Shown here: one piece after another, positions 1 through 64,000 of the stretch
How positions within the stretch are numbered: the stretch's first letter is position 1
Layout of the letters: the number at the start of each line of letters is the position of its first letter
Assembly (NCBI RefSeq): GCF_900099835.1
Contig: NZ_FNKP01000002.1
Coordinates: 2,170,001-2,234,000, forward strand
Reading direction: 5' to 3'
DNA: 64,000 bases
Source: Paraburkholderia fungorum
GTDB taxonomy: Bacteria > Pseudomonadota > Gammaproteobacteria > Burkholderiales > Burkholderiaceae
Position numbers and translations under genes: made by a program
The notes under the pieces: model-generated
What the model was told of the DNA's origin: nothing
Seen by the model: the letters and a program-made list of their open reading frames with translations, nothing else
Databases searched by the model: none

Positions 1-149
1 AGCCCCATCGAGCGGAGGAATTGTGGATCGTCGCTCGCATAGAGACGCTCGATCTTGTGTTCGATCTTCTTCTCGCCGCTCGACAGATTGGCTATCACCA
101 GAATGACGATGAGCGTGACGAACGCGGTGATGAGAATAGTCAGCAGCAT
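1..149 (-). CDS. Phospholipase D/cardiolipin synthase-like protein, N-terminus only
   Basis: The first 49 codons of a minus-strand gene are present; the rest lies left of the window. The peptide starts MLLTILITAF and has one N-terminal membrane helix (about residues 2-20), then a charged stretch (GEKKIEHKIERLYASDDPQF). From memory this matches the start of membrane-anchored PLD-family cardiolipin synthases of Burkholderia, which make cardiolipin from phosphatidylglycerol. The catalytic HKD motifs are not in view, so the family call rests on the N-terminus alone. Confidence 0.5.
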   Translation of the reverse strand, partial: MLLTILITAFVTLIVILVIANLSSGEKKIEHKIERLYASDDPQFLRSMG

Positions 150-211
150 GCGTGGGCCTCGATGCTAGTCGGCAGGACGCCCATGTGCGCCTGCGGTTTG
201 ACGAAAGAGTA

Positions 212-228
212 CCGGACCTCGGGTCCGG
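212..228 (-). terminator. Short perfect hairpin, possible weak terminator
   Basis: A 7-bp perfect stem (CCGGACC/GGTCCGG) with a 3-nt loop lies between the stop of the hypothetical gene at 306 and the partial gene at 149. Read on the minus strand it is followed by only a broken T-run (TACTCTTTC), so termination would be weak. Confidence 0.35.
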
Positions 229-305
229 CTCTTAACCACGCAGGCAGCACGCATTGCGCGTGCCCATTGCGGGACCGCGCTTTGCTACTCCCCTTTCTAT
301 TTCAC

Positions 306-791
306 TTATCTGACCAGCGAGAAAGCTTCACGGATGGCAATTTCACCGGCGCCATAGACACCGACCACGGTAACGTCCGACGCCACACATTCAAACGTCG
401 AACCGAGGAATGTAATGACGAAATGACGCGGCGTAGGTCCCGCCGATGCAACTGCTGCAATCTCCGCCGTCAGCGACGAGTTCACTACTTCGTGAACCGA
501 GTAACCGAGCAAGCCTTGCGCGACGAGCGGATGAATGTCGAGATCGCTTTCTCCCGGCGGCCCCAGCCGATGAAACACGGTGTCTGGAAAGAGGACCGCA
601 CAGAAAGGATCGTCGTCGGGATCGAATGGACCGAACCGCTCAAAGTCCGCTTCCGCGATCGGATAAGCCAGAATTACCCGGCGGTCGCTGGCGACAATGA
701 AGGGTTCGGCGGCATCGGCTGCGGGATGAGGAACGGAGTCCAGCAGGACGACCTGGTCTTCCTGCTGGGTTGAATCGAACGTGCTGGTCAT
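306..791 (-). CDS. Conserved hypothetical protein
   Basis: A 161-residue soluble acidic protein with no signal peptide or membrane segment. The N-terminal third is rich in Asp/Glu/Pro (for example PFDPDDDPF), and the C-terminal half has regular hydrophobic spacing typical of a folded alpha/beta domain (HFVITFLGSTFECVASDVTV). I do not recognise the family. It starts 22 bp after the stop of the H-NS-like gene on the same strand, so the two are probably co-transcribed. Confidence 0.6.
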   Translation of the reverse strand: MTSTFDSTQQEDQVVLLDSVPHPAADAAEPFIVASDRRVILAYPIAEADFERFGPFDPDDDPFCAVLFPDTVFHRLGPPGESDLDIHPLVAQGLLGYSVHEVVNSSLTAEIAAVASAGPTPRHFVITFLGSTFECVASDVTVVGVYGAGEIAIREAFSLVR

Positions 792-813
792 CTACTTCAC
801 AACTCCGTTGCGC

Positions 814-1689
814 TCAGGCGCCTGCTTGTACCGCAGGGGTTTGCGGCGCGGCTGCGGGAGCAGCAGGAGCGACGGTTTTAGCGGCTGCTTTGCGGCCCGG
901 AGCCTTCTTTGCTGCTTTGGTCGCCACTTTAGTTGCCGCTTTAGTCCCCGCTTTTTTTGCGGCCGGCTTCTTCGCCGCTACTTTGCGGGTTACCGCGGTT
1001 GCCTTTTTGGCGACAGTCTTTTTAGCGGCGGCCGCCTTTTTAGCGACGACTTTCTTTGCCGCCGCTTTCTTGCTTACTGCACCACTAGTGGCCGCCGATT
1101 TCGTCTTGCCGGCTTTTGCCGACACCTTCTTCGCCGCTTTACTCGCCGTATTGCTAGCCGCTGCCGCCGCGCTGTCGATCAGGAATTTGCTGCGATCCCT
1201 GACGCTTGCGAGCCAGGCGGGTGCGGGACCACGGCCGCTCCATGTCGCGCCCGTTTTCGGGTTCAGGTACTTGGGAGGTTGCGCGCCTTTCGGCTGGCCC
1301 TTGCTCTTTGCGGAACTGACAACCGCCTTTGCCACCGACTTCAATTCGCTTGCACCGTCGACCAGAAACTGAGTCCGGTCTTTTACATTGGCAATCCAGC
1401 CAGGCGCGCGGCCATGGCCCGTCCAGGTGGCGCCTGTTTTATGGTCGCGGTATTTCGCTGGTTTAGCCGAACCGGGAGCTTTCGCCTTGACGCCGGTGGC
1501 GTGGCCATTCAGAGCTCGCGCGGCACGCTTCGCCCTTGCTTTGGCTTCGATATCCTCAGTAGTCAAACCGTGCCTGAGCATCAGGTCACGAATCTGATCG
1601 ACTGCGACTTGTGCTTTTCTGGCAATCAGCACGTCGGCTTGCGCCTGGAGTTTTTTCAGTTTGGCTTGAATCTGCTCTAGTGTAGGCAT
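814..1689 (-). CDS. H-NS family nucleoid protein with two DNA-binding modules and a histone-H1-like tail
   Basis: This 291-residue protein has an N-terminal coiled coil (residues 1-55) for oligomerisation. It then has two copies of the H-NS C-terminal DNA-binding motif, near residue 79 (YRDHKTGATWTGHGRAPGW) and near residue 139 (YLNPKTGATWSGRGPAPAW). The last 110 residues are almost only Lys, Ala, Thr and Val (AAKK, VAKK repeats), like histone H1 and Burkholderia/Bordetella H1-like proteins. H-NS proteins bind curved AT-rich DNA in the minor groove and silence acquired genes. Usual H-NS is about 100-135 residues, so doubling of the domain plus the tail is the unusual part. A strong GGAGG lies 6 bp before the ATG. 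Confidence 0.85.
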   Translation of the reverse strand: MPTLEQIQAKLKKLQAQADVLIARKAQVAVDQIRDLMLRHGLTTEDIEAKARAKRAARALNGHATGVKAKAPGSAKPAKYRDHKTGATWTGHGRAPGWIANVKDRTQFLVDGASELKSVAKAVVSSAKSKGQPKGAQPPKYLNPKTGATWSGRGPAPAWLASVRDRSKFLIDSAAAAASNTASKAAKKVSAKAGKTKSAATSGAVSKKAAAKKVVAKKAAAAKKTVAKKATAVTRKVAAKKPAAKKAGTKAATKVATKAAKKAPGRKAAAKTVAPAAPAAAPQTPAVQAGA

Positions 1690-1920
1690 TTGATTCCTCC
1701 CTATGTGGTAATCGTCAAACTATGCCATGAATAGAAAAAGAAAGGCAGGGTATGTGGCTTTTGATACATTGAATCCGCCTCTTACATTCCATCTGGACAG
1801 CAAGCTTTCAGGCCCACTATCCAATTTCCCGATCTATCTTCCTTTCTCCGTGCTCCGGCTCTTCTTGCGGACTCTTCTTTTCGACTTCCCGTATTGCAAC
1901 TGCTAATACTCGTCTAATAC

Positions 1921-2259
1921 TCAGGTCGGCGTAAAAACGACGGCCTGGCGATCGGCAATGTACCGCACACTTCGTACAAAACGGTATTGTTGACCGTCCG
2001 CCGTTATGCGGTTGAGTCCCAGACAGGTGAGCATCAGCATCTCATCTGCCTGTTGGGCATCTACTACACCGGACTCTCTCAGATCCTCCAGGTTCCCGGA
2101 CGGATCGCCAACATACACACTGCGCACCTGAACACCGATTCTCATCAGCACCACACTTTCGCCTTCGTCGAGTGCCAATTCCAGATAACCAGCCAGCGTC
2201 CGCAACGATTCGGGTGTGGCGGCGTTCGACTGATAAGTCGCAGCGTTCGATGGCGTCAT
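1921..2259 (-). CDS. Small hypothetical protein
   Basis: A 112-residue soluble protein. After a Ser/Asn/Ala-rich start it has an alternating hydrophobic/charged pattern (ESVVLMRIGVQVRSVYVGDPSG) suggesting a small beta-rich domain, then a helix (VVDAQQADEMLMLTCL). No motif points to a function. It is a single-gene unit; a weak promoter-like TTGATT and TATAGT pair spaced by 15 bp lies at 2326-2352 on the same strand. Confidence 0.55.
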   Translation of the reverse strand: MTPSNAATYQSNAATPESLRTLAGYLELALDEGESVVLMRIGVQVRSVYVGDPSGNLEDLRESGVVDAQQADEMLMLTCLGLNRITADGQQYRFVRSVRYIADRQAVVFTPT

Positions 2260-2788
2260 TCCGGTTCCCCGTTACCTGCATCAACGAAAAGACGTCTGCT
2301 CTGCATGGCAGCAATAGTCGCTTCTACTATAGGCAAGCATTTGAATAATCAAAGGACAGCAGTCCATTTTTTATTGCAAATGTCGCTTTTTGAGTGGCAG
2401 GGCTTTAAAAAGCACTATTCGCAATGGAAAAAACCGTCCTTTCCGGCAGATAGCCCGACTCGCAAGGGTCATCGGTAATTGAGCGTTACTGATCTCGCAG
2501 CACTGTTTCACCTTTGTCGGCTCTGCTCCCCTACACTGCGAACCGTGCTCGTCGAGTGGCTTCCAGCAGACCGGCTCCGACTGGAAACAGGCGTATGCAC
2601 TCTGCTTCGATGAGCATGAAGAACGGGTTATGAACAGAAAGATCTGTTTATAGTTGCTCCGCGGCCGATATTCCGGCTCGCGGAAATGTCAGGAACATGA
2701 ATCCCGGGAGCGCGATCTCGGTGGAGGCTATTGAAAAGACCTCGAATAGCACCACCTTCGCTCCTCTTAACAGCACGGTACTTTTCAG
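2260..2788. other. Intergenic region between divergent small genes
   Basis: A 529-bp AT-richer stretch between divergent genes. It must hold the promoters for both. The only recognisable signal is the promoter-like pair for the leftward gene at 2326-2352. I see no RNA gene, repeat or credible ORF. Confidence 0.4.
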
Positions 2789-3028
2789 ATGAAAGCTGGT
2801 TACATCAAAGCCGCTCTCGCGGCAGTGGCACTCTCCTCGGCAATGATCGGCACGGCCAACGCCGCCGGTTGCATGAAGGGCGCAGTAGTGGGAGGAGTGG
2901 CGGGACACTATGCCGGGCACCACGCCGTGGTCGGCGCGGTCGGCGGCTGCCTGGTGGGACGTCATATGGCGAAGAAGCACGCAGAGGAACAGGCGGCGCA
3001 ACGTCAGCAGGAAGCAAGAATGCAATAA
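2789..3028 (+). CDS. Small secreted glycine-zipper protein
   Basis: A 79-residue protein with a Sec signal peptide (residues 1-25, ending in ANA). The mature part is a glycine-zipper pattern (GAVVGGVAGHYAGHHAVVGAVGGCLVG), like YMGG/Gly-zipper periplasmic or outer-membrane-associated proteins. A charged Lys/Glu/Gln tail follows. It contains two Cys residues. The role is unknown; glycine zippers usually pack against each other in membranes or oligomers. Confidence 0.65.
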   Translation: MKAGYIKAALAAVALSSAMIGTANAAGCMKGAVVGGVAGHYAGHHAVVGAVGGCLVGRHMAKKHAEEQAAQRQQEARMQ

Positions 3029-3109
3029 GTCGGAGAAGTACCGGACGCCGCCTCCAGGTCAATCACGCGCATTGAATCGACTTCGGCGGCGGCGTTTCTC
3101 TGTCCCGGC

Positions 3110-4183
3110 TCACGCGATTCGCAAACCGCGGGCGGGAAGAATTTCCTGAGTCGTCACGAAACGGTGCTGTTTGACTGCGTCGTGAAAGAGCCGATAGTCG
3201 CTTCTCTCGAATGCGTCTGTCCACGTCGGCTGATCTCCGGTGTCATCATCGTGCTGCAAACCGGTGGCATTGCACTTCCACGAGCCGGGCCCTTTGGCCA
3301 CATAGCGGGGAATGGACTCTTTCAAACCGGGAATACGTCCGGCTTTCACCCATTCGCAGAATCTCTGCAAGCGCTGGTTGTCGTCGGCGTCGCGATTGAT
3401 GTCGAGCAAATGAGAGAGTTCTTCTCTCACGCTCTCCGGCATCCCCGGTTGGGTTTCAAAATCTTCCCGTCCGGCCAGATACCCTCGCACCGCGCGGCAG
3501 GCCATCTCGGCGGCCTGAACGAACTCAGGCAAATTGTGTCTTGAGACGAAGTTGTTGCGGCCGTCGATGTAATGCCAATGCGCCCACGGCTGGTCGGGAT
3601 AGTGCAACGCGGCGCCGTGGCCGACAGGCAAGGCAAGCGTCAGCACATTTTCTTCGATGCGCTCCACCAGATGTTCAGTGGCCGCCTTCAGACCCGCAAG
3701 CCAGCCTTTTCGCGTGCAATCCTGAGCCTCCAGCAGATGCACCCGGTTCCACGGGCTCTCGATTCCTGCAAATCCCTGATGCGCCCAGGTGTCGACATAC
3801 GTGTGAAGCGTCACGCCAAGTCGATGCAGACCCGTCTCCGTGTTCCGCTGACGAATCGCCCTTCGCATCACTTCGCGCGCTACCTCGCTATCGGGGCGGC
3901 AAACAGCCTTTTCCTCCAGAGTGTCGCCCTCTGCCGCCGGCAAGAAGTGAAACGGCGTCCAGACGAGCCGGTTCTGGTCGTTCTCCGTATTGGAATAATC
4001 GAATAACTTGTGCGCCGTGGCAAAACGCTCGAACGTTTCGCCGCCCTTAAAGCGCAGTATTCCGTGAGTCGTTGCATCGTCGACGTACTGGCAGGAATGC
4101 GCGACCGTACAGGCATCCTCCGGTGTCATTCCGCCAGCGCGGGCCGCGACATAAACCACACCGTAGTGAAAATCGATATTCAT
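3110..4183 (-). CDS. DUF6765 family protein
   Basis: The protein begins MNIDFHYGVVYVAARAGGM, the characteristic start of the DUF6765 family. I chose this ATG (357 residues) over an upstream one because it matches the family start and has an AGGA-type ribosome site. Further conserved stretches are rich in His, Asp, Trp and Tyr (LHTYVDTWAHQGFAG, PDQPWAHWHYIDG), suggesting a metal-dependent hydrolase-like all-helical fold, but no biochemical function is established to my knowledge. Confidence 0.7.
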   Translation of the reverse strand: MNIDFHYGVVYVAARAGGMTPEDACTVAHSCQYVDDATTHGILRFKGGETFERFATAHKLFDYSNTENDQNRLVWTPFHFLPAAEGDTLEEKAVCRPDSEVAREVMRRAIRQRNTETGLHRLGVTLHTYVDTWAHQGFAGIESPWNRVHLLEAQDCTRKGWLAGLKAATEHLVERIEENVLTLALPVGHGAALHYPDQPWAHWHYIDGRNNFVSRHNLPEFVQAAEMACRAVRGYLAGREDFETQPGMPESVREELSHLLDINRDADDNQRLQRFCEWVKAGRIPGLKESIPRYVAKGPGSWKCNATGLQHDDDTGDQPTWTDAFERSDYRLFHDAVKQHRFVTTQEILPARGLRIA

Positions 4184-4357
4184 GGCAGGAGTTCCTGACA
4201 CGCGACGAATGACGAGAGACGTTCGACCGTGCGGGAAGAACGATTCAGGGTAAGCGGGTGAGTAGATAGTAGACGACCGAGCGCGGTGGGACTTCAAAAA
4301 ACCACCGCATTTTCTCTTTGCGGAGAGAGTCGCCGGGAAGAAGATCGAAGAAGAAAA

Positions 4358-4819
4358 TCAACACAGGTGGGTGATTTTCAGCCCGCTGTTCCATTGAGTA
4401 TTCAGGTACTCCACCGCGATGCGCCGGTGACAGTGATGTGGTAAATGTTCACTGCAAAGTACACAGGCGGAACGAAACAGATCGATATCCAATTGCCTTT
4501 CCACCCGGCGTTTCGCGATCAGCTCAAGATAAGCAGCCTCGTATTCGTCCCAAGTCAGCTCTTTGCTTTGATAACGTTTCAGCAACGCAGGTTCGGGTGC
4601 CAGTTCGGGCATCTCCACGTACGCGGCACTGCACAAATTTTCGAGGAAGTACCGTAAATCCTGCTTTTTCGCGAAACCCGCGAGCTGTGACGTGTTGTGC
4701 AGCCGGACGTCCAGAACCGTACGAACCTCTGCGTGCTTCAGCAAATCGAAAAATCTCTGCGCGCTTTTGCCAGTGAAGCCGATGGTGGCAACATGCACGG
4801 CGTTGTCTTCAAGTTTCAT
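4358..4819 (-). CDS. DUF488 family protein
   Basis: A 153-residue DUF488 protein. Signature segments are the N-terminal TIGFTGKSAQRFFDLLK, the conserved Arg/Leu stretch VRLHNTSQLAGFAKK, and the C-terminal CSEHLPHHCHR with its Cys and His residues. Family function is not established. The start at 4819 is preceded by GGAG at good spacing; an upstream in-frame ATG lacks a ribosome site. Confidence 0.8.
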   Translation of the reverse strand: MKLEDNAVHVATIGFTGKSAQRFFDLLKHAEVRTVLDVRLHNTSQLAGFAKKQDLRYFLENLCSAAYVEMPELAPEPALLKRYQSKELTWDEYEAAYLELIAKRRVERQLDIDLFRSACVLCSEHLPHHCHRRIAVEYLNTQWNSGLKITHLC

Positions 4820-4890
4820 TACGAATCTCCGACAGTTCACCGGCAGGTAAGCGTCAGGAGCCAATAAGCAATTGGTGAATGACGCGCCAT

Positions 4891-4929
4891 GAAAAGAAAA
4901 AGCCCCGCTGCGGCATCCGGAGCGGGGCT
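4891..4929 (-). terminator. Rho-independent terminator of the FKBP gene
   Basis: On the minus strand a 9-bp stem (AGCCCCGCT/AGCGGGGCT, 4901-4929, 11-nt loop) is followed by TTTTTCTTTTC. It sits 25 bp after the FKBP stop codon. Confidence 0.85.
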
Positions 4930-4954
4930 CAATTCTGGCGCACCAGGCGCGCTA

Positions 4955-5356
4955 TTACTTGACGATGTCGACCAGTTCGACTTCGAAAGTCAGGTCGGTA
5001 TTCGGCGGAATCGGGCCGACGCCGCGTTCACCGTAAGCAGTTGCCGAGGGGCAGGTGAGCTTGGCTTTACCGCCCACTTTCATTGTCTGCACACCCTGCG
5101 TCCAGCACGGAATCACGCGATTCAGCGGGAACGTAGCCGGGCCGCCATGCTTGGCGGAGCTATCGAACTCGGTGCCATTGGGCAACGTGCCGCGATAATT
5201 GACCTTCACGACGTCGGTGGCGGACGGTTGAGCGCCCGTGCCGCGCGTCAGATGTTCAACGATGACGCCTGAAGGCAGTTTCTCGGTAGTGGGTGCAGCG
5301 GCCATTGCCGTCGAAGAAAGAACAGCTGCGGCCAGCAAGGCAACGATAGATTTCAA
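4955..5356 (-). CDS. FKBP-type peptidyl-prolyl cis-trans isomerase, exported
   Basis: A 133-residue protein with an N-terminal signal peptide (hydrophobic core VALLAAAVLSS, cleavage near AMA) and one FKBP domain (VKVNYRGTLPNGTEFDSS, FPLNRVIPCWTQGVQTMKVGG, YGERGVGPIPPNTDLTFEVELV). It catalyses cis-trans isomerisation of X-Pro bonds, probably in the periplasm. I place the start at the TTG at 5356, which has GGAGA at good spacing and puts the signal peptide at the N-terminus; the longer ATG version would add 30 residues in front of the signal. Confidence 0.85.
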   Translation of the reverse strand: MKSIVALLAAAVLSSTAMAAAPTTEKLPSGVIVEHLTRGTGAQPSATDVVKVNYRGTLPNGTEFDSSAKHGGPATFPLNRVIPCWTQGVQTMKVGGKAKLTCPSATAYGERGVGPIPPNTDLTFEVELVDIVK

Positions 5357-5507
5357 AGCAAGTCTCCAGTTGGGTGGTGCATCCCATTGTAACGGATCGT
5401 ATGTTGCATATTTCTGTCGGGCGTTGCCGGTTGCCCGGATTGACAAAGAGCATGCGCCGCTAATTGCCGTGGTGTTACTTGCGTGCCGCGCGAGTGTGAA
5501 TAAAGAG

Positions 5508-6392
5508 TCAATCCAGACTTTGTACCGTATAGCCGCCGGGAATCACGTCGCCGCGCGCGTTGAAATCCGCGAGTGCTGTTTCCCTTTCTCGGATATCGGC
5601 CAGCAACGCAGGATCGAGTAGCGCGGTAATCACTTCGTCGCGATCACGGCTCGCCTGCACCATCACGTCGCCATACGGATTCCAGATCGCACTTGCTCCG
5701 CACGCTTCCCAGCCGCCGGTCGTGCCGGCGTGATTTGACAACAGCACGTACAAGGTATTGTCGAAAGCACGCGCGGGGAACCAGATGCGCGACTGGTGGA
5801 AGCCCGTTTTCATGCTGAAAAGCGCACTCACCAGATATGCGTGCGCGCCATTCACCGCCGCGAGCCGCGCGTGTTCCGGAAACCCGGAGTCATAGCAGAC
5901 ACCGGCAGCGAGCCGCCATCCGTCGAGTACCAGCATGTGGCCTTGCGTGCCCGGATGGTAAATGCGTGCTTCGCTGCTATAGAGATATTGCTTGTGATAC
6001 GGCTCGATCTGCTCGCCCGAGCGGTTGAATATCAGCGACGAAATACGAAGACCCGCAGTTGCGCGTGTCGCCGCGCCGACCATGACGGCGATTTCACGTC
6101 GGCGGCAAACTTCGCGAATTGGCGCGAGACGCGGATCGTTTGCGTCGAACGCGTACTTCGCAGGGTCGCCGGCAATCAGGTCCGGCTCGTAGCCGCTCAG
6201 GAATTTTTCGGGAAAAACCACCAGTTTCGCGCCGCGATCGGCGGCAATGCCGGTCAATTCGACCGTTCTGGCGATGTTTGCAGCGACATCACCAGGAACA
6301 GGTTGCGCTTGTGCCGCTGCAATTCGTAACGACGTCTGCGGCAGCGATATTTGTTTGCGATTCAAGCCGAACTCCGTGATAAAAGAATCCAT
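5508..6392 (-). CDS. Carbon-nitrogen hydrolase (nitrilase superfamily)
   Basis: A 294-residue nitrilase-superfamily enzyme. The Glu-Lys-Cys catalytic triad is visible as E62 (FPEKFLSG), K134 (YHKQYLYSSEARIYHPG) and C166 (GVCYDSGFPE). Such enzymes hydrolyse amides, nitriles or carbamoyl compounds through a thioester intermediate. The substrate cannot be told from sequence. It is divergent from the helicase gene with a 159-bp gap between start codons. Confidence 0.85.
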   Translation of the reverse strand: MDSFITEFGLNRKQISLPQTSLRIAAAQAQPVPGDVAANIARTVELTGIAADRGAKLVVFPEKFLSGYEPDLIAGDPAKYAFDANDPRLAPIREVCRRREIAVMVGAATRATAGLRISSLIFNRSGEQIEPYHKQYLYSSEARIYHPGTQGHMLVLDGWRLAAGVCYDSGFPEHARLAAVNGAHAYLVSALFSMKTGFHQSRIWFPARAFDNTLYVLLSNHAGTTGGWEACGASAIWNPYGDVMVQASRDRDEVITALLDPALLADIRERETALADFNARGDVIPGGYTVQSLD

Positions 6393-6551
6393 ATAGGCGA
6401 GCGAGCCCCCGGCATTTAATCACGGACTGCATCGCCCGCGGAAATGCGGCGAGACATTCGTGAACCACTTGCACGGCTTCGCGGTCCACCTGATACGTCC
6501 TTCGTGCGCACGCTCGCCAATGTGCGAATCCAGAACGGAAGAGTACTGTCG

Positions 6552-9224
6552 ATGACCGAGCCGGCTGATTCCGACGACAACACCGTCCCTGTGCCGCCCA
6601 GTGCGCAGGAGCGGCGTCGCGCGCCCCGGCCCCGGCGGGTTCCGCGCACTCGCGCGCAGCAGGCTCGACTCGACGCACGCGAACCCGCCTTCGAGCCACT
6701 ACCCTTTTCCATCGACGACGAAGCCGCGCAGCGCCCTTTCCCGGATCGACTCCAGGCCTGGTTCGATGCACGCCGCTGGCAGCCGTTCGAGTTTCAACGC
6801 GACGTGTGGCGGGAAATAGCGCGTGGCGCAAGCGGTTTGCTACACGCGACAACCGGTGCGGGCAAAACGTGGGCGGTATGGTTTGGCGCACTCGCCACAT
6901 TCGCGAATGCCGGCGCGCTTGCCGATCGAAAATCCTCGACGCGTGGCAATACAAAACGCACAAAGAGCACCCAGCCCGAACCTCTCACAGTACTGTGGAT
7001 CACCCCGATGCGCGCACTCGCCGCCGACACCGCTCGCGCACTGCAAAGCTCGGCAGCCGAACTGGCAGTACCGTGGAGCGTCGGACTGCGGACCGGCGAC
7101 ACATCGTCGGCGGAGCGCGCAAGGCAGAACCGGCGCATGCCGTCCGCGCTCGTCACGACGCCAGAAAGTCTGACGCTGATTCTCACGCGGCCTGACGCGC
7201 GTGAAGTGCTGTCGCACGTGCGGCTAGTGATTGTCGACGAATGGCATGAGTTGCTCGGCAATAAGCGCGGCACGCAAACGCAACTCGCACTCGCGCGTCT
7301 CGCGCATTGGCGATCTGAATTGCAGGTATGGGGGCTATCCGCGACGCTCGGCAACCTGCCGTTCGCCGCCGACGTGCTGCTCGCTCCGGTCGACACACCG
7401 CGCGTCAACGTGCATGGCGCACTGCCAAAAGCGCTGATCGTCGACACGGTGATTCCCGACACCATCGAGCGATTTCCGTGGGGCGGCCATATGGGCATGC
7501 GCCAGGTCAGCGCAGTGGCCGAGGCTATTGGCGAAGCGCAAACGTCGCTCGTGTTCACGAATACGCGCTCGCAATGCGAAGTCTGGTATCAGGCACTGCT
7601 CGAAGCGCGTCCCCAATGGGCCGGACTGATCGCATTGCATCACGGCTCGCTCGATCAGGAAGTGCGCGACTGGGTCGAGCGTGGTCTGAAGAGCGGTTTG
7701 CTCAAAGTGGTGGTATGCACGTCGAGCCTCGATCTCGGCGTCGATTTTTTGCCAGTAGAACGCGTGTTTCAGATCGGCTCGCCCAAAGGCGTCGCACGTT
7801 TGATGCAGCGCGCTGGACGTTCGGGACACGCGCCTGGCCGGCCGTCACGCGTGACGATTGTGCCGACGCATGCACTCGAACTGGTCGAGGCCGCCGCCGC
7901 GCGAGAAGCCGTCGAGCAGCGTCATATTGAAGGACGCGAGACGCCTGAGAAGCCATTCGATGTACTGGTGCAGCATCTCGTCACCGTAGCGATTGGCGGC
8001 GGTTTCGATGCGAAGGAACTGTATGGAGAAATTCGTCGCACTTACGCGTACCGGAATTTGACGCAGGAAGAGTTCGATTGGGCATTGGGGTTTGTCGAAG
8101 GCGGAGGAACCGCGCTTCGGGCGTACCCCGACTACCATCGCGTAATGCGCGAAAAAGATGGACTGTACCGCGTGCCGCGCGAGGATCTGGTGCGGCGGCA
8201 TCGCAACAACATCGGCACGATCGTCGCGAATGGCACGCTGAATGTCGCGTATCTGTCCGGTGGACGAATCGGCGCCATTGAAGAATCGTTTATTTCGCGG
8301 CTCAAACCCGGCGATATTTTTACTTTCGGCGGGCGTGCTCTCGAATTGATCCGCGTGCAGGATATGACGGCGTGGGTACGGCGTGCCACTTCATCGCGTG
8401 GAGCGATGCCGCAATGGGCGGGCAGTCGCATGCCATTGTCGTCGGAACTCGCCGACGCCACGCTGACGATGCTGGCGCGTGCTGCCAGTGGCATCTACGA
8501 CGAACCGGAAATGCGCGCCGTGCGGCCGCTGCTCGAACTGCAGCAGCAGTGGTCGGCATTGCCCGAGCCTGGATTACTGGTGGTGGAACTGCTGAAATCG
8601 CGCGAAGGGCACCACTTCTTCTGCTATCCGTTTGCGGGGCGTACCGCGCACATCGGTCTGGGTGCGTTGCTCGCGTGGCGGGTCGCACGCGAGAAGCCTG
8701 GTACTTTCTCCATTTCGATGAATGACTATGGCTTTGAGTTATTGTCCGCGCAACCTTTCGACTGGGCAGGACAACTCGAAAGCGGCCTTCTCTCAGTCGA
8801 TCGACTCGATCACGATATTCTCGCAAGCCTCAATTCTTCCGAACTTTCGATGCGACGCTTTCGCGAAATCGCGCGAGTGTCGGGCCTCGTGTTTCAGGGA
8901 CATCCGGGGCAACAGAAAAGTGCGCGGCAATTGCAGGCGTCGAGTGGTCTTTTCTATGAGATCTTCCGCAATCATGATAGTGGCAATCTGCTGCTCAATC
9001 AGGCGGACACGGAAGTACTGCTGCAGGAACTCGACGTCCAGCGCATTCGCATTGCGCTCGAACGGATGAACACGAGCCGCGTGATCGTGGCGCGACCAAA
9101 AAAGCCGACACCGTTTGCGTTTCCGCTGATTGTCGGGCGTCTGCGCGAGAAAGTGAGTACCGAGAAACTCGCGGACCGAGTCGAGCGAATGCTGGCTGAA
9201 CTGGAGAAGGCGGCTCGCGTATGA
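6552..9224 (+). CDS. Ligase-associated DNA damage response DEXH-box helicase (Lhr-like)
   Basis: An 890-residue superfamily-2 helicase. Walker A is ATTGAGKT (99-106), motif II is DEWH (229-232), motif III is GLSATLGN, and the second RecA domain has [15 protein letters not shown] and QRAGRSGH. A long Lhr-type C-terminal region follows. The family is the helicase of the bacterial 'ligase-associated' repair operon (exonuclease, ATP-dependent ligase, helicase, PdeM). The start is set at the ATG opening [10 protein letters not shown]; the upstream extension is not family-like. It overlaps the next gene by ATGA. Confidence 0.85.
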
Positions 9225-9880
9225 AGCCGGCATCGTTGGCGATTGAAATCGCTGGGCATCCTCTTGTGCTGTCGAGCTTGCGTGCGTGTTTCGATCCAGT
9301 GCTGCGCTGTCTGTTGATCGCCGATGCGCATTTTGGTAAAGACGCGGTGTTTCGGGCGCGCGGTATTCCCGTGCCGATCGGGTCGACGGCGGACAATCTG
9401 ATGCGCCTCGATATCCTGATCGCCGGATTTGAGCCGGACATGATCGTGTTTCTCGGCGATCTGCTACATGCACGCGAATCGCATGCCGCACAAACACTCG
9501 ACGCGCTGCATGAATGGCGCGCGAGGCATGCGGATTTGCGGCTGGTGCTGGTGGAAGGCAATCATGACCGGCACGCCGGTGCTCTGCCTCGGACGTTGGA
9601 TGTTGAGTATGTGAAGGAGCCCAGGCGTTTGGGGCCGTGGGCGTTGTGTCATTACCCGCAGCGGGTGGATGGTGCGTATGCGCTGGCCGGTCACGTGCAT
9701 CCGGTTTATCGGGTCACGACGCGGACTGACTCGGTGCGCGTGCCGTGTTTCCGGTTTGGGGCCGAGTGCGGGGTGCTGCCAGCGTTTGGAAGTTTTACCG
9801 GCGGGGCGCGGGAAGAAGGACGTGTTGCTGGGGAGAAGGTTTTTCTGGTTGTGCAGGATCGGGTGATTGGGGTGGGGTGA
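9221..9880 (+). CDS. pdeM: Ligase-associated DNA damage response endonuclease PdeM (metallophosphoesterase)
   Basis: A 219-residue calcineurin-like phosphoesterase with metal-ligand motifs in order: [23 protein letters not shown] and GHVHPVYR. PdeM-family proteins are Mn-dependent nucleases/phosphodiesterases paired with the Lhr-like helicase. The start codon overlaps the helicase stop (ATGA), so translation is probably coupled. Confidence 0.85.
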
Positions 9881-9894
9881 GGTCTTTTTAAAGA

Positions 9895-9930
9895 AAAGCG
9901 GACAGGGGGGAGCCTGTCCGCTTTCTTTTT
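9895..9930. terminator. Strong bidirectional terminator
   Basis: A perfect 12-bp stem (AAAGCGGACAGG/CCTGTCCGCTTT, 9895-9906 and 9913-9924, 6-nt loop) is followed by CTTTTT on the plus strand and has A-rich sequence in front. It separates pdeM from the convergent repeat-protein gene. Confidence 0.85.
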
Positions 9931-10010
9931 GGGTTTGATGGTTTGAATCCGGCGAGGAGGACGCCGGGCTGGCGACCTCCTCGCTCGTGGCGATGACTGC
10001 TCTTGCTCTA

Positions 10011-12812
<2,802 letters not shown>

Positions 12813-13684
12813 TTCATTCTCCTAACCATGCACCCAGAAAGACCGGCCCAGATAACGAGTGAATCTCTGTTCACTGTTAAAAAACGAAAATTCAAAGCCC
12901 AGTCGGTATTGCCGTACATCACGCTAAATCCGCGTGATGTACGACGCCCCCCATCGCCTGAAATCCCGGCCTGATTTGGCGTGATCCGGGAGAACCGACT
13001 GGCTGCATCCGAATATCGTCGTTAGATCGGAGCAACGAGGCTTGATGGACGTTGAAGTTATTCGGAGCGCCCCGCAGCCACCGTGCGTTAGCCCACGCAA
13101 TGCGATATCAGGTGTGTGTTTCGACACGATTGCGTCGATCTGACTGTCAAGAATCGTTAATTACCGACTTTCAAAAACAGTGGAACTTTTTATATTTAGA
13201 TATGGAATCCAAACTATTTAACTCCACGTAAACAAGCCGGATATTTCGCAAAGTCCGGCACATTGTCTTTAGAAAAATCACTCACTCGTGATCGGCAATT
13301 TCACAAAGCGTGCAACGCACAACGGCTCATTTAATCTATTCAATCGATCGAGATAGGTGTTTATCCGCACGAAAACGGCCAACTGCCGAAGCGCAATGAG
13401 CGCAATCACACAGACAGCGCATAGGGGAAGCCCGGCGCGTGAGGCGATCATCAAACGGATGAGCCAACCATTGGCGACCCGTCACTCGCGCCGCCGTCGA
13501 TCGACCCGCGAATGAAACCAGGATCGAAGCCACACTGACCACACCTCCCCAGTTCACCGGAAACATCGCTAAAAGCCGCTCACTCGCATTGCGTGCGTTA
13601 CCCCACAGAGCGAACGCGATCCCATGCCGGCCGACTTCAGGCGACAATAGAAACATCGCAACTCAATCGACAACAGGAAAACCG
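12813..13684. other. Long intergenic region with one strong inverted repeat
   Basis: About 870 bp between the divergent repeat-protein and SDR genes, partly AT-rich (13,140-13,340). Apart from the palindrome at 12,913-12,943 I see no RNA gene or ORF with a ribosome site and plausible codon use. Confidence 0.4.
12913..12943. promoter_or_regulatory. 12-bp perfect inverted repeat upstream of the repeat-protein gene
   Basis: Arms CGTACATCACGC and GCGTGATGTACG with a 7-bp spacer, about 100 bp upstream of the repeat-protein ATG. There is no T-run, so a regulator operator is more likely than a terminator. Confidence 0.45.
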
Positions 13685-14446
13685 ATGCTTCTATCAGAAC
13701 AATGGGTGCTGGTAACGGGCGGCGCCCGCGGACTTGGCGCAGCAATTACGCGGGCACTCGTGCGCGAAGGCGCGAATGTGGTCGTGAATTATCACAAGAG
13801 CGAAACCGCGGCCCTCGCATTGAAGGACGAGTTCGGCGACCGCGTGTTGCCGCTCCAGGCCGACATCACTGACAAAGCCGCCGTCGCGCGTCTGTTCGAC
13901 ACAGCACAGGCGCAAACCAATCAACCCATCGTGTCGGTCGTGAACAATGCCCTGGCCGACTTCCGGTTCGACGGCGACGCGCGTCCTAACATCGACTCCA
14001 TCGACTGGACGCGTTTCCAGCAGCAACTCGACGGATCGCTCAAAGGTGCGCTCAATACGATTCAGGCTGCGGCGGCAGGCATGCGTTCGAAAAACTTCGG
14101 CCGCATCGTCAACGTGGGCACCAATCTGTTTCAGAACCCTGTCGTCCCGTATCACGATTACACGGCGGCCAAAGCGGCGCTGCTGTCGCTGACCCGCACC
14201 GCCGCGCACGATCTCGGTCCCGACGGCATCACAGTGAACATGGTGTCGGGCGGCCTGCTGCGCACCACCGACGCCAGCGCGGCCACGCCCGAATTCGTCT
14301 TCGATCTGATCGCCAGTTCGACGCCGGTGCGCCGCGTCACGACGCCCGATGAATTCGCCGACGCCGTATTGTTCTTCCTGTCACCGTGGTCGCGCGCAGT
14401 GACCGGTCAGAACCTGATCGTCGACGGCGGTCTGGTCAAGGGCTGA
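13685..14446 (+). CDS. SDR-family oxidoreductase (annotated 3-oxoacyl-ACP reductase type)
   Basis: A 253-residue short-chain dehydrogenase. The NAD(P)-binding motif is TGGARGLG near the N-terminus and the active-site motif is YTAAK. The residue 13 before the catalytic Tyr is Thr (GTNLFQ) instead of the usual Ser. The C-terminal signature (SPWSRAVTGQNLIVDGGLV) is typical of FabG-like enzymes. The substrate is unknown; the FabG label is only by family. The start is the ATG directly before LLSEQWVLVTGG. Confidence 0.8.
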   Translation: MLLSEQWVLVTGGARGLGAAITRALVREGANVVVNYHKSETAALALKDEFGDRVLPLQADITDKAAVARLFDTAQAQTNQPIVSVVNNALADFRFDGDARPNIDSIDWTRFQQQLDGSLKGALNTIQAAAAGMRSKNFGRIVNVGTNLFQNPVVPYHDYTAAKAALLSLTRTAAHDLGPDGITVNMVSGGLLRTTDASAATPEFVFDLIASSTPVRRVTTPDEFADAVLFFLSPWSRAVTGQNLIVDGGLVKG

Positions 14447-14859
14447 ACGGGTAGCGGAGCTGGCTGCCGACCGCGTTACACACGGCAGAAAAGCCCATAT
14501 GAAAAACGGCCCGCGCGCCCGCGCGGCGCCGTGAAAGTGTCGTTGCACAACCATCAGATTGCGCATATCCAACACTTCGCTGCGCGATCTTTTTCCGAAG
14601 CATTTCCACCATCCGCAGCACCGCGACCGGCCTTCAATGCCGATGCGCGCCGCAGATGCTTGTCACGCGCGCACCTGCGCGAAATCGACGGAAAACGCGG
14701 GTATACCTTCGTTTGACTTGGCGAGGCAAGCCCGTTTACTGGACGCAAATAAACCTCTCAATACGCTTTCAATCTCACTGTCGGCTAATGCTGAAATACC
14801 ACAGCGCCAGCCCGCAGCGAGCCGGAAGCGTGTTGCGTTTTTTCTCCAGGAGATGAGTC
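14447..14859. other. Intergenic region
   Basis: 413 bp between two plus-strand oxidoreductase genes. It must carry the promoter of the FAD-linked oxidase. I see no RNA gene, clear terminator or supported ORF. Confidence 0.35.
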
Positions 14860-16248
14860 ATGGCTCAAGTATCCAGTAGCGCTATCGACGAATTGAAATC
14901 GGCAGTTCGCGGCCAACTGCTGCTTCCCGACGACCCGAACTTCGCTGCCGCGCGCAGCATCTGGAACGCGATGATCGACCGACATCCGGCGATGATCCTG
15001 CGTTGCGCGGGTGCGGCGGACGTGCGCCGCGGCATCGCGTTCGCGCGCGACCACGATCTGCCGCTCGCGATTCGCGGCGGCGGTCACAACATCGGCGGCA
15101 GCGCGTTGTGCGACGACGGTCTCGTACTCGATCTGTCGTCGATGAAATCCGTGCGTATCGACCCGGCCGCGCGGCGCGCCTACGTCGAACCGGGCGCGAC
15201 GCTCCACGACTTCGACCACGAAGCGCAGGCGTTCGGACTCGCCACCCCGCTCGGCATCAACTCGACGACAGGCGTCGCGGGCCTGACGCTCGGCGGCGGC
15301 TTCGGCTGGCTCAGCCGCAAATACGGCATGACGGTGGACAACCTGATCTCGGCCAACATCGTCACTGCCGACGGCGAATTGCTCCACGCCAGCGCCGATT
15401 CGCACGAAGACCTGTTCTGGGCGATTCGCGGCGGCGGCGGCAATTTCGGCGTCGTCACGCTATTCGAGTTCGGGCTGCATCCGGTGGGGCCGCTCGTTTA
15501 TGGCGGCCTCGTCGTGCTGCCGATCGATCAGGCGAAGGACGCGCTCGTCAAATATCGCGCGGCGACCGCCGGCATGCCGGAAGAACTCAGCGTCTGGGCC
15601 GTGCTGAGACTCGCGCCGCCGCTGCCGTTCCTGCCGCCCGAGGTGCATGGCAAACCGGTGATCGTGTTCGCAACGTGCTATTGCGGCCCGGTCGAAAACG
15701 GGCCGTCGCTGCTGGAAGCCGTGCGTGGTTTCGGCACGCCGGTCGGCGAACATCTCGGGCCGATGCCGTATGTGATGTGGCAACAGGCGTTCGATCCGTT
15801 GCTCACGCCCGGCGCGCGCAATTACTGGAAATCGCACAATCTCGCCGCCATCGACGACGGCCTGATCGACGCGCTGCTTCACTCGATCGGCGAGTTGCCG
15901 TCCGCGCAATGCGAGATTTTTTTCGGCCAGATTGGCGGCCAGACGCAGCGCGTGCCGGTCGACGGGACCGCGTACCCGAGTCGCGACACGCAGTACGCGA
16001 TGAACGTGCACGGCCGCTGGGACGACGCAGCCGACGACGAACGCTGCATCGCGTGGGCCCGCGCATTTTCCGACGCCGCCGCGCCATTCGCGCTGGGCAG
16101 CGTGTACGTGAACTTCATGACGCAGGAGGAAACCAGCCGGATCGCCGAAGCTTATGGGCCGAACTACGAACGGCTTGTCGCTGTAAAAAGCCGCTACGAT
16201 CCGTACAACCTTTTCCGTCATAACCAGAACATTCGTCCGGCTGCGTAG
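14860..16248 (+). CDS. FAD-linked oxidase, PCMH/berberine-bridge-enzyme type
   Basis: A 462-residue FAD-binding oxidoreductase. The PCMH-type FAD domain contains RGGGHN, in which H76 is the usual covalent flavin attachment site, and GVAGLTLGGGFGWLSRKYG. The C-terminal BBE motif YDPYNLFRHNQNI is present. The second covalent site (Cys of 6-S-cysteinyl BBEs) is not obvious, since the usual GxCxxxG is replaced by a Gly/Leu-rich stretch. Family members oxidise sugars or aromatic/alkaloid-like alcohols with oxygen. AGGAG precedes the ATG. Confidence 0.85.
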   Translation: MAQVSSSAIDELKSAVRGQLLLPDDPNFAAARSIWNAMIDRHPAMILRCAGAADVRRGIAFARDHDLPLAIRGGGHNIGGSALCDDGLVLDLSSMKSVRIDPAARRAYVEPGATLHDFDHEAQAFGLATPLGINSTTGVAGLTLGGGFGWLSRKYGMTVDNLISANIVTADGELLHASADSHEDLFWAIRGGGGNFGVVTLFEFGLHPVGPLVYGGLVVLPIDQAKDALVKYRAATAGMPEELSVWAVLRLAPPLPFLPPEVHGKPVIVFATCYCGPVENGPSLLEAVRGFGTPVGEHLGPMPYVMWQQAFDPLLTPGARNYWKSHNLAAIDDGLIDALLHSIGELPSAQCEIFFGQIGGQTQRVPVDGTAYPSRDTQYAMNVHGRWDDAADDERCIAWARAFSDAAAPFALGSVYVNFMTQEETSRIAEAYGPNYERLVAVKSRYDPYNLFRHNQNIRPAA

Positions 16249-16558
16249 TCCTATGCGACAGGGAAAATCGGTGCCGAAAGCCCGCAGGATCTTTGTGGGG
16301 ACGGGTCTGGGTGCGCCGTCCCTGCTCGGGCGGTGGTGTCAGGCACGCTAAATGCTGAATCGTTTTCGCCGCCGGGCGCATTACCGTAACCGGCGTCGGG
16401 GCAAGTCAGCGTGCAGCTACGCAACCGCAACACCTTGCGGCGCGTGATTGGCAGGTAGACCACGAGCCGATAAGAGTCACGCAACAGGCTGGCAACGAAC
16501 CCAGCCATCAAGCGAAAAAAGCAGCTTTCATAACGCAAAAGGAAAAGGAAAAACCATC
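16249..16558. other. Intergenic region
   Basis: 310 bp with no supported gene. It precedes the lipoprotein and presumably holds its promoter; no clear -35/-10 pair or hairpin stands out. Confidence 0.3.
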
Positions 16559-17149
16559 ATGCGCAGACGACAATTCATCATGACCGGCAGCGCTGCTTTG
16601 GCCACCGTGGGCCTGAGCCTCGCCGGTTGCACGACGACGTCGCCATCTTCGAGCGCCTCGCCTTCGGCCAACGCAGGCAAGCGCGACACGATCAACGCAG
16701 GGGTCGATTCGACGCTCGCGCGCCTCTATGAAAACGTCGGCGGATCGCGCGAACTGGTCGCCAAGGCACGCGGCGTTCTGGTGTTCCCGTCCGTGATCTC
16801 GGCAGGCTTCTGGGTCGGCGGCCAGTACGGCGAAGGCGCGCTGCGCGTGGGTGGCCACACGACCGGTTACTACAGCACCGTGGCCGGTTCGTTCGGCCTG
16901 CAGATCGGCGCGCAATCGAAGGCGCTGGTGTTCCTGTTCATGACCCAGGAAGCGCTCAACGGCTTCATGAGCAGCCAGGGCTGGGCGGCCGGCGCGGATG
17001 CGACCGTCGCCGTGCTGAAGGTCGGCGCGAACGGCGCCGTGGATACGTCCACCGCCACCAGCCCCGTCGAAGCATTCGTGCTGACGAACGGCGGCCTGAT
17101 GGCCGGCGTGTCGCTGGAAGGCACGAAGGTCTCGCGGCTCGTCATCTAA
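16559..17149 (+). CDS. BPSL1445-type SYLF (YSC84) domain lipoprotein
   Basis: A 196-residue lipoprotein with twin basic N-terminus (MRRRQF) and lipobox LSLAGC. The mature part is a SYLF/YSC84 domain (ARGVLVFPSVISAGFWVGGQYGEGAL, and the C-terminal EAFVLTNGGLMAGVSLEGTKVSRL). Such domains bind phosphoinositides in eukaryotes; bacterial members are envelope lipoproteins, and B. pseudomallei BPSL1445 belongs here. The ATG at 16,559 has an AAGGA-type site and places the lipobox correctly. A strong terminator follows. Confidence 0.85.
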   Translation: MRRRQFIMTGSAALATVGLSLAGCTTTSPSSSASPSANAGKRDTINAGVDSTLARLYENVGGSRELVAKARGVLVFPSVISAGFWVGGQYGEGALRVGGHTTGYYSTVAGSFGLQIGAQSKALVFLFMTQEALNGFMSSQGWAAGADATVAVLKVGANGAVDTSTATSPVEAFVLTNGGLMAGVSLEGTKVSRLVI

Positions 17150-17175
17150 AGAGCGCTCAAAGCTCAGTCGCATTG

Positions 17176-17215
17176 AACGTCACGTAGCCGCTCCGGCGGC
17201 TGCGTGGCGTTTTCA
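17176..17215 (+). terminator. Rho-independent terminator after the SYLF lipoprotein
   Basis: A 15-bp stem with two G-U pairs (AACGTCACGTAGCCG/CGGCTGCGTGGCGTT, 17,176-17,211, 6-nt loop) runs into TTTTC, 27 bp after the stop codon. Confidence 0.8.
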
Positions 17216-17418
17216 CTTCGCCGTCACCCTGCCTCGTGGCCGGCTCGCCCGCGTCGCAGGTCTCGACGGGCACCCTGCTGTAAAATCCCCCTCTTTTGTC
17301 ATCTTCCGGCCGTGCCGCCGAACCGTTATTTCTGGCCCGGCCGCTGGACTCATTCCGTGCGGACTCCGCACCCCGCGTCGCTCTCACCTTGCGCCCGCCC
17401 ACGCCCCACTTGTCGAAG

Positions 17419-18906
17419 ATGAACACCGCTAGTCCTTCCCACGCCTGGCTTGCCCGGCTGCCCGGCATCAAAAGCAATGTCCTCGCGGGGCTGACCTCGT
17501 CGTTTGCACTCGTGCCCGAATGCATCGCCTTCGCGCTGGTCGCCCACCTCAATCCGCTGATGGGCCTTTACGGCGCATTCTTCATCTGCACGATCACGGC
17601 CTTGTTCGGCGGACGCCCCGGCATGATTTCCGGCGCCGCCGGTTCGATGGCGGTGGTGATCGTCGCTCTCGTCGTGCAGCACGGCGCGCAGTATCTGCTC
17701 GCCACGGTGATCCTCAGCGGCATCCTGATGGTGCTGTTCGGCGCGTTGCGCCTGGGCAAACTGATCCGCATGGTCCCGCATCCGGTCATGCTGGGTTTCG
17801 TCAACGGACTCGCGATCGTGATCGCGACCGCGCAGCTGGCGCACTTCAAACAGAGCACGCCGCAAGGCGAACAATGGCTGCACGGCAGCGCGTTGCTGAT
17901 GATGGGCGGCCTCGTCGCGCTGACCATGGCGATCGTCTATCTGCTGCCGCGGCTCACACGCGCCGCTCCGCCCGCGCTGGTCGCGATCGTCGGTGTAGGT
18001 GTGTTCACGCAACTGCTGCATCTGCCGACACGCACGCTCGGCGACATGGCGCACATCGCAGGCGGCCTGCCCGCGCCGAGCCTGCCCGCCGTGCCGCTGA
18101 CGCTCGACACGCTGTATATCGTGCTGCCCTATGCAGTGCTGATGGCGATCGTCGGCCTGCTCGAAACGCTGCTCACCTTCAATCTGACCGACGAGATCAC
18201 CGAGACGCGCGGTCAGCCGAATCGCGAGTGCCTCGCGCTGGGCGCGGCCAATATCGCGTCGGGCCTGTTCGGCGGAATGGGCGGTTGCGCGATGATCGGC
18301 CAGACCATGATCAACCTGAATTCGGGTGGCCGGTCGCGGCTGTCGGGCATTGTCAGCGGCGTGATGATCCTGATGTACATCCTGTTCCTGTCGCCGCTGA
18401 TCGAGCGGATTCCGCTCGCCGCGCTGGTCGGCGTGATGTTCGTGGTCGCGCAGCAGACCTTCGCGTGGGGCTCGCTGCGCGTGCTGGGCAAGGTGCCGCG
18501 TAACGACGCGCTGGTGATCGTGGCGGTCACCGTCATCACGGTGTTTTCCGATCTGGCGATTGCGGTGATGTGCGGCATCGTGATTGCAGCGCTCAATTTT
18601 GCGTGGCAGCACGCGCGCGAAATTCACGCGCACGTCGAAGACCGCTCCGGCGACAAAACCTACGTGCCGCGCGGCACGCTGTTTTTTGCATCGACTACCC
18701 GGTTTCACGAACTGTTCGACCCGCTCGACGACCCCGAGCAGGTCACCGTCGATTGCAGTCATTTGCTGCTGGCGGATCATTCCGCGCTCGCGGCGTTGCA
18801 GGGTCTGGTCGAGCGCTACCGTAAAGCCGGCAAGCAGTTGCGGATGAAAAATCTGTCGGAGCGCAATCAGCGGCTGTTGAGCCGCGCCGGAATCGGGCTG
18901 GCCTGA
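17419..18906 (+). CDS. SulP-family anion transporter with STAS domain
   Basis: A 495-residue inner-membrane protein with about 10-12 hydrophobic helices (residues about 15-400) and a C-terminal STAS domain (about 410-490: VDCSHLLLADHSALAALQGLVERYRKAGKQL). SulP proteins move sulfate, bicarbonate or related anions. Signature stretches include GLYGAFFICTITALFGGRPGMISGAAGSMAV and the conserved LLETLLTFNLTDEIT. The start is the ATG opening MNTASPSHAW, where the transporter alignment begins. The substrate is not predictable. Confidence 0.85.
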   Translation: MNTASPSHAWLARLPGIKSNVLAGLTSSFALVPECIAFALVAHLNPLMGLYGAFFICTITALFGGRPGMISGAAGSMAVVIVALVVQHGAQYLLATVILSGILMVLFGALRLGKLIRMVPHPVMLGFVNGLAIVIATAQLAHFKQSTPQGEQWLHGSALLMMGGLVALTMAIVYLLPRLTRAAPPALVAIVGVGVFTQLLHLPTRTLGDMAHIAGGLPAPSLPAVPLTLDTLYIVLPYAVLMAIVGLLETLLTFNLTDEITETRGQPNRECLALGAANIASGLFGGMGGCAMIGQTMINLNSGGRSRLSGIVSGVMILMYILFLSPLIERIPLAALVGVMFVVAQQTFAWGSLRVLGKVPRNDALVIVAVTVITVFSDLAIAVMCGIVIAALNFAWQHAREIHAHVEDRSGDKTYVPRGTLFFASTTRFHELFDPLDDPEQVTVDCSHLLLADHSALAALQGLVERYRKAGKQLRMKNLSERNQRLLSRAGIGLA

Positions 18907-19092
18907 GGGCGGGCAGCCTGCTTTTACGTCCGTGTGGTCGGCTGCCGTTTCAAACACGCCGCCAGAATTCCGCCCGCATGTAAGTAAAATTTGCGCACTT
19001 TATGCAAACATTGATCAAAGGTAAATCTTCCCTGTAACCATTCTTTTTGATTACATTAGATGTTCCGCGCGCATTTCCACTGGAGAACACCT

Positions 19093-19539
19093 GTGACAAG
19101 ACGCGTATCCCTGGACGACGAAACCGAGTTCGCGATCTGGAAACGCCGCGCTTCACCCGCTGCGTCGCAATCGCGACGCATTCTGATCGGCCATCGCGAC
19201 AAGGCGATTGGCGAATCGCTGGTGCTTCTGCTGTCGCTGAAGGGATACGACGCAATCTATGCCGCCGACCTGATCAAGGTGCAGTCTTTCCTGAAGTGGT
19301 GGAAGCCGCATGCGGTCCTGCTCGATACGCGGCTCGATTCCGTCGCGAACTATCAGTTCGCACGCGGCGTACGCGCGGAGCGATCCAACGCCGACATGCT
19401 GCTACTGGCCATGAGCAATATCTGGCCGCTCGACCAGATTGCTCATCTGCGGGAAGCCGGTTTTGACGGGCACTGCCGCCGACCCTGCTCACTCTGGCGG
19501 GTAGTGGACATTCTGGAAGGTTACTTCGCCCCGGCCTGA
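19093..19539 (+). CDS. Receiver-like (degenerate response regulator) protein
   Basis: A 148-residue stand-alone receiver-type domain. The phospho-acceptor segment VLLDTRL retains an Asp, but the acidic pair after strand 1 is missing (ILIGHRDK) and the late conserved Lys-Pro is changed (CRRPCSLW). I place the start at GTG 19,093, which has GGAGA 6 bp upstream; the ATG at 19,060 has no ribosome site. No output domain is present. Signalling without normal phosphorylation is possible but unproven. Confidence 0.6.
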   Translation: MTRRVSLDDETEFAIWKRRASPAASQSRRILIGHRDKAIGESLVLLLSLKGYDAIYAADLIKVQSFLKWWKPHAVLLDTRLDSVANYQFARGVRAERSNADMLLLAMSNIWPLDQIAHLREAGFDGHCRRPCSLWRVVDILEGYFAPA

Positions 19540-19647
19540 GCGGCGTAAAACTCATCGTTGCCGCTCGATAAGCCGATAAAGCGGCCGGTCGCGATCGACG
19601 CAAAACGCTCCGGCTGCTTCATCCGCGCCGATAGTTCGCGCCTGGTC

Positions 19648-20187
19648 TCACTGCGGCGGCAACGTCAGCGAGGCGACTTCGCAGCGCGGCCATTGCCGCA
19701 GCACATCCGGCGCGAGCAGCAGCTTGGCCGCCCGCACCCCCGCTCCCATGACGATCTGAGCCCGCTCCATCACAGCGGCATCGACGAGAATGCGCCAGTC
19801 GGCCGGCAAGCCGAACGCAGTGATGCCGCCGAATTCCATGCCGCTGAGTTCCACCGCCGCTTCCTTTTTCGCGAACGACAGCCGCTGCGCGCCGAGCGCC
19901 GCCTTCACCGCGCCGTTGATGTCGAGCCGCAACGAGCCCAATGAGACCAGCGCCGCGTAATGTTCGGCGCCCTCTTTCTTATAGCGGACCACGATCGTGT
20001 TCGCGCAGTCTTCCAGGCCGAAACCGTAACGTGCGCTGAATTCTGCGGTGTCCGATGCGTCGTCGGTGACGGCGAAAACCGTCACGCCCTCCGCCGGCAA
20101 TTGCGCCACGACGTGCGCGGGCAAATGCGCGTTCAACTGATCTGCGGCGATGACGTCCAACTGCTTGACGAGTTCGTGCGAGTGCAT
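19648..20187 (-). CDS. YbaK/EbsC-family aminoacyl-tRNA deacylase-like protein
   Basis: A 179-residue YbaK-domain protein, beginning MHSHELVKQL. The family hydrolyses mischarged aminoacyl-tRNAs in trans (for example Cys-tRNAPro). Conserved-looking segments are RLSFAKKEAAVELSGMEFGGITAFGLP and WRILVDAAVMERAQIVMGAG. No good Shine-Dalgarno is visible. The substrate amino acid cannot be predicted. Confidence 0.75.
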   Translation of the reverse strand: MHSHELVKQLDVIAADQLNAHLPAHVVAQLPAEGVTVFAVTDDASDTAEFSARYGFGLEDCANTIVVRYKKEGAEHYAALVSLGSLRLDINGAVKAALGAQRLSFAKKEAAVELSGMEFGGITAFGLPADWRILVDAAVMERAQIVMGAGVRAAKLLLAPDVLRQWPRCEVASLTLPPQ

Positions 20188-20508
20188 AGTGTGCGAGTCA
20201 GGAAATGAGGTGAATGAGCAGGCCATCAGGCGGTTCTTCCGCATTCTAGCGGGACGCTTAACCTGATGCGTGCCGCGAACCAGGACGCTCACGCGACGCC
20301 ATTTCGCCGCGCACCCGCCACGCGTTCGCCACGATTCCGCCACGCCCGCCAGCTTGTATAGTGACAGGCACAAGGTTTGCGAAAGCTGAAAGGGAGTGCA
20401 AAGCCTGGGCGGCTTCATCGGCCAACGGCATCGCCGAAGCTGACCGGCTTGCAGGTGACGGTTCGCAAACAGCCCATCCGCGGCAGCATCACATCGAGAA
20501 ACACGATC
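20188..20508. other. Divergent promoter region
   Basis: 321 bp between the divergently transcribed YbaK and YihY/BrkB genes. It should hold both promoters; I see no distinctive operator, hairpin or small gene. Confidence 0.3.
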
Positions 20509-21864
20509 ATGGATATCGACACCCTTTCCGCCGAAAATCTCCAGCAGACCGCCCGCAATCAGGCCAACTGGGCGATGGGCGCATTCAGGCAGTTCGGCGA
20601 AAACCGCTGCGCGGCAATGGCCGCCAGCATCGCGTTCTATGCGGCGTTTTCGCTCGCGCCGACGCTCGTCATGGTGATCGCGGTGGCCGGCTGGTTCTTC
20701 GGCGCCGAAGCAGCGCGCGGCGAGTTGTACAGCCACATCAACGGCCTGCTCGGCGATCAGGCGGCTGCGGGCGTTCAGACCATCGTCGAAAACGCGCATC
20801 ACAGCGGCAGCGCCGGCGGCATCGCGGCGATCATCTCGTTCTCGATGCTGGCGATAGGCGCGTCGGCCACGTTTTCGTCGCTCAACAGCGCGCTCAATCT
20901 GGTCTGGCCCAACACGGGTCCGCGTACGTCGAGCGTAATTGCACTGGTGCGGGTACGCCTGATCTCGTTCGGACTCGTGCTCGGCGTCGCGTTCCTGCTG
21001 ATCGTGTCGCTGGTGCTCGATACCGCCATCACGTTCATCGGCAAATGGCTCTGGGGCAATTCGCCATATGTGGTGATCGGCAACCTGTTGCAACTGGGCG
21101 TCGGCTTGCTGGTACTGGCATTCGCGTTCGCCGGGCTGCTCAAGTTTCTGCCGGATGCCACGGTGCGCTGGCGCGATGCGCTGGTCGGCGGGATTGTCGC
21201 GGCCGTGCTGTTTTCAGCGGGCAAGAAACTGTTTGCGCTCTATCTCGCGCACGCCGGCATGGCCAGTTCGTTCGGTGCAGCCGGTTCGCTCGCGGTTCTG
21301 CTGATGTGGCTGTATTTCTCGGCGGCGGTGCTGCTGCTCGGCGCGGAATTTTCGGCGGCACGCGGACGTATGCACGATCCGCGCGGCGGCTGGGGTATGC
21401 AGGAAGAATCGCCGCCGGGAAGCCGGGCGATGCTGGCTTCGGTGCTGGCGGCGTCGACGGTATCAGCCGATGCTGTGTCAGACCGCGAGTCACGCGTAAC
21501 GCATGAAGCGGCCTCCGGCTCCGGCTCGACTGCTGCGCCGTCTGCCCGCGCTGCGGCGGGCGGACTCGCGCGCACACTTTCCGCTGCCGCGCCAGCTACG
21601 TTTTTCCGCAAACAGGCCCGGAAGAATCTTGCGACACGCGCGACCGCGCTTAAGGTCGGCCGCAGTGTTCTGCTGGCGGAAGCGCAGGCCACCCGCATCG
21701 CCGCCGTTACCTTGCTTGAAACGAGCCGAAAGGCGGCAGCGGCCGATCGCTTCGTCAGGCGCAATCCATGGACCTCCGTGGCGCTTGCCGCTGCCGCTGG
21801 TCTGGCAGCCGCCACGTTTGCGCGTCGCAACATCGGTGAGGCCGACAGCACGCGAGATCAGTAA
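20509..21864 (+). CDS. YihY/BrkB-family membrane protein with DUF883-like C-terminal extension
   Basis: A 451-residue inner-membrane protein. Residues 1-300 form the YihY/virulence factor BrkB domain with about six helices (AASIAFYAAFSLAPTLVMVI; GLLKFLPDATVRWRDALVGG; LLMWLYFSAAVLLLGAEF). An Ala/Ser-rich linker follows, then a C-terminal segment ending in FVRRNPWTSVALAAAAGLAA, which resembles the membrane anchor of DUF883/ElaB ribosome-associated proteins. The domain was once called RNase BN, wrongly. The function is unknown. The ATG at 20,509 matches the family start. Confidence 0.8.
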   Translation: MDIDTLSAENLQQTARNQANWAMGAFRQFGENRCAAMAASIAFYAAFSLAPTLVMVIAVAGWFFGAEAARGELYSHINGLLGDQAAAGVQTIVENAHHSGSAGGIAAIISFSMLAIGASATFSSLNSALNLVWPNTGPRTSSVIALVRVRLISFGLVLGVAFLLIVSLVLDTAITFIGKWLWGNSPYVVIGNLLQLGVGLLVLAFAFAGLLKFLPDATVRWRDALVGGIVAAVLFSAGKKLFALYLAHAGMASSFGAAGSLAVLLMWLYFSAAVLLLGAEFSAARGRMHDPRGGWGMQEESPPGSRAMLASVLAASTVSADAVSDRESRVTHEAASGSGSTAAPSARAAAGGLARTLSAAAPATFFRKQARKNLATRATALKVGRSVLLAEAQATRIAAVTLLETSRKAAAADRFVRRNPWTSVALAAAAGLAAATFARRNIGEADSTRDQ

Positions 21865-22270
21865 GCGCTCGGGCCACCAGTAAACAGAGGCTGCGGTGCG
21901 CAGCCCTGTGGGTCGCGCGTGCACACAAAGAGTCGAACATGTCTAGCTGGATAGTCGCGTAACACACCCACCGTTTTTACAATTCCGCTACGCAGCGAGA
22001 CGCTCATTTAGACATCCCAACCATGTGAAGGACGTCGAGCGACGCGTCGAAGTCAAGGCGCCGACATCATCACTGTCAACAAAACAACAATAATGCCGCG
22101 TCAACGAATAAATATTGCTAAAACAGAAATAATCGTTAACACGCTTTAAATACAAGGCTTTGCGCTCGTTGTCTGTTTTTGGAGACAGTCTTTTTTTTCC
22201 TGTTCTTGCCGATCAGGTCGGTGCGCTATTCTCCTTTTCGCAACAACGAAACTAATCATCGCGTGGAGAA
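21865..22270. other. Porin upstream region
   Basis: 406 bp, markedly AT-rich in 22,060-22,160 and likely the porin promoter and leader. It contains a small hairpin with a long T-run close to the gene (listed separately). Confidence 0.4.
22170..22198 (+). terminator. Weak hairpin plus T-run in the porin leader
   Basis: TGTCT/AGACA (5-bp stem, 8-nt loop) is followed by an eight-T run, 73 bp before the porin ATG. It may be a weak terminator of upstream transcription or an attenuator; the stem is short. Confidence 0.35.
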
Positions 22271-23449
22271 ATGATGAAACGAATCGCACTGTCTACCGTC
22301 TCGCTGGCGCTTCTAGGCGTCACCGGCGTGGCCCATGCTCAAAGCAGCGTTACCCTGTATGGCTTGATCGACGAATCGGTCCAATACGTGAACAATGCCA
22401 CCCCGCAAGGCGGCAGCGTGGTCAAGCTGTATCAAGGCAACCTGCAAGGTAGCCGTTGGGGCTTGAAAGGCACGGAAGACCTCGGCGGTGGCCTGAAGGC
22501 GATCTTCCAGTTGGAAAATGGCTTTGACGTCAATAACGGTTCGATGAACGGCGGCCTGCTGTTCGGTCGTCAAGCGTACGTCGGCCTCACGTCGGACTCG
22601 TTCGGTACGACAACGTTGGGTCGCCAGTACGACCCGATCGTCGACCTGGTTCAGCCGCTGACGGGCGACAACTACTTCGGCAGCACGTTCGCTACGCCGG
22701 GTGACGTCGACAACAACGACAACAGCTTCCGCGTCAACAACGCGATCAAATACGTTTCGCCGGTGTTCTCGGGCTTCCAGTTCGAAGGTATGTACGCACT
22801 GGGCGGCGCCGCAGGTTCGACGGGTTCGGGCCAGACGTGGGCAGGCGCAGCAACCTATGCAACGGGTCCGTTCAGCATCGCTGCCGGCTACCTCCGCGCA
22901 GACAACAACAACACGACAGCCCTCCGCGACGGCTGGACCAGCACGGCAGGCGGCACGTTCGACTCGTCGTTCGCGGCCAATGCAGGCATCAACGCAGCTT
23001 ATGCGACCGCAAAGTCGATCGGCATCGCTTCGGCGGCTGTTCAGTACGTGGTCGGCCCGATCACGGGTAACCTGAGCTACAGCAACGCGCAATACAAGCC
23101 GGACGCAGCATCGACCTTCGGTTCGACGCAGAAGTTCAACGTCGGCCGCGCATACCTTGGCTATCAGGTAACGCCGGCAGCCTTGCTGGGCCTGGGCTAC
23201 GCGTACACGAAGGGCACTGGCGACGCATCGGCGACGTATAACCAGGTGTCGCTGGGCGCGGACTACTCGCTGTCCAAGCGCACTGACTTCTACGCTGTTG
23301 GCGCATGGCAACATGCAAGCGGCGAACAGCGCGTGCCTGGCGTGGGCGGCGGTCTGGTTGGCGCAACGGCCTCGATCGGTTCGTACGGCAATCAGTCGTC
23401 CACCGACAACCAGATCATGGTTAGCGTCGGCATCCGTCACAAGTTCTAA
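22271..23449 (+). CDS. Gram-negative general porin (Burkholderia OpcP-like family)
   Basis: A 392-residue outer-membrane porin. Signal peptide: residues 1-23 (ending AHA). The mature start QSSVTLYGLIDESVQYVNN, the segment SRWGLKGTEDLGGGLKAIFQLE and the terminal Phe of GIRHKF are hallmarks of beta-proteobacterial trimeric 16-stranded porins that admit small hydrophilic solutes. GGAGA precedes tandem ATGs; the second, at 22,274, has better spacing. A strong terminator follows. Confidence 0.9.
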   Translation: MMKRIALSTVSLALLGVTGVAHAQSSVTLYGLIDESVQYVNNATPQGGSVVKLYQGNLQGSRWGLKGTEDLGGGLKAIFQLENGFDVNNGSMNGGLLFGRQAYVGLTSDSFGTTTLGRQYDPIVDLVQPLTGDNYFGSTFATPGDVDNNDNSFRVNNAIKYVSPVFSGFQFEGMYALGGAAGSTGSGQTWAGAATYATGPFSIAAGYLRADNNNTTALRDGWTSTAGGTFDSSFAANAGINAAYATAKSIGIASAAVQYVVGPITGNLSYSNAQYKPDAASTFGSTQKFNVGRAYLGYQVTPAALLGLGYAYTKGTGDASATYNQVSLGADYSLSKRTDFYAVGAWQHASGEQRVPGVGGGLVGATASIGSYGNQSSTDNQIMVSVGIRHKF

Positions 23450-23484
23450 ATGGACTTGCTACGCAGCTGAAAAGCTCGCGTAGT

Positions 23485-23526
23485 AAAAAACCAGCCAGAG
23501 GCATTGCCGATGGCTGGTTTTTTTTC
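23485..23526 (+). terminator. Porin terminator
   Basis: A perfect 13-bp stem (AAAAAACCAGCCA/TGGCTGGTTTTTT, 23,485-23,497 and 23,511-23,523) continues into a longer T-run. Confidence 0.9.
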
Positions 23527-23564
23527 GTCCTGCGATTCTGCGTTATTGCCGACAGCCGCAAAAG

Positions 23565-23609
23565 AAAAAGGCCGCCTGCAAACCCGTTATCGGACTTGCA
23601 GGCGGCCTT
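23565..23609 (-). terminator. Terminator of the Anbu gene
   Basis: A 14-bp perfect stem (AAGGCCGCCTGCAA/TTGCAGGCGGCCTT, 23,568-23,609, 14-nt loop). Read on the minus strand it ends in TTTTTCTTTT. It lies 52 bp after the protease stop codon and tail-to-tail with the porin terminator. Confidence 0.85.
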
Positions 23610-23661
23610 GATCTGGAAGACGCAGGGTGCCCGGCACAACCCGCAGCACCCCAGACACCCC

Positions 23662-24534
23662 CTATCGCCGCTGCGACTTCCCTTTCTCCGCCTGCGCCAG
23701 TGTCTGCGCAGGCTTCACATCGTGCTCATGCTCGATGCCATCGGCGCCCACCGGCGCGCGATACAGCACCAGCGCCCGCTCTCTTTGCAACACCGGCACG
23801 CTCGGCGAATCCTGCCAGTCCGGGTCGGGAATCTCACCGAATACCTGACGCAGGCGCTCACCCCACGTGCGGTGAATCATTTCGAAGTACGCGTTGTCGT
23901 GATCGATCGACACGAAACGCGTGACGCGCAGGGTGTCTTTCTCGTACACCAGCAGATCGAGCGGCAAGCCGACCGACAGGTTCGAGCGCAGCGTCGAGTC
24001 CATCGAGATCAATGCGCATTTGGCGGCTTCGTCGAGCGGCGTGGACGGCGTCAATACCCGGTCGATGATCGGCTTGCCGTATTTGGCCTCGCCGATCTGG
24101 AAATACGGATTCACCGACGACGACTCGATGAAATTTCCCGCCGCGTAGATCATGAACAGGCGCGGCCGGTTGCCCGCAATCTGTCCGCCGAGAATGAAGC
24201 TGCAATTGAAGTCGACGCCGAACTCCTGCAACGCCTCCGCTTCCCGCTGATGCACGCAACGCACCGCGCGGCCGATCACCCGCGCCGCGTCGGCCATGGT
24301 GGGCGCGCTCCAGAGCGTGGGCTGGGACGGGTCGGCGGGCTCGGACAACTCGTGCAGCACGGCTTGCGTGAGCGACAGGTTGCCGGCGCCCATCAGCACC
24401 AGCATGCGCTCGCCCGGCAACTCGAACACCGACATCTTGCGCGCGGTGCTGATGTGATCGACGCCCGCATTGGTGCGGGTGTCCGACAGGAATACGAGCC
24501 CGTCGTCGACGGCCATGCCGACACAATATGTCAT
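23662..24534 (-). CDS. Anbu, proteasome-type Ntn peptidase
   Basis: A 290-residue proteasome-beta-like protein starting MTYCVGMAVDDGLVFLSDTRTNAG; removal of Met exposes Thr2, the expected N-terminal nucleophile. Conserved stretches (ISTARKM, LVLMGAGNLSLTQAV, LRSNLSVGLPLDLLVYEKD) fit the Anbu (ancestral beta-subunit) family, which forms open helical assemblies. Usual partners (alpha-E protein, ATP-grasp, transglutaminase-like protein) are not within view on either side. The ATG at 24,534 was chosen over an upstream one because of the Thr-exposing family start. Confidence 0.8.
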   Translation of the reverse strand: MTYCVGMAVDDGLVFLSDTRTNAGVDHISTARKMSVFELPGERMLVLMGAGNLSLTQAVLHELSEPADPSQPTLWSAPTMADAARVIGRAVRCVHQREAEALQEFGVDFNCSFILGGQIAGNRPRLFMIYAAGNFIESSSVNPYFQIGEAKYGKPIIDRVLTPSTPLDEAAKCALISMDSTLRSNLSVGLPLDLLVYEKDTLRVTRFVSIDHDNAYFEMIHRTWGERLRQVFGEIPDPDWQDSPSVPVLQRERALVLYRAPVGADGIEHEHDVKPAQTLAQAEKGKSQRR

Positions 24535-24646
24535 TTTCTCTACCTGGCTGTCTCCATGTGTCTCACATAGAGTCAAAATGTTATTTCAAATCAAGGCAAT
24601 GAAACTCTGGGCGTCTCCTTGTGAATCCGCGCAGCGCACTATTTTA

Positions 24647-24709
24647 TGGTAGCCCAGGTGGTAGCTAGCGACTCTATAATGGCTCATCCCCGAACCACCA
24701 GCTACCACC
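24647..24709 (+). promoter_or_regulatory. Integrase promoter between inverted arms; left prophage boundary region
   Basis: A consensus -10 TATAAT (24,675-24,680) lies between perfect 10-bp inverted arms GGTGGTAGCT (24,657-24,666) and AGCTACCACC (24,700-24,709); the right arm abuts the integrase ATG. A direct TGGTAGC copy occurs at 24,647. There is no Shine-Dalgarno. The arms could be an integrase or excisionase operator, or part of attL; the right prophage end is outside the window, so the attachment core cannot be defined. Confidence 0.5.
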
Positions 24710-25960
24710 ATGCCACGCATCTTCCATGCGCTAGATGACGTTCAGATCCGTCACTGGATTGCACAAAAAAATCCCGTCGCCAAAGCTGATGGCGACGGGT
24801 TGACGTTCACCCTTTCCGCTAATGGTACTGCAACTTGGGTGCTGCGCTATAGCAGAGGCGAGCGCAGACGCGAACTCACGCTCGGCAACTACCCCGACCT
24901 GACGCTAGCAGCAGCTCGGAAGCAGGCGCGCATGCATCGGGTGGCCATCGATAGTGGCGAAGACCCGGCGGCCGACAAGAAGACGGAGAAGGCGCGCACA
25001 GCTACCGCAATGACTGTCAGTCAATTATGCGACGAATTCGCCCAGAAGGTTCTTACGCCGCCGCTGGCAGCCGGAACTATCGAAGAACACACACGGAACA
25101 TAGATACCTTCCTTCGACCCAAGCTGGGCTCGCTTGAGGTAAGGAGGGTGCGGCCATCCGATATCGTTTTCATGCTCGAGAACGCCGACCGATCCTGGCA
25201 GGTAACAAAAAAGCTGCTAACTACCACAAAGCAACTGTTTAGTCGTGGCGTCGGCAAGAGGCTGATTGACGTCAATCCAGCCTATGGAATCGAACTTGAA
25301 GCCATCCTGGGGAAAGCGCCAGCCGTCCGGAAACGCATCATGCTCGCAAAGAATGAACTCGGAACGATACTGCCGGACATCGACAGCAAGATCGGCCGGG
25401 AGAATGGCTTGATGTTGCGAATTCTTCTGGCGACTTGCGTGCGCACCAGCGAACTCGTCAAGGCGGAAAAGAGCCTTATCGATCGTGACCGAGGAATCTG
25501 GATAGTTCCAGACGAGAACACGAAGACCCGGATGGGATTTCTCGTCCCGTTGGCGCCTCCGGTCGTCGCATGGATTAATGAGCTATGGGCGCTATCCGGG
25601 GACTCGGATTGGCTGCTGCCGACCCGCCATGCCGGCCGCCGCGCCAAGCACGGCGACACTCACATTGGGCGAAAGACGTTACTGGACTCACTGAATAATG
25701 CATTCGAAGCGGGTCGCCTGAAAATACGTCGTTTCACGCCTCACGATACCCGCAGTACGGCCAAGGGGCACATGCGCAACATGGGCGTATCGCGCGAGAT
25801 CAGTGAACTTGCCTTGAGCCACAAGATGCGAGGGATGGAGGGGATTTATGATGTGCGCGAGGACATTCCTGAGCGCCGTGAAGCGCTCAATATCTGGGCC
25901 CAATTCGTCTCTGAATGCTGCGAACGCGAACCCACTCCCCCCACCCTTGCGCATGTCTAA
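24710..25960 (+). CDS. int: Prophage tyrosine integrase (P4-type, DUF4102 N-terminus)
   Basis: A 416-residue tyrosine recombinase. It has an N-terminal arm-binding DUF4102 domain (about 1-95), a core-binding domain (about 100-200) and a catalytic domain with R245 (ATCVRTSEL), K272, H345xxR348 (HDTRSTAKGHM), H371 (LSHK) and Y380 (GIYDVRE). It would integrate and excise the phage. The gene is transcribed into the prophage and is convergent with the excisionase-like gene, 9 bp apart. No ribosome site is visible in front of the ATG, and no tRNA gene is adjacent. Confidence 0.9.
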   Translation: MPRIFHALDDVQIRHWIAQKNPVAKADGDGLTFTLSANGTATWVLRYSRGERRRELTLGNYPDLTLAAARKQARMHRVAIDSGEDPAADKKTEKARTATAMTVSQLCDEFAQKVLTPPLAAGTIEEHTRNIDTFLRPKLGSLEVRRVRPSDIVFMLENADRSWQVTKKLLTTTKQLFSRGVGKRLIDVNPAYGIELEAILGKAPAVRKRIMLAKNELGTILPDIDSKIGRENGLMLRILLATCVRTSELVKAEKSLIDRDRGIWIVPDENTKTRMGFLVPLAPPVVAWINELWALSGDSDWLLPTRHAGRRAKHGDTHIGRKTLLDSLNNAFEAGRLKIRRFTPHDTRSTAKGHMRNMGVSREISELALSHKMRGMEGIYDVREDIPERREALNIWAQFVSECCEREPTPPTLAHV

Positions 25961-25969
25961 TCCGCCTGA

Positions 25970-26152
25970 TTAAGCTGCTTCAAGCAGGCGATCCATAAAA
26001 TTCCTCACGCTGTCAGCGGTAATGCCGCTGGCCGTGCCGATCTTCACCAGTTTGAGATCGCCTCGCGAGACAAGCCGGTAGATGGTAGCTCGCGATACAC
26101 TCAGTTTTTCCATGGTGACGCTGATTTTGTAGATGAGGGGATCGTTCTTCAC
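25970..26152 (-). CDS. Excisionase/AlpA-like helix-turn-helix protein
   Basis: A 60-residue DNA-binding protein with an excisionase/MerR-type winged helix: MEKLSVSRATIYRLVSRGDLKLVKIG. Small proteins of this type next to the integrase direct excision or regulate int. I start at GTG 26,152, with GGAG 6 bp upstream; a TTG four codons earlier is the alternative. Confidence 0.7.
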   Translation of the reverse strand: MKNDPLIYKISVTMEKLSVSRATIYRLVSRGDLKLVKIGTASGITADSVRNFMDRLLEAA

Positions 26153-26207
26153 TTTACGCTCCAAGATTCTCTCGTGGTCTCAATTACCCGTTGTACTGCC
26201 GCTTCCA

Positions 26208-26381
26208 TCACTGCGCGTGCTCCCTCGCAATTTCAACCTCTGAAGCCTGCGCCTCAGCAATCACCATCCGTGACTCATCCACATAAGCGCCCCACCGGCT
26301 AACTATCTCGCGGGCGCGAGCGACGTCGCAGTCGAGGCATTTGCTTCCCCACGAGATACCGTGGCTGCATTGGTCGTTCAT
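26208..26381 (-). CDS. Small Cys-rich phage protein
   Basis: A 57-residue protein whose N-terminus has a Cys/His cluster (MNDQCSHGISWGSKCLDCD) suitable for zinc binding, followed by a helix. AAGGA lies before the ATG, which overlaps the previous gene's stop (ATGA). Such small zinc-finger-like proteins are common in phage leftward operons; the function is unknown. Confidence 0.6.
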   Translation of the reverse strand: MNDQCSHGISWGSKCLDCDVARAREIVSRWGAYVDESRMVIAEAQASEVEIAREHAQ

Positions 26382-26725
26382 GTCACATCCTTATGCCGAC
26401 TCGGCATGTTGTAGACACGCGCGGAGTAGTTACTAAGATCGATCTCTTCGCCGTGTTCGAATATGCCGCTGCGCTCGCACTCCCGAGCACACCACTTGTT
26501 CATGTAGTCAGGCCCGAACGGCTTACCATGACCGCCCTCCCAAACGCCCGGATTGCTCGGTGCTTCGCCAAGCTCATGGTCGGCAAGAAAGGCGTAGTCA
26601 TCTGGCTCGTCTGGGTCGAAGTCGACCTTGGGTCGATTATTTATCCCCCATGCCTTATTGCACTGGCCGTCGCATGCCAACGTGACGCGTCGGTCGAACC
26701 ATAGGATTTGCTTTTGGTGGATCAT
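26378..26725 (-). CDS. Phage hypothetical protein with Cys pairs
   Basis: A 115-residue acidic protein with two Cys pairs (LACDGQCNKAWG and KWCARECERSG) that could bind zinc. AGGAGG is 6 bp before the ATG. Stop and start codons overlap both neighbours, so it is part of a coupled operon. Function unknown. Confidence 0.65.
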   Translation of the reverse strand: MIHQKQILWFDRRVTLACDGQCNKAWGINNRPKVDFDPDEPDDYAFLADHELGEAPSNPGVWEGGHGKPFGPDYMNKWCARECERSGIFEHGEEIDLSNYSARVYNMPSRHKDVT

Positions 26726-26928
26726 CACGCCCTCCTCGCTGCAGTCGGCTCTCTCACCACCCGAATCCCATCTGGCAACGCTACGGCCACTTTCCCCGCA
26801 GTGTCGTCGGCCATCATCTGCGCGAATGACGTGCATAGGCCGGCGATGAGTTGGGCTGTCGGTTGACGGGCTCGCGTGTAGGCGTAGGCCTGTTCCATAA
26901 AGGTGCGGCGGTTTAGGATGTGGTTCAT
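26725..26928 (-). CDS. Phage hypothetical protein
   Basis: A 67-residue, mainly helical basic protein (MNHILNRRTFMEQAYAY). It overlaps both flanking genes through TGATG/ATGA junctions and has AAGGA upstream, which is the main evidence that it is real. No family is recognised. Confidence 0.55.
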   Translation of the reverse strand: MNHILNRRTFMEQAYAYTRARQPTAQLIAGLCTSFAQMMADDTAGKVAVALPDGIRVVREPTAARRA

Positions 26929-27248
26929 GCGTGATCCTTCATTGCTTCGAGCGCCTTCGCAATCTTTGGGTGAATCTCGATCGTGTCGGCGTCTGGGTCA
27001 AGAAGTTCATTGCGCGGGTCAAGCACGACTGACATTCCGAAAACGACGCGAAACAGACTTGTCTGACTGGTCGCATCCAGCAACATGCCAACTACCTTCT
27101 GGCACTGCTCGGCGTCGTCGCGGTCGAAAAATTCAAGGTCTTCGCTATCATCGTTGGACGGCATATAGCGCTTGTCCAAATCTTCAAGGATGCGACATAC
27201 GGTCAGCGCGGCTTCGATATCTGCATCTGATGCACGGGCCATTTTCAT
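26925..27248 (-). CDS. Phage hypothetical acidic protein
   Basis: A 107-residue acidic protein (MKMARASDADIEAALTVCRILEDLDKRYMPS) with several predicted helices. It resembles small accessory proteins of Burkholderia prophages by my recollection, without known function. It overlaps both neighbours by 4 bp. Confidence 0.65.
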   Translation of the reverse strand: MKMARASDADIEAALTVCRILEDLDKRYMPSNDDSEDLEFFDRDDAEQCQKVVGMLLDATSQTSLFRVVFGMSVVLDPRNELLDPDADTIEIHPKIAKALEAMKDHA

Positions 27249-27415
27249 GCCGCCACCTCCTCAAACGCAAACTGCTCGTTATCCACCAACCACTGAATCG
27301 CCTCCCGATCCATATCGGTCGGAACATATCCGACGCGCGGCTTGATGAATCCGCCGGGCCAGCGGAAGTTGCCCTTGATCCAGTCGAGGGCGGATTCGAA
27401 GGTCCATGTGTTCAT
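27245..27415 (-). CDS. Small phage hypothetical protein
   Basis: A 56-residue protein (MNTWTFESALDWIKGNFRWP) rich in aromatic residues. GGAGA precedes the ATG at 27,415; an ORF extension upstream lacks a ribosome site. Coupled by ATGA to the next gene. Function unknown. Confidence 0.6.
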   Translation of the reverse strand: MNTWTFESALDWIKGNFRWPGGFIKPRVGYVPTDMDREAIQWLVDNEQFAFEEVAA

Positions 27416-27486
27416 CTGATTCTCCGGTATTCGTTGTGCTGCTGCGGTCATGCTAGGATTCGGAAAAAATTTCACTCAGGGTTCTT

Positions 27487-27684
27487 ATGCGTCGGATCAC
27501 ACCAGCTTGGGCAGCTATCTTTCTTGCGGCGATAGCGCTTTTCGTTGCCGCTTGGATGTGGAGATACTCTCCTTCGCCTCGCAACGAGTTCGCTGTATGG
27601 GATCGATGGAATCACGTCCTTTGTTCTGTCGGACCGGTCGCCGAAAATCATAGGCTCAGTTGCTCAACCGGCGACGGCCAGTAA
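27487..27684 (+). CDS. Possible small membrane protein on the opposite strand
   Basis: A 65-residue plus-strand ORF with an N-terminal membrane helix (WAAIFLAAIALFVAAWMW) inside an otherwise minus-strand operon. A weak AGGG lies 7 bp upstream. It fills the only gap between neighbouring minus-strand genes, which argues for it; the poor ribosome site argues against. Confidence 0.35.
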   Translation: MRRITPAWAAIFLAAIALFVAAWMWRYSPSPRNEFAVWDRWNHVLCSVGPVAENHRLSCSTGDGQ

Positions 27685-27690
27685 CGCGAA

Positions 27691-29040
27691 TCACGCCTCC
27701 TGCGCCGGCTGATCACCTCCGCTTGCTGGCCGCTCGGCAGCTATATCCGCGGGCGTCGTCGGCGGTACCATCCAATGCGTGGGAGGTTGATGATGCACCG
27801 GGTGGACGCCACTCCAGCCCGCTACGCCTCGATGGCTATGCCGATGCGAAAAGTCGATGCCGCCATCGGAAAATGCGATCAGAACCAATTGACCATCTTT
27901 CGGAAGACCGTCTTCGACGCTGATCCAATTGGCCTGCGGGGATGCGTCGCGGTACTTCATCGCGAAACAGTTGCCGCAGATACCAGGATCGTGCGCAGTG
28001 ATTCCATCGCCGCAGGCTTGGCAGTCTGGCGCCGTGGCTTGCGGGGATGCGGCGCGGGCTAGAGCTTGGTGAATGAGGCGCACAACGTAACGAAGCGTCG
28101 CGTCACTATCGCCGTTGCCCGCTCGCGCATCGCCGTAGACCCTCAGTGCGTAAGCGATGTCATCAGGAATGATCGCCCGCTCACCGTCCAGCACCACGGC
28201 GGATTGCTCGGGTTTGCCGATGAACGAGAGAAGGTGCTCGGCGCAGTTGCGCACGACCTGCGCGAAATCTTCGATGCCGTCGATACCGCTCAGGCTGTTG
28301 TGGCCGATGGTCAGAATGTCCTGAGCGTTCACATTGACCGTGACCGACCAGCCCTGAATGTCGTTCGGGTCAGGCCGCTCGCCAGCTTTCACCGGCTCGC
28401 GCGCCGTAGCCGCGACAGCTTTCCACTGGTCGGCCAATATCCGAATCTCTTGCGCGGCCAGATCGGCGGCGTATTGGGCGCGAGGCTCTTCGCTGAACCG
28501 TTCGGCAACTGCATCGCAAATCTTCGCCGCCTCATCGAGCGCAGCGAATGCAAACTGGTGTCGAGTTGGCGCGGGCTGGGTGGGTTGAGGGGCGGTGTAG
28601 ACAATGCGGCGAAACGCGCCATCGGTTGCGTCATACAGGCTTCGCGGGCCATCGCTCCAGCCGCCTTCGATCGGGTCGAGTACCTGATAGATCGTCTCGC
28701 CCGATTGCGCTGGCGCGGCAATTTGCGGCGTCCGATAGAGCGGCACACTTCGAAATTGGCTCTGCGTTCGCTGAATTCCTGGCGTACGGTCTGGGCCGGC
28801 GGTTTCATCGTCGGGCAGCATGCTATCCAGTTCGAAGCCGTTCACGTACGCGGCAGGTTTGCTTGCAGATAGCAGGGCGATTTGCGCAACCATCCGCTCG
28901 ATAGTGTCTGCGGCATCGTTATCGATATTGCCCCACCCGAAGTGGCCTTCTTTGGCGATTTGCGCGGCCTGCTTTCTTAGGGAATCGATAATATTTTTTG
29001 CGTCGGTCATCATCGCTCCGAGCTGGTTAGAGGTGGTCAT
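27691..29040 (-). CDS. DUF551 domain phage protein
   Basis: A 449-residue modular protein. The C-terminus is a DUF551 domain (NWISVEDGLPKDGQLVLIAF ... THWMVPP). A possible zinc site (CQACGDG...CGNC) lies just before it. The N-terminal half appears assembled from segments common in phage mosaic genes. ATG 29,040 overlaps the stop of the J-domain gene (CCATGA) and has AAGGA upstream. Function unknown. Confidence 0.7.
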   Translation of the reverse strand: MTTSNQLGAMMTDAKNIIDSLRKQAAQIAKEGHFGWGNIDNDAADTIERMVAQIALLSASKPAAYVNGFELDSMLPDDETAGPDRTPGIQRTQSQFRSVPLYRTPQIAAPAQSGETIYQVLDPIEGGWSDGPRSLYDATDGAFRRIVYTAPQPTQPAPTRHQFAFAALDEAAKICDAVAERFSEEPRAQYAADLAAQEIRILADQWKAVAATAREPVKAGERPDPNDIQGWSVTVNVNAQDILTIGHNSLSGIDGIEDFAQVVRNCAEHLLSFIGKPEQSAVVLDGERAIIPDDIAYALRVYGDARAGNGDSDATLRYVVRLIHQALARAASPQATAPDCQACGDGITAHDPGICGNCFAMKYRDASPQANWISVEDGLPKDGQLVLIAFSDGGIDFSHRHSHRGVAGWSGVHPVHHQPPTHWMVPPTTPADIAAERPASGGDQPAQEA

Positions 29041-29624
29041 GGGTTCAGTTCCTTCTCGGCCTGTGCAAGCGCTGCGTTCAATTCGGTCATGGTTTCGTGA
29101 GAACCGCCTTTGTCCGGATGGTGACGCGACGCCAGAACCCGGTAAGCGGCGCGGACCAGAGACATATCCCGAGCATCTGCAGCTACGCCGAGCACCTCGC
29201 GCCACGTACGCACCGTGGTCGGCGACGGCAGTGCCGTGAAGCCAGTAAATGCCGCTTTCATCATGTCGCCGGTGCCCCAGCGGGCGATGCCACGCAACGC
29301 ATCGATGGTCTTTACGATGGCGTGCATGTTGTGCTCGACCCGATCCCACCGATCGCACGCAAAGCTCATTTGCTCGCCGTCGAGCGTGAAGTACACAGCG
29401 ACACCCTCGTCGTCGATCTTGCGATAGCTGGCGTAGGGCAACCCGTCCTGGCGAAGTGGCACATTCGTCGAGATCACCAGATTTCGGCCGCCGAGCCGTT
29501 TGACTTCTGCCAGCAGGTTGTCGCGTGCCACTGCGAACGATGTGGTGAAGTTGGCACGCGCCCGGCGATGTGCAGCAGTTCTCGGGCGTCCAGCAGGCCA
29601 CTGGAGCGGGTATGAGGTCGTCAC
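29037..29624 (-). CDS. J-domain phage protein
   Basis: A 195-residue protein with a C-terminal J domain containing the HPD motif (ASRHHPDKGGSHETMTELN). J domains stimulate DnaK ATPase, so this protein could direct the host Hsp70 during infection. The N-terminal part is unassigned. GTG 29,624 is the start: GGAG is 8 bp upstream and the GTGA overlaps the upstream stop codon. Confidence 0.75.
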   Translation of the reverse strand: MTTSYPLQWPAGRPRTAAHRRARANFTTSFAVARDNLLAEVKRLGGRNLVISTNVPLRQDGLPYASYRKIDDEGVAVYFTLDGEQMSFACDRWDRVEHNMHAIVKTIDALRGIARWGTGDMMKAAFTGFTALPSPTTVRTWREVLGVAADARDMSLVRAAYRVLASRHHPDKGGSHETMTELNAALAQAEKELNP

Positions 29625-30169
29625 GATTTTTTCTCCGCGTCCGATTGAGCGGTAGCGGCGAGAGCGCGGATGTCGTTCGCGCAGCCCGCAGCGGCGCAAG
29701 CCTGCCCGCGGCAATCGTCTTTCACATACCAGTCCTCACGCTCGTCACAGAGCTTTGCCGCCTCTTCCAGAATCGCGTTGCGGTCGGGAGTGGGAGCGAC
29801 GGGTGCGGCGATAACAGCGCGCATCTTCGTGAGCAGACTAGCTGCCCGCTGCCGGTTCGCTGCGTCGGCGTATGCAAGCATTCGGATTATCGAATCGATG
29901 TCGCGCCAGTCGCTATCGTTTGCAAGCGGTGTCGGCGCTTGCGCTACATCGGAAGTAAGAGCGGCGCGGCGGTTCCATGCGGCAGCGAGCAATTCACATT
30001 GACCCGGCATTTGTGGCACGGTCGGCGCATGGCAATCGTCCATGATGCAATCGGAATCGTGATGTGCGACGATGCGCCACCAATCTCGAGCGACTTTGTG
30101 CATCGTTGCCGACGCGCCGCAAAACGGGCATGGCTTCAGCGTCACTGCTTCAGTATTAGATTCGGTCAT
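29621..30169 (-). CDS. Lar-like restriction alleviation family protein
   Basis: A 182-residue protein whose N-terminus has the Lar-family zinc-ribbon pattern (LKPCPFCGASATMHK ... AAAWNRRA). Rac-prophage Lar eases type I restriction by changing the restriction/modification balance. The C-terminal 110 residues are helical and unassigned. Anti-restriction would match the methyltransferase encoded in the lytic arm, but activity here is inferred only from the motif. Confidence 0.65.
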   Translation of the reverse strand: MTESNTEAVTLKPCPFCGASATMHKVARDWWRIVAHHDSDCIMDDCHAPTVPQMPGQCELLAAAWNRRAALTSDVAQAPTPLANDSDWRDIDSIIRMLAYADAANRQRAASLLTKMRAVIAAPVAPTPDRNAILEEAAKLCDEREDWYVKDDCRGQACAAAGCANDIRALAATAQSDAEKKS

Positions 30170-30198
30170 GATTATTTGGGCGGTAAGGGGTTAGGCGG

Positions 30199-31011
30199 TT
30201 AGGACATGCATTCGCACGGCTTGGCGTCGAAGATCGGCCGTACCGCAATGATCTTTTTCGCTTGAGCCCAGAAACGCTGTGGCTGGATGTGTTCGGTCGC
30301 CGGAATGCCGGCCGCCTTCATGCGCGCGAAACGGTCTTCCATGTCTTCGAGATAGACGGCGCCAGTTTCGTCGTGGTGAATCGAATAGCCGATCTCGTCC
30401 TCGGCCCACTTTCCCTTCAGCCAGATGTCGGGCCGCGTGCAGTACACGACGTACCAGTGCTGCCATCCAGCCTTGAGGCACCCGACGCAGTTCGCGTGCT
30501 TGAATACGCCATATGTGTTCGGCAGGGAAACGCCGATTTCCATGGTACTGACGATCGTACGGTCCGCCCACAGGGCAACGGGATAGTCCGTCTTCCAGCC
30601 CATTGCGCCCATGATCGAAGAACGTCGCTGGATGCGTCCGGCTTCGTTGGAGTCGAACCCGTAGTAGCAGACCGTGTTTTCCGGGTTGGCGTTGGCCGCC
30701 ATCCACTTCATGAACGGCTCAGTCTTCAGCACGCTGGTGCAGAACTCCTGACCGCCGTCCACCTTGAACGCCTTCTTCGCGACAGTCACGTCGAACTGGT
30801 CGAGCTGCGCGTTTGCGTAGCTTGCATACGTCACTGGCAGGCCGAGATGGTCAGCGACCTCTCGCTTGAACCGCTTGATGTCGGCGTCTTCAGTCCAGAA
30901 CGGCAGATCGTGGTTCAGCAAGACGATCTCGTCGCCAGCGAACCGGCGAGCGACCTCGATCGCTACAAGCCCTGAACTGTGGCCGCCGGAATAGCAGACA
31001 ACTCGTTTCAT
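30199..31011 (-). CDS. PAPS-reductase-like PP-loop (N-type ATP pyrophosphatase) protein
   Basis: A 270-residue protein beginning MKRVVCYSGGHSSG, the PP-loop of N-type ATP pyrophosphatases of the PAPS-reductase/adenine-hydrolase-like superfamily. Several Cys near the C-terminus (HANCVGCLKAG, AKPCECMS) could hold metal or act in sulfur transfer. Phage members are common but uncharacterised; DndC, of DNA phosphorothioation, is a distant relative. No other dnd gene is near. GAGAG lies upstream of the ATG. Confidence 0.7.
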   Translation of the reverse strand: MKRVVCYSGGHSSGLVAIEVARRFAGDEIVLLNHDLPFWTEDADIKRFKREVADHLGLPVTYASYANAQLDQFDVTVAKKAFKVDGGQEFCTSVLKTEPFMKWMAANANPENTVCYYGFDSNEAGRIQRRSSIMGAMGWKTDYPVALWADRTIVSTMEIGVSLPNTYGVFKHANCVGCLKAGWQHWYVVYCTRPDIWLKGKWAEDEIGYSIHHDETGAVYLEDMEDRFARMKAAGIPATEHIQPQRFWAQAKKIIAVRPIFDAKPCECMS

Positions 31012-31058
31012 ATCGTCTCTCTCAGTCAATCGCAGAAAAAGCGTTTATCTGTGGGGCG

Positions 31059-31511
31059 TCAGAACGGCAGATCATCGTCAGGATCGCCGGTCAGTCCGGG
31101 TTCGCTATCTGGTTCCGCATGCACCCGAGGGACCGCCTTCACGCGGATGCAGATCAGGTCTTTGCCTTCGAGGTCGTAGCAGTCGCTCAGATCAACGAAA
31201 GCCTTGTATCTGGCCTTGCTGCGCGTGCTGGCGCTCACAGTGAACACTGCCGGGCTATCCCAGTCATCCCACCTGTCGCGCGGCAGCAGACACTTCCATT
31301 CGCGCAGCGCGGGGGCGTCGATGATGTCGCCGTAGACGACCTTGTCGACGGGGTGATAACGGCGCTCTTCCTCGCTCTTGTCGCCGTCGATGACCACGCA
31401 GAGGTAATGACCATCTGCGCCCACGATCACACCGGTTTCGCCGTAACACGTGACCTGACGACCGCGCTCAGCGGGCACGCCGTAGTGTTTGCGGATGTAG
31501 TCGAAGCTCAT
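31059..31511 (-). CDS. Phage hypothetical protein
   Basis: A 150-residue protein. The N-terminus YIRKHYGVPAERGRQVTCYGETGVIVGADGHYLCVVIDG is a small beta-barrel-like segment found at the start of other phage accessory proteins; the tail is acidic (SEPGLTGDPDDDLPF), reminiscent of the acidic tips of single-strand-binding proteins, though no OB fold is clear. Function unknown. Confidence 0.6.
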   Translation of the reverse strand: MSFDYIRKHYGVPAERGRQVTCYGETGVIVGADGHYLCVVIDGDKSEEERRYHPVDKVVYGDIIDAPALREWKCLLPRDRWDDWDSPAVFTVSASTRSKARYKAFVDLSDCYDLEGKDLICIRVKAVPRVHAEPDSEPGLTGDPDDDLPF

Positions 31512-31544
31512 ATTCGTCTCGCGTTCAGGTTTATTTGTGATACA

Positions 31545-31576
31545 GATATCTGCCGTTTATTCGTCTGGCAGATATC
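31545..31576. repeat. 10-bp perfect inverted repeat at the end of the RT gene
   Basis: Arms GATATCTGCC (31,545-31,554) and GGCAGATATC (31,567-31,576) with a 12-nt loop overlap the reverse-transcriptase stop codon. There is no T-run. It may be a processing or transcript-end structure of the DGR operon. Confidence 0.5.
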
Positions 31577-32909
31577 ACTTTCCACGGTATGTTTTGGTCA
31601 ATGCCTTGTTGACTGCGTGGCCCCGTTGGCGGATAGCATTGGCCAACTGAGCGCGGTCGTGGTGGCTGCTCGGTGCTTGATTGAGCAAACCGAAATAGCT
31701 GTTTGATACCGCTAGGAAATCATCAGGTGACACTCGGCTCACACGGCGTACCGCCTCAGTAACCGTTCGTCGCCGAGTTGACCGCGACCACGGCTTGATG
31801 ACGTGGCCAACAAAGTCAATTCCGCGATCGACTGGCTGCAGAATCGTTTTCTTCGGATTCAGGCGAACGCCGAGCCGAGTTGGAAGGAATTCGGTGACGT
31901 CCGCGAGGATCTCGTTGAGCCGCTTTGGCGACTCGTGCAGAAATATGAAATCGTCCACATAACGGATGTAGTACTTCGCTCCGAGGACGTGCTTGGCGCG
32001 CTGGTCGAGCACATCGAGGAAAACATTGGCGAAAAACTGGCTCGATAGATTGCCGATCGGCAAACCCCGATTCGCGGTCTGTTCCATCAAGCGCTTGTGA
32101 GGCGGAACCTTCGCCAGCAGCCTCTGATTCCCGCGGAACTCGAAGTCTTCCCGTGGATCGTGCATCAGCACGGTTTCTGTCAGCGATGCCCAGAATGGCT
32201 CTGATACCTTCGCCAGTAAGAGACCTCGCAGAATGTCCTTGTCTATCGAGACAAAGAAATTCGCCAGATCGCACTTCAGGTAAAACGCAGGGCGAGACCA
32301 GTTCTGCGTAATGCTCCTGATCTTCGATTCGAGACGTTTTGCTGCATACAGCGTCCCGCGACCGGTGATGCAGGCACATGAATCGGCAATGAATGATCTT
32401 TCGAACTGCGGGCCGATGTGGTTGTAGAGCAGGTGATGCACGATGCGATCGCGAAACTCTGCCGCCCATACTTCGCGCGGCTTCGGCCTCGTGATCACAA
32501 AGCATATGGAGCGCCCCGGCGCATAGCTTCCGTCGACAAGTTCGTCGTAGAGGCCACGAAGGTTGCGCTCGAGATGCACTTCGAACGCCAATGCACTGTT
32601 GCTGTTCCGTTTCGTGCGCCGACAGTCGAAATAGGCTTCGACCAACTCGGCGAATGAAAAGGGTTTTCGATCTGCGGACGACACGGGCACGACAGTGGTT
32701 GTTCTTGTCGTTGTTGTTCTGGTTGCCGTTGTTGAAGTTCTGATACCAGGCCCAGCCGCATGTGTCGTGCTATCTACGTTTTCCGTCCGATTGCTCGGCT
32801 GGGAAACTGCGCTGGACCTGTCCGCATGCTCGCGGCTGGTTTCCATGGTGCGCATGTCGGTGGCCTCGTGAGCCAGCGGCACGACCAGATTGAAATATCG
32901 CTCAGTCAT
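31575..32909 (-). CDS. DGR reverse transcriptase
   Basis: A 444-residue reverse transcriptase of the diversity-generating retroelement clade. Fingers/palm motifs: RPKPREVWAAEFRDRIVHHLL (about 141-161), LKCDLANFFVSID (211-223), the DGR-type PIGNLSSQFF (284-293) and catalytic YVDD (317-320). It copies the template RNA with adenine-directed errors. The ATG at 32,909 overlaps the avd stop by 8 bp and has AAGG upstream; with this start, codons 51-80 lie inside the template repeat. A downstream non-ATG start near 32,640 would avoid that, and I cannot decide between them. Confidence 0.9.
   Translation of the reverse strand: MTERYFNLVVPLAHEATDMRTMETSREHADRSSAVSQPSNRTENVDSTTHAAGPGIRTSTTATRTTTTRTTTVVPVSSADRKPFSFAELVEAYFDCRRTKRNSNSALAFEVHLERNLRGLYDELVDGSYAPGRSICFVITRPKPREVWAAEFRDRIVHHLLYNHIGPQFERSFIADSCACITGRGTLYAAKRLESKIRSITQNWSRPAFYLKCDLANFFVSIDKDILRGLLLAKVSEPFWASLTETVLMHDPREDFEFRGNQRLLAKVPPHKRLMEQTANRGLPIGNLSSQFFANVFLDVLDQRAKHVLGAKYYIRYVDDFIFLHESPKRLNEILADVTEFLPTRLGVRLNPKKTILQPVDRGIDFVGHVIKPWSRSTRRRTVTEAVRRVSRVSPDDFLAVSNSYFGLLNQAPSSHHDRAQLANAIRQRGHAVNKALTKTYRGK
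32670..32759 (-). repeat. DGR template repeat (TR)
   Basis: A 90-nt core shared with both variable repeats. On the coding strand it is packed with AAC codons, giving YQNFNNGNQNNNDKNN in the target frame. It ends in a GC-rich 29-nt block identical in all three copies. All mismatches to the two variable repeats fall at its adenines. It lies between avd and the RT core, inside the RT reading frame. Confidence 0.95.
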
Positions 32910-33276
32910 GAAGGCCTTGACTTCCATGAAGCGGGCGACGTGCGGAATTGCGCCATCCGTTAGCCTGTTTGCCGATGCTGGTGGTTAGCTCGACCGCTGC
33001 TGCATACGCCTTCTTGGAGATCAACCGCTTGTCCATCGCCAGCCGGACGAGAAGGTTGATAACCTCAAGCCGCTCAAGCAACTCCATCAGATGTGGCGCC
33101 TTGTCCTGAGCGACGTTCGCTCTGAACACCAACACCGTTATCTCAATGCACTCGAGGTTGATCTTCTCGCCGATCGAACGCTTGAAATCGCGCTGCATGT
33201 TCTTGACCAGATCGGTGACCACATCCAGCAGGTCATACGCTACTTTGTAAATCGGCAAACTCGTATGGATGGCCAT
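32902..33276 (-). CDS. avd: Avd-like four-helix-bundle DGR accessory protein
   Basis: A 124-residue, wholly helical, basic protein of the Avd/four-helix-bundle family, the same length as I recall for Bordetella phage Avd. Typical features are the IYKVAYDLLDVVTDLV helix, LERLEVINLLVRLAMDKRLIS and the C-terminal KQANGWRNS. Avd forms a pentameric barrel that binds RNA and the reverse transcriptase and is required for mutagenic homing. It lies between the target genes and the RT. No Shine-Dalgarno is visible; it may depend on coupling to the upstream target gene. Confidence 0.85.
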   Translation of the reverse strand: MAIHTSLPIYKVAYDLLDVVTDLVKNMQRDFKRSIGEKINLECIEITVLVFRANVAQDKAPHLMELLERLEVINLLVRLAMDKRLISKKAYAAAVELTTSIGKQANGWRNSARRPLHGSQGLHD

Positions 33277-33293
33277 GAAATCTAATTATTAAA

Positions 33294-33752
33294 TTATTCA
33301 ATAACTAATCTGCGGACGACACGGGCACGACAGTGGAAGTCCTTGTCGCCGTGGCTCTGGTGGCCGTAGTTGAAGTCCTGATACCAGGCCCAGCCGCTAT
33401 TCGTTTCGTGCTGCTGCCCCGACCAATACCAGGCCGATTGAAACTCGCCCTTCAGGTTGGCAAAGAGCAGAGACTGTTCGCGCCGGTTCGGTAATTCGCC
33501 GCCCTGCTCCGCGGCCCACTTTCCAGCGTCCGCCCAATCGACTGTCTCGGCCTCGCCGGGAAGAAGAATGACGTGATGGCCTGGTGATCCGTCCTCGCCA
33601 ATAATCACGCCCGCGTATTTCTCGCCCGGCGCCAAGGAAATTTCAGCCGCCTCAATCTGGATGATCGACGTAGCTGCTTGTCGCTCGAATTCAGCGATCA
33701 TTTTCGAAACCTTCATTTGTTCGGCCTTGATAGCCTCAAGCGTCACCGTCAT
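33294..33752 (-). CDS. DGR variable protein 1
   Basis: A 152-residue target protein. Residues 1-40 form a helix (MTVTLEAIKAEQMKVSKMIAEFE), then a compact domain (GEKYAGVIIGEDGSPGHHVILLPG, LPNRREQSLLFANL, SAWYWSGQQHETNSGWAWY) that resembles the C-type-lectin/formylglycine-enzyme-like fold of DGR targets. The C-terminal 30 codons are the variable repeat, ending CRARVVRRLVIE. The ligand-binding face is expected to be formed by the varied residues. AGGAG precedes the ATG. The helical N-terminus is absent from its paralogue. Confidence 0.85.
   Translation of the reverse strand: MTVTLEAIKAEQMKVSKMIAEFERQAATSIIQIEAAEISLAPGEKYAGVIIGEDGSPGHHVILLPGEAETVDWADAGKWAAEQGGELPNRREQSLLFANLKGEFQSAWYWSGQQHETNSGWAWYQDFNYGHQSHGDKDFHCRARVVRRLVIE
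33308..33397 (-). repeat. DGR variable repeat 1 (VR1)
   Basis: Aligned without gaps to the template, VR1 differs at 10 of 90 positions, and all 10 are template adenines on the coding strand. The changes alter codons to give DFNYGHQSHGDKDF in place of the Asn-rich template peptide. The final 29 nt are identical to the template. Confidence 0.95.
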
Positions 33753-33781
33753 GTCATGCGCTCCTGAAAATTACTGAATGA

Positions 33782-34141
33782 TTAAATGGGCAATCTGCGG
33801 ACGACACGGGCACGACAGTGGCCGACCTTGGCGTTGAGGATCTGGTAGCCGTTGCTGAAGTTCTGAAACCAGGCCCAGCCGCTCTCACGGTGGTGCGTCT
33901 CGTTGCTCCAGTACCAATCCTTCTGGAACAGATCGCGGAATCCGGCCCAAAGCATCGCCTGCTCTACCCGCGTCGGGAGACCGCCACCGATGCTTTTCGC
34001 CCACGCGAGCTGGTCATCGAACGTCGCATCGTCGCTATCGCCTGGCAGCAGAACTACGTGATAAAAATCACCGTTCTTGTCGCCGATCGCGCCGACGTAC
34101 ACTTCGCCCTCTGCGAGCGGCGGAATCTGAAGTTGTTGCAT
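33782..34141 (-). CDS. DGR variable protein 2
   Basis: A 119-residue paralogue of variable protein 1. Shared blocks are GEVYVGAIGDKNGDFYHVVLLPGD, GLPTRVEQAMLWAGF, WYWSNETHHRESGWAW and the C-terminal CRARVVRR. It lacks the N-terminal helix of its neighbour. The start is ATG 34,141 with AAGGA 5 bp upstream. A strong terminator-like hairpin lies just before that ribosome site. Together the two targets, avd and RT form a leftward cassette. Confidence 0.85.
   Translation of the reverse strand: MQQLQIPPLAEGEVYVGAIGDKNGDFYHVVLLPGDSDDATFDDQLAWAKSIGGGLPTRVEQAMLWAGFRDLFQKDWYWSNETHHRESGWAWFQNFSNGYQILNAKVGHCRARVVRRLPI
33793..33882 (-). repeat. DGR variable repeat 2 (VR2)
   Basis: VR2 differs from the template at 11 of 90 positions, all at template adenines. 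Six of these positions are also changed in VR1, mostly to different bases. The encoded variable segment reads FQNFSNGYQILNAKVG. The terminal 29 nt are unchanged. Confidence 0.95.
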
Positions 34142-34155
34142 GATTTTCCTTGTCG

Positions 34156-34182
34156 AAAAAATGGCCCTCGTAGTAGAGGGCC
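34156..34182 (-). terminator. Intrinsic terminator just upstream of the DGR cassette
   Basis: On the minus strand a 7-bp perfect stem (GGCCCTC/GAGGGCC, 6-nt loop) is followed by ATTTTTT, ending 15 bp before the variable protein 2 start codon. It would stop transcription from the recombination genes before the DGR, or act as an attenuator. Confidence 0.75.
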
Positions 34183-34236
34183 GAACACACTCCAAGCGTA
34201 GGGACCAATTACGCCTGGGAGTTGATGCGAGGGGGC

Positions 34237-34304
34237 GCACCACTACACCGCGTATTCAGGGAGATTCACGCCTGGTTGGCTTCATCCCTTGCGGTGAGTG
34301 GTGC
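34237..34304. repeat. Imperfect long-range inverted repeat
   Basis: GCACCACTACACCGC (34,237-34,251) pairs with GCGGTGAGTGGTGC (34,291-34,304) with one bulge, around a 39-nt loop, in the 170-bp gap between exonuclease and variable protein 2 genes. Confidence 0.35.
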
Positions 34305-34311
34305 GTGAGGG

Positions 34312-35079
34312 TTAAGCGGCTTGCTGGCGAAGCTGCTTCTCGTACTGGGCAACAAGCATGGCGAATTGCCAGAGGTCTTTCTCCATCGCCTCGATAAAAT
34401 TGTCGTCGCGCTGAACTTCGACCATCGTGAATTGCTTGCCGACTGGCGAAAGCGCCGGACAGTACAATCCGATATGCCACCACTTGCGACCGGTCAGCCA
34501 GAGACAGCCCTGCGCCTGCTCAAGCACCTCGGTGAAGTCGTTATCCAGCAGGATCGCGCGCAGTTTGTCAGGAGCGACGAAGCACTTGTATTCGCTGCCG
34601 CCATCTTCATTGATAAGCCCGTCTGCGCTCGCTCCAAACAGTCCGTCATCGGTCGTCACGAACCCCGCTCGCTTCACGAAAAGGCCAGTTTTCGCTTCAT
34701 GTTCCATGCGAGCCTCGGGCTCCAGATCATGCCCCCGGCGCATACTCCAAGTCTCGAATCCCTCATCCAGTGGCTCGCCGCTGATGCGTTCAATCGCCAA
34801 ACGGAACGCGTAATCCTTGGCTGCGTCTGAATAGTCCCCGACCTTTTCGCCGTTCAGCGCTCGGTTAATAATGTCCGACTTGGGCGTTACCTTGTATCCG
34901 GCGGCTTCGGCGGCAGCCTTCTCGGGCGTTCCCGCAAGTCGCAGCGCAACGAATTGCTTCTGGCGGTCGTCGAGATCTCCGACTTTCTTTCGAGCGGTTG
35001 CAAACATGCTCGCCGTGATGCAACCGGCTCTGCTTTGCAGCCATTCCCGCGATCCTTGCGCACATTCGATGATTTTCAC
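34312..35079 (-). CDS. YqaJ-family phage exonuclease (lambda-exo-like)
   Basis: A 255-residue nuclease of the YqaJ/lambda exonuclease family. Recognisable parts are the N-terminal QGSREWLQSRAGCITAS, GHDLEPEARMEHE, the metal site FGASADGLINEDGGSEYKCF and QAQGCLWLTGRKWWHIG. It degrades 5' strands of dsDNA ends to feed an annealing protein. It overlaps the upstream gene by 4 bp. Confidence 0.85.
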   Translation of the reverse strand: MKIIECAQGSREWLQSRAGCITASMFATARKKVGDLDDRQKQFVALRLAGTPEKAAAEAAGYKVTPKSDIINRALNGEKVGDYSDAAKDYAFRLAIERISGEPLDEGFETWSMRRGHDLEPEARMEHEAKTGLFVKRAGFVTTDDGLFGASADGLINEDGGSEYKCFVAPDKLRAILLDNDFTEVLEQAQGCLWLTGRKWWHIGLYCPALSPVGKQFTMVEVQRDDNFIEAMEKDLWQFAMLVAQYEKQLRQQAA

Positions 35080-35978
35080 GACTGGCCTCCTTCGGCTGCA
35101 AGTTGACGCTGAAACTCGGCTTCCATCTCCGCGTCGTCGACACCGGGTTCGCGCGGCGGCAGATCGGTCGGCTTTGCCGGGAGTGCCTTGCTCTTCGCCG
35201 CCATCGCTGTCTTGAACGCATCGGATGCTGCGGCGTCTTTGGCGGCGTTGATCTCTTTGACCGCCCGCTTCCAGAGCGTGTCGAACTGGTCTCGCGTTGT
35301 TACCGCGTTTGCCTCGGCCACCAACTTGATTCCCAGCGCGCTCAGCACCGGCTCACCTGGCTCGTCGTCGTGCCGGTACTCTTCTGGCAAGTCTTCGATG
35401 TCTTGCGTGAAGATGTCAGACGCAGCGGTGACGTTCAGCGTCATGGCAATCTTGGCGCGCTTACAGGCCATCTTGAGGATGGTGTTCGCCTGGTCGGCAG
35501 ACTCGGTGCGAATCTGCTGTTTCTTCTCGACCTTGTTGTTCCACTTGGCGAACTTCAAACGGCGTAGGTTTTCGGGTGTGACTTCGAATTCCTCCGCGCA
35601 GATAGCGCCGCGCCACTTGTACTTTTCCTCGTGGGATGAGCACTCCCCCATCCCCTCACCTAGCACGACGCCAGTTACCTGATGGATGCCGACGCATCGC
35701 ACTCGAAAGCGGGCCATACCGTCAACAGTCAGGTCTTCGATCTCGTACTTATCCGCGACGCGGAAGGTCACGCAGAGAACTTCTGCGCCCGGCTTGTACA
35801 GCGACGGCTTCTTCGTGCCGGGAATCACGCCGTAATGTGTTTCGCTCTTCATGATGGAGCGCATCACTTCCTGCACGAGATTCACGCGCTGGCGAATCTC
35901 CATCGCGGAAAACTGATGCACCTCACCTGCAACGATGCCGGCGCTCTCGCGCCGTGGCATTTCGATTACTTCGTTCAT
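35076..35978 (-). CDS. Probable phage recombination (annealing) protein
   Basis: A 300-residue phage protein with the conserved block HYGVIPGTKKPSLYKPGAEVLCVTF, seen in many phage recombination modules, followed by a Lys-rich linker and an acidic C-terminus. Its place directly before the exonuclease, with coupled translation, suggests the single-strand annealing partner, but I cannot assign it to RecT, Erf or Red-beta by motif. Confidence 0.6.
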   Translation of the reverse strand: MNEVIEMPRRESAGIVAGEVHQFSAMEIRQRVNLVQEVMRSIMKSETHYGVIPGTKKPSLYKPGAEVLCVTFRVADKYEIEDLTVDGMARFRVRCVGIHQVTGVVLGEGMGECSSHEEKYKWRGAICAEEFEVTPENLRRLKFAKWNNKVEKKQQIRTESADQANTILKMACKRAKIAMTLNVTAASDIFTQDIEDLPEEYRHDDEPGEPVLSALGIKLVAEANAVTTRDQFDTLWKRAVKEINAAKDAAASDAFKTAMAAKSKALPAKPTDLPPREPGVDDAEMEAEFQRQLAAEGGQS

Positions 35979-36862
35979 GCTGCTTTCTCCATCTGATCTG
36001 CGTATGCCATGTCGAACGTCGCAATCCAGCCCAACGCGACCTCTGGCGTGACCTTGAATTGCTCGGCCAATACGCGGATGATTTCCGACTCGCCCGGGCC
36101 GTTCAGTTCAAACTGAACGCGCTCGCGGCGCTTCTGTTCTGCGACGGCCGCATCCTTCTCAGCCTGAATCCGGGCCGCTTCGGCTGCTTGCTCGTCTGCA
36201 ATGCGCTCCCGCTCGGCCAATTCGGCACGCTGCTGCTCAATCGCTTCACGTTCTGCGGCGATTCGTGCTTGTTCCGCCTCATGAGCCAATTGCGCAGTCA
36301 GCATCTCGCCCAGCTTCGTGACTGCGGCAAGCTTCGCCACCTCAGCCTCACCAGCGAATTCCTGGTGAGTCTCAAGCGTGATCTCGACCGCCTCCAGACT
36401 CTCGATTGCTGCGGCAATCGTCTCGGATGACTTGCCGACCAGCGTTGAGGGGATAGCTTGGGTTTCGGCGATGCGCTTGCGGATGGCGTCGACGCGGGCT
36501 TTTTCTGCTGCGGCTTTGGCCGCTTTCTCTGCGGCTTCGGCCTCGTCCCATGCATCCCTAAGCGTAATCAGGCGCTGCTCCTCTGGCTCGATAATCGCGA
36601 CAAGAGCGTCCTCTTCAGAGATAACGGCCTTGCTGAACTTGGTGGCTTCGTCTCGGGCGTCCTTGCCGACCTTTCTAATGTCGGTGCGTCGAGTTCGCAG
36701 GGCCATTGCTGCAGCGTGGCATTGTTCCCGCGCAGCTTTGTTCTTAATCTCTGCGATAGTCGATGACTGCGCGACGAGTTCGCGGAGCTTGACCTTGTTT
36801 TCGACCGATCCGAGTGCGATTGCTGCGCGCTCCGGAATCGTCAGTTCTTTAGACTCGCTCAC
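35975..36862 (-). CDS. Coiled-coil phage protein of the recombination module
   Basis: A 295-residue protein dominated by a long Ala/Glu/Arg coiled coil (about 75-250). Proteins of this kind often precede annealing/exonuclease pairs in phage operons. No enzymatic motif is visible. It overlaps the neighbours by ATGA. Confidence 0.6.
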   Translation of the reverse strand: MSESKELTIPERAAIALGSVENKVKLRELVAQSSTIAEIKNKAAREQCHAAAMALRTRRTDIRKVGKDARDEATKFSKAVISEEDALVAIIEPEEQRLITLRDAWDEAEAAEKAAKAAAEKARVDAIRKRIAETQAIPSTLVGKSSETIAAAIESLEAVEITLETHQEFAGEAEVAKLAAVTKLGEMLTAQLAHEAEQARIAAEREAIEQQRAELAERERIADEQAAEAARIQAEKDAAVAEQKRRERVQFELNGPGESEIIRVLAEQFKVTPEVALGWIATFDMAYADQMEKAA

Positions 36863-37224
36863 GCGGCCTCCTTGTATCTGGGTGCGCCCTTGTATTGGGG
36901 CTGAGGTTGCCGAAGCGGCGGCCGGATCGCATTCCCGAGAAGCACATTCCAGTGCTCGGCGATATTCCGGACGACCGGCCCGGCGTCGTTATCGATCTGC
37001 CCTCGCTCGGGCGCTTCGCTAAGCGGCTCGACAACTGAGCATGGAACAGCGACCGTGCTATGTCCGCTGTTGTAGTAGCCGAGGTCAGCTAGAACTGCAG
37101 CTTCTGAATACTTGCCAGACCAGGACAGCGGGTAGGAATAGCCGGCGTCGTTCGGGCGCCAGAATGTGATGTACAGATGCTCCCGCCGCGTGTGCTTCAG
37201 GCTAACGATGTAGAAGTCGGTCAT
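36859..37224 (-). CDS. Conserved phage hypothetical protein
   Basis: A 121-residue protein starting MTDFYIVSLKHTRREHLYIT. From memory, near-identical N-termini occur in several Burkholderia prophages. It is rich in Tyr and Trp with a Pro/Gln-rich tail. Function unknown; coupled to both neighbours. Confidence 0.65.
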   Translation of the reverse strand: MTDFYIVSLKHTRREHLYITFWRPNDAGYSYPLSWSGKYSEAAVLADLGYYNSGHSTVAVPCSVVEPLSEAPERGQIDNDAGPVVRNIAEHWNVLLGNAIRPPLRQPQPQYKGAPRYKEAA

Positions 37225-37463
37225 GGTTCCATCCTTAGATATTCATTAGGGTTCGGAACCTCGCTCACCATTCTCAGAAACCGTTCCGCCTCCTGACTTG
37301 TGCGGAAGTAGTCTGAATCGCGCGAGCCGGGTCCAGTGAACCCATCTTCATCTGTGTGTAGCGTTCCGACGTAGTAGCCGGCCGCCGATCGCAAGACCCG
37401 AAGCTCGGTGTAGCTATCCTTGTCAGGCACGCAATCGAGATTCGTGACCATCGGCGATTTCAT
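37221..37463 (-). CDS. Phage hypothetical protein
   Basis: An 80-residue protein (MKSPMVTNLDCVPDKDSYTE) with a beta-rich middle (ELRVLRSAAGYYVGTLHTDEDG). Start and stop overlap the adjacent genes. No family is recognised. Confidence 0.55.
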   Translation of the reverse strand: MKSPMVTNLDCVPDKDSYTELRVLRSAAGYYVGTLHTDEDGFTGPGSRDSDYFRTSQEAERFLRMVSEVPNPNEYLRMEP

Positions 37464-37633
37464 CGCGCACTCCCATACGGCACCGTCCGACGCTGAACGC
37501 GATTCGCCGGGTGCAGCAAGTACTTCGTTCCCAGTGCCTCAATCGCACGCTCGCGCCGCTCGTCCATACTGTCGACGTACTCGCTCATTTCCCGGAGCGT
37601 CTGCTTGCGTTGTGCTTCGTTGTAATCGGTCAT
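37460..37633 (-). CDS. Small basic phage protein
   Basis: A 57-residue, Arg/Glu-rich helical protein (MTDYNEAQRKQTLREMSEYV). GGGAG is 6 bp before its ATG, and its stop overlaps the next start (CGATGA). Function unknown. Confidence 0.6.
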   Translation of the reverse strand: MTDYNEAQRKQTLREMSEYVDSMDERRERAIEALGTKYLLHPANRVQRRTVPYGSAR

Positions 37634-37634
37634 G

Positions 37635-37823
37635 TCAGACTCCCAATGCCGCTTTAACAGTCAGCGCAGCAATACAAACCAGTGCGCCAGCGAGTGATGC
37701 AAATCTCACCTTGTCGTAGATAGGATCAAGGCGCTGCATTCGTTGTTCGTCGGCGAGGGCGGCGTAGGCAGCGTCGCTAATGCAAACCTTCGCGTCTTCG
37801 GTTTCGAAGTAGGTGGAACTCAT
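37635..37823 (-). CDS. Small phage protein with C-terminal membrane helix
   Basis: A 62-residue protein whose last 20 residues form a membrane helix (ASLAGALVCIAALTVKAALG); the soluble N-terminus would face the cytoplasm or periplasm. AAAGGA precedes ATG 37,823. Function unknown. Confidence 0.6.
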   Translation of the reverse strand: MSSTYFETEDAKVCISDAAYAALADEQRMQRLDPIYDKVRFASLAGALVCIAALTVKAALGV

Positions 37824-38047
37824 GACATGTCCTTTGCTCTGGCGAAGTCGATGCACGCTCGCACTAAAATCGCTCGATCGCTTCCGATCAACACGCCGTC
37901 GCCCACTTCGTCCACGCCGAAGCTTTTGGTGACCCGGTAACGCGTTCCGCGCCACGAGAACTCGACAGAATCCTGCGAGATATCAAAATCCCGCATCTGA
38001 TCTGGATATGGAATCGCGCGAATCAGCAATTCGACGATCTTGTTCAT
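37820..38047 (-). CDS. Phage hypothetical protein
   Basis: A 75-residue protein (MNKIVELLIRAIPYPDQMRD) with a helix, beta-hairpin, helix pattern. GGGAG lies upstream; both ends overlap the adjacent genes. Function unknown. Confidence 0.55.
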   Translation of the reverse strand: MNKIVELLIRAIPYPDQMRDFDISQDSVEFSWRGTRYRVTKSFGVDEVGDGVLIGSDRAILVRACIDFARAKDMS

Positions 38048-38373
38048 GACTGGCTCCCGGTGGCCTTCGCGATTGCGGCGTCGATGTCATCCATCACGCC
38101 GTAAATTGGGTCATCGCTCGGCACTGCATCGCACGGGACTAGGCCGACATAGCGGCGCGCTTTGATCAATAGATCGAGCAGTTCTGGCGCGGCTTGAAAG
38201 AGCATCGCGACGGCTTCCGCCTCCTTTGGAGAGCATCCCGGACCCGCCTGCACATTCGCATAGACACGGTTGCAGAACTGCTCCTCGCCTTTCCGCCATC
38301 CGTAATGCTGCAGAGCAAAGACGGTAGTTCCGACTCGCTCATACGGTCCTGCCGTGTGCTTGATCTCGCTCAT
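38044..38373 (-). CDS. Phage hypothetical protein
   Basis: A 109-residue protein beginning MSEIKHTAGPYERVG, a start common among small phage proteins. A central helix reads AEAVAMLFQAAPELLDLLIKA. Function unknown; coupled to its neighbours. Confidence 0.6.
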   Translation of the reverse strand: MSEIKHTAGPYERVGTTVFALQHYGWRKGEEQFCNRVYANVQAGPGCSPKEAEAVAMLFQAAPELLDLLIKARRYVGLVPCDAVPSDDPIYGVMDDIDAAIAKATGSQS

Positions 38374-38558
38374 CCCGCACTCCTCATCTCATCGAACAAC
38401 CTCACGCGCACTGGCACAGCCCGGTCATCATCCCGGTTGTGCTTCCAGTCGCTGAATCCGGCCTCCCAGTCATCGTTGGGGTCGTATTCCGGTTCGTCGT
38501 CTTGCTCCGGTTCGGGGCGAAACAGTTCCCAAACCGCTTGATTTGCTCGTTTTCCCAC
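38370..38558 (-). CDS. Small acidic phage protein
   Basis: A 62-residue acidic protein (PEPEQDDEPEYDPNDDWEAG) with Trp and basic ends. Its stop overlaps the next start. AGGAG lies upstream of the ATG. Function unknown. Confidence 0.5.
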   Translation of the reverse strand: MGKRANQAVWELFRPEPEQDDEPEYDPNDDWEAGFSDWKHNRDDDRAVPVRVRLFDEMRSAG

Positions 38559-38888
38559 GGCGATCTCCTGTAGGAGTGCGATTTAATATGGTTGGAACCC
38601 TGGCGGATTGCAGCGTCTCGCACTGGAATTCGTCAGAGCGGTCCGTCTCGTGGACCAGCCGGATGCATCACGCACTTCTTTACTAGCGACGAGGCACAGC
38701 CCTTATCTCACCGGAGGGAGCCACACCAAGCATTTTCTTGAAGCCAGGAGGGAGTTTCAGAAACGAGGCACCTGTAACGCTGCATCTGCCGATGTTTCAA
38801 GGCCACCTTCGGCTGGGCGCTGTGTTCATAGTCCGAATTCCACGGACCCCGGCGATAGAAAAAACTACAGCGGCCGTCGCTTAGTCAT
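38559..38888. other. Gap within the leftward operon
   Basis: 330 bp without a supported gene. It has no clear hairpin or promoter; short GAGGCAC and GGAGGGAG repeats occur. It could be a decayed gene. Confidence 0.3.
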
Positions 38889-39032
38889 TCAATCCAACGG
38901 CCCAATCACCTTGGCGCGGAAGCGGAGCCACGCGAGCCAGTCGTCTTGCCGCTCTCGATCGCTAAGAACGCCATTGATCAGGTTGCCGAGGTACGCCCAA
39001 TATTCACGATCATTGGTGGTGTATTCGCGCAT
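38889..39032 (-). CDS. Small phage protein
   Basis: A 47-residue protein (MREYTTNDREYWAYLGNLIN) rich in aromatic and charged residues. AGGAG is 5 bp before the ATG. Function unknown. Confidence 0.55.
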   Translation of the reverse strand: MREYTTNDREYWAYLGNLINGVLSDRERQDDWLAWLRFRAKVIGPLD

Positions 39033-39040
39033 GGCTGCTC

Positions 39041-39286
39041 CTAGTTGAACCGGATCGTCGCGCCCTTCATCCAGCCTGAGCAGACAACGCCCTCGGTGAA
39101 TTGCCCTTTCGGGCCGCGCGCTTCGAATCCGGTTGAAAACGTATCGTGCTTGTCGCATCCGAAGAACGAATAGCCCGTCAGTTTGATGTCGGTGAAGCCC
39201 GACGCTTCCAGCGCTTTGCGAGCCGCTGTTTCGTCGGTGCAGCCGGCCATCGCGCAAAGCGCAAGAATTAGTGCGATCTTTTTCAC
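39041..39286 (-). CDS. Small phage lipoprotein
   Basis: An 81-residue lipoprotein with signal peptide and lipobox (LILALCAMAGC). The mature part has two more Cys (FFGCDKHD, VVCSGW) and beta-like segments. Start is GTG 39,286, overlapping the upstream stop. Prophage lipoproteins of this size can act in superinfection exclusion, but nothing specific shows it here. Confidence 0.65.
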   Translation of the reverse strand: MKKIALILALCAMAGCTDETAARKALEASGFTDIKLTGYSFFGCDKHDTFSTGFEARGPKGQFTEGVVCSGWMKGATIRFN

Positions 39287-39396
39287 TCCACCCCCAATTG
39301 TTTATCCGACTCACTTCCCCGATGCGTACAGCTCCATGCAATTGCCGCAGCACAGACTAGTGAGGCGGCTAGAATCCAGTAGAGGTGGGGGTTCAT
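39283..39396 (-). CDS. Very small membrane protein
   Basis: A 37-residue protein with one membrane helix (YWILAASLVCAAAIAWSC). GAGGA lies 5 bp before the ATG, and its stop overlaps the lipoprotein start, so the two are translationally coupled and may work together. Confidence 0.5.
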   Translation of the reverse strand: MNPHLYWILAASLVCAAAIAWSCTHRGSESDKQLGVE

Positions 39397-39397
39397 G

Positions 39398-39739
39398 TCA
39401 TTCCTCGATCTCGATGGGGACAGCGACGACAAGTGACCGCTCGCCTTTTGCTGCTTCCTCGGCTTTTTCAGCCGTATTCCATGTTGTGTACGACCCAATG
39501 CGGGAAAGGCTTTCGTGCGGGTACAGGTTCACGAATACCGTGCGCTTCTTCGGGGCCATACGCAGGCGCTCTTCGACATTGCTAATGGCTCGCGCATCGC
39601 CATCGGGCCATTCAATGATTGGTCGACCCTTTTTCGTTTCTCCAATTACCCAAGCATCCGAATACCACGGACTTGATTTGTCGGATCGGATTAGGATCGG
39701 ATCGCCAGCAAGGGCGCGTTGCAAATTGAATGGTTTCAT
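39398..39739 (-). CDS. Conserved phage hypothetical protein
   Basis: A 113-residue protein starting MKPFNLQRALAGDPILIR, a start widespread in prophage accessory proteins. The rest is basic and beta-rich. The start may be GTG three codons upstream. Function unknown. Confidence 0.6.
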   Translation of the reverse strand: MKPFNLQRALAGDPILIRSDKSSPWYSDAWVIGETKKGRPIIEWPDGDARAISNVEERLRMAPKKRTVFVNLYPHESLSRIGSYTTWNTAEKAEEAAKGERSLVVAVPIEIEE

Positions 39740-39741
39740 CT

Positions 39742-39891
39742 TCAGCACCAGCAGATATCATCGAGACGCACTAGGTGGCTCTCAATCACCCTACCCGTCC
39801 GGGTTTTTGCTTCAGACCGGTAGACCCATCCTTGATGGGGCAATTTGGCAAGCGCCGCTATCAAGCGGTGGACTGCGCGTTGGGCGGGCAT
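39742..39891 (-). CDS. Small basic phage protein
   Basis: A 49-residue protein (MPAQRAVHRLIAALAKLPHQ), probably a small DNA-binding or winged-helix-like fragment. It overlaps the upstream stop (TGATG). Function unknown. Confidence 0.5.
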   Translation of the reverse strand: MPAQRAVHRLIAALAKLPHQGWVYRSEAKTRTGRVIESHLVRLDDICWC

Positions 39892-40244
39892 CACACGCTT
39901 GTACCTGCAATGAGTTGCTCGATCCGATCTGCCACATCTATTGCAGTTGTGAATTCCCCGTATGACGGATAACACTCGTCATAAAATAGATACTCAGCAT
40001 CTTCTCGCCCCAGTCCGAAAAAGCCCCTAACTGCATCCCACGATTCCTCACCCTCAAATTCGGGAACTCGATCCATAGAATTCCAGCGCAGACCTTGATC
40101 TATCAGGGGCTGATAGAAACATGCATGGCCAACTGCACAGGCCGTTGTTCCGCAGTTCCACGTTCTCAGGTGAAACTTCGGTTCTGCGTCCACCGGCAGC
40201 CCGCGCAGCATCGTCACCATCTGCTCAAGTCGCTCTCGATGCAT
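39891..40244 (-). CDS. Conserved phage hypothetical protein
   Basis: A 117-residue protein with the block HLRTWNCGTTACAVGHACF, which recurs in phage hypotheticals from memory; the Cys/His spacing could bind metal. Start ATG 40,244 has GGAGAGG upstream. Function unknown. Confidence 0.65.
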   Translation of the reverse strand: MHRERLEQMVTMLRGLPVDAEPKFHLRTWNCGTTACAVGHACFYQPLIDQGLRWNSMDRVPEFEGEESWDAVRGFFGLGREDAEYLFYDECYPSYGEFTTAIDVADRIEQLIAGTSV

Positions 40245-40306
40245 ATCCCTCTCCAAATAAGTTGTACTGACGGCTTGTTAGGTGCCGATGCGGATGAAGA
40301 CGTTGG

Positions 40307-40819
40307 TTACGTCGACGCGGTTAAAGAGCCAAACAAAGCGACGTAGTCGGTATAGCGCACGAAGTCGCCGCTATCGTGGTCGGGATAGACGCCGCCACCT
40401 TCACCGCTGCTTTCGCTGAAGCGCTCCACATAAGGCAGATCAACAGATTCGCGTGCCGCCCCTTGCGCCTTCACCAACGCCCGCGACAGCCAGCGAATTC
40501 GATCCTTGACCGCTGTCATCCAGACGATCGGCATGTGCTGGCCCGGCTTCGGATTCAGCATGTCGTCGATCGACAGCTTTGCGTCGTAGTTCATGAACGC
40601 GCCGTTGGCCAACTCGTCGTCGGTCAGGTTGCCGAGCGTCAGTGCAGCGCGCTCACAGTCGTAATGGCTGCCGTGGGGATCTGCTTCGCCATTCGTGCGC
40701 CACGCCGCGGCAGGTGTCGTCGCTGAAAGCAGCTCATGCGCAAACCGGATTTCCTGCTCGGTTGCTTCCGTGCCGTAGACCTTCACGGCGATCTCGCGAA
40801 TCTTCTCTTCAGTCATCAT
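40307..40819 (-). CDS. Phage hypothetical protein
   Basis: A 170-residue protein, mostly soluble with helical N-terminal (MTEEKIREIAVKVYG) and a long central region. AGGGG precedes ATG 40,819. It is the first gene downstream of the large structured gap. Function unknown. Confidence 0.6.
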   Translation of the reverse strand: MMTEEKIREIAVKVYGTEATEQEIRFAHELLSATTPAAAWRTNGEADPHGSHYDCERAALTLGNLTDDELANGAFMNYDAKLSIDDMLNPKPGQHMPIVWMTAVKDRIRWLSRALVKAQGAARESVDLPYVERFSESSGEGGGVYPDHDSGDFVRYTDYVALFGSLTAST

Positions 40820-40839
40820 CAATCCCCTAATGTGATCTA

Positions 40840-40975
40840 GATGTTTTAGGAATGGGGCTGGTACTGATCTCCAGCATCAAGAGGTTAGCTAGTCGCCACC
40901 GTTTCCGGCGCCCGTAGGCAGAGTGACAACCCCGGCGGTGCGCATCAGTCTGCGCATTCCCATCCCAAAAACATC
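40840..40975 (-). ncRNA. Structured element A (tandem copy 1)
   Basis: A 17-nt terminal stem (GATGTTTTAGGAATGGG with CCCATCCCAAAAACATC, two mismatches) closes the element. Inside are hairpins GCTGG/CCAGC (40,857-40,875), CACCG/CGGTG (40,897-40,940) and GCGCA/TGCGC (40,940-40,955). The loops of the outer hairpins are complementary (ACTGAT with ATCAGT). Given in plus-strand letters; direction of transcription is inferred from the operon. Confidence 0.6.
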
Positions 40976-40983
40976 CAGTGGTT

Positions 40984-41099
40984 TAGCTTTCATGGAATCG
41001 GGCCGGCGCTGATCTCCGGCACAACCTGTAGCAATGTCGTCGGGCGCCCTACTGTAGCGACGGCGCATCAGCCTGCGCATTCCGATTCCATCAAAGCTA
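40984..41099 (-). ncRNA. Structured element B (tandem copy 2)
   Basis: Same plan as element A with different paired bases: terminal stem 40,984-41,001 with 41,082-41,099 (17 of 18 pairs), hairpins GCCGG/CCGGC (41,002-41,020), CGTCG/CGACG (41,038-41,062) and GCGCA/TGCGC (41,063-41,078), and complementary loops GCTGAT with ATCAGC. The compensating changes relative to element A support a conserved fold. Confidence 0.6.
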
Positions 41100-41938
41100 G
41101 TTGGTTGGCTCGGGCTTCCACCGAGCCGCCAGCCTGGGATATCGCGGCTGTCTACCCCTCAGATCCGGCCTGGCGGTCGCGGCTTCGGGCGCTTTTGGTA
41201 GTGCGTCAGCACTCAAGAGAACGCACGTCGCTTTGTCAGGGAGTTTCCTACTGGTGTTTCCGGTCTCATTAAGCCGCGCCATTTCTAACAGGGCTCTCGG
41301 ATCTGAATCTAGGCGCTATCAGGCGCTGTCTCACCGAGTCGACCGGCCTTACGCCGGATTACTTTGACAGGGAGCGAAATGCGTTCGCTTCAGTGCTGCT
41401 ACACACGCCGGCCGCTGCAACACCCTTTTGATCGGCTCAGGGTCCGGCGTGTTTTGATCTTCTCGTGACATTCGCCGCTTCCTTCATCTGGTAGCCAACA
41501 TCGGCCTAGCGCAGAGATTCTGGCGTCACGTAACGGTCGATTTGATCAGACCGTGCGGCTAGTCCCGAAGGAGGCCGCAGAATTCGATTGTTAAAGAGCT
41601 TTGCCTGACCAGGCGACGCTATGCGCCTGTGTTCCTCTACTGCGGTAAATCACGGTCTCGTCAGTGAGCGCGTTACGCTCAGACCGGCTGCGTTCTCCGC
41701 GACCGGTTTCGACCTTTATCTCTATCCAATTCCGTTTTCGGCGTCACTCCGATGTGCGTACCGGGTGACGCACCAGTTAGCCGTAATCCAACTTTGCCAA
41801 CCGGCTTGGCGCTCGCTGCGAGCGAAGCGCCCTTACTTGGTTAAGCTGCCACTTTCGAAGTACGCACACTTCGATTAGAGGCAGCAGGAATAAAATCAGC
41901 ATCCCTTCCCCTCTCCCGCTATGCGGTTGGTTTGAGAT

Positions 41939-42199
41939 TTAGGCGGCAGCCTTGGCTTCTTCCGTCGACCCGCCACAGAACGGGCAGAAGTTGAAGAACA
42001 TGCTGATTTCCTTCCCCTTCGCGCCTTTGAAGCCCGGCCTGTCGGCTTTGATTGCGTACGGCAGATACGGCCGTTCGCTCACGCCACTGCCAAACACGAT
42101 CGCGACGTTTTTCGCCTCAACCTTCGCGGCAACGCCGAGCTGCTTCGAATAATGCTCAGCAAGTCGAGCCTCGTTGTCGCGTACGCAGTTGCAAGACAT
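41939..42199 (-). CDS. Phage zinc-ribbon-like protein
   Basis: An 86-residue protein with an N-terminal MSCNC and a C-terminal FFNFCPFCGG knuckle, giving a possible four-Cys zinc site. The ATG has GGAGAG upstream. Function unknown. Confidence 0.65.
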   Translation of the reverse strand: MSCNCVRDNEARLAEHYSKQLGVAAKVEAKNVAIVFGSGVSERPYLPYAIKADRPGFKGAKGKEISMFFNFCPFCGGSTEEAKAAA

Positions 42200-42231
42200 A
42201 TCGCTCTCCAGTGAGTCTGTCGGTCTAAGAT

Positions 42232-42609
42232 TTAGTGGCTGGCAACAAGCATCAAGCCAAAACGGTCAACCCCAAGTCGGTACAGCTCATCGTCCTGACC
42301 GTAGATCCGATCCGCGAAAACGCAAATGCCTTCGTGATCAAACGCCTCGATGCGAAACGCGTACTGCGTTACGCGCACTGCTGACGCCGGCAAGGTGCGG
42401 CCCGTATGCTTCAGAATCGCCGCCTTAACTCGATCAATCTTTTTTGCTTGTGCTGCCACGACCGCGGCATCGTCTGCCTCAAGAGCCTCGACCGCGCTGA
42501 ACATGCCGAAGTTGTCCAACACGTAGCCGATCATGTCGCCGCCAGTCGGCAGCTCGGCTTTAAGCCAGGAGCCATCGAGGAACGTGATCTTGCAGATTTC
42601 GGTTTGCAT
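42232..42609 (-). CDS. First gene of the leftward operon, hypothetical
   Basis: A 125-residue protein (MQTEICKITFLDGSWLKAEL), soluble alpha/beta. ATG 42,609 has GGAGAG at good spacing and lies about 50 bp downstream of the leftward promoter, so it should be among the earliest expressed phage proteins. No family is recognised. Confidence 0.6.
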   Translation of the reverse strand: MQTEICKITFLDGSWLKAELPTGGDMIGYVLDNFGMFSAVEALEADDAAVVAAQAKKIDRVKAAILKHTGRTLPASAVRVTQYAFRIEAFDHEGICVFADRIYGQDDELYRLGVDRFGLMLVASH

Positions 42610-42665
42610 AGCGCTCTCCAATGTGACGTTGTTGGTGCGGGGTGGTGCTGCTTGGTATGGACTCT

Positions 42666-42706
42666 ATTAAACACCATGTTTAAACACGTGTCAAACACGA
42701 TGTTTC
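42666..42706 (-). promoter_or_regulatory. Early leftward promoter (PL-like) with two operators
   Basis: On the minus strand: -35 TTGACA (42,694-42,689), 17-bp spacer, -10 TTTAAT (42,671-42,666). Operator TTAAACA-CCA-TGTTTAA (42,667-42,683) covers the -10 and spacer; CAAACA-CGA-TGTTTC (42,692-42,706) covers the -35. The arrangement is that of a repressor-controlled phage early promoter. Confidence 0.8.
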
Positions 42707-42756
42707 ATTTCGCTCAAGAAATTTGTAACAGAGGAGGGGTATGTGGACTAAGCTTG

Positions 42757-42770
42757 TAAACACGTGTTTA
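42757..42770. promoter_or_regulatory. Third operator near the leftward promoter
   Basis: Perfect palindrome TAAACACGTGTTTA, same arms as the other operators with a 2-bp centre, immediately upstream of the ribosome site of the small plus-strand gene. Confidence 0.65.
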
Positions 42771-42780
42771 GGAGGCGGCC

Positions 42781-42981
42781 ATGAAACCCTTCGACGTGAT
42801 CACGATCTTCGAGCGCCTGAATGTGGAGGGTCGCGCGGGCATACCGATTGATGAGGCGTGCGCTGGCTTCGCCGGCTGGCTAGCCGATCGATGGGAGAGT
42901 TTTGAGGGTGACGACCTGGCGCTACTGACGTCAGTAGGCGCTACGCTGTGGCGGGAGGGGTTTGCGCAGAGGCAGAAATGA
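42781..42981 (+). CDS. Small operator-controlled phage protein
   Basis: A 66-residue acidic helical protein (MKPFDVITIFERLNVEGRAG). AGGAGG is 5 bp before the ATG, with a repressor operator just in front of it, and a terminator follows the stop. It is divergent from the leftward promoter, so it may be controlled by the same repressor. Function unknown. Confidence 0.65.
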   Translation: MKPFDVITIFERLNVEGRAGIPIDEACAGFAGWLADRWESFEGDDLALLTSVGATLWREGFAQRQK

Positions 42982-42983
42982 AA

Positions 42984-43006
42984 AAGCCCAGCTCGGGGCT
43001 GGGCTT
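42984..43006. terminator. Bidirectional terminator
   Basis: 9-bp perfect stem AAGCCCAGC/GCTGGGCTT with a 5-nt loop. The T-run is better on the minus strand (TTTTT), where it would end transcripts of the genes at 43,026-43,486. Confidence 0.7.
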
Positions 43007-43025
43007 CGTTGCTATTTGCTAAGAA

Positions 43026-43226
43026 TCACCGCGTAGAAGTCTTTTTGTGAACATGACGGCCTCGGACCTCGAAGGCTCCAAACTCTCCAGCCCGCCCCCC
43101 CTTTTGCGTCTTGATCATGGTGTCTTGGACTTTCACCGCAGCATGGAAAGCGCCTACGAGAGGTGCGAAGTATAGGCGCGGCGTTTCCCTTGCCGCATCA
43201 ACAAATACCTTCAATGCATCTTTCAT
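43026..43226 (-). CDS. Small basic phage protein
   Basis: A 66-residue basic protein (MKDALKVFVDAARETPRLYF) with a Gly/Lys-rich C-terminus. GGGAGA lies upstream of the ATG, which overlaps the stop of the membrane-protein gene. Function unknown. Confidence 0.55.
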   Translation of the reverse strand: MKDALKVFVDAARETPRLYFAPLVGAFHAAVKVQDTMIKTQKGGRAGEFGAFEVRGRHVHKKTSTR

Positions 43227-43486
43227 TCCGACATCTCCCTATATGCAACTTTGAACGCACTGAACAAAAAGAACAGGAGTGAAATCACGTCAAAGCCAAA
43301 AAGTACATACTCTAAAGCACTGAGACCTATCACCAAGTTCGGGTCCAAACCCCATTCCGCAAGCAGATGAACGAACCTTCCCAACAGAAAAGCTACAAGG
43401 CCGATGATTACGAACAGTGCCGCAGCTGCAGTTGCGTGTCCGGCAAATGCCAAGACCGCCTTATACAATGGTGTTTTCCCGGACAT
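43223..43486 (-). CDS. Small two-helix membrane protein in the immunity region
   Basis: An 87-residue protein with two membrane helices (AAAALFVIIGLVAFLLG and VLFGFDVISLLFFLFSAF). Being next to the repressor, it may be expressed in the lysogen and affect superinfection; that is inference from position. A promoter-like region with the palindrome TGTGT/ACACA lies upstream near 43,560-43,580. Confidence 0.55.
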   Translation of the reverse strand: MSGKTPLYKAVLAFAGHATAAAALFVIIGLVAFLLGRFVHLLAEWGLDPNLVIGLSALEYVLFGFDVISLLFFLFSAFKVAYREMSE

Positions 43487-43741
43487 TGGTGTGCGCTACT
43501 GCGCCTTCAATTTGTTTGACGTATCCGGCCGCCCAAGCTTGGCCAAACCGTTATTAACATGTGTGAATTGTACACACATACAAGGTATTCGGCTGTTAAG
43601 TTCGACAACCTATTCGGCGTGGGAGTTCGGCAACGAACCAAGGAAAGATTCGGAAGTAACTTCCCACAATGATTGGACGAATCAACCGGCCGTCTATGGA
43701 TGGACTAAAGCAAGCTATCGGTCCAGACGATAGACCGACAT

Positions 43742-44272
43742 TCATTTGGACAGCCTGCCCTCGCGTACGCGGACATCCAGCACGGTCTTGTTGTCCTGCC
43801 CGAGGTCACACTCATATATGACTGGCGTGTAAGCGCCAAATCCGTTCTGAAACTCGGCTTTGTCGCCCACATAGGTGATGATCCCGTCCTTCTTGTTCGA
43901 CCAGCGGAAGCGGCTGAACTTGGTTTCGAAGGTGCCATCAGTCCACTTCACGCTATGTTTCGCCAGCCGCTCAATGTCGTCCTGGCAGTACACGCCGGCT
44001 GCGACAACGCCTTTGTCGCCCAAGCATTGAAGGTCGTCGGCATTGCATTTTTCGGCGGCGACCGGTGTTGGGCTCTCAGCGGCTTTGGGAGCATCACCTT
44101 TGCCGCTACTCATCAGGCTCGAAGCCACCCAGAGCATCAGTCCTACAACTACGATGCCAGCCACCAGCTCGGCCGGCTTCGATGTCTTTTTGACTGGCGC
44201 GCCGCACTTGACGCACGCCTTCGACTTATTGCTTATCTCCGTGCCGCATTCTCGGCACTTGAAGAGAGCCAT
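43742..44272 (-). CDS. Zinc-ribbon membrane protein in the immunity region
   Basis: A 176-residue protein with an N-terminal zinc ribbon (KCRECGTEISNKSKACVKCG), one membrane helix (ELVAGIVVVGLMLWVASSLM), a Ser/Pro/Ala linker and a C-terminal domain with paired Cys. Similar proteins occur beside repressor genes in many prophages. It may act at the membrane in lysogens, for example in exclusion, but no activity is demonstrated. Confidence 0.65.
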   Translation of the reverse strand: MALFKCRECGTEISNKSKACVKCGAPVKKTSKPAELVAGIVVVGLMLWVASSLMSSGKGDAPKAAESPTPVAAEKCNADDLQCLGDKGVVAAGVYCQDDIERLAKHSVKWTDGTFETKFSRFRWSNKKDGIITYVGDKAEFQNGFGAYTPVIYECDLGQDNKTVLDVRVREGRLSK

Positions 44273-44315
44273 GATCTAACCCCGTTTTTTGTATTTTTTC
44301 AACTGACAACCTGCT

Positions 44316-45110
44316 TCAGTTACCGCCCGCCAACCCCGATCCTGATCGGTAGATAACTTCTCCAGCGATATGAAGTCCCTCGAGCTGGCTGGCGAGAATT
44401 ATCTTGTCTGGATATTCCGGGTTGTACGAATGGAGCCGCAAAGCCCCCTCCGGCTCCTTGAAGATCTGTTTAACCAATGGCTCATCCTCAAAGGTGACAG
44501 CATAAATCAGGCCATCTTTCACCCGAGTTTTCGCCGTACAAATCATCATCATGTCTCGATTGAACAAATAGGGCTCCATGCTCCGGCCATGAACCTGAGC
44601 CAATTTGCAATCTTGCGGACGGACGCCCAGCGCTTTGAAAAACCCAATATCAAAAGGCAGCGCTTTCTTTTGTCGTACTTCCCATTGAATCAAACCGTTC
44701 CCCGCTGAGTAACGATAGTCATAACGGTCGATCCAAACCCGATCTGCGTCGGGCTCGAGGTCTTCCGGCTTCTCCCATGTGACTAAGTTACCGCTGCCCG
44801 CAGGCAGCAATTTATCGATTACACGCTGCGTTTGCTCGCTGATCGACTCATCCTGTTTGCCAGAAACATGCAAACGAGATGCATCGATCATCTCCCCCTC
44901 GCCGGTCTGTAGCCAAACCGCGCTACATCCTATTAGTCGCTGGGCATCCAGCATTCCCTCTTTGGAAACCCCGCGCGACAGCCAGTTCGTGATTTTTTGA
45001 GGCGAGACGCCGAGCAGGCGTGCGACATCAGAAGGGCCGACCGCACCCTTCAAAACCCTGGCGGCCTCCAGCAGCCGCTCTCCGCTCGCTTGCTTCGATT
45101 TATCTTTCAT
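44316..45110 (-). CDS. CI-like prophage repressor (S24 peptidase family)
   Basis: A 264-residue repressor. N-terminal helix-turn-helix (SDVARLLGVSPQKITNWLSRG) and a C-terminal S24 domain with catalytic S177 (HGRSMEP) and K214 (PLVKQI). A likely self-cleavage site is A136-G137 (YSAGNG). The 37-residue Ser-Lys spacing equals that of LexA. It should hold lysogeny by binding the TTAAACA operators and be inactivated through RecA after DNA damage. ATG 45,110 is chosen because the longer frame crosses the operator region. Confidence 0.85.
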   Translation of the reverse strand: MKDKSKQASGERLLEAARVLKGAVGPSDVARLLGVSPQKITNWLSRGVSKEGMLDAQRLIGCSAVWLQTGEGEMIDASRLHVSGKQDESISEQTQRVIDKLLPAGSGNLVTWEKPEDLEPDADRVWIDRYDYRYSAGNGLIQWEVRQKKALPFDIGFFKALGVRPQDCKLAQVHGRSMEPYLFNRDMMMICTAKTRVKDGLIYAVTFEDEPLVKQIFKEPEGALRLHSYNPEYPDKIILASQLEGLHIAGEVIYRSGSGLAGGN

Positions 45111-45130
45111 GCGCCGAATCTTTGCATAAG

Positions 45131-45186
45131 TAAACAAAATGTTGTTACACGTAGCGTTTGACAACGGGATAAACATGGTGTTTAAT
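45131..45186 (+). promoter_or_regulatory. Early rightward promoter (PR-like) with operators
   Basis: -35 TTGACA (45,158-45,163), 17-bp spacer, -10 TTTAAT (45,181-45,186): the same two hexamers and spacing as the leftward promoter. Operator TAAACA-TGG-TGTTTA (45,170-45,184) covers spacer and -10; a weaker one, TAAACA-AAA-TGTTGT, is at 45,131-45,145 on the repressor side. Confidence 0.8.
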
Positions 45187-45195
45187 TGATACACC

Positions 45196-45462
45196 ATGAT
45201 TAAACACACCGAACTCCACCCCGACAGCAAGATCATTGACGATCTTGGCGGCCCCTCCAAGCTCGCTGAGCTGTTGGGTTACGACAAAACATCGGGCGGT
45301 GTGCAGCGCATCCAGAACTGGAAGCGACGTGGCATACCTTCCAGCGTCAAGATCGCCCGTCCCGATCTTTTCATGACTGATCTGATCGACCGCATCAAGT
45401 CCATAGACGATGCCCAGAACAACCCGGGCGGACGGCGGGCAAAACGTAATACGCAGAAGTAG
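45196..45462 (+). CDS. Cro-like YdaS-family antirepressor
   Basis: An 88-residue DNA-binding protein (LGGPSKLAELLGYDKTSGGVQRIQNWKRRG) of the YdaS/Cro-like type, divergent from the repressor. The ATG is only about 3 nt after the expected transcription start of the rightward promoter, and no Shine-Dalgarno is possible, so translation is probably leaderless. It should compete with the repressor for the operators and commit the phage to lysis. Confidence 0.8.
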   Translation: MIKHTELHPDSKIIDDLGGPSKLAELLGYDKTSGGVQRIQNWKRRGIPSSVKIARPDLFMTDLIDRIKSIDDAQNNPGGRRAKRNTQK

Positions 45463-45487
45463 GTAGTTAGGTTTCAAATTTTCCTCA

Positions 45488-45505
45488 AGGGGGCTTCGGT
45501 CCCCT
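45488..45505 (+). terminator. Short hairpin after the cro-like gene
   Basis: AGGGG/CCCCT stem around GCTTCGGT, followed by CTATTT. It could be a weak early terminator comparable in position to lambda tR1. Confidence 0.4.
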
Positions 45506-45574
45506 CTATTTGGCACTTATAGCCTCTCGTAACGCGTCACGTAACCACATCGTATTTTTAAAAGGGAGCTTCAA

Positions 45575-45973
45575 ATGCAAACGCACTACTTGCCTCATGA
45601 GGAAACAAATCAAGCCTTAGCGGCCGAGCCGCGCGGGTTCACTCCTTCGCCCGCGCGATTCCTTCCGAAGGAGGAAGTCGCCGCCTGCGTAACTTATCGT
45701 GATGCCGTTCGCCTCTGCTGGAAACATCGGAACCCGCGCGGCATGACGCAAAGAACGTTGGCCGAGCATCTGGATATCCCGGCGTCCCACTTGTCGAGCA
45801 TGTTGAACGAAGAGCCAGTCGACGAGAACGGGAAGGCCCGCCAGGATCTTCCGGCGCGACTGATCGACGAGACGCAGCGCGTTGCAGGGAACCGGGGCAT
45901 TTCGCAATGGCTGATGCGCCAAGCCCGGTTAACGATTATGGAAGAAGTAATCAACTCACAGGGGAATCTATGA
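45575..45973 (+). CDS. Helix-turn-helix regulator at the CII position
   Basis: A 132-residue protein with a central HTH (MTQRTLAEHLDIPASHLSSMLNE). It is the second gene of the rightward early operon, where lambda-like phages carry CII-type activators. AGGGAG precedes the ATG. The role in lysis/lysogeny choice is inferred from position. Confidence 0.65.
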   Translation: MQTHYLPHEETNQALAAEPRGFTPSPARFLPKEEVAACVTYRDAVRLCWKHRNPRGMTQRTLAEHLDIPASHLSSMLNEEPVDENGKARQDLPARLIDETQRVAGNRGISQWLMRQARLTIMEEVINSQGNL

Positions 45974-45974
45974 C

Positions 45975-46166
45975 ATGACAGAAGACGAGGCGCTCCAGAT
46001 TAGCCGAAAGGCTGCACAGGACGCCCGGAAGCGGGTGGGGGTTGACGATAGGGAGGCACTCGATAAGGAGTTCGAGTCGAAACAGGAGTCTGATCCGAGG
46101 GTAGCCGAAGCTCTATTGGCTACAGGACTGCTGGGTCTGCAGTCAAAGCAGGAAACGAAACACTGA
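45975..46166 (+). CDS. Small phage hypothetical protein
   Basis: A 63-residue charged helical protein (MTEDEALQISRKAAQDARKR) 1 bp after the HTH regulator. Function unknown. Confidence 0.55.
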   Translation: MTEDEALQISRKAAQDARKRVGVDDREALDKEFESKQESDPRVAEALLATGLLGLQSKQETKH

Positions 46167-46171
46167 AGTAC

Positions 46172-46193
46172 GCGCCGGTCTCAGGGCCGGCGC
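46172..46193. repeat. GC-rich hairpin in the early rightward operon
   Basis: GCGCCGG/CCGGCGC (7 bp, 8-nt loop) in the 71-bp gap before the tiny membrane protein. There is no T-run, so it may affect RNA stability rather than termination. Confidence 0.35.
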
Positions 46194-46237
46194 CACCCCT
46201 AGCCCATTAGTTGTACTGAATCCTTGTGAGGTTAAAC

Positions 46238-46324
46238 ATGAAAGCATTGATTGTCGGAGGCACGGTTGTTCTGCTGTTCGCAGTTGTTCTGTGCAGCGTC
46301 GGCACGTTGATTCTGGCGCACTGA
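46238..46324 (+). CDS. 28-residue membrane peptide
   Basis: A 28-residue ORF, nearly all one membrane helix (IVGGTVVLLFAVVLCSVGTL). GAGG lies 6 bp before the ATG, and it is followed after 2 bp by the next start. Spacing and ribosome site support it; function unknown. Confidence 0.5.
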   Translation: MKALIVGGTVVLLFAVVLCSVGTLILAH

Positions 46325-46326
46325 CC

Positions 46327-46515
46327 ATGAACGCGCCGACGCCTATCCACTCGGACCCGCTTCTGGCGGAGGTATTCGAGCTGCTGCATCCCATGGAACT
46401 TTGCCAGAGCCGCGAGCCGTTTCAGTGGATGGCGAGCGACGCATTGCGCAAGTTGAGCGCCTATGAGGCCCAAAGCCGCGCCAAGACGCTTGATCGACTG
46501 ATGAAGGGTAACTAA
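46327..46515 (+). CDS. Small phage hypothetical protein
   Basis: A 62-residue helical protein (MNAPTPIHSDPLLAEVFELL). It starts 2 bp after the membrane peptide and its stop overlaps the replication gene start. Function unknown. Confidence 0.55.
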   Translation: MNAPTPIHSDPLLAEVFELLHPMELCQSREPFQWMASDALRKLSAYEAQSRAKTLDRLMKGN

Positions 46516-47378
46516 TGGATTGGTTCCGCTGGTGGCATGGCACGGTAACAGACCCGAAATTTCAATGGGTCTCGCGCCGTTGCGGGCAAGACGTCGCCAC
46601 GGTGATTGCAGTCTGGGCCTGTCTGCTTGAATGCGCGAGTAATGCAACGCAATGCAACGCAGATGCAACGCGAGGCAACGTTGCATCGTTTGACTGCAAC
46701 GATTACGACGTTTTGTTGGGTCTTGACGATGGTGTTGTGAAGAAAGTTTGTGAAGCGATGGTCGAGAAAAAGCTGGTCGTTGACGGTCGAATTGCGGGTT
46801 GGGATGGACGTCAGCCAAAGCGCGAAGATTCCGGCAATCCCAATACTGGCGCGCTTAGCAGTACTGAGCGCAGTCGTTTGCATCGTGAAAAATTGAAACG
46901 TGAAGCAACGACTGGGGACGAAATGCAACGCGATGCAACGCAAGGCAACGACAGAGAAGATAAGAGTAGAGAAGAAACAAACCAATCATCTACTGACGTA
47001 GATGAAGCGATCGACGATGTCGGATCGCCCTCTGGCGACAGGATTGCAAATTGTCCTCACCAGAAGCTGATCGAGTTGTATGCAAAGCATTTGCCTGAGT
47101 TGCCCTACCCGGCAATTTGGGAGGGAAAGAAAGCGCAGGCAATGCGAGCGAGATGGCGGTGGGTTCTGACAGCCGAGAAACGAGACGGCAGTCGGCACGC
47201 CACGGATGAGGCGAGTGCCGTCGCCTGGTTTGAGAGGTTCTTCTCCTACGTCGCCAAAAGCGATTTCCTGACGGGGCGGAACGACAAGTTTATGAACTGC
47301 GACCTGGGTTGGCTGATGAAGGCCGACAACTTCAACAAGGTCATGCAAGGGAACTACGAGAACAAGGCTCCGAAATGA
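46515..47378 (+). CDS. Phage replication protein (O-like) with internal iterons
   Basis: A 287-residue protein. The N-terminus (MDWFRWWHGTVTDPKFQWVSRR) matches phage replication initiator/helicase-loader-type proteins located before dnaB. It then has a low-complexity, hydrophilic middle (about 100-175) and a C-terminal domain with conserved Trp/Arg. The gene carries two clusters of ATGCAACGC repeats, as lambda O carries its origin. It probably binds the origin and loads the DnaB encoded next, whose start overlaps its stop. Confidence 0.7.
   Translation: MDWFRWWHGTVTDPKFQWVSRRCGQDVATVIAVWACLLECASNATQCNADATRGNVASFDCNDYDVLLGLDDGVVKKVCEAMVEKKLVVDGRIAGWDGRQPKREDSGNPNTGALSSTERSRLHREKLKREATTGDEMQRDATQGNDREDKSREETNQSSTDVDEAIDDVGSPSGDRIANCPHQKLIELYAKHLPELPYPAIWEGKKAQAMRARWRWVLTAEKRDGSRHATDEASAVAWFERFFSYVAKSDFLTGRNDKFMNCDLGWLMKADNFNKVMQGNYENKAPK
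46642..46950 (+). repeat. ATGCAACGC iterons, candidate replication origin
   Basis: Cluster 1: ATGCAACGC at 46,642, 46,652 and 46,663, a degenerate GGCAACG, and an inverted CGTTGCAT at 46,679. Cluster 2: ATGCAACGC at 46,923 and 46,933 and GGCAACG at 46,944. The repeats fall in different reading frames, so the DNA sequence rather than the protein seems to be conserved. Confidence 0.6.
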
Positions 47379-48763
47379 ATGCACCGGACAAATTCATCGA
47401 AGCGGCGCGTGAAGTGCCGGCATCCGTCGAAGCAGAGCAATCCGTGCTTGGCGCGCTGATGGTCGACAACGATTCGATCGACCGCATTGGCGACCTGAAG
47501 GAATCGCACTTCTATCGCTACGACCATCGGATGATTTTCGAGCACATCTCGAAGCTGATCGTCGCCGGCCGTACCGCCGACATGATCACGGTATTCGAGG
47601 CCCTGGGTAACTCCGGGAAGGCTGACCAAGTTGGCGGCCTTGCTTACCTCAACACGTTGGTGCAAAACACGCCTGGCAGCGCAGGGATCGCCCGGTGGGC
47701 AGACATCGTGATCGATCGATGGAAGTTGCGCGGCTTGCTGTCGGCCTCGGATGAAGTCGCTGAAATGGTCTTCAACCGCGCTGGCAAGTCGGTTTCAGAA
47801 ATCATCAGCGAGGCTCAGGCCAAGTTCGAGCCGCTGGCGGAAGCCAAGTCGTTCGAGCCGAAAATGCCGGGGCCGATCCTGACGGAAATCGTGACGGAGA
47901 TTGACGAGCGCTACCACGGCGCCCCGCTCTCGGTCACTTCGACAGGCTTCGCGGATATGGACGCCAAGCTCGGCGGCGGCCTGCGCGGTTCCGAACTGGT
48001 CATCGTCGCCGGTCGACCATCGATGGGCAAGACTGCCTTCTCCATGAACATCGCCGGGAACGTTGCGCAGGACGGCGGCACGGTGCTGGTGTTCTCGCTC
48101 GAAATGTCGGGCAAGGCGCTGCACCAACGGAACATCGCCCGCATCGGTGGCATCCCTCTTGGACACGTTCTGGACGGCAAGAAAATCACTGAGAGCGACT
48201 GGCCGCGCCTTACTCACGCCGTATCAGTCATGTCGGAAATGATGCTGCTGGTAGACGACACGTCTGGCCTGTCCATGGCGGAAATCGCGAGTCGCAGCCG
48301 TACCGTGAAGCGCCGCTATGGTCTGAAGATGATCGTCGTTGACTACATCGGTCTGATGACGGGCGGCACCGAAGAGCGGCAAGACTTGAAGATCGGCGGC
48401 TATTCCGCTGGCCTCAAAGGTCTGGCAAAGCAGCTCGACATCCCAGTGGTTGCCCTCGCCCAGCTGAACCGTGGCGTCGAACAACGCCCGAACAAGCGAC
48501 CGACCATGGGCGATCTACGCGACTCTGGGGCTATCGAGCAAGACGCCGACATCATCCTGATGCTCTACCGCGACGAGGTCTACAACCCGGACTCTCCCGA
48601 TCGCGGCACAGCGGAAATCATTGTTGGTAAGCAGCGAAACGGAGAGACAGGCCCAGTCCGTCTCGCATTCATTGGCGAACACCAAAAGTTCGCAGACATG
48701 GCACCGGGATACGTGTCCGCACCGCGCACGACGCCCGAAAAAACTCGCCGGGGGTTCGAATGA
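47375..48763 (+). CDS. dnaB: Replicative DNA helicase DnaB, phage
   Basis: A 462-residue hexameric helicase. N-terminal domain EQSVLGALMVDNDSIDRI; RecA-type motor with Walker A GRPSMGKT (213-220), VFSLEMSG, VVDYIGLM and the arginine finger region GDLRDSGAIEQDADIILML. It unwinds DNA at the phage fork. The ATG overlaps the preceding stop codon. Confidence 0.9.
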   Translation: MNAPDKFIEAAREVPASVEAEQSVLGALMVDNDSIDRIGDLKESHFYRYDHRMIFEHISKLIVAGRTADMITVFEALGNSGKADQVGGLAYLNTLVQNTPGSAGIARWADIVIDRWKLRGLLSASDEVAEMVFNRAGKSVSEIISEAQAKFEPLAEAKSFEPKMPGPILTEIVTEIDERYHGAPLSVTSTGFADMDAKLGGGLRGSELVIVAGRPSMGKTAFSMNIAGNVAQDGGTVLVFSLEMSGKALHQRNIARIGGIPLGHVLDGKKITESDWPRLTHAVSVMSEMMLLVDDTSGLSMAEIASRSRTVKRRYGLKMIVVDYIGLMTGGTEERQDLKIGGYSAGLKGLAKQLDIPVVALAQLNRGVEQRPNKRPTMGDLRDSGAIEQDADIILMLYRDEVYNPDSPDRGTAEIIVGKQRNGETGPVRLAFIGEHQKFADMAPGYVSAPRTTPEKTRRGFE

Positions 48764-49251
48764 GTCGCAGTCAAAAGCCAAGAAAGAAATACAACCCGAC
48801 GCGCTTTATCGAGCGTATCGCTGCTAACGCCGAAAAGCGTCGTGACGCTAATCCGCTGACCGATGACCAGCAGCGCGATCTGGGCCTCGCCTACCACATC
48901 GCTTTCGAAAACATGCTTAAGCGTGGCAACGAAGAAGATTGGTACATCCTCGCGTCGACCATGAATGTTGCGCTGGTGTTGGCAGAAAAGGGATATGGCG
49001 AAGAGTTCATTCCTGAAGTCAAGGCCGCGATGGAAGCAATGATGGACGCGAAATACCGTGCTGATCGGACTGGCCGCTGGGCGTTCGATGGCGCAGGTAT
49101 CCAGGCGATGCGTGTTGCTCTCGAGTTGCACGACCAGCAGTGCGCAATGGCCACGCGTGCGGAAATCAAGGTCGTACTGCAGGCGATTATCAAGCGGGCC
49201 AACGAAGGCCACATGTATGCCGCTGAGCAATGTCACCTGGAGGCAGCATGA
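48760..49251 (+). CDS. Phage hypothetical protein of the replication region
   Basis: A 163-residue, Met/Ala/Glu-rich helical protein with a basic N-terminus (MSRSQKPRKKYNPTRFIERI). Proteins with the PRKKY start are common after phage replication genes. Function unknown; overlaps both neighbours. Confidence 0.65.
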   Translation: MSRSQKPRKKYNPTRFIERIAANAEKRRDANPLTDDQQRDLGLAYHIAFENMLKRGNEEDWYILASTMNVALVLAEKGYGEEFIPEVKAAMEAMMDAKYRADRTGRWAFDGAGIQAMRVALELHDQQCAMATRAEIKVVLQAIIKRANEGHMYAAEQCHLEAA

Positions 49252-49814
49252 AGACCTGGACCGACGAACAGAACGAGCTGCTGCGCCGTTTGTGGCCGAC
49301 AGGCAAAAGTCTGAAGCCTTATCTGGATCAATTCGGCGATAGGCCCTACAACACCGTGATTTCGCACGCTCATAAGGTTCTCGGCTTGGGTTCCCGTCCG
49401 AAATCCGCGCGCGGTGTGCCTGGTTACGCGTGGGAAATGATCAAGGCTGAACTCAAGAAATCCGATGGGACGGCGCCTGAATTGATCCAGCGCACAGGAC
49501 TTACAACGGCTCCTGTATGCGCCCTGATCAAGAAGGCAAACCCAGGGCCAAAAGGCGAAATCCACATCATTGACTGGCGTAAGCGGCTTCGAACTGGTGG
49601 ATCGCCGGTCGCTATTTATACCCTCGGCCCCGGAAATAACGCTCCAAAGCCAGAGCCGTACACGACATCGGAAAAGTGGCAACGGAAGGTTCGTCGACGC
49701 AAAGCGAAGGCCGATCCGTTTGCCGCCGCAGCAGGGCTCGTTCAAGCGCCTGTGATGCCGAAAGGACGTATCTATCACCACCTTTGGGACGACCACGAAC
49801 GGGAGGCCGCATGA
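49248..49814 (+). CDS. SANT/Myb-like helix-turn-helix phage protein
   Basis: A 188-residue basic protein. The N-terminus (MKTWTDEQNELLRRLWPTGK) resembles a SANT/GcrA-like HTH, with a second helix pair in the middle (ELIQRTGLTTAPVCALIKK), then a Lys/Arg-rich tail. It likely binds DNA; the target is unknown. ATG 49,248 overlaps the upstream stop. Confidence 0.6.
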   Translation: MKTWTDEQNELLRRLWPTGKSLKPYLDQFGDRPYNTVISHAHKVLGLGSRPKSARGVPGYAWEMIKAELKKSDGTAPELIQRTGLTTAPVCALIKKANPGPKGEIHIIDWRKRLRTGGSPVAIYTLGPGNNAPKPEPYTTSEKWQRKVRRRKAKADPFAAAAGLVQAPVMPKGRIYHHLWDDHEREAA

Positions 49815-50008
49815 CCACTCCATGGAAAAGCTGTGCAGAGCCGCCAGAGAAAGACGGTTACTACGAGGTCGAACGGCTATTCAAAGACGGTGGCCAGCTC
49901 TGGCCGCCAGAGCCGATCAGGTGGTCTGGTCAATGGGAAGTGAATAAGGGCAGCGACATCATGCCGTACGACAGGTACAGGCCTATTGGAGTGGGAGACG
50001 GGGAATGA
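49811..50008 (+). CDS. Small DUF551-like phage protein
   Basis: A 65-residue protein (MTTPWKSCAEPPEKDGYYEV) with the W...EPPEKDG pattern typical of DUF551-like domains. ATGA overlaps on both sides. Function unknown. Confidence 0.6.
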   Translation: MTTPWKSCAEPPEKDGYYEVERLFKDGGQLWPPEPIRWSGQWEVNKGSDIMPYDRYRPIGVGDGE

Positions 50009-50739
50009 AAAACGCATTCGTACATCGCTATACACAGAACACCGCCGGGCGTGACTTCGCTGTCGGCGACATCCACGGCATGTTCCGGCTGCTGCAAATC
50101 GAGCTAGACAACATGGGCTTCGATGCCTCGCGCGATCGACTGTTCAGCGTCGGTGATCTGGTCGACCGCGGCCCTGATTCCGAGTTGTGCCTCGAATGGA
50201 TCTCGAAACCGTGGTTTCACGCGGTGCAGGGCAACCACGAGGATATGGCAATTCGCTATGTGAATCCAGGCCACCGTGACGCCGCTCACTACGCAATGAA
50301 TGGAGGTGCTTGGCTGATCGGCAAGACGCCGGCAGAACAGGCGGAATTCGCGCTCGAACTGGCTGCCCTTCCCTACGCGATCGAAGTTGAGACGGCAGAC
50401 GGAATGATCGGCATCGTCCATGCTGACGTCGCTGGCGAAACGTGGGCTGAGATGGTCGACAAGTTCGCGGCCGTCACCAGCAACAACAAGCTGAAGGCAG
50501 TCACGAATCACTGCCTGTGGGATCGGATGCGCGTTACGTCCGAGGATCAATCCGGCATTCCTGACGTTCGTGCCGTGATCGTAGGTCACACGCCTCTGAA
50601 ACGCCCCGCTGCACTGGGCAACGTCTACCACATCGATACCGGAGCAGTATTCCGCGAAGGCTATTTCACCTTCATCGATCTAGCGACGCTCGAGACGATT
50701 CCGGCGATGCCGAAGAAACTTGAATGGGAGGCAGCATGA
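50005..50739 (+). CDS. Lambda-type serine/threonine protein phosphatase
   Basis: A 244-residue PPP-family phosphatase with GDIHG, GDLVDRG, GNHED and a distal GHTP His, the metal ligands of lambda phosphatase. It would dephosphorylate proteins with Mn. The phage target is unknown. It lies in the same place as orf221 (nin region) of lambda, before ninB/ninG-type genes. Confidence 0.9.
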   Translation: MKNAFVHRYTQNTAGRDFAVGDIHGMFRLLQIELDNMGFDASRDRLFSVGDLVDRGPDSELCLEWISKPWFHAVQGNHEDMAIRYVNPGHRDAAHYAMNGGAWLIGKTPAEQAEFALELAALPYAIEVETADGMIGIVHADVAGETWAEMVDKFAAVTSNNKLKAVTNHCLWDRMRVTSEDQSGIPDVRAVIVGHTPLKRPAALGNVYHIDTGAVFREGYFTFIDLATLETIPAMPKKLEWEAA

Positions 50740-50888
50740 CCTCGACAGAGAAAGCAACCATTTGCGCACAACTCATTCGCTGCGGCACATACCGCAACCG
50801 ATACCGCTACTGGCGTCACGTAGAAGGCTGCGATGTCATCGCGTCGGCTTTCGTGGCTTTCGTGACGTGGATCATTTACGGAGTCTGA
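50736..50888 (+). CDS. Small phage protein with C-terminal membrane helix
   Basis: A 50-residue protein (MTSTEKATICAQLIRCGTYR) ending in a hydrophobic helix (VIASAFVAFVTWIIYGV). GGGAGG precedes the ATG, which overlaps the phosphatase stop. Function unknown. Confidence 0.55.
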   Translation: MTSTEKATICAQLIRCGTYRNRYRYWRHVEGCDVIASAFVAFVTWIIYGV

Positions 50889-50889
50889 C

Positions 50890-51072
50890 ATGCCCACCCT
50901 ACACGCCCCAACCCAGTTAGTCACCGGCATGACCCACCGCGAGATGGTCGACATCATGGCTGGCGCAGACATCTTCTGCAGCGTCGACAAGTTCGCGCGC
51001 ATCCTGCAGGACGCTCAGCGTCGCGCTCTCGCCCACACGGCTAATCAGGAAGAGAAGGAGGAAGGTCAGTGA
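50890..51072 (+). CDS. Small phage hypothetical protein
   Basis: A 60-residue helical protein (MPTLHAPTQLVTGMTHREMV). It starts 1 bp after the preceding stop and ends with a Glu-rich tail. Function unknown. Confidence 0.55.
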   Translation: MPTLHAPTQLVTGMTHREMVDIMAGADIFCSVDKFARILQDAQRRALAHTANQEEKEEGQ

Positions 51073-51296
51073 TGGAGGTCCGCTATATCAATGGCGCATT
51101 CGTGGCCCTCACCGAATGGTATCCGCCGGAAATTAAGCCCAAGCACGTCGGAGTCTACGAAAGCCAGATTTTCGACTGCGGATTCATCTATGACTGGTTT
51201 GTGAACTGGGACGGGAGTGTGTGGCGAGACAAGAGCGGTTGCAGCCTTCTCGACCAAAACATCACATGGCGCGGGATTTTGGAGAAAAGCGAATGA
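51072..51296 (+). CDS. Small phage hypothetical protein
   Basis: A 74-residue, Trp-rich protein (MEVRYINGAFVALTEWYPPE), possibly another DUF551-like fold. AGGAAGG precedes ATG 51,072, which overlaps the previous stop by one base. Function unknown. Confidence 0.55.
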   Translation: MEVRYINGAFVALTEWYPPEIKPKHVGVYESQIFDCGFIYDWFVNWDGSVWRDKSGCSLLDQNITWRGILEKSE

Positions 51297-51472
51297 GTTC
51301 AGCAGAACACGTAGTCGCAGTCGGGCAAATCGCCCGCAAGATCGAGGAAGCAAGCGCCAAGGGTTTCCGCAATAAGCCCGCAATGGAACTCCTCTACTCG
51401 CTGGAATCGGCGCTTGACGATCTGCTCGTCGCAGCAACGCGGGAGTATCTGGCTAGTGAGGTGGGAGCGTGA
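51293..51472 (+). CDS. Small phage hypothetical protein
   Basis: A 59-residue helical protein (MSSAEHVVAVGQIARKIEEA). Overlaps both neighbours by 4 bp. Function unknown. Confidence 0.55.
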   Translation: MSSAEHVVAVGQIARKIEEASAKGFRNKPAMELLYSLESALDDLLVAATREYLASEVGA

Positions 51473-51663
51473 GCGACAAGCGAGTCACCATTAGCAAAGT
51501 CCTGTTCCACCAGAAGCAGAACGATTTGCTTCTGCGCTGGTGTGAGTTGGCCGCATCGAACGGAGGGTCGTTCAGCATCGGACAAGAGTGGTCCGACCGC
51601 AACTGGTACACGACCTACACCATTCAGTGGCCAGATGGCATGAAGACGCCGGAGGGGATATGA
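51469..51663 (+). CDS. Small phage hypothetical protein
   Basis: A 64-residue protein with GTG start (SDKRVTISKVLFHQKQNDL), GGGAG upstream, overlapping the previous stop. It is aromatic-rich at the C-terminus. Function unknown. Confidence 0.5.
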   Translation: MSDKRVTISKVLFHQKQNDLLLRWCELAASNGGSFSIGQEWSDRNWYTTYTIQWPDGMKTPEGI

Positions 51664-52076
51664 GCGACAAGCAAGTCTTCCGCCTCGTCCATGCCACCGC
51701 CCGTCAGATGGCAAGCCGAGCTGTCGTCAATGCGCCGGATGGATTTATCTGTGAAATCAAGCCGCGCACAAGGTCTTTGGATCAAAACGCAAAGATGTGG
51801 GCGATGCTGGCCGACGTGTCACGCCAAGTCGAATGGTACGGCCAGAACCTGACGTCGGAAGAATGGAAAGACGTTCTCACGGCGGCGCTCAAAAAGCAAA
51901 AGGCGGTTCCGGGGATCGACGGCGGCTTTGTTGTGATCGGGGCTCGTACCCGGAACATGACGATCCGGGAAATGGCTGATCTGGTCGAGTTGATGTACGC
52001 GTTCGGCGCCGAGCAAAACGTGCAATGGAGCGAGCCGGCGCAACAGGGCTATGACGGCATTCGAGGTGCCGCATGA
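51660..52076 (+). CDS. ninB: NinB-like recombination protein
   Basis: A 138-residue NinB/Orf protein: KPRTRSLDQNAKMWAMLADVSRQVEW and SEEWKDVLTAALKKQK are family hallmarks. Lambda NinB (Orf) binds single-stranded DNA and mediates recombination by substituting for RecFOR. GGAGG lies upstream of the ATG. Confidence 0.85.
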   Translation: MSDKQVFRLVHATARQMASRAVVNAPDGFICEIKPRTRSLDQNAKMWAMLADVSRQVEWYGQNLTSEEWKDVLTAALKKQKAVPGIDGGFVVIGARTRNMTIREMADLVELMYAFGAEQNVQWSEPAQQGYDGIRGAA

Positions 52077-52204
52077 AGAACAGCCAACTATTCGCGATCC
52101 TGTTCGCAATCATGTGCTCGCCGCGCATGTCGACGCCGTTCGCGCTTGGCAGCGCCGGGGTTTATCTGGTGATGATGTTCGTGGCGATGTGGAGGGAAGC
52201 TTGA
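52073..52204 (+). CDS. Small membrane protein between ninB and ninG
   Basis: A 43-residue protein with hydrophobic ends (FAILFAIMC, GVYLVMMFVAMW), likely one or two membrane helices. ATGA overlap with ninB; its stop overlaps the ninG start. Function unknown. Confidence 0.5.
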   Translation: MKNSQLFAILFAIMCSPRMSTPFALGSAGVYLVMMFVAMWREA

Positions 52205-52812
52205 TCCGAGCGTCACTCAAGCCCCGCAAATGTGCCCACTGCAAGGATGTCTTCACGCCGGCCCGCTCGATGCAGAAAGTCTGCGGCCCTCTCTGTGCGG
52301 CCGGATGGGCCAAGGCCGTCGCGGAGAAGAAAGCCGCCCGCGCCAAGAAGGACGAACGGAAGTCACTGGCCGAGCGCAAAGCCAAACTCAAGACTCGACG
52401 CGAGTGGATTGCTGAATGCCAGGCGGTCGTCAACAAGGTGGCGCGGCTGCGGGACATTTTAGCGGGGCACGGCTGCATCTCGTGCGGTTCAAGGCCTGAT
52501 GCACGGTTCGGCGGAGCAATGGATGCCGGCCATTTTCGTTCTGTTGGAAGCGCTGCACATATGCGCTTCTTTCTGCCGCAAATCAGATTGCAATGCGTTA
52601 AGTGCAATAGGTATCTCGGATCGAATGCCGTCGAATATAGGAAAGGACTGATCGAACGCATCGGAATCGACCGCGTAGAAGAAATCGAGTCAATGCAGTG
52701 GACGGCGAAATGGTCTGTTGAGTATTTGCAGCGACTGAAAAAGGTGATGAACAAGAAAGCCCGCAGGCTGGAGCGGCGGATTGAACAACAGAAAGAATTG
52801 GAGGTCGCTTGA
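52201..52812 (+). CDS. ninG: NinG/Rap-like recombination nuclease
   Basis: A 203-residue NinG protein with the zinc-finger-like start PRKCAHCKDVFTPARSMQKVC, a Lys/Arg-rich helical linker, and the HNH-like core HGCISCGSRPDARFGGAMDAGHF with CVKCN. Lambda Rap resolves branched recombination intermediates. The start is TTG 52,201 with GGAGG 5 bp upstream, overlapping the previous stop (TTGA); the longer ATG frame would run over ninB. Confidence 0.8.
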   Translation: MIRASLKPRKCAHCKDVFTPARSMQKVCGPLCAAGWAKAVAEKKAARAKKDERKSLAERKAKLKTRREWIAECQAVVNKVARLRDILAGHGCISCGSRPDARFGGAMDAGHFRSVGSAAHMRFFLPQIRLQCVKCNRYLGSNAVEYRKGLIERIGIDRVEEIESMQWTAKWSVEYLQRLKKVMNKKARRLERRIEQQKELEVA

Positions 52813-53666
52813 ATGAGCTGGCATTGTTCGCAGGCGCTGGTGGCGGAATTCTCGGCGGCCACATGCTTGGATGGCGTACCGTCTGTGCTGTCGAATACAA
52901 CGCCTACGCCCGTAGCGTATTACTGGCCCGACAAAACGACGGAACACTCTCGCCTTTCCCGGTTTGGGATGACGTCAGAACCTTTGACGGAAGACCGTGG
53001 CGCGGAATTGTTGACGTGGTTTCGGGAGGTTTTCCTTGCCAAGACATCAGTGCAGCTGGCAGGGGCGACGGTCTCGATGGCGAGCGAAGTGGGCTATGGG
53101 CGGAAATGGCTAGGATTGTTGGCGAGGTTCGACCGCGATACGTCTACGTGGAGAACTCCCCAGTCCTCACTTCTAGAGGGCTCGGACGAGTTCTTGGAGA
53201 TCTGGCCTCGCTGGGGTTCGATGCGCAATGGGGAGTCGTGGGAGCGGCAGACGTGGGCGCCCAGCATCAGCGCGACCGAATCTGGATTGTGGCCCACTCC
53301 CAACTGCATCGGGTATCGGAGCGACGGGGAACTGCTTCTGTTGTCTCGCAAACTGAAATCTCGCGAGGAGTATCTGGCGATGTCGGACCGGGCATGCAAC
53401 AGCAAGCGGGAGAGATTCTGGCCCACTCCGACAGCATGCATGAGCAAAGGAAGCTCGGAGGCAGCTCTGACCAGAAAGGATGGCAGAAGTCGCGAGAACG
53501 ACCGATTGGACCATGCGGTTATGGCTTCGACCGGTGGCCGACTGAACCCGGAATGGGTCGAGTGGTTGATGGGATGGCCCATAGGGTGGACCGACTTAAA
53601 GCCATTGGAAACGGGCAGGTATCAAGAGTGGCTGCAGCAGCATTCACCCTACTACAAAGAGACTAA
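52809..53666 (+). CDS. Cytosine-5 DNA methyltransferase, phage
   Basis: A 285-residue C5 methyltransferase with motif I LFAGAGGG, motif IV GGFPCQDIS (nucleophile C77), motif VI ENSP (115-118), motif VIII QHQRDRIW and a C-terminal RLKAIGNGQV. It may protect phage DNA from host restriction. The start is TTG 52,809, 4 bp after GGAGG and overlapping the ninG stop. Nearly its whole length is overlapped in the +1 frame by another long ORF. Confidence 0.85.
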   Translation: MNELALFAGAGGGILGGHMLGWRTVCAVEYNAYARSVLLARQNDGTLSPFPVWDDVRTFDGRPWRGIVDVVSGGFPCQDISAAGRGDGLDGERSGLWAEMARIVGEVRPRYVYVENSPVLTSRGLGRVLGDLASLGFDAQWGVVGAADVGAQHQRDRIWIVAHSQLHRVSERRGTASVVSQTEISRGVSGDVGPGMQQQAGEILAHSDSMHEQRKLGGSSDQKGWQKSRERPIGPCGYGFDRWPTEPGMGRVVDGMAHRVDRLKAIGNGQVSRVAAAAFTLLQRD

Positions 53667-53679
53667 GGAGGCCGCATGA
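52813..53679 (+). CDS. Overprinted ORF in the +1 frame of the methyltransferase gene
   Basis: A 288-residue ORF beginning MSWHCSQALVAEFSAATCLD at ATG 52,813, with the same GGAGG at an ideal 8-bp spacing. It contains TWRTPQSSLLEGSDEF, two LWPTP/FWPTP motifs and the C-terminal WVEWLMGWPIGWTDLKPLE. By recollection, independent phage hypotheticals carry these same motifs. Its stop overlaps the next gene's ATG (ATGA), as elsewhere in this operon, while the methyltransferase stop does not. Function unknown; both frames may be translated. Confidence 0.6.
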   Translation: MSWHCSQALVAEFSAATCLDGVPSVLSNTTPTPVAYYWPDKTTEHSRLSRFGMTSEPLTEDRGAELLTWFREVFLAKTSVQLAGATVSMASEVGYGRKWLGLLARFDRDTSTWRTPQSSLLEGSDEFLEIWPRWGSMRNGESWERQTWAPSISATESGLWPTPNCIGYRSDGELLLLSRKLKSREEYLAMSDRACNSKRERFWPTPTACMSKGSSEAALTRKDGRSRENDRLDHAVMASTGGRLNPEWVEWLMGWPIGWTDLKPLETGRYQEWLQQHSPYYKETKEAA

Positions 53680-53942
53680 CCTGCCAACGATACGGCACAA
53701 GCTGCGCCCCATGCGAGAACGGCTGTTTCGTAAAGTTCAGCGACTACGAGAAGGTTGTAGCGGAACGGGATGCGGCGATTGAAATGGCAAATCGCAACGC
53801 CCTTGACGCTTCGCGGTGGCAGCACATCTACCATGGGAAATATGTAATCGCCGAGGTAATGCCTGACGGGCGACTCCGAAATCTCGGAGGGGGCTACGTT
53901 GGAAAATACGCAATCGACGACTGCATGAAGGAGAAACCATGA
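53676..53942 (+). CDS. Phage hypothetical protein
   Basis: An 88-residue protein with N-terminal Cys cluster (CQRYGTSCAPCENGC), a short coiled coil, and a C-terminal beta segment. Overlaps both neighbours. Function unknown. Confidence 0.55.
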   Translation: MTCQRYGTSCAPCENGCFVKFSDYEKVVAERDAAIEMANRNALDASRWQHIYHGKYVIAEVMPDGRLRNLGGGYVGKYAIDDCMKEKP

Positions 53943-54148
53943 TCAACATCGGCGTCCTTCTCGTCGGCTTTGTACTCGGTGTATTCGCTCTCGGCCTACT
54001 CGTGTTTCTGGTGGTTCTCCATAAGCCGCGCCCTGCTGCGCCTACGCTGCGTAGGAGGAAAGATAAGCCGGTTCAGATTGTGCCGGATGCGGAAGTGAGC
54101 GGAATCAACTATCAATGGCTGGGCGTTACGGGGAGTGAGCAGGAATGA
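53939..54148 (+). CDS. Small membrane protein
   Basis: A 69-residue protein with one N-terminal membrane helix (VLLVGFVLGVFALGLLVFLVVL) and a basic cytoplasmic tail. Coupled to both neighbours. Function unknown. Confidence 0.6.
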   Translation: MINIGVLLVGFVLGVFALGLLVFLVVLHKPRPAAPTLRRRKDKPVQIVPDAEVSGINYQWLGVTGSEQE

Positions 54149-54363
54149 AAGTACTTATTGTCCGCAGGAAATTTCTTTGGCTTATCCCCTACAGCTTTGA
54201 GGTAGAGCGGCCACATATCAAACGGTGCAGCCCGTCCGGAAAATTATCGCCCCGATACGCGCATGTGAAGCGCTGCTATTCCTGTGAAGGCGCTGGTCAA
54301 ATTGGATTCGGAGTTACGCCCATGGAGGCATGGAACGACTGGGCGAACTGGGCGCTTACTTGA
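54145..54363 (+). CDS. Small Lar-like zinc-binding phage protein
   Basis: A 72-residue basic protein. The C-terminus (RCYSCEGAGQIGFGVTPMEAWNDWANW) resembles the end of Lar-type zinc ribbons. Function unknown. The last gene of this operon; a new promoter follows. Confidence 0.55.
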   Translation: MKVLIVRRKFLWLIPYSFEVERPHIKRCSPSGKLSPRYAHVKRCYSCEGAGQIGFGVTPMEAWNDWANWALT

Positions 54364-54372
54364 TCCGCAAAA

Positions 54373-54426
54373 TAGGTGATTGACAACACCTAATAATTGT
54401 AGGTGTACTGATTTTTTGGTAGAATT
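54373..54426 (+). promoter_or_regulatory. Promoter with inverted-repeat operators before the late regulator
   Basis: TAGGTG (54,373), CACCTA (54,387) and TAGGTG (54,400) form two overlapping inverted repeats; the second, ACACCTA-N7-TAGGTGT, is perfect. Two promoter readings exist: -35 TTGACA at 54,380, or TTGTAG at 54,397 with -10 TAGAAT at 54,420 (17-bp spacing). This suggests a separately regulated start for the Q-position gene. Confidence 0.55.
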
Positions 54427-54483
54427 ACACAACCAGTTGTGCTCTCTTTGGTGGTTCCAACTACATATCGCGGCGGGGTTCAA

Positions 54484-54879
54484 ATGGATGTGGTCAACGA
54501 AGGCAAAGTCATTGCGCAAAGCGAAGACCAGCGCATCAATGAATTCTGCGAGAAATGGTCATCATGGCACCGGTCGCGCAAGCTGTTTGCGCCTCCAGTT
54601 CCGAAGAATCTATTGGTGCGCCTCCAGAATTTGCCGGGCGGAGAAGTGCCAGATGCTGAATTGAGCGCAAGCGCGAGCTACTTCAATCTCGCACTCCTGG
54701 CGATGCCCGAAGGTCGACCGAAGCAGGCGTTCTACCTGTACTACCTCGCGCGCGTGCGTCCGGTGAAATTGTTGGCGGACGAATTCGACATCACGACCCA
54801 AGCGTTCTACAAGATGCTCAAGACGTTTCGGACTGAAACACATCGTGCCTATCACCGTATGTTGACCGGAAACCTTTAA
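54484..54879 (+). CDS. Late-gene regulator at the Q position
   Basis: A 131-residue protein with an HTH near the C-terminus (VKLLADEFDITTQAFYKMLKTFR) and a conserved middle (YYLARVRPVKLLADEF). Similar phage proteins lie at the Q antiterminator position. It probably activates late transcription. I start at MDVVNEGKV (54,484); a longer frame overlaps the promoter region. Confidence 0.65.
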   Translation: MDVVNEGKVIAQSEDQRINEFCEKWSSWHRSRKLFAPPVPKNLLVRLQNLPGGEVPDAELSASASYFNLALLAMPEGRPKQAFYLYYLARVRPVKLLADEFDITTQAFYKMLKTFRTETHRAYHRMLTGNL

Positions 54880-54886
54880 GGTTTCC
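54868..54886. repeat. Perfect palindrome over the late-regulator stop codon
   Basis: GGAAACCTT-T-AAGGTTTCC, 9-bp arms, centred on the stop codon of the Q-position gene. It may be a protein binding site or RNA hairpin. Confidence 0.4.
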
Positions 54887-54962
54887 AACGTAGTGGTTTC
54901 CACTTTTGCCCATTTTCACTATGATTCCTGAAAGGCTGAATTACTGCGTTTAGCCGAAAACA

Positions 54963-54995
54963 AGCCCCGACAGTGAAAACTGCGGGGCTCTATTT
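54963..54995 (+). terminator. Terminator downstream of the late regulator
   Basis: AGCCCCG/CGGGGCT stem (7 bp, 13-nt loop) followed by CTATTTTT. It is placed where a Q-type antiterminator would be needed to read into the late genes. Confidence 0.75.
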
Positions 54996-55004
54996 TTCTC
55001 CGCC

Positions 55005-55211
55005 ATGCGCTCAACTGCCCTTCCCTCTAATTGCTACGGCAATCCTGAGAACGTCTATGCAGCCAAGCAGGCGCGCGAGAAACGGCACGTCCAGCAAGAG
55101 GCCAAGCGCCCGATTCTGACGCTCAAGCGAAAGTCCAGTGAAGACTGGAGCGAAGCGAGGAAGCGGGCCGAAGAACTATTTACCCTGCCGCGGCCCGTTC
55201 GTGAGCCGTAA
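55005..55211 (+). CDS. Small basic phage protein
   Basis: A 68-residue basic helical protein (MRSTALPSNCYGNPENVYAA). It starts just after the terminator and has only a poor ribosome site. The composition looks protein-like. Function unknown. Confidence 0.5.
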   Translation: MRSTALPSNCYGNPENVYAAKQAREKRHVQQEAKRPILTLKRKSSEDWSEARKRAEELFTLPRPVREP

Positions 55212-55263
55212 CCCGCCCGCAGCCATGCAATGTGGCTCTTGCCGGGAGACCGGCCAGAATTCT

Positions 55264-55386
55264 ATGAATAACGCACAGAATCTAATAGACAGCATCGAAC
55301 AGGATTTGCAGCGCATGCGGATTGATGAGGCGCTGAAGGCGAGTCTAGTTTCGCGCCTGGATGAATTGAGGGCGCTGACGAAGTGA
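55264..55386 (+). CDS. Very small helical phage protein
   Basis: A 40-residue amphipathic protein (MNNAQNLIDSIEQDLQRMRI). An ATG at 55,225 would add 13 Cys-containing residues. Ribosome-site spacing is poor for both. Function unknown. Confidence 0.4.
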   Translation: MNNAQNLIDSIEQDLQRMRIDEALKASLVSRLDELRALTK

Positions 55387-55495
55387 ATCCGCTCCTGGAA
55401 ACACTCACCTTTGGGCCACTGCTCGCGCTGAATTGACATTTGGCCTGCGCGCAAGTTCTGACCGCCTGGTGCGACATGCTGCTTGGAGAATCGGA

Positions 55496-55651
55496 ATGAC
55501 CGCTGATGAAGCAAGGGACAAGATCGATGGCGCTATCGAGCATATCGCCAAGGACATCGCGGACGGCCGGACGGTATCTCTGGAAGCCACTGGCGACCAG
55601 ATTCGCGTGACGATCGATCCTCCAGTTATCTTGGCGTCAAGCGTGGATTGA
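55496..55651 (+). CDS. Small phage protein
   Basis: A 51-residue protein (MTADEARDKIDGAIEHIAKD) with GGAGA 6 bp before the ATG. Acidic, helix then beta-strand. Function unknown. Confidence 0.55.
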   Translation: MTADEARDKIDGAIEHIAKDIADGRTVSLEATGDQIRVTIDPPVILASSVD

Positions 55652-55875
55652 TCCCCTGCTTCCGCCGTCAGCCGATTGGCTCGGCAGCATGACACGGGCG
55701 ACGGAAGCTTCTTCGATATCGCTATTTCGATATCGATCTTGTATCTCAAGGGCATCACTAGTTGGCGTAATGCCGGATTCGGTAGCCCTAGAGCATCTTC
55801 ACGCATGGCGGCTCCGCGTATGCCAGTACGCGTCGCTGGCACGAGCCCACCTTAAAGGGTTGAGCCGCCAGTCGT

Positions 55876-56024
55876 GAGGGTGAATGCGCAGGCTGATGCG
55901 CTGTGATAGATGCGGTATGGCTTCAAGGCGTCGGGTGTATCCCAGGTCTTGGTTCTCATGGGCTCGAAAGAAACAAACCAAGCCGCTCAAAGCCTAATGC
56001 CGGGGATCAGCGCCGGCCGCCCTC
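55876..56024 (+). ncRNA. Structured element C (third copy, opposite strand)
   Basis: Carries the same 19-nt block AATGCGCAGGCTGATGCGC as element B's minus strand (55,883-55,901) and the hairpin GCCGG-GGATCAGCG-CCGGC (55,999-56,017). Terminal pairing GAGGGTG/CGCCCTC (55,876 and 56,018) and the loop complementarity GCTGAT with ATCAGC are kept. The middle is longer and has its own CTTGGTT/AACCAAG stem. It lies on the plus strand, the sense of the local genes, as A and B are on the minus strand among minus genes. Confidence 0.6.
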
Positions 56025-56151
56025 TACTCTGTGACACCCCGCTAGCTTTGCGGAAGCACTGGAGCGGCTGAAATGGTTGGGCCGTTCGCGTCACTGGGGC
56101 GGACACGACGCCGAAGTAATAATCGGCCGCGTGACTGGCGTAACCAGTCCT

Positions 56152-56220
56152 CTCAATGGAAGGCGCAGTACGGAATTGGATTGGGTGGCGCCTACCCTCA
56201 TGCCAGTTCCTTCCATTGAG
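56152..56220. repeat. Long inverted repeat (12-bp arms)
   Basis: CTCAATGGAAGG (56,152-56,163) and CCTTCCATTGAG (56,209-56,220) pair perfectly around a 45-nt loop, inside which GGCGC and GCGCC can also pair. It may be a structured late-leader RNA. Confidence 0.5.
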
Positions 56221-56361
56221 GGTGAAACAGAGTCGGTCGCGCGTTCCGATAGGAAGCCATGGCGCTATGCGGGCCGAGCGCGGTAATCCTCGCCACTCCC
56301 CCTACTTGGCCCTTCGTCAAGTTTTAGCCGTCTCGCGCGGCTATTTTTATTGGTGCGACCG

Positions 56362-56574
56362 ATGCCTAGAAAGAAGACTGAGGTAGTCGTCGAGCGCACG
56401 GAGATTTGCAAGAACTGCCGGGCAGTTGAGTCGACACGCGCTGAAGGATTGCGCTGCCACTTGATGCCACCGAATTTCGTGTATGACCCGGCAACAGGCC
56501 TGAGCAAGGTCGAGTGGCCAGAAGTGCCGCCAGATGGCTGGTGCATTCAATTCAAAGCACAATTAAGTTCGTAA
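56362..56574 (+). CDS. Small Cys-containing phage protein
   Basis: A 70-residue protein (MPRKKTEVVVERTEICKNCR) with CKNC and two more Cys that may bind zinc. It ends 9 bp before the next gene. The ribosome site is weak. Confidence 0.55.
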   Translation: MPRKKTEVVVERTEICKNCRAVESTRAEGLRCHLMPPNFVYDPATGLSKVEWPEVPPDGWCIQFKAQLSS

Positions 56575-56583
56575 GGGGAAACC

Positions 56584-57756
56584 GTGGCACGACAACCTGA
56601 TCCGCGATTGCGTGAATTTGCCGATGCCCGGGAGAAAGAATTCCTCGAAGCAATCGAGAAGTACGGAAGCGCAGCGAAAGCCGCTCCGCACCTCGGCCTG
56701 CACAAGAGCAATGTGAGCCGCGCGATTCAGTCGCTGGAAAGGCGAGCGGCGAAGATGGGCTATTCGCCGCGGCACGACATGACGCATACGGTGCCCGATG
56801 GGTTCCGCGTCAAGGGCGTGTCGACGGCCTACACTGAAGACGGCATTGCCATTCAGTGGGTAAAGACAGAGCGTGACGGCAATCGGGCTGAGGAAATCGC
56901 CCGCGAAACGATTGCTGTGTTGTCGGAATCGGTTCAGGGAATGGCTCCGCTTACTGCGGCACCGGCCTACTCGCAGCCGGACATTCTTGCCGTGTACCCG
57001 TTCGGCGACCCTCATGTTGGCCTTTACACGTGGGCTAAGGAATGTGGCAACGATTTTGATCTGGAAATCGGTCGCAAGCTGACGCTCGGCGCAGTTGATC
57101 GCCTGGTAGCGTCTGCGCCGCCAGCAGAGACAGCGATCCTGCTGCTTCTTGGCGACGTGTACCACATGAACGATCAAACCAACCAGACGCCGGCGCATCG
57201 GCATCAACTCGACGTCGACTCGCGCTTCGTCAAAGTGTTGCAGGTCGGTATCGAGACATACCGCCACGCAATCCTTCGCGCGCTGCAGAAGCACACTCGC
57301 GTGATCGTGAAAGCCATTCCTGGCAATCACGATCCGCAAGCCATCTGGGCGCTAGCCTTCACGCTGGCGGCTTACTTCTCGAGCGAACCGCGCGTTGAGG
57401 TCGATCTAGGCCCGTCCAAGTTCTGGTATTTCAAGTTCGGCAAGGTGCTGCTCGGCTCAACGCACGGCGACACAGCCAAGCACGAACAGCTCGGCGGCAT
57501 CATGGCATGCGATCGTGCTGAAGACTGGGGCGCTACAAAGCATCGCTACTGGTACACCGGCCATGTCCACTCCAAGGGCGTGAAGGAACTGCCTGGTGTC
57601 GTCTGTGAGTCGTTCCGGACGCTCGCCGCACAGGATGCCTACGCCGCAGGCCACGGATACCGCGCTGGCCGTGATATGTGCTGCATCGTCCACCACAAGG
57701 ATCACGGCGAAATCGAGCGGCATCGGTGCGATGTGGGGATGTTGGAGGCGGCATGA
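56584..57756 (+). CDS. Phage metallophosphoesterase with N-terminal HTH
   Basis: A 390-residue protein. The N-terminus is a winged-helix-like domain (YGSAAKAAPHLGLHKSNVSRAIQSL); from about residue 135 follows a calcineurin-like phosphoesterase: FGDPHVG, LLGDVYHMN, PGNHDPQ, STHGD and TGHVHSKG. It may be a nuclease or phosphodiesterase linked to DNA packaging, since it sits just before the terminase genes. The substrate is unknown. Confidence 0.8.
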   Translation: MARQPDPRLREFADAREKEFLEAIEKYGSAAKAAPHLGLHKSNVSRAIQSLERRAAKMGYSPRHDMTHTVPDGFRVKGVSTAYTEDGIAIQWVKTERDGNRAEEIARETIAVLSESVQGMAPLTAAPAYSQPDILAVYPFGDPHVGLYTWAKECGNDFDLEIGRKLTLGAVDRLVASAPPAETAILLLLGDVYHMNDQTNQTPAHRHQLDVDSRFVKVLQVGIETYRHAILRALQKHTRVIVKAIPGNHDPQAIWALAFTLAAYFSSEPRVEVDLGPSKFWYFKFGKVLLGSTHGDTAKHEQLGGIMACDRAEDWGATKHRYWYTGHVHSKGVKELPGVVCESFRTLAAQDAYAAGHGYRAGRDMCCIVHHKDHGEIERHRCDVGMLEAA

Positions 57757-57787
57757 CCTGCGGGACTGTCGCCGCCCACATCAACTG

Positions 57788-58126
57788 TTAATCGATTCCA
57801 GACCGTCGCACCTTAACGTTGATTGCTCGCTTACCCGTTGCGTCAACGGATGTTGTCGGGCGATCAAACTTGACCGTGCGCGGGCGATCCTGATTCAGCG
57901 TCTCCGCAGCTTGCGCGAGACACTCCAGCGCGAATTGCTCTGGATACGTGATCTTGACATCGGTTTCCTTGCCTTCAACCTCGCGCGATCCAGCGATGAG
58001 ATAGCGCAACCGACGTTCGCTAATGCCTATCGTCGTCGCAATCCAGAATTGCGATTTGCCGATACGGTCGACAAGGGCGCGGACGGCTTCAGGAGTCGGG
58101 TCGTAGTTGTCTGAGTTAGGTGTCAT
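57788..58126 (-). CDS. HTH protein of the leftward trio
   Basis: A 112-residue protein with an N-terminal HTH (GKSQFWIATTIGISERRLRYLIAGSRE) and the segment YPEQFALECLAQAAETL, often seen in phage YdaS-like regulators. As the last gene of a leftward trio inside the late region, it might regulate the trio's promoter. Overlaps the upstream gene by 4 bp. Confidence 0.65.
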   Translation of the reverse strand: MTPNSDNYDPTPEAVRALVDRIGKSQFWIATTIGISERRLRYLIAGSREVEGKETDVKITYPEQFALECLAQAAETLNQDRPRTVKFDRPTTSVDATGKRAINVKVRRSGID

Positions 58127-58437
58127 TTAAAGATGATCTCGTTGATGTCAGAAATAGCTTTCGCGCTTTGCTTGGCGTGTTCAATTGCCTGAGCTGCGAC
58201 GCGGTCAGCGTGAACCCACGAATCGGCGATCAACTCGCGGGCTTCGAGAGGGGAAATCTTTTCGATGCCATTGTGCGGGACGAACTTGTAAAGCTGCGTG
58301 GCCGCATTGTTGATAAGAATGTATGCGTCGGGCTTGAAGTCGCCCGGCGTGGCAATCGCTGCTTTCACTTCGAGGGTCAGGAAGCCGACCTTCACCATGC
58401 TGCCGACTGACCAGTCTTGTTGAGTGCGCTTGATCAT
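58123..58437 (-). CDS. Hypothetical protein of the leftward trio
   Basis: A 104-residue protein (MIKRTQQDWSVGSMVKVGFL): a beta-rich N-terminus then a long helix (ADRVAAQAIEHAKQSAKAIS). GGAG is 7 bp before ATG 58,437. Function unknown. Confidence 0.65.
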   Translation of the reverse strand: MIKRTQQDWSVGSMVKVGFLTLEVKAAIATPGDFKPDAYILINNAATQLYKFVPHNGIEKISPLEARELIADSWVHADRVAAQAIEHAKQSAKAISDINEIIFK

Positions 58438-58450
58438 GGCTTCGCTCCGA

Positions 58451-58807
58451 TTAATAGCCAAGCCATTCACGAACAGCAGACATGGTCGGCTCGACCACGG
58501 TCCAGTAAGGGCCGTAGAGTTCGCAGGCTGCATCCGGGAAGCCTTCGCCAGCATATTGCTCTTCAGCGAGAATCAGCCCAGTCGGCAGAATGCGCGCATT
58601 GACTTCGTGCTTTTCCATCGCGCTGACAAGTTTCACGGTTTGCAGATTGATGAACTCGCCGCAGCTAAACACTTCGCCAGTAGCCTCAAGCAGGTCACCA
58701 CATGCGCGATTTAGGATGCGAATGTTGTGAGAGTTGCGGTCAACCTTGATAGCGGCTGCCATGCTGAGGATGCTGTCTTTGAGTGCTGCGACTTGAGCTG
58801 CGTTCAT
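58451..58807 (-). CDS. First gene of the leftward trio, hypothetical
   Basis: A 118-residue protein (MNAAQVAALKDSILSMAAAI), soluble, with two Cys in the middle (RACGDLL, FSCGEF). GGAGAG lies upstream of ATG 58,807, about 40 bp below a consensus promoter. Probably expressed independently of the late genes; function unknown. Confidence 0.65.
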   Translation of the reverse strand: MNAAQVAALKDSILSMAAAIKVDRNSHNIRILNRACGDLLEATGEVFSCGEFINLQTVKLVSAMEKHEVNARILPTGLILAEEQYAGEGFPDAACELYGPYWTVVEPTMSAVREWLGY

Positions 58808-58854
58808 GATGACTCTCCGGGGTTCGCCTTCTGCAAGTGCAGCGGCATGACTGA

Positions 58855-58883
58855 ATAATATGCGGCACAATGTGCCTCGTCAA
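58855..58883 (-). promoter_or_regulatory. Promoter of the leftward trio with operator
   Basis: On the minus strand: -35 TTGACG (58,883-58,878), 17-bp spacer, -10 TATTAT (58,860-58,855). The spacer contains GGCACAATGTGCC (58,864-58,876), a perfect palindrome around one base. Half sites TGTGCC at 58,901 and GGCACA at 58,928 lie upstream. Confidence 0.75.
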
Positions 58884-58955
58884 GAGTTATTTAGGATATT
58901 TGTGCCTCATTTACCCTGAGTCGATACGGCACAGGTTTCCAATAAGCGGACAACT

Positions 58956-59759
58956 ATGGCGCTGACAGACAAGCAGCGCCGCTTCGTAGACGAGTACCTC
59001 ATTGACTTGAACGCTACGCAGGCGGCGATTCGAGCGGGGTACAGCGAGCGCACTGCGCGTTCGATCGCCCAAGAGAACCTGACAAAACCTGACATCGTTG
59101 CTCATTTGGCAGAGCGCCGGAAGGAGTTGGCAAGCAATACGGCAATCTCGCCCGAAGCTGTGCTGCAGCGTTGGTGGGATCTGGCAAACGTCGATGTCAA
59201 CGAGATTGTCGAGTATCGTCGCCAGAACTGCCGTCATTGCTGGGGCATTGAGTTTGGATACCAGTGGACGCACGGCGAGTTCGAGAAGGCGCAGCGCGAG
59301 ACCGAGGATGACGGCAAACCGTTGCCTAGCTGCGAAGGTGGCTTCGGCTTCGATCACAAGCGGGAGCCCAATCCACTCTGCCCTGAATGCGGCGGCGATG
59401 GTCACGGCAAGATCCATGTGCATGACACGCGTCGGCTAACAGGCGCCGCACGGCGACTCTATGCCGGCGTCCATCAGGGCAAAGATGGCCTGAAAGTTCT
59501 GACAGACGATCGCTTGAGAGCCCTGGATAACGTTTCGCGCATTCTCGGCGTCTACAACGACAAGCGCGATGACGACGGGAAGGCGCTGGCTGCCGAGAAA
59601 CTGCGGCTTGAGAACGATCGGCTGCGCAAGAGTCTCGACGAAGAGATCAAAGCTCTGGAGATCGCGCGGCGGAAGGCCGAACTGGCTGCGATTGAGAAAG
59701 GCGGCGGCAACTCCAATGCTCAATTGCTGGCTGAACTGATATCGAAGCTCCCGTCATGA
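58956..59759 (+). CDS. terS: Terminase small subunit
   Basis: A 267-residue TerS. The N-terminus is the Terminase_2 HTH domain (LTDKQRRFVDEYLIDLNATQAAIRAGYSERTARS), then a Cys/His-rich insert (NCRHCWG, CPECGGDGHG) that can bind zinc, and a C-terminal coiled coil. It recognises phage DNA for packaging. Its stop overlaps the large subunit start. Confidence 0.85.
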   Translation: MALTDKQRRFVDEYLIDLNATQAAIRAGYSERTARSIAQENLTKPDIVAHLAERRKELASNTAISPEAVLQRWWDLANVDVNEIVEYRRQNCRHCWGIEFGYQWTHGEFEKAQRETEDDGKPLPSCEGGFGFDHKREPNPLCPECGGDGHGKIHVHDTRRLTGAARRLYAGVHQGKDGLKVLTDDRLRALDNVSRILGVYNDKRDDDGKALAAEKLRLENDRLRKSLDEEIKALEIARRKAELAAIEKGGGNSNAQLLAELISKLPS

Positions 59760-61087
59760 CCACCGGCAATCTGATGCTGGACCGGCAGTTGGCGCGCTGG
59801 TATCCGCTCAAGGATCACCCCGTGCAGTTGGCGCTGCTTGACGCAGTTCCGAGCGGAATTCGTTTCCCGTTAGTGCCCGCGGGCCGCCGTAGCGGAAAGA
59901 CCGAGCGCTTCAAGCGGTTCCTGATGAAGCAGGCTTACGCCTATGCCGGCATGTATTTCGCCGCGGCGCCGACCCATGCACAGGCAAAGAAGATTTTCTG
60001 GGACGATCTGAAGGCGTTCGCCCTGTGCTGCATGCACAGCCGGCGCCCGTCTGAGTCCGATCTGATCATCTATCTGGACAACGGCAGCGAGATTCATGTT
60101 ATCGGGCTGGATAAGCCGCAACGGATCGAAGGTATTCCGTGGACCGGTGGCGGCATTGACGAATTCGCCGACATCAAGCCCGATGCGTGGGAAGCCAACA
60201 TTCTTCCAGCGCTGAACACAGTCAATCCGACGATGCCTGACTATCGGGCCTGGTGCTGGTTGCTGGGCGTGCCGGATGGTCTGAATCACTACTACGACCT
60301 GTGCGCTCAAGCAGAGAGCGGTGACGATCCGAATTTCAAGGTATTTCACTGGAAGTCTGCCGAGATACTTCCGCTCGACGTCATTACCGCGATGAAGCGC
60401 GCGATGTCGGCCAAGCAGTTCAAACAGGAATTTGAGGCTTCGTTCGAAACCGCAACTGGCCGGATTTACGAAGACTACGACAAGCGCAACCACACTGGTG
60501 AGTCCATCAAGCCGCATGAGCAGCTGCTTTGGATGCACGACCAGAACTTTACGCCGCTATCGTCGGCGATCGGTGTGCGGCGCGACAACGGGCTTTATCT
60601 GCTCGACGAAATTGTCCTGACCAGCGCCATATCGAAGCAGTCGGCAACAGAGTTTGTTGAGAAATTCGCCAAACACGAGAACAAGAATGTGTTGATCTAT
60701 GGCGATCCGGCCGGACGTGCTGGCGAAAAACATGGTCACGCGTCTGACTATACCGATATTGAAGGCGTGCTACGGGCGAACGGCTGGAGCTTTACGCGCA
60801 AGGTCAAAGCGGCGGCGCCGGCCATCAAGGATCGACAGAACGCAGTGCGCGCCAAGATTTGCACGGCTGAGGGCGCGCGCAGCCTGTTCGTCAATCCGAC
60901 CACAGCCAAATGGTGCGATAAGGGACTTGCAACGGTCCAGTTGCAGGAAGGTTCAACGTTTCAGGAAGACCAGAAGAACAAGTACCAGCACATCACGACC
61001 GCAATTGGTTACTGCGTTGATGTCGAATGGCCGAGCATCAAGGGCACTGCAACACAAGTTGTCCATCTCCCACACATGAATCGCTGA
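59756..61087 (+). CDS. terL: Terminase large subunit
   Basis: A 443-residue packaging motor. Walker A-like PAGRRSGKT (41-49), Walker B GGIDEFAD, and a C-terminal nuclease domain with acidic clusters (YGDPAGR, SDYTDIEG). It pumps DNA into procapsids and cuts concatemers. The packaging mode (cos or headful) cannot be told from this alone. Confidence 0.9.
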   Translation: MTTGNLMLDRQLARWYPLKDHPVQLALLDAVPSGIRFPLVPAGRRSGKTERFKRFLMKQAYAYAGMYFAAAPTHAQAKKIFWDDLKAFALCCMHSRRPSESDLIIYLDNGSEIHVIGLDKPQRIEGIPWTGGGIDEFADIKPDAWEANILPALNTVNPTMPDYRAWCWLLGVPDGLNHYYDLCAQAESGDDPNFKVFHWKSAEILPLDVITAMKRAMSAKQFKQEFEASFETATGRIYEDYDKRNHTGESIKPHEQLLWMHDQNFTPLSSAIGVRRDNGLYLLDEIVLTSAISKQSATEFVEKFAKHENKNVLIYGDPAGRAGEKHGHASDYTDIEGVLRANGWSFTRKVKAAAPAIKDRQNAVRAKICTAEGARSLFVNPTTAKWCDKGLATVQLQEGSTFQEDQKNKYQHITTAIGYCVDVEWPSIKGTATQVVHLPHMNR

Positions 61088-61088
61088 T

Positions 61089-62540
61089 ATGTTCAAAACC
61101 CTCCAGAAAGATTTTCCGCGGGACAAGGACTTTCCCGACCGGACATTCCGCCTGCAGGTGCTTCAGCGCGTGCTGGATGGAACGATTTACGACGAACTGA
61201 AGCATGCGTTTGATGAGGAGCAGAACGACGCGCAGGAGTACATCCCCTTGCGTAAGCGCCGCCCGTGCGTGCGTTCTAATCTTTGCCGCACGGTAGTCGA
61301 CGATTCCGTATCCCTGCTGTTCTCTGAAGGACATTTCCCTTCGGTCGAGCTAAAGGACGAGGAGCAGAAGCTCGCCCTGCATCGCCTCATCAAAGAGAGC
61401 AAGCTCAACGAGCTGATGATCGACGCCACCAGCAAGGGTAGCGTCGGCAGCGTGGCGATTCTGTTTAGGGTGCTGGAAAAGCGTGTGTTCTTTGAGGTAA
61501 TGGGAACAGACTACCTGACGCCGAGATGGAATCCGAGGGCGCCAGACACGTTGCTGGACGTGACTGAGAAGTACAAGGTAAGCGGATCGGCGCTTGTAGC
61601 TCAAGGATATGAGATCAATGCACAGGATCTAGGCGCGACGTTCTGGTTTCAGCGCGTCTGGAGTGACGGGGCGGAATCATGGTTTGTGCCGTGGAAGGTG
61701 TCCGACGAAAATCAGGTGCCAGCGCTCGACAAAGACAAAACGGTCAAACACGAACTCGGATTCGTGCCTGTCGTGTGGGTAAAGAACCTGCCTGGCGGCG
61801 ATGCCATTGACGGTAAGCCGACGTTCCCCAATGAAGCGATCGACACGCAGATCGAGATCGATTATCAACTCTCGCAGGCTGGTCGCGGGCTGAAATACAC
61901 GTCTGATCCGACATTGCTTATCAAGGAGCCCGCATACGGCGAGAACGGCCCGGCAGTCAAGGGTGCCGCCAATGCGATCAAGGTCGGCGCTGAGGGTGAC
62001 GCCAAGCTGCTCGAGATCAACGGCACGGGCGCTGCTGCCGTCCTCGAATACGTCAAGCATCTGCGAGAGATCGCTCTCGAAACGATGCACGGCAATCAGA
62101 CAAGCCCCGAAAAGATGTCATCGGCGCAGTCCGGTCGCGCGATGGAGCTCATGCAACAAGCGTTGGTGAATCTGGCTGACCGGTTGCGAATCAGCTATGG
62201 CGAAGGCGCATTGGGAGAACTACTTTGCATGATTGCGAAGGCCTCGCAACTGTTCAAGCTGACGTTCAAGGACGGTGATCCGGTTGGCAAGATCGATCAC
62301 AAGAGCGGCATTACGTTGCGCTGGCCGGCATGGTTCGCGCCGACGATGTCCGACATGATGAATCGCGCCACTACGCTGCATACGCTGTGCAATTCCGCAC
62401 TCCTCAGTCGAGAAACCGCGATCAAGATACTGGCGGCCGAGTACGACATCGAAGATGTTAAGGCAGAAAAACTGTTGGCCGATGCCGACATGGCGCTGCG
62501 CAACGCTGCTGCTCAGGTGCAGGCAAAGATCAACGAATAA
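61089..62540 (+). CDS. Portal protein
   Basis: A 483-residue portal of the SPP1 gp6-like type: the N-terminal region has LRKRRPCVRSNLCRTVVDDSVSLLF, a central crown/wing domain, and the conserved ELMQQALVNLADRLR and RWPAWFAPTMSD toward the C-terminus. It forms the dodecameric DNA gate and joins the tail. It starts 1 bp after terL. Confidence 0.8.
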   Translation: MFKTLQKDFPRDKDFPDRTFRLQVLQRVLDGTIYDELKHAFDEEQNDAQEYIPLRKRRPCVRSNLCRTVVDDSVSLLFSEGHFPSVELKDEEQKLALHRLIKESKLNELMIDATSKGSVGSVAILFRVLEKRVFFEVMGTDYLTPRWNPRAPDTLLDVTEKYKVSGSALVAQGYEINAQDLGATFWFQRVWSDGAESWFVPWKVSDENQVPALDKDKTVKHELGFVPVVWVKNLPGGDAIDGKPTFPNEAIDTQIEIDYQLSQAGRGLKYTSDPTLLIKEPAYGENGPAVKGAANAIKVGAEGDAKLLEINGTGAAAVLEYVKHLREIALETMHGNQTSPEKMSSAQSGRAMELMQQALVNLADRLRISYGEGALGELLCMIAKASQLFKLTFKDGDPVGKIDHKSGITLRWPAWFAPTMSDMMNRATTLHTLCNSALLSRETAIKILAAEYDIEDVKAEKLLADADMALRNAAAQVQAKINE

Positions 62541-62576
62541 CCGAATTACCCCGGCTTGATGCCGGATATCAACCAT

Positions 62577-62603
62577 GGCCGCTCGATGCGGCCTTTTTCT
62601 TTT
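62577..62603 (+). terminator. Terminator between portal and scaffold genes
   Basis: GGCCGC/GCGGCC stem with 5-nt loop followed by TTTTTCTTTT. An intrinsic terminator inside the structural operon implies antitermination or partial read-through to set capsid gene levels. Confidence 0.7.
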
Positions 62604-62614
62604 GTGAGGGCTAG

Positions 62615-63235
62615 ATGCCTAATCTGCTTCGCCAGTTGATGTTGCAAACCCGCCTGATGTCGCCTGAAGGTGACGATCCAGCCGGCGGCGGTGGAACTCC
62701 ACCGGTTGTGGCTCCTGTTCAGGGCAAGGAAGTGTTTTCGCGCGAATACGTGCAGGAGTTGCGGCAGGAAAACGCCAGCTACCGCACGCGCGCCAACGAT
62801 GCCGAGAGGAAGGCTCAGGAAGCCGAAACCAAGGCGTTGAAGGCACAGGAAGAAGCTGACGCCAAGGCTGCGAAAGCTGCCAGCGATGCCGACGCCAAGG
62901 TCCAGGAAACGCATACAGCGGCCGATCAACGCATCATCCGCGCAGAACTCAAAGCCGAAGCCATCAAGGCTGGCATGGTCGACCTTGACGGTCTGAAACT
63001 CGCCGATCTGTCGGCAGTGAAGATCGACGAAAAAGGCGATGTCGTCGGCGCTGAGGACATGCTGAAGGCGCTGAAAGAAGCGAAGCCGTACCTGTTCAAG
63101 GAAGCAACCAGTTCCAGCAACCCCGGCACTCCGCCCGCAAAAGAAAAACCGAAGCCGTTTGACGCACGCACTGCTACGCCCGAAGAGCGCAAGGCAGAAG
63201 CGAAGCGTCTTGGTATCAGCATCAAAGAGCATTAA
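62615..63235 (+). CDS. Capsid scaffolding protein
   Basis: A 206-residue protein with a Gly/Pro-rich start, a long Ala/Glu/Lys coiled coil (about 45-115) and a basic C-terminal helix (EERKAEAKRLGISIKEH), the usual form of phage scaffolds placed before the coat gene. It should direct procapsid assembly and leave before maturation. Confidence 0.75.
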   Translation: MPNLLRQLMLQTRLMSPEGDDPAGGGGTPPVVAPVQGKEVFSREYVQELRQENASYRTRANDAERKAQEAETKALKAQEEADAKAAKAASDADAKVQETHTAADQRIIRAELKAEAIKAGMVDLDGLKLADLSAVKIDEKGDVVGAEDMLKALKEAKPYLFKEATSSSNPGTPPAKEKPKPFDARTATPEERKAEAKRLGISIKEH

Positions 63236-63263
63236 GTCGCGCCAGTAACGGCGCAACCCCGTG

Positions 63264-63314
63264 AGTCCTGACGACGAGGGGAAAGCAATCAATTCCCTTC
63301 TTTTCATCAGGACT
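63264..63314 (+). promoter_or_regulatory. Structured leader of the capsid gene
   Basis: AGTCCTGA (63,264-63,271) pairs with TCAGGACT (63,307-63,314), with an inner GGGAA/TTCCC stem (63,279 and 63,293). The hairpin ends 8 bp before the capsid ATG and leaves no Shine-Dalgarno in the linker, so it may control translation or RNA stability. Confidence 0.5.
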
Positions 63315-63322
63315 TACACACC

Positions 63323-64000
63323 ATGCCGTTGAATAACCTCCCGACCGCTCTGCAAAGCGCGATTCAGACCGGCTTTCTTGAGCATCAGTTCAAACTGCCG
63401 CTCAAGGCGAAGCTTGGCTTCCGTGACATCGCCGACCGCGAAGCGTTCACCGCGAACATCGGTGAAACGATCACCAAAACCCGTACCGGGCTGCTGCCGG
63501 CCGTTACGACCGCGATGTCGCCGGCTGCCAACAGCGACATCACCAGCGGCCTGACTCCGCAAAACTACTCGATCGAGCAGTACATTTTGTCGATCGCGCA
63601 ATACGCGGCCAACATGCAATTGAACGTGGTGACGCAGCGCGTTGCCATCGCCGACTTCTTCCTGCGCAACGCCTACGCGCTGGGTGAGCAGGCGTTCCGC
63701 TCGGTCGATACGCTGGCCCAGCAGGCCCTGTACAACACTTACCTCGGTGGCAATACCCGCGTCCGCACGACGCTGGGCTCGGCCGGCACGACGATCTCTG
63801 TCGACGACATCCGCGGCTTCCAGACCACGTTCAATAGTGCCGGCCAGATGGTCACGGTGTCGGGTTCGAATCCGGTCAATGTGACTGTCGGTGGCGATGT
63901 CTACTCGCTCACCGGCTTTGCCGCTGACGGCTCGAACGTCTCGACCACGCCGGGTGGCGTCTCTGGCACATTGACGTTCTCCACCAGCGTGACGGTGGCA
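63323..64000 (+). CDS. Major capsid protein, 5' part
   Basis: The first 226 codons of the coat gene; it continues past the window. The N-terminus (MPLNNLPTALQSAIQTGFLEHQF, then ADREAFTANIGETITKTRTG) and the position after scaffold fit a coat protein. From about residue 165 a Ser/Gly/Thr/Val-rich segment (TVSGSNPVNVTVGGDVYSL) looks like an inserted surface domain. The fold class (HK97-like insertion, P22-like) is a guess. Confidence 0.75.
   Translation, partial: MPLNNLPTALQSAIQTGFLEHQFKLPLKAKLGFRDIADREAFTANIGETITKTRTGLLPAVTTAMSPAANSDITSGLTPQNYSIEQYILSIAQYAANMQLNVVTQRVAIADFFLRNAYALGEQAFRSVDTLAQQALYNTYLGGNTRVRTTLGSAGTTISVDDIRGFQTTFNSAGQMVTVSGSNPVNVTVGGDVYSLTGFAADGSNVSTTPGGVSGTLTFSTSVTVA

Follow-up and report, generated by a model that had tools for sequence, protein, structure and literature searches.

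Covariation between the RT-15 RNA and the 3′ end of the template repeat in a prophage diversity-generating retroelement

Organization of the cassette and its two targets

The stretch of DNA analysed here (the window, 64,000 nucleotides) carries on its minus strand, from 34141 to 31575, two target genes, an avd gene, one template repeat (TR) and the reverse transcriptase (RT) of a diversity-generating retroelement (DGR) (Table 1). The chemistry of DGRs is known chiefly from phage BPP-1, where RNA 3′ of the template controls priming. The initial annotation had proposed a complete DGR within a prophage, and the genes found around the cassette (integrase, repressor, O/DnaB-like, terminase and portal genes) support this assignment. 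A myovirus prophage carries the cassette within its early operon, with the tail fibre gene about 44 kb away. In itself, the cassette is a common representative of a large family distributed in Burkholderiales and Pseudomonas.

Table 1. Features of the DGR cassette and of the surrounding prophage
Feature	Position	Strand	Remarks
Integrase	24710-25960		
DGR reverse transcriptase	31575-32690	minus	ORF and PHROG 1423 match
TR 3′-end strand of helix	32666-32674	minus	CAGAT plus 4 nt of flank
TR core	32670-32759	minus	90 nt; 3′ end overlaps or abuts RT coding start
RT-15 structured RNA (Rfam RF03018)	32758-32940	minus	5′ of TR; 5′ part overlaps avd 3′ end
RT-15 closing stem	3′ strand 32764-32770, 5′ strand 32879-32885	minus	4 nt before TR core
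RT-15 loop strand pairing with TR 3′ end	32886-32894	minus	covariation
Candidate priming adenosine	A at 32891	minus	inference
avd (accessory variability determinant)	32902-33276	minus	Pfam bAvd, PHROG 3206
AT-rich 8-nt direct repeats 3′ of VR1	33284-33302	minus	
Target 1	33294-33752	minus	152 aa, small; weak Lcl_C match (DUF1566-type, C-type-lectin-like)
VR1	33308-33397	minus	90-nt core copy, in target 1
AT-rich 8-nt direct repeats 3′ of VR2	33769-33787	minus	
Target 2	33782-34141	minus	119 aa; paralogue of target 1
VR2	33793-33882	minus	90-nt core copy, in target 2
Repressor	44316-45260		
O/DnaB-like genes	46515-48763		terminase and portal genes come after

Alignment of the three copies of the 90-nt core reproduced the differences noted before: the variable repeats VR1 and VR2 depart from TR at 10 and 11 positions, respectively, all 21 at TR adenines and with no gap. 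Given the 27 adenines among the 90 nt of TR, hypergeometric probabilities of 1.5e-6 (VR1) and 3.1e-7 (VR2) were obtained. Fifteen of these adenines are changed in one target or the other, six of them in both. Searching the 8.58-Mb genome (four contigs; E ≤ 0.001) with TR returned TR, VR1 and VR2 only. The VRs are placed at the C-terminal part of the targets, whose Lcl_C matches (9.9e-6 and 1.9e-4) lie under the Pfam cut-off.

The adenine bias is common to related loci, and its absence there had been named beforehand as evidence against a DGR. In eight pairs of close loci with the VRs in register, 276 of the 353 VR differences fall at TR adenines; TR is equal in three of these pairs and differs at 1-6 positions in the other five, and the flanks differ too, some strongly. 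Sequence comparison supports DGR activity for the relatives only; the window DGR itself may be active at present. Two prophage copies in a related genome (G119) were rejected as a sign of activity because they are near-identical over a 5,276-nt block (99.87% identity) spanning TR and VR1, within which the VR1s are identical, so that the two copies are uninformative in this respect.

The RT matched PHROG 1423 at 1.6e-111. By sequence, its best solved relative was 8ub7, a 328-aa reverse transcriptase (5.4e-34), and the next a maturase (1.8e-8). In a tree restricted to DGR-type RTs, with long branches, it groups with those of phage DGRs. Solved-structure match and tree place the enzyme closest to DGR RTs, and not outside their clade, the position that the initial annotation had held to be contrary to its proposal. 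The Avd-like protein was likewise recovered (Pfam bAvd, 1.9e-14; PHROG 3206 'Avd protein of DGR', 8.1e-32). The RT frame is open across TR and RT-15, to 32927 and further upstream, so several start candidates remain: two GTG codons within TR (32690 and 32684) and an ATG upstream. We abandoned the idea that a long N-terminus is obligatory because in many Pseudomonas loci the frame is closed 78-84 nt before the region of RT homology, and TR contains ATGATG.

The sequence 3′ of the VRs differs from that of BPP-1/VP58.5-type loci. Folding of the 45 nt after the VR gave a median of -2.4 kcal/mol in the window family and of -7.7 kcal/mol in the canonical loci. The latter have, at the median, a hairpin after the VR, whereas this family-wide folding revealed no BPP-1-type hairpin or cruciform directly 3′ of the VR in the window family, which carries an array of AT-rich octamers in its place. 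The array may have a role in target recognition, and these repeats suggest a second solution to target marking. In some Pseudomonas loci, a GC stem occurs further 3′ of the VR. Because the targets are small early-operon proteins and not tail fibres, what this phage group diversifies may not be receptor binding.

RT-15 and its helix with the 3′ end of the template

The structured RNA between avd and TR was absent from the initial annotation. An Rfam search of positions 31000-35000 of the window gave a full-length match to RT-15 with 155.8 bits, against a gathering cut-off of 82. The Rfam model reaches no further than the TR start and contains AAUCUG as an unpaired stretch, whereas in the window RNA this loop is complementary to CAGAU(U) at the 3′ end of TR. 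All 25 RT-15 hits above the cut-off (one match is partial) are in the same locus as a family RT, and none of seven hits below the cut-off is. When 369 genomes sampled across the class were screened for RT-15 with stricter filters, only the own genome matched.

Among 78 aligned loci, 93.4% of the cells of 65 pairs are paired and 47 pairs have changed on both sides; none of 500 shuffles scored as high. The RT-15/TR helix alone has nine pairs, 89% paired, six of them with changes on both sides, and its covariation of 0.280 compares with 0.100 after shuffling and at most 0.100 after sliding. Position 7 is paired with its own partner in 98% and with random partners in 43%; its types (n=111) are GC 53, CG 32, UA 17, AU 5, UG 2 and unpaired 2. 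Parsimony on the RT tree counted 22 same-branch compensatory changes over helix positions 2-10, eight of them at position 7. Pairing is missing at position 6 in 27 of 78 loci, and 27 of 76 lack the outermost pair. The window sequence folded alone is not significantly stable (z = -1.04; 34 of 200 shuffles as good), and its minimum-energy fold includes the helix. At the level of aligned sequences, covariation shows the RT-15 fold and the RT-15/TR helix.

When partners were permuted within RT clusters, 369 of 3000 permutations were as high at threshold 0.15 (not significant; these clusters are small and their partners vary little), one of 3000 at 0.20, and none of 3000 at 0.25 or at 0.30. The result for the tightest clusters is what one would expect if the element were a plain BPP-1-like DGR and the covariation a by-product of relatedness and alignment. 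This explanation is highly improbable and strongly disfavoured by the 22 compensatory changes, by the four Watson-Crick types at a single pair, by a similar helix of other letters in Bacteroides-type DGRs and by the spacing of TR and RT. The Bacteroides-type elements have the same layout, with the helix identified by eye as GUUAUCUG/CAGAUAAC in the phage F2 DGR (L170) and as UUCCGUAA/UUACGGAA in L195 and L196. Of 157 family loci, 148 have a TR within 420 nt, and in these the gap between TR and RT is 0-54 nt. A TR was identified in 119 of 147 BPP-1/VP58.5-type loci, all with a gap of 133-279 nt; the two ranges do not overlap.

A wider search recovered the TR of one of the nine family loci first left without it: in L069, a PAPS-reductase-like gene parts TR from RT by 843 nt, and RT-15, TR and a 10-bp helix (by eye) are still together. 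The first search gave no TR in the other eight (L014, L056, L075, L090, L115, L130, L141 and L143), and none was found for the Melainabacteria-type RTs L077-L079, L082 and L083; L080 and L081 gave weak TR candidates only, and a scan of viral contigs found no relatives of the L081 RT.

Proposed initiation and arrest of cDNA synthesis

We consider it probable that in the template RNA of this DGR the structured part is placed 5′ of TR and that cDNA synthesis begins from the RT-15 side. Most likely, RT-15 presents TR and starts synthesis from the 5′ side; the pairing is drawn from covariation and the priming inferred by analogy with BPP-1, and RT-15 could instead just end the cDNA. The transcript would read RT-15, TR, RT. 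RT-15 forms a hairpin and a multi-branched domain whose closing stem ends, with its 3′ strand, 4 nt before TR, and the unpaired AAUCUG directly preceding this stem pairs with the 3′ end of TR. Between these two adjacent helices, TR would form a loop of about 100 nt. RT and Avd would recognise this fold, synthesis would begin at the helix with the TR 3′ end, probably primed by an RT-15 adenosine, and TR would be copied with errors at adenines until copying stops, as we suppose, at the closing stem. The cDNA would then replace VR1 and VR2 in the two small lectin-like early-operon genes. This mirrored RNA layout points to a second layout of the DGR machine. A class with 5′-side control would reveal the essentials, a helix at the 3′ end of the template and a stop at its 5′ end, and would assign a role to the RNA family RT-15.

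A BPP-1-type spacer between TR and RT was not encountered in the window, where the gap is about zero. Third-position variation is 0.56 in RT codons 0-29 and 0.50-0.61 in later blocks; by this measure no extra synonymous or RNA constraint was detected in the first RT codons, and a spacer hidden inside them was rejected. These data bear on two other explanations. RT-15 could be the 5′ stop signal for cDNA only, with priming from sequence 3′ of TR. The position of the closing stem just before TR agrees with this, as does a motif in the 3′ end of BPP-1 avd described in PMC12875486 as terminating cDNA. We regard it as unlikely, since it leaves the compensatory pairing of the loop with the TR 3′ end unexplained and no RNA constraint was detected in the RT codons 3′ of TR. 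Alternatively, the helix could be a translational switch that limits RT synthesis, the spacer that starts the cDNA lying elsewhere. TR ends 0-30 nt from the start of the RT homology in 147 of 148 loci, so that the helix overlies the likely RT start. This explanation is also improbable: L069 retains its helix despite the gene inserted before RT, the RT ATG is further downstream in Bacteroides-type loci, and 3′ of TR neither another structured candidate nor extra synonymous constraint in the RT 5′ codons was observed.

If RT-15 does prime the cDNA, an extension can be proposed tentatively, and we hold it to be rather doubtful: template RNAs would form two mirror-image classes, and here the primer from the RT-15 loop would stay at the cDNA 5′ end and be copied into the target, so that RT-15, rather than TR, would supply the last VR bases. 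Wherever the two conflict at helix positions 1-5, the VR agrees with RT-15 in 18 of 18 VR cells; at position 6, where TR is not T, 53 of 54 VRs that retain CAGAT carry T, which is complementary to the A of RT-15. Over 221 VRs, the RT-15 complement is matched in only 74% at position 4 and 67% at position 5. Selection on the protein end encoded by the VR could yield the same pattern. Pairing of RT-15 with the VR was rejected as the main reading, TR pairing more consistently and many Pseudomonas loci having only CAG left in the avd-proximal VR, and is retained solely within this extension.

Comparison with known retroelements

The likeness to BPP-1 seen by the initial annotation holds for the adenine-specific change from TR to VR. 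It does not extend to the RNA layout, which is reversed, or to the targets, which lie outside the tail module whereas that of BPP-1 is a tail protein. The two elements (BPP-1: mtd, avd, TR, brt; L167) share the order target-avd-TR-RT, adenine bias, Avd, a DGR RT and a C-terminal VR. However, avd and TR are separated by 142 nt in the window, mostly RT-15, and by none in BPP-1, while TR and RT are about contiguous in the window and 144 nt apart (to brt) in BPP-1. The structured part of the RNA is located 5′ of TR (RT-15) in the former and 3′ of it (spacer) in the latter.

Surveys of DiGReF group 3 and multi-VR elements (PMC3521204, PMC6642488) record TRs that overlap one end of the RT ORF and, for Burkholderia, the presence of two VRs; RNA structure 5′ of TR is not discussed in the passages concerned. 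Among the matches listed, literature searches returned nothing that describes a structured RNA on the 5′ side of a DGR template or links RT-15 to DGRs, and a prior description is possible. The Bacteroides phage F2 DGR and L194-L196 also have TR near RT (gaps of 32-81 nt), with 125 nt from avd to TR in L170; their RTs are about 34% identical. In the DGR of Burkholderia phage Magia (MT701587, L164), the RT is 77% identical to that of the window, a sequence resembling RT-15 lies between avd and TR, and the lectin-like targets are flanked by recombination genes and the integrase. It differs in that its TR has three VRs, one of which is found close to the immunity region, about 7 kb away, and the depositors' annotation already includes a 'possible DGR target'.

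Pairing of the RT-15 RNA with the template repeat

The cassette of the diversity-generating retroelement (DGR) described by the initial annotation was borne out where checked, the adenine-restricted mismatches included. The positions at which the variable repeats differ from the template repeat (TR), 10 in VR1 and 11 in VR2, all fall on TR adenines (hypergeometric P = 1.5e-6 and 3.1e-7, respectively), and no further TR copy was found at E <= 0.001 in the 8.58-Mb genome. The RT matches PHROG 1423; its closest solved chain by sequence is 8ub7, a 328-aa reverse transcriptase (5.4e-34), which from its length we take to be the BPP-1 enzyme, followed by a maturase (1.8e-8). The accessory protein Avd matches bAvd. 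The two targets (152 and 119 aa) are paralogous to each other and match Lcl_C weakly. According to PMC3521204 and PMC6642488, the DGR itself, Avd, DUF1566-type targets, two VRs and a TR overlapping the RT reading frame are already known.

Features of the DGR and of the prophage in the window
Feature	Position	Strand	Remark
Target 2	34141-33782	minus	first in cassette order
Target 1	33752-33294	minus	second in order
avd	33276-32902	minus	after target 1
RT-15 (Rfam RF03018)	32940-32758		end coincides with TR start
TR	32759-32670	minus	90 nt, 27 adenines
RT	ends 31575	minus	last in order
PAPS-reductase-like gene	30199-31029	minus	PHROG 424; close downstream of RT
Integrase	24710-25960		prophage gene
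YqaJ-type exonuclease	34312-35079		prophage gene
CI-like repressor	44316-45260		prophage gene
O-like and DnaB genes	46515-48763		prophage genes

Immediately 5′ of TR lies a match to the structured RNA RT-15 (155.8 bits against a cut-off of 82). Over 78 dereplicated loci of the family, i.e. loci with RTs like that of the window, its 65-pair structure was paired in 93.4% of cells and showed changes on both sides at 47 pairs; none of 500 shuffles scored as high, and slid versions were paired at 31-39%. The model leaves unpaired the loop AAUCUG, which is complementary to the 3′ end of TR, CAGAU(U). Scored alone, this loop-TR helix has 9 pairs, is 89% paired with both-side changes at 6 of them, and covaries at 0.280 versus 0.100 after shuffling. 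At pair 7, counted on 111 of 114 dereplicated loci (three were dropped for columns without coverage), a pair was formed in 98% of cases with the locus's own partner versus 43% with random ones, in the types GC (53), CG (32), UA (17), AU (5) and UG (2). Free permutation of the helix partners gave 856 +/- 8 against the observed 959 (0 of 3000 as high); when partners were permuted only within RT clusters, the observed value was reached in 369, 1, 0 and 0 of 3000 permutations at thresholds of 0.15, 0.20, 0.25 and 0.30. Parsimony on a FastTree RT tree placed 15 changes of pair 7 on the RT-15 side and 14 on the TR side, 10 on the same branch and 8 of these compensatory; positions 2-10 together gave 22 compensatory same-branch changes. 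Folded on its own, the window sequence forms the helix, but this fold is not significant (z -1.04). Our literature search, with key papers outside its coverage, found no account of a structured RNA that lies 5′ of TR and pairs with its 3′ end.

A mirror image of the BPP-1 layout

In BPP-1, TR starts at the end of avd and lies 144 nt from brt. Of 147 canonical (BPP-1/VP58.5-type) loci, 119 yielded a TR (56 BPP-1-like and 63 VP58.5-like, near-duplicates included), and the gap between TR and RT residue 1 always measures 133-279 nt in these; five of six control phage DGR records have 132-317 nt, and Bacteroides phage F2 35 nt. In contrast, this gap is 0-54 nt in the family (148 loci), and avd precedes TR by a median of about 157 nt (one outlier, 2880). 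Covarying stems stand 3′ of TR in BPP-1-like loci (52 loci); in the family, the 5′ codons of RT carry no extra synonymous constraint. Two natural tests agree with the mirror layout. In the family locus L069, 843 nt between TR and RT hold a PAPS-reductase-like gene (PHROG 424, L069:5180-5944), and RT-15, TR and a 10-bp helix remain together despite it; in the Bacteroides-type DGRs L170 (phage F2) and L195/L196 the helix is present with different letters (both helices judged by eye).

In this fold the TR is looped out, flanked on one side by the closing stem and on the other by the helix at its own 3′ end. PMC12875486 describes the BPP-1 3′ spacer as recruiting RT-Avd and carrying the priming adenine; by analogy, the simplest reading is that RT-15 would play this part from the opposite side. 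At helix position 6 an A is retained in 103 of 111 loci, although the TR base facing it is T in just 74 of 111; its conservation thus reflects more than pairing, and this A is a candidate priming nucleotide. At positions 1-5, wherever TR and RT-15 disagree, the VR ends matched the complement of RT-15 and not TR (18 of 18 cells), and at position 6 they followed RT-15 over TR in 53 of 54 cases; at positions 4-5, however, between one quarter and one third of VRs mismatch RT-15. This pattern would be explained either by an RNA primer copied into the VR or by selection on the end of the protein.

On the target side, family VRs are followed by an AT-rich array of period 8 (ATTYARTM-like), with a lag-8 autocorrelation of 0.413 versus 0.269 in shuffles (maximum 0.282), calculated on 247 distinct flanks (124 loci); some few flanks begin at a misplaced boundary. 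A loose 13-nt motif occurs in 93 of 247 VR flanks and in none of 247 matching TR flanks; its presence in VR flanks is partly by construction because it was drawn from them, its rarity elsewhere is not. In 1.785 Mb of loci the motif has 158 hits, of which 131 are at most 45 nt 3′ of a VR; for its strict form the figure is 47 of 51. Canonical VR flanks carry the loose motif in only 1 of 81 cases and fold more stably (median -7.7 versus -2.4 kcal/mol). The window has a 19-nt form twice, once behind each VR, and some Pseudomonas loci have an additional GC stem further 3′. This array was likewise not found described in our search, which left key papers outside its coverage.

Relatives and prophage setting

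Of the loci found with the RT query, 80 of 87 in genome contigs were kept, as were 80 of 318 from viral contigs; together with three phage records and the window this gave 164 sequences, with duplicates across collections. RT identity exceeded 55% in 157, and 148 of these have an adenine-biased TR/VR pair. Two phage records, OK094664.1 and OP650936.1, have equal length (47,902) and match scores with different named hosts (Shewanella and a Tenericutes bacterium), and may be one phage. RT DNA was matched in 17 of 144 genus genomes; RT-15 exceeded its cut-off in 15 of 144 genomes of the genus, with 17 hits, in 9 of 399 of the order and in 1 of 369 of the class, each count including the own genome. 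A family RT match accompanied all 25 distinct RT-15 loci above the cut-off (one partial, L345) and none of 7 below it, as judged over some 3 kb per locus. An RT tree of 30 rows groups the family with Bacteroides phage F2 and Melainabacteria-type RTs and separates it, with support 100/99, from BPP-1 and five other phage DGR RTs; this split is provisional because long branches were flagged and only DGR-type RTs were included.

Among 39 close locus pairs, 14 were identical across the compared stretch; 13 of these had VRs in register, without any VR difference, and nine, in which one contig is from a genome and the other viral, are probably one genome seen twice. Eight of the other 25 had VRs in register (17 comparisons), with 276 of 353 VR differences at TR adenines. 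In the three of these eight pairs where TR was identical, the differences at A were 17/19 and 15/17 (L019/L023), 15/17 and 17/21 (L146/L153), and 14/17 and 17/17 (L154/L161). The 200 nt before the VRs also differ (25 and 135, 7 and 138, and 34 and 124 positions, respectively), so that some second targets are different genes. A related genome carries two prophage stretches, 140 kb from one another (L188/L189), with a common 5,276-nt block (99.87% identity) that contains RT, TR and VR1 but not the second target.

The window carries a temperate myovirus prophage, with NinI, NinG, terminase and portal genes besides those tabulated. Sheath, tape measure (weak), baseplate and tail fibre protein genes follow to its right in the same genome (L192:3085-15650), which assigns the DGR with both targets to the early region on the left, about 44 kb away from the tail fibre gene. 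One survey reports that viral targets of three DGR clades are annotated mostly as tail proteins (PMC8144416). After the tail fibre gene comes an O-acetyltransferase/O-antigen acetylase-like gene (L192:15805-16869), possibly a surface-conversion gene of the lysogen. The isolated Burkholderia phage Magia (MT701587), which has an integrase and a repressor, carries its DGR in the same place as the window prophage. A third lectin-like target of Magia (L164:5761-6141) bears a VR of the Magia TR and lies close to the immunity region, about 7 kb away from that TR.
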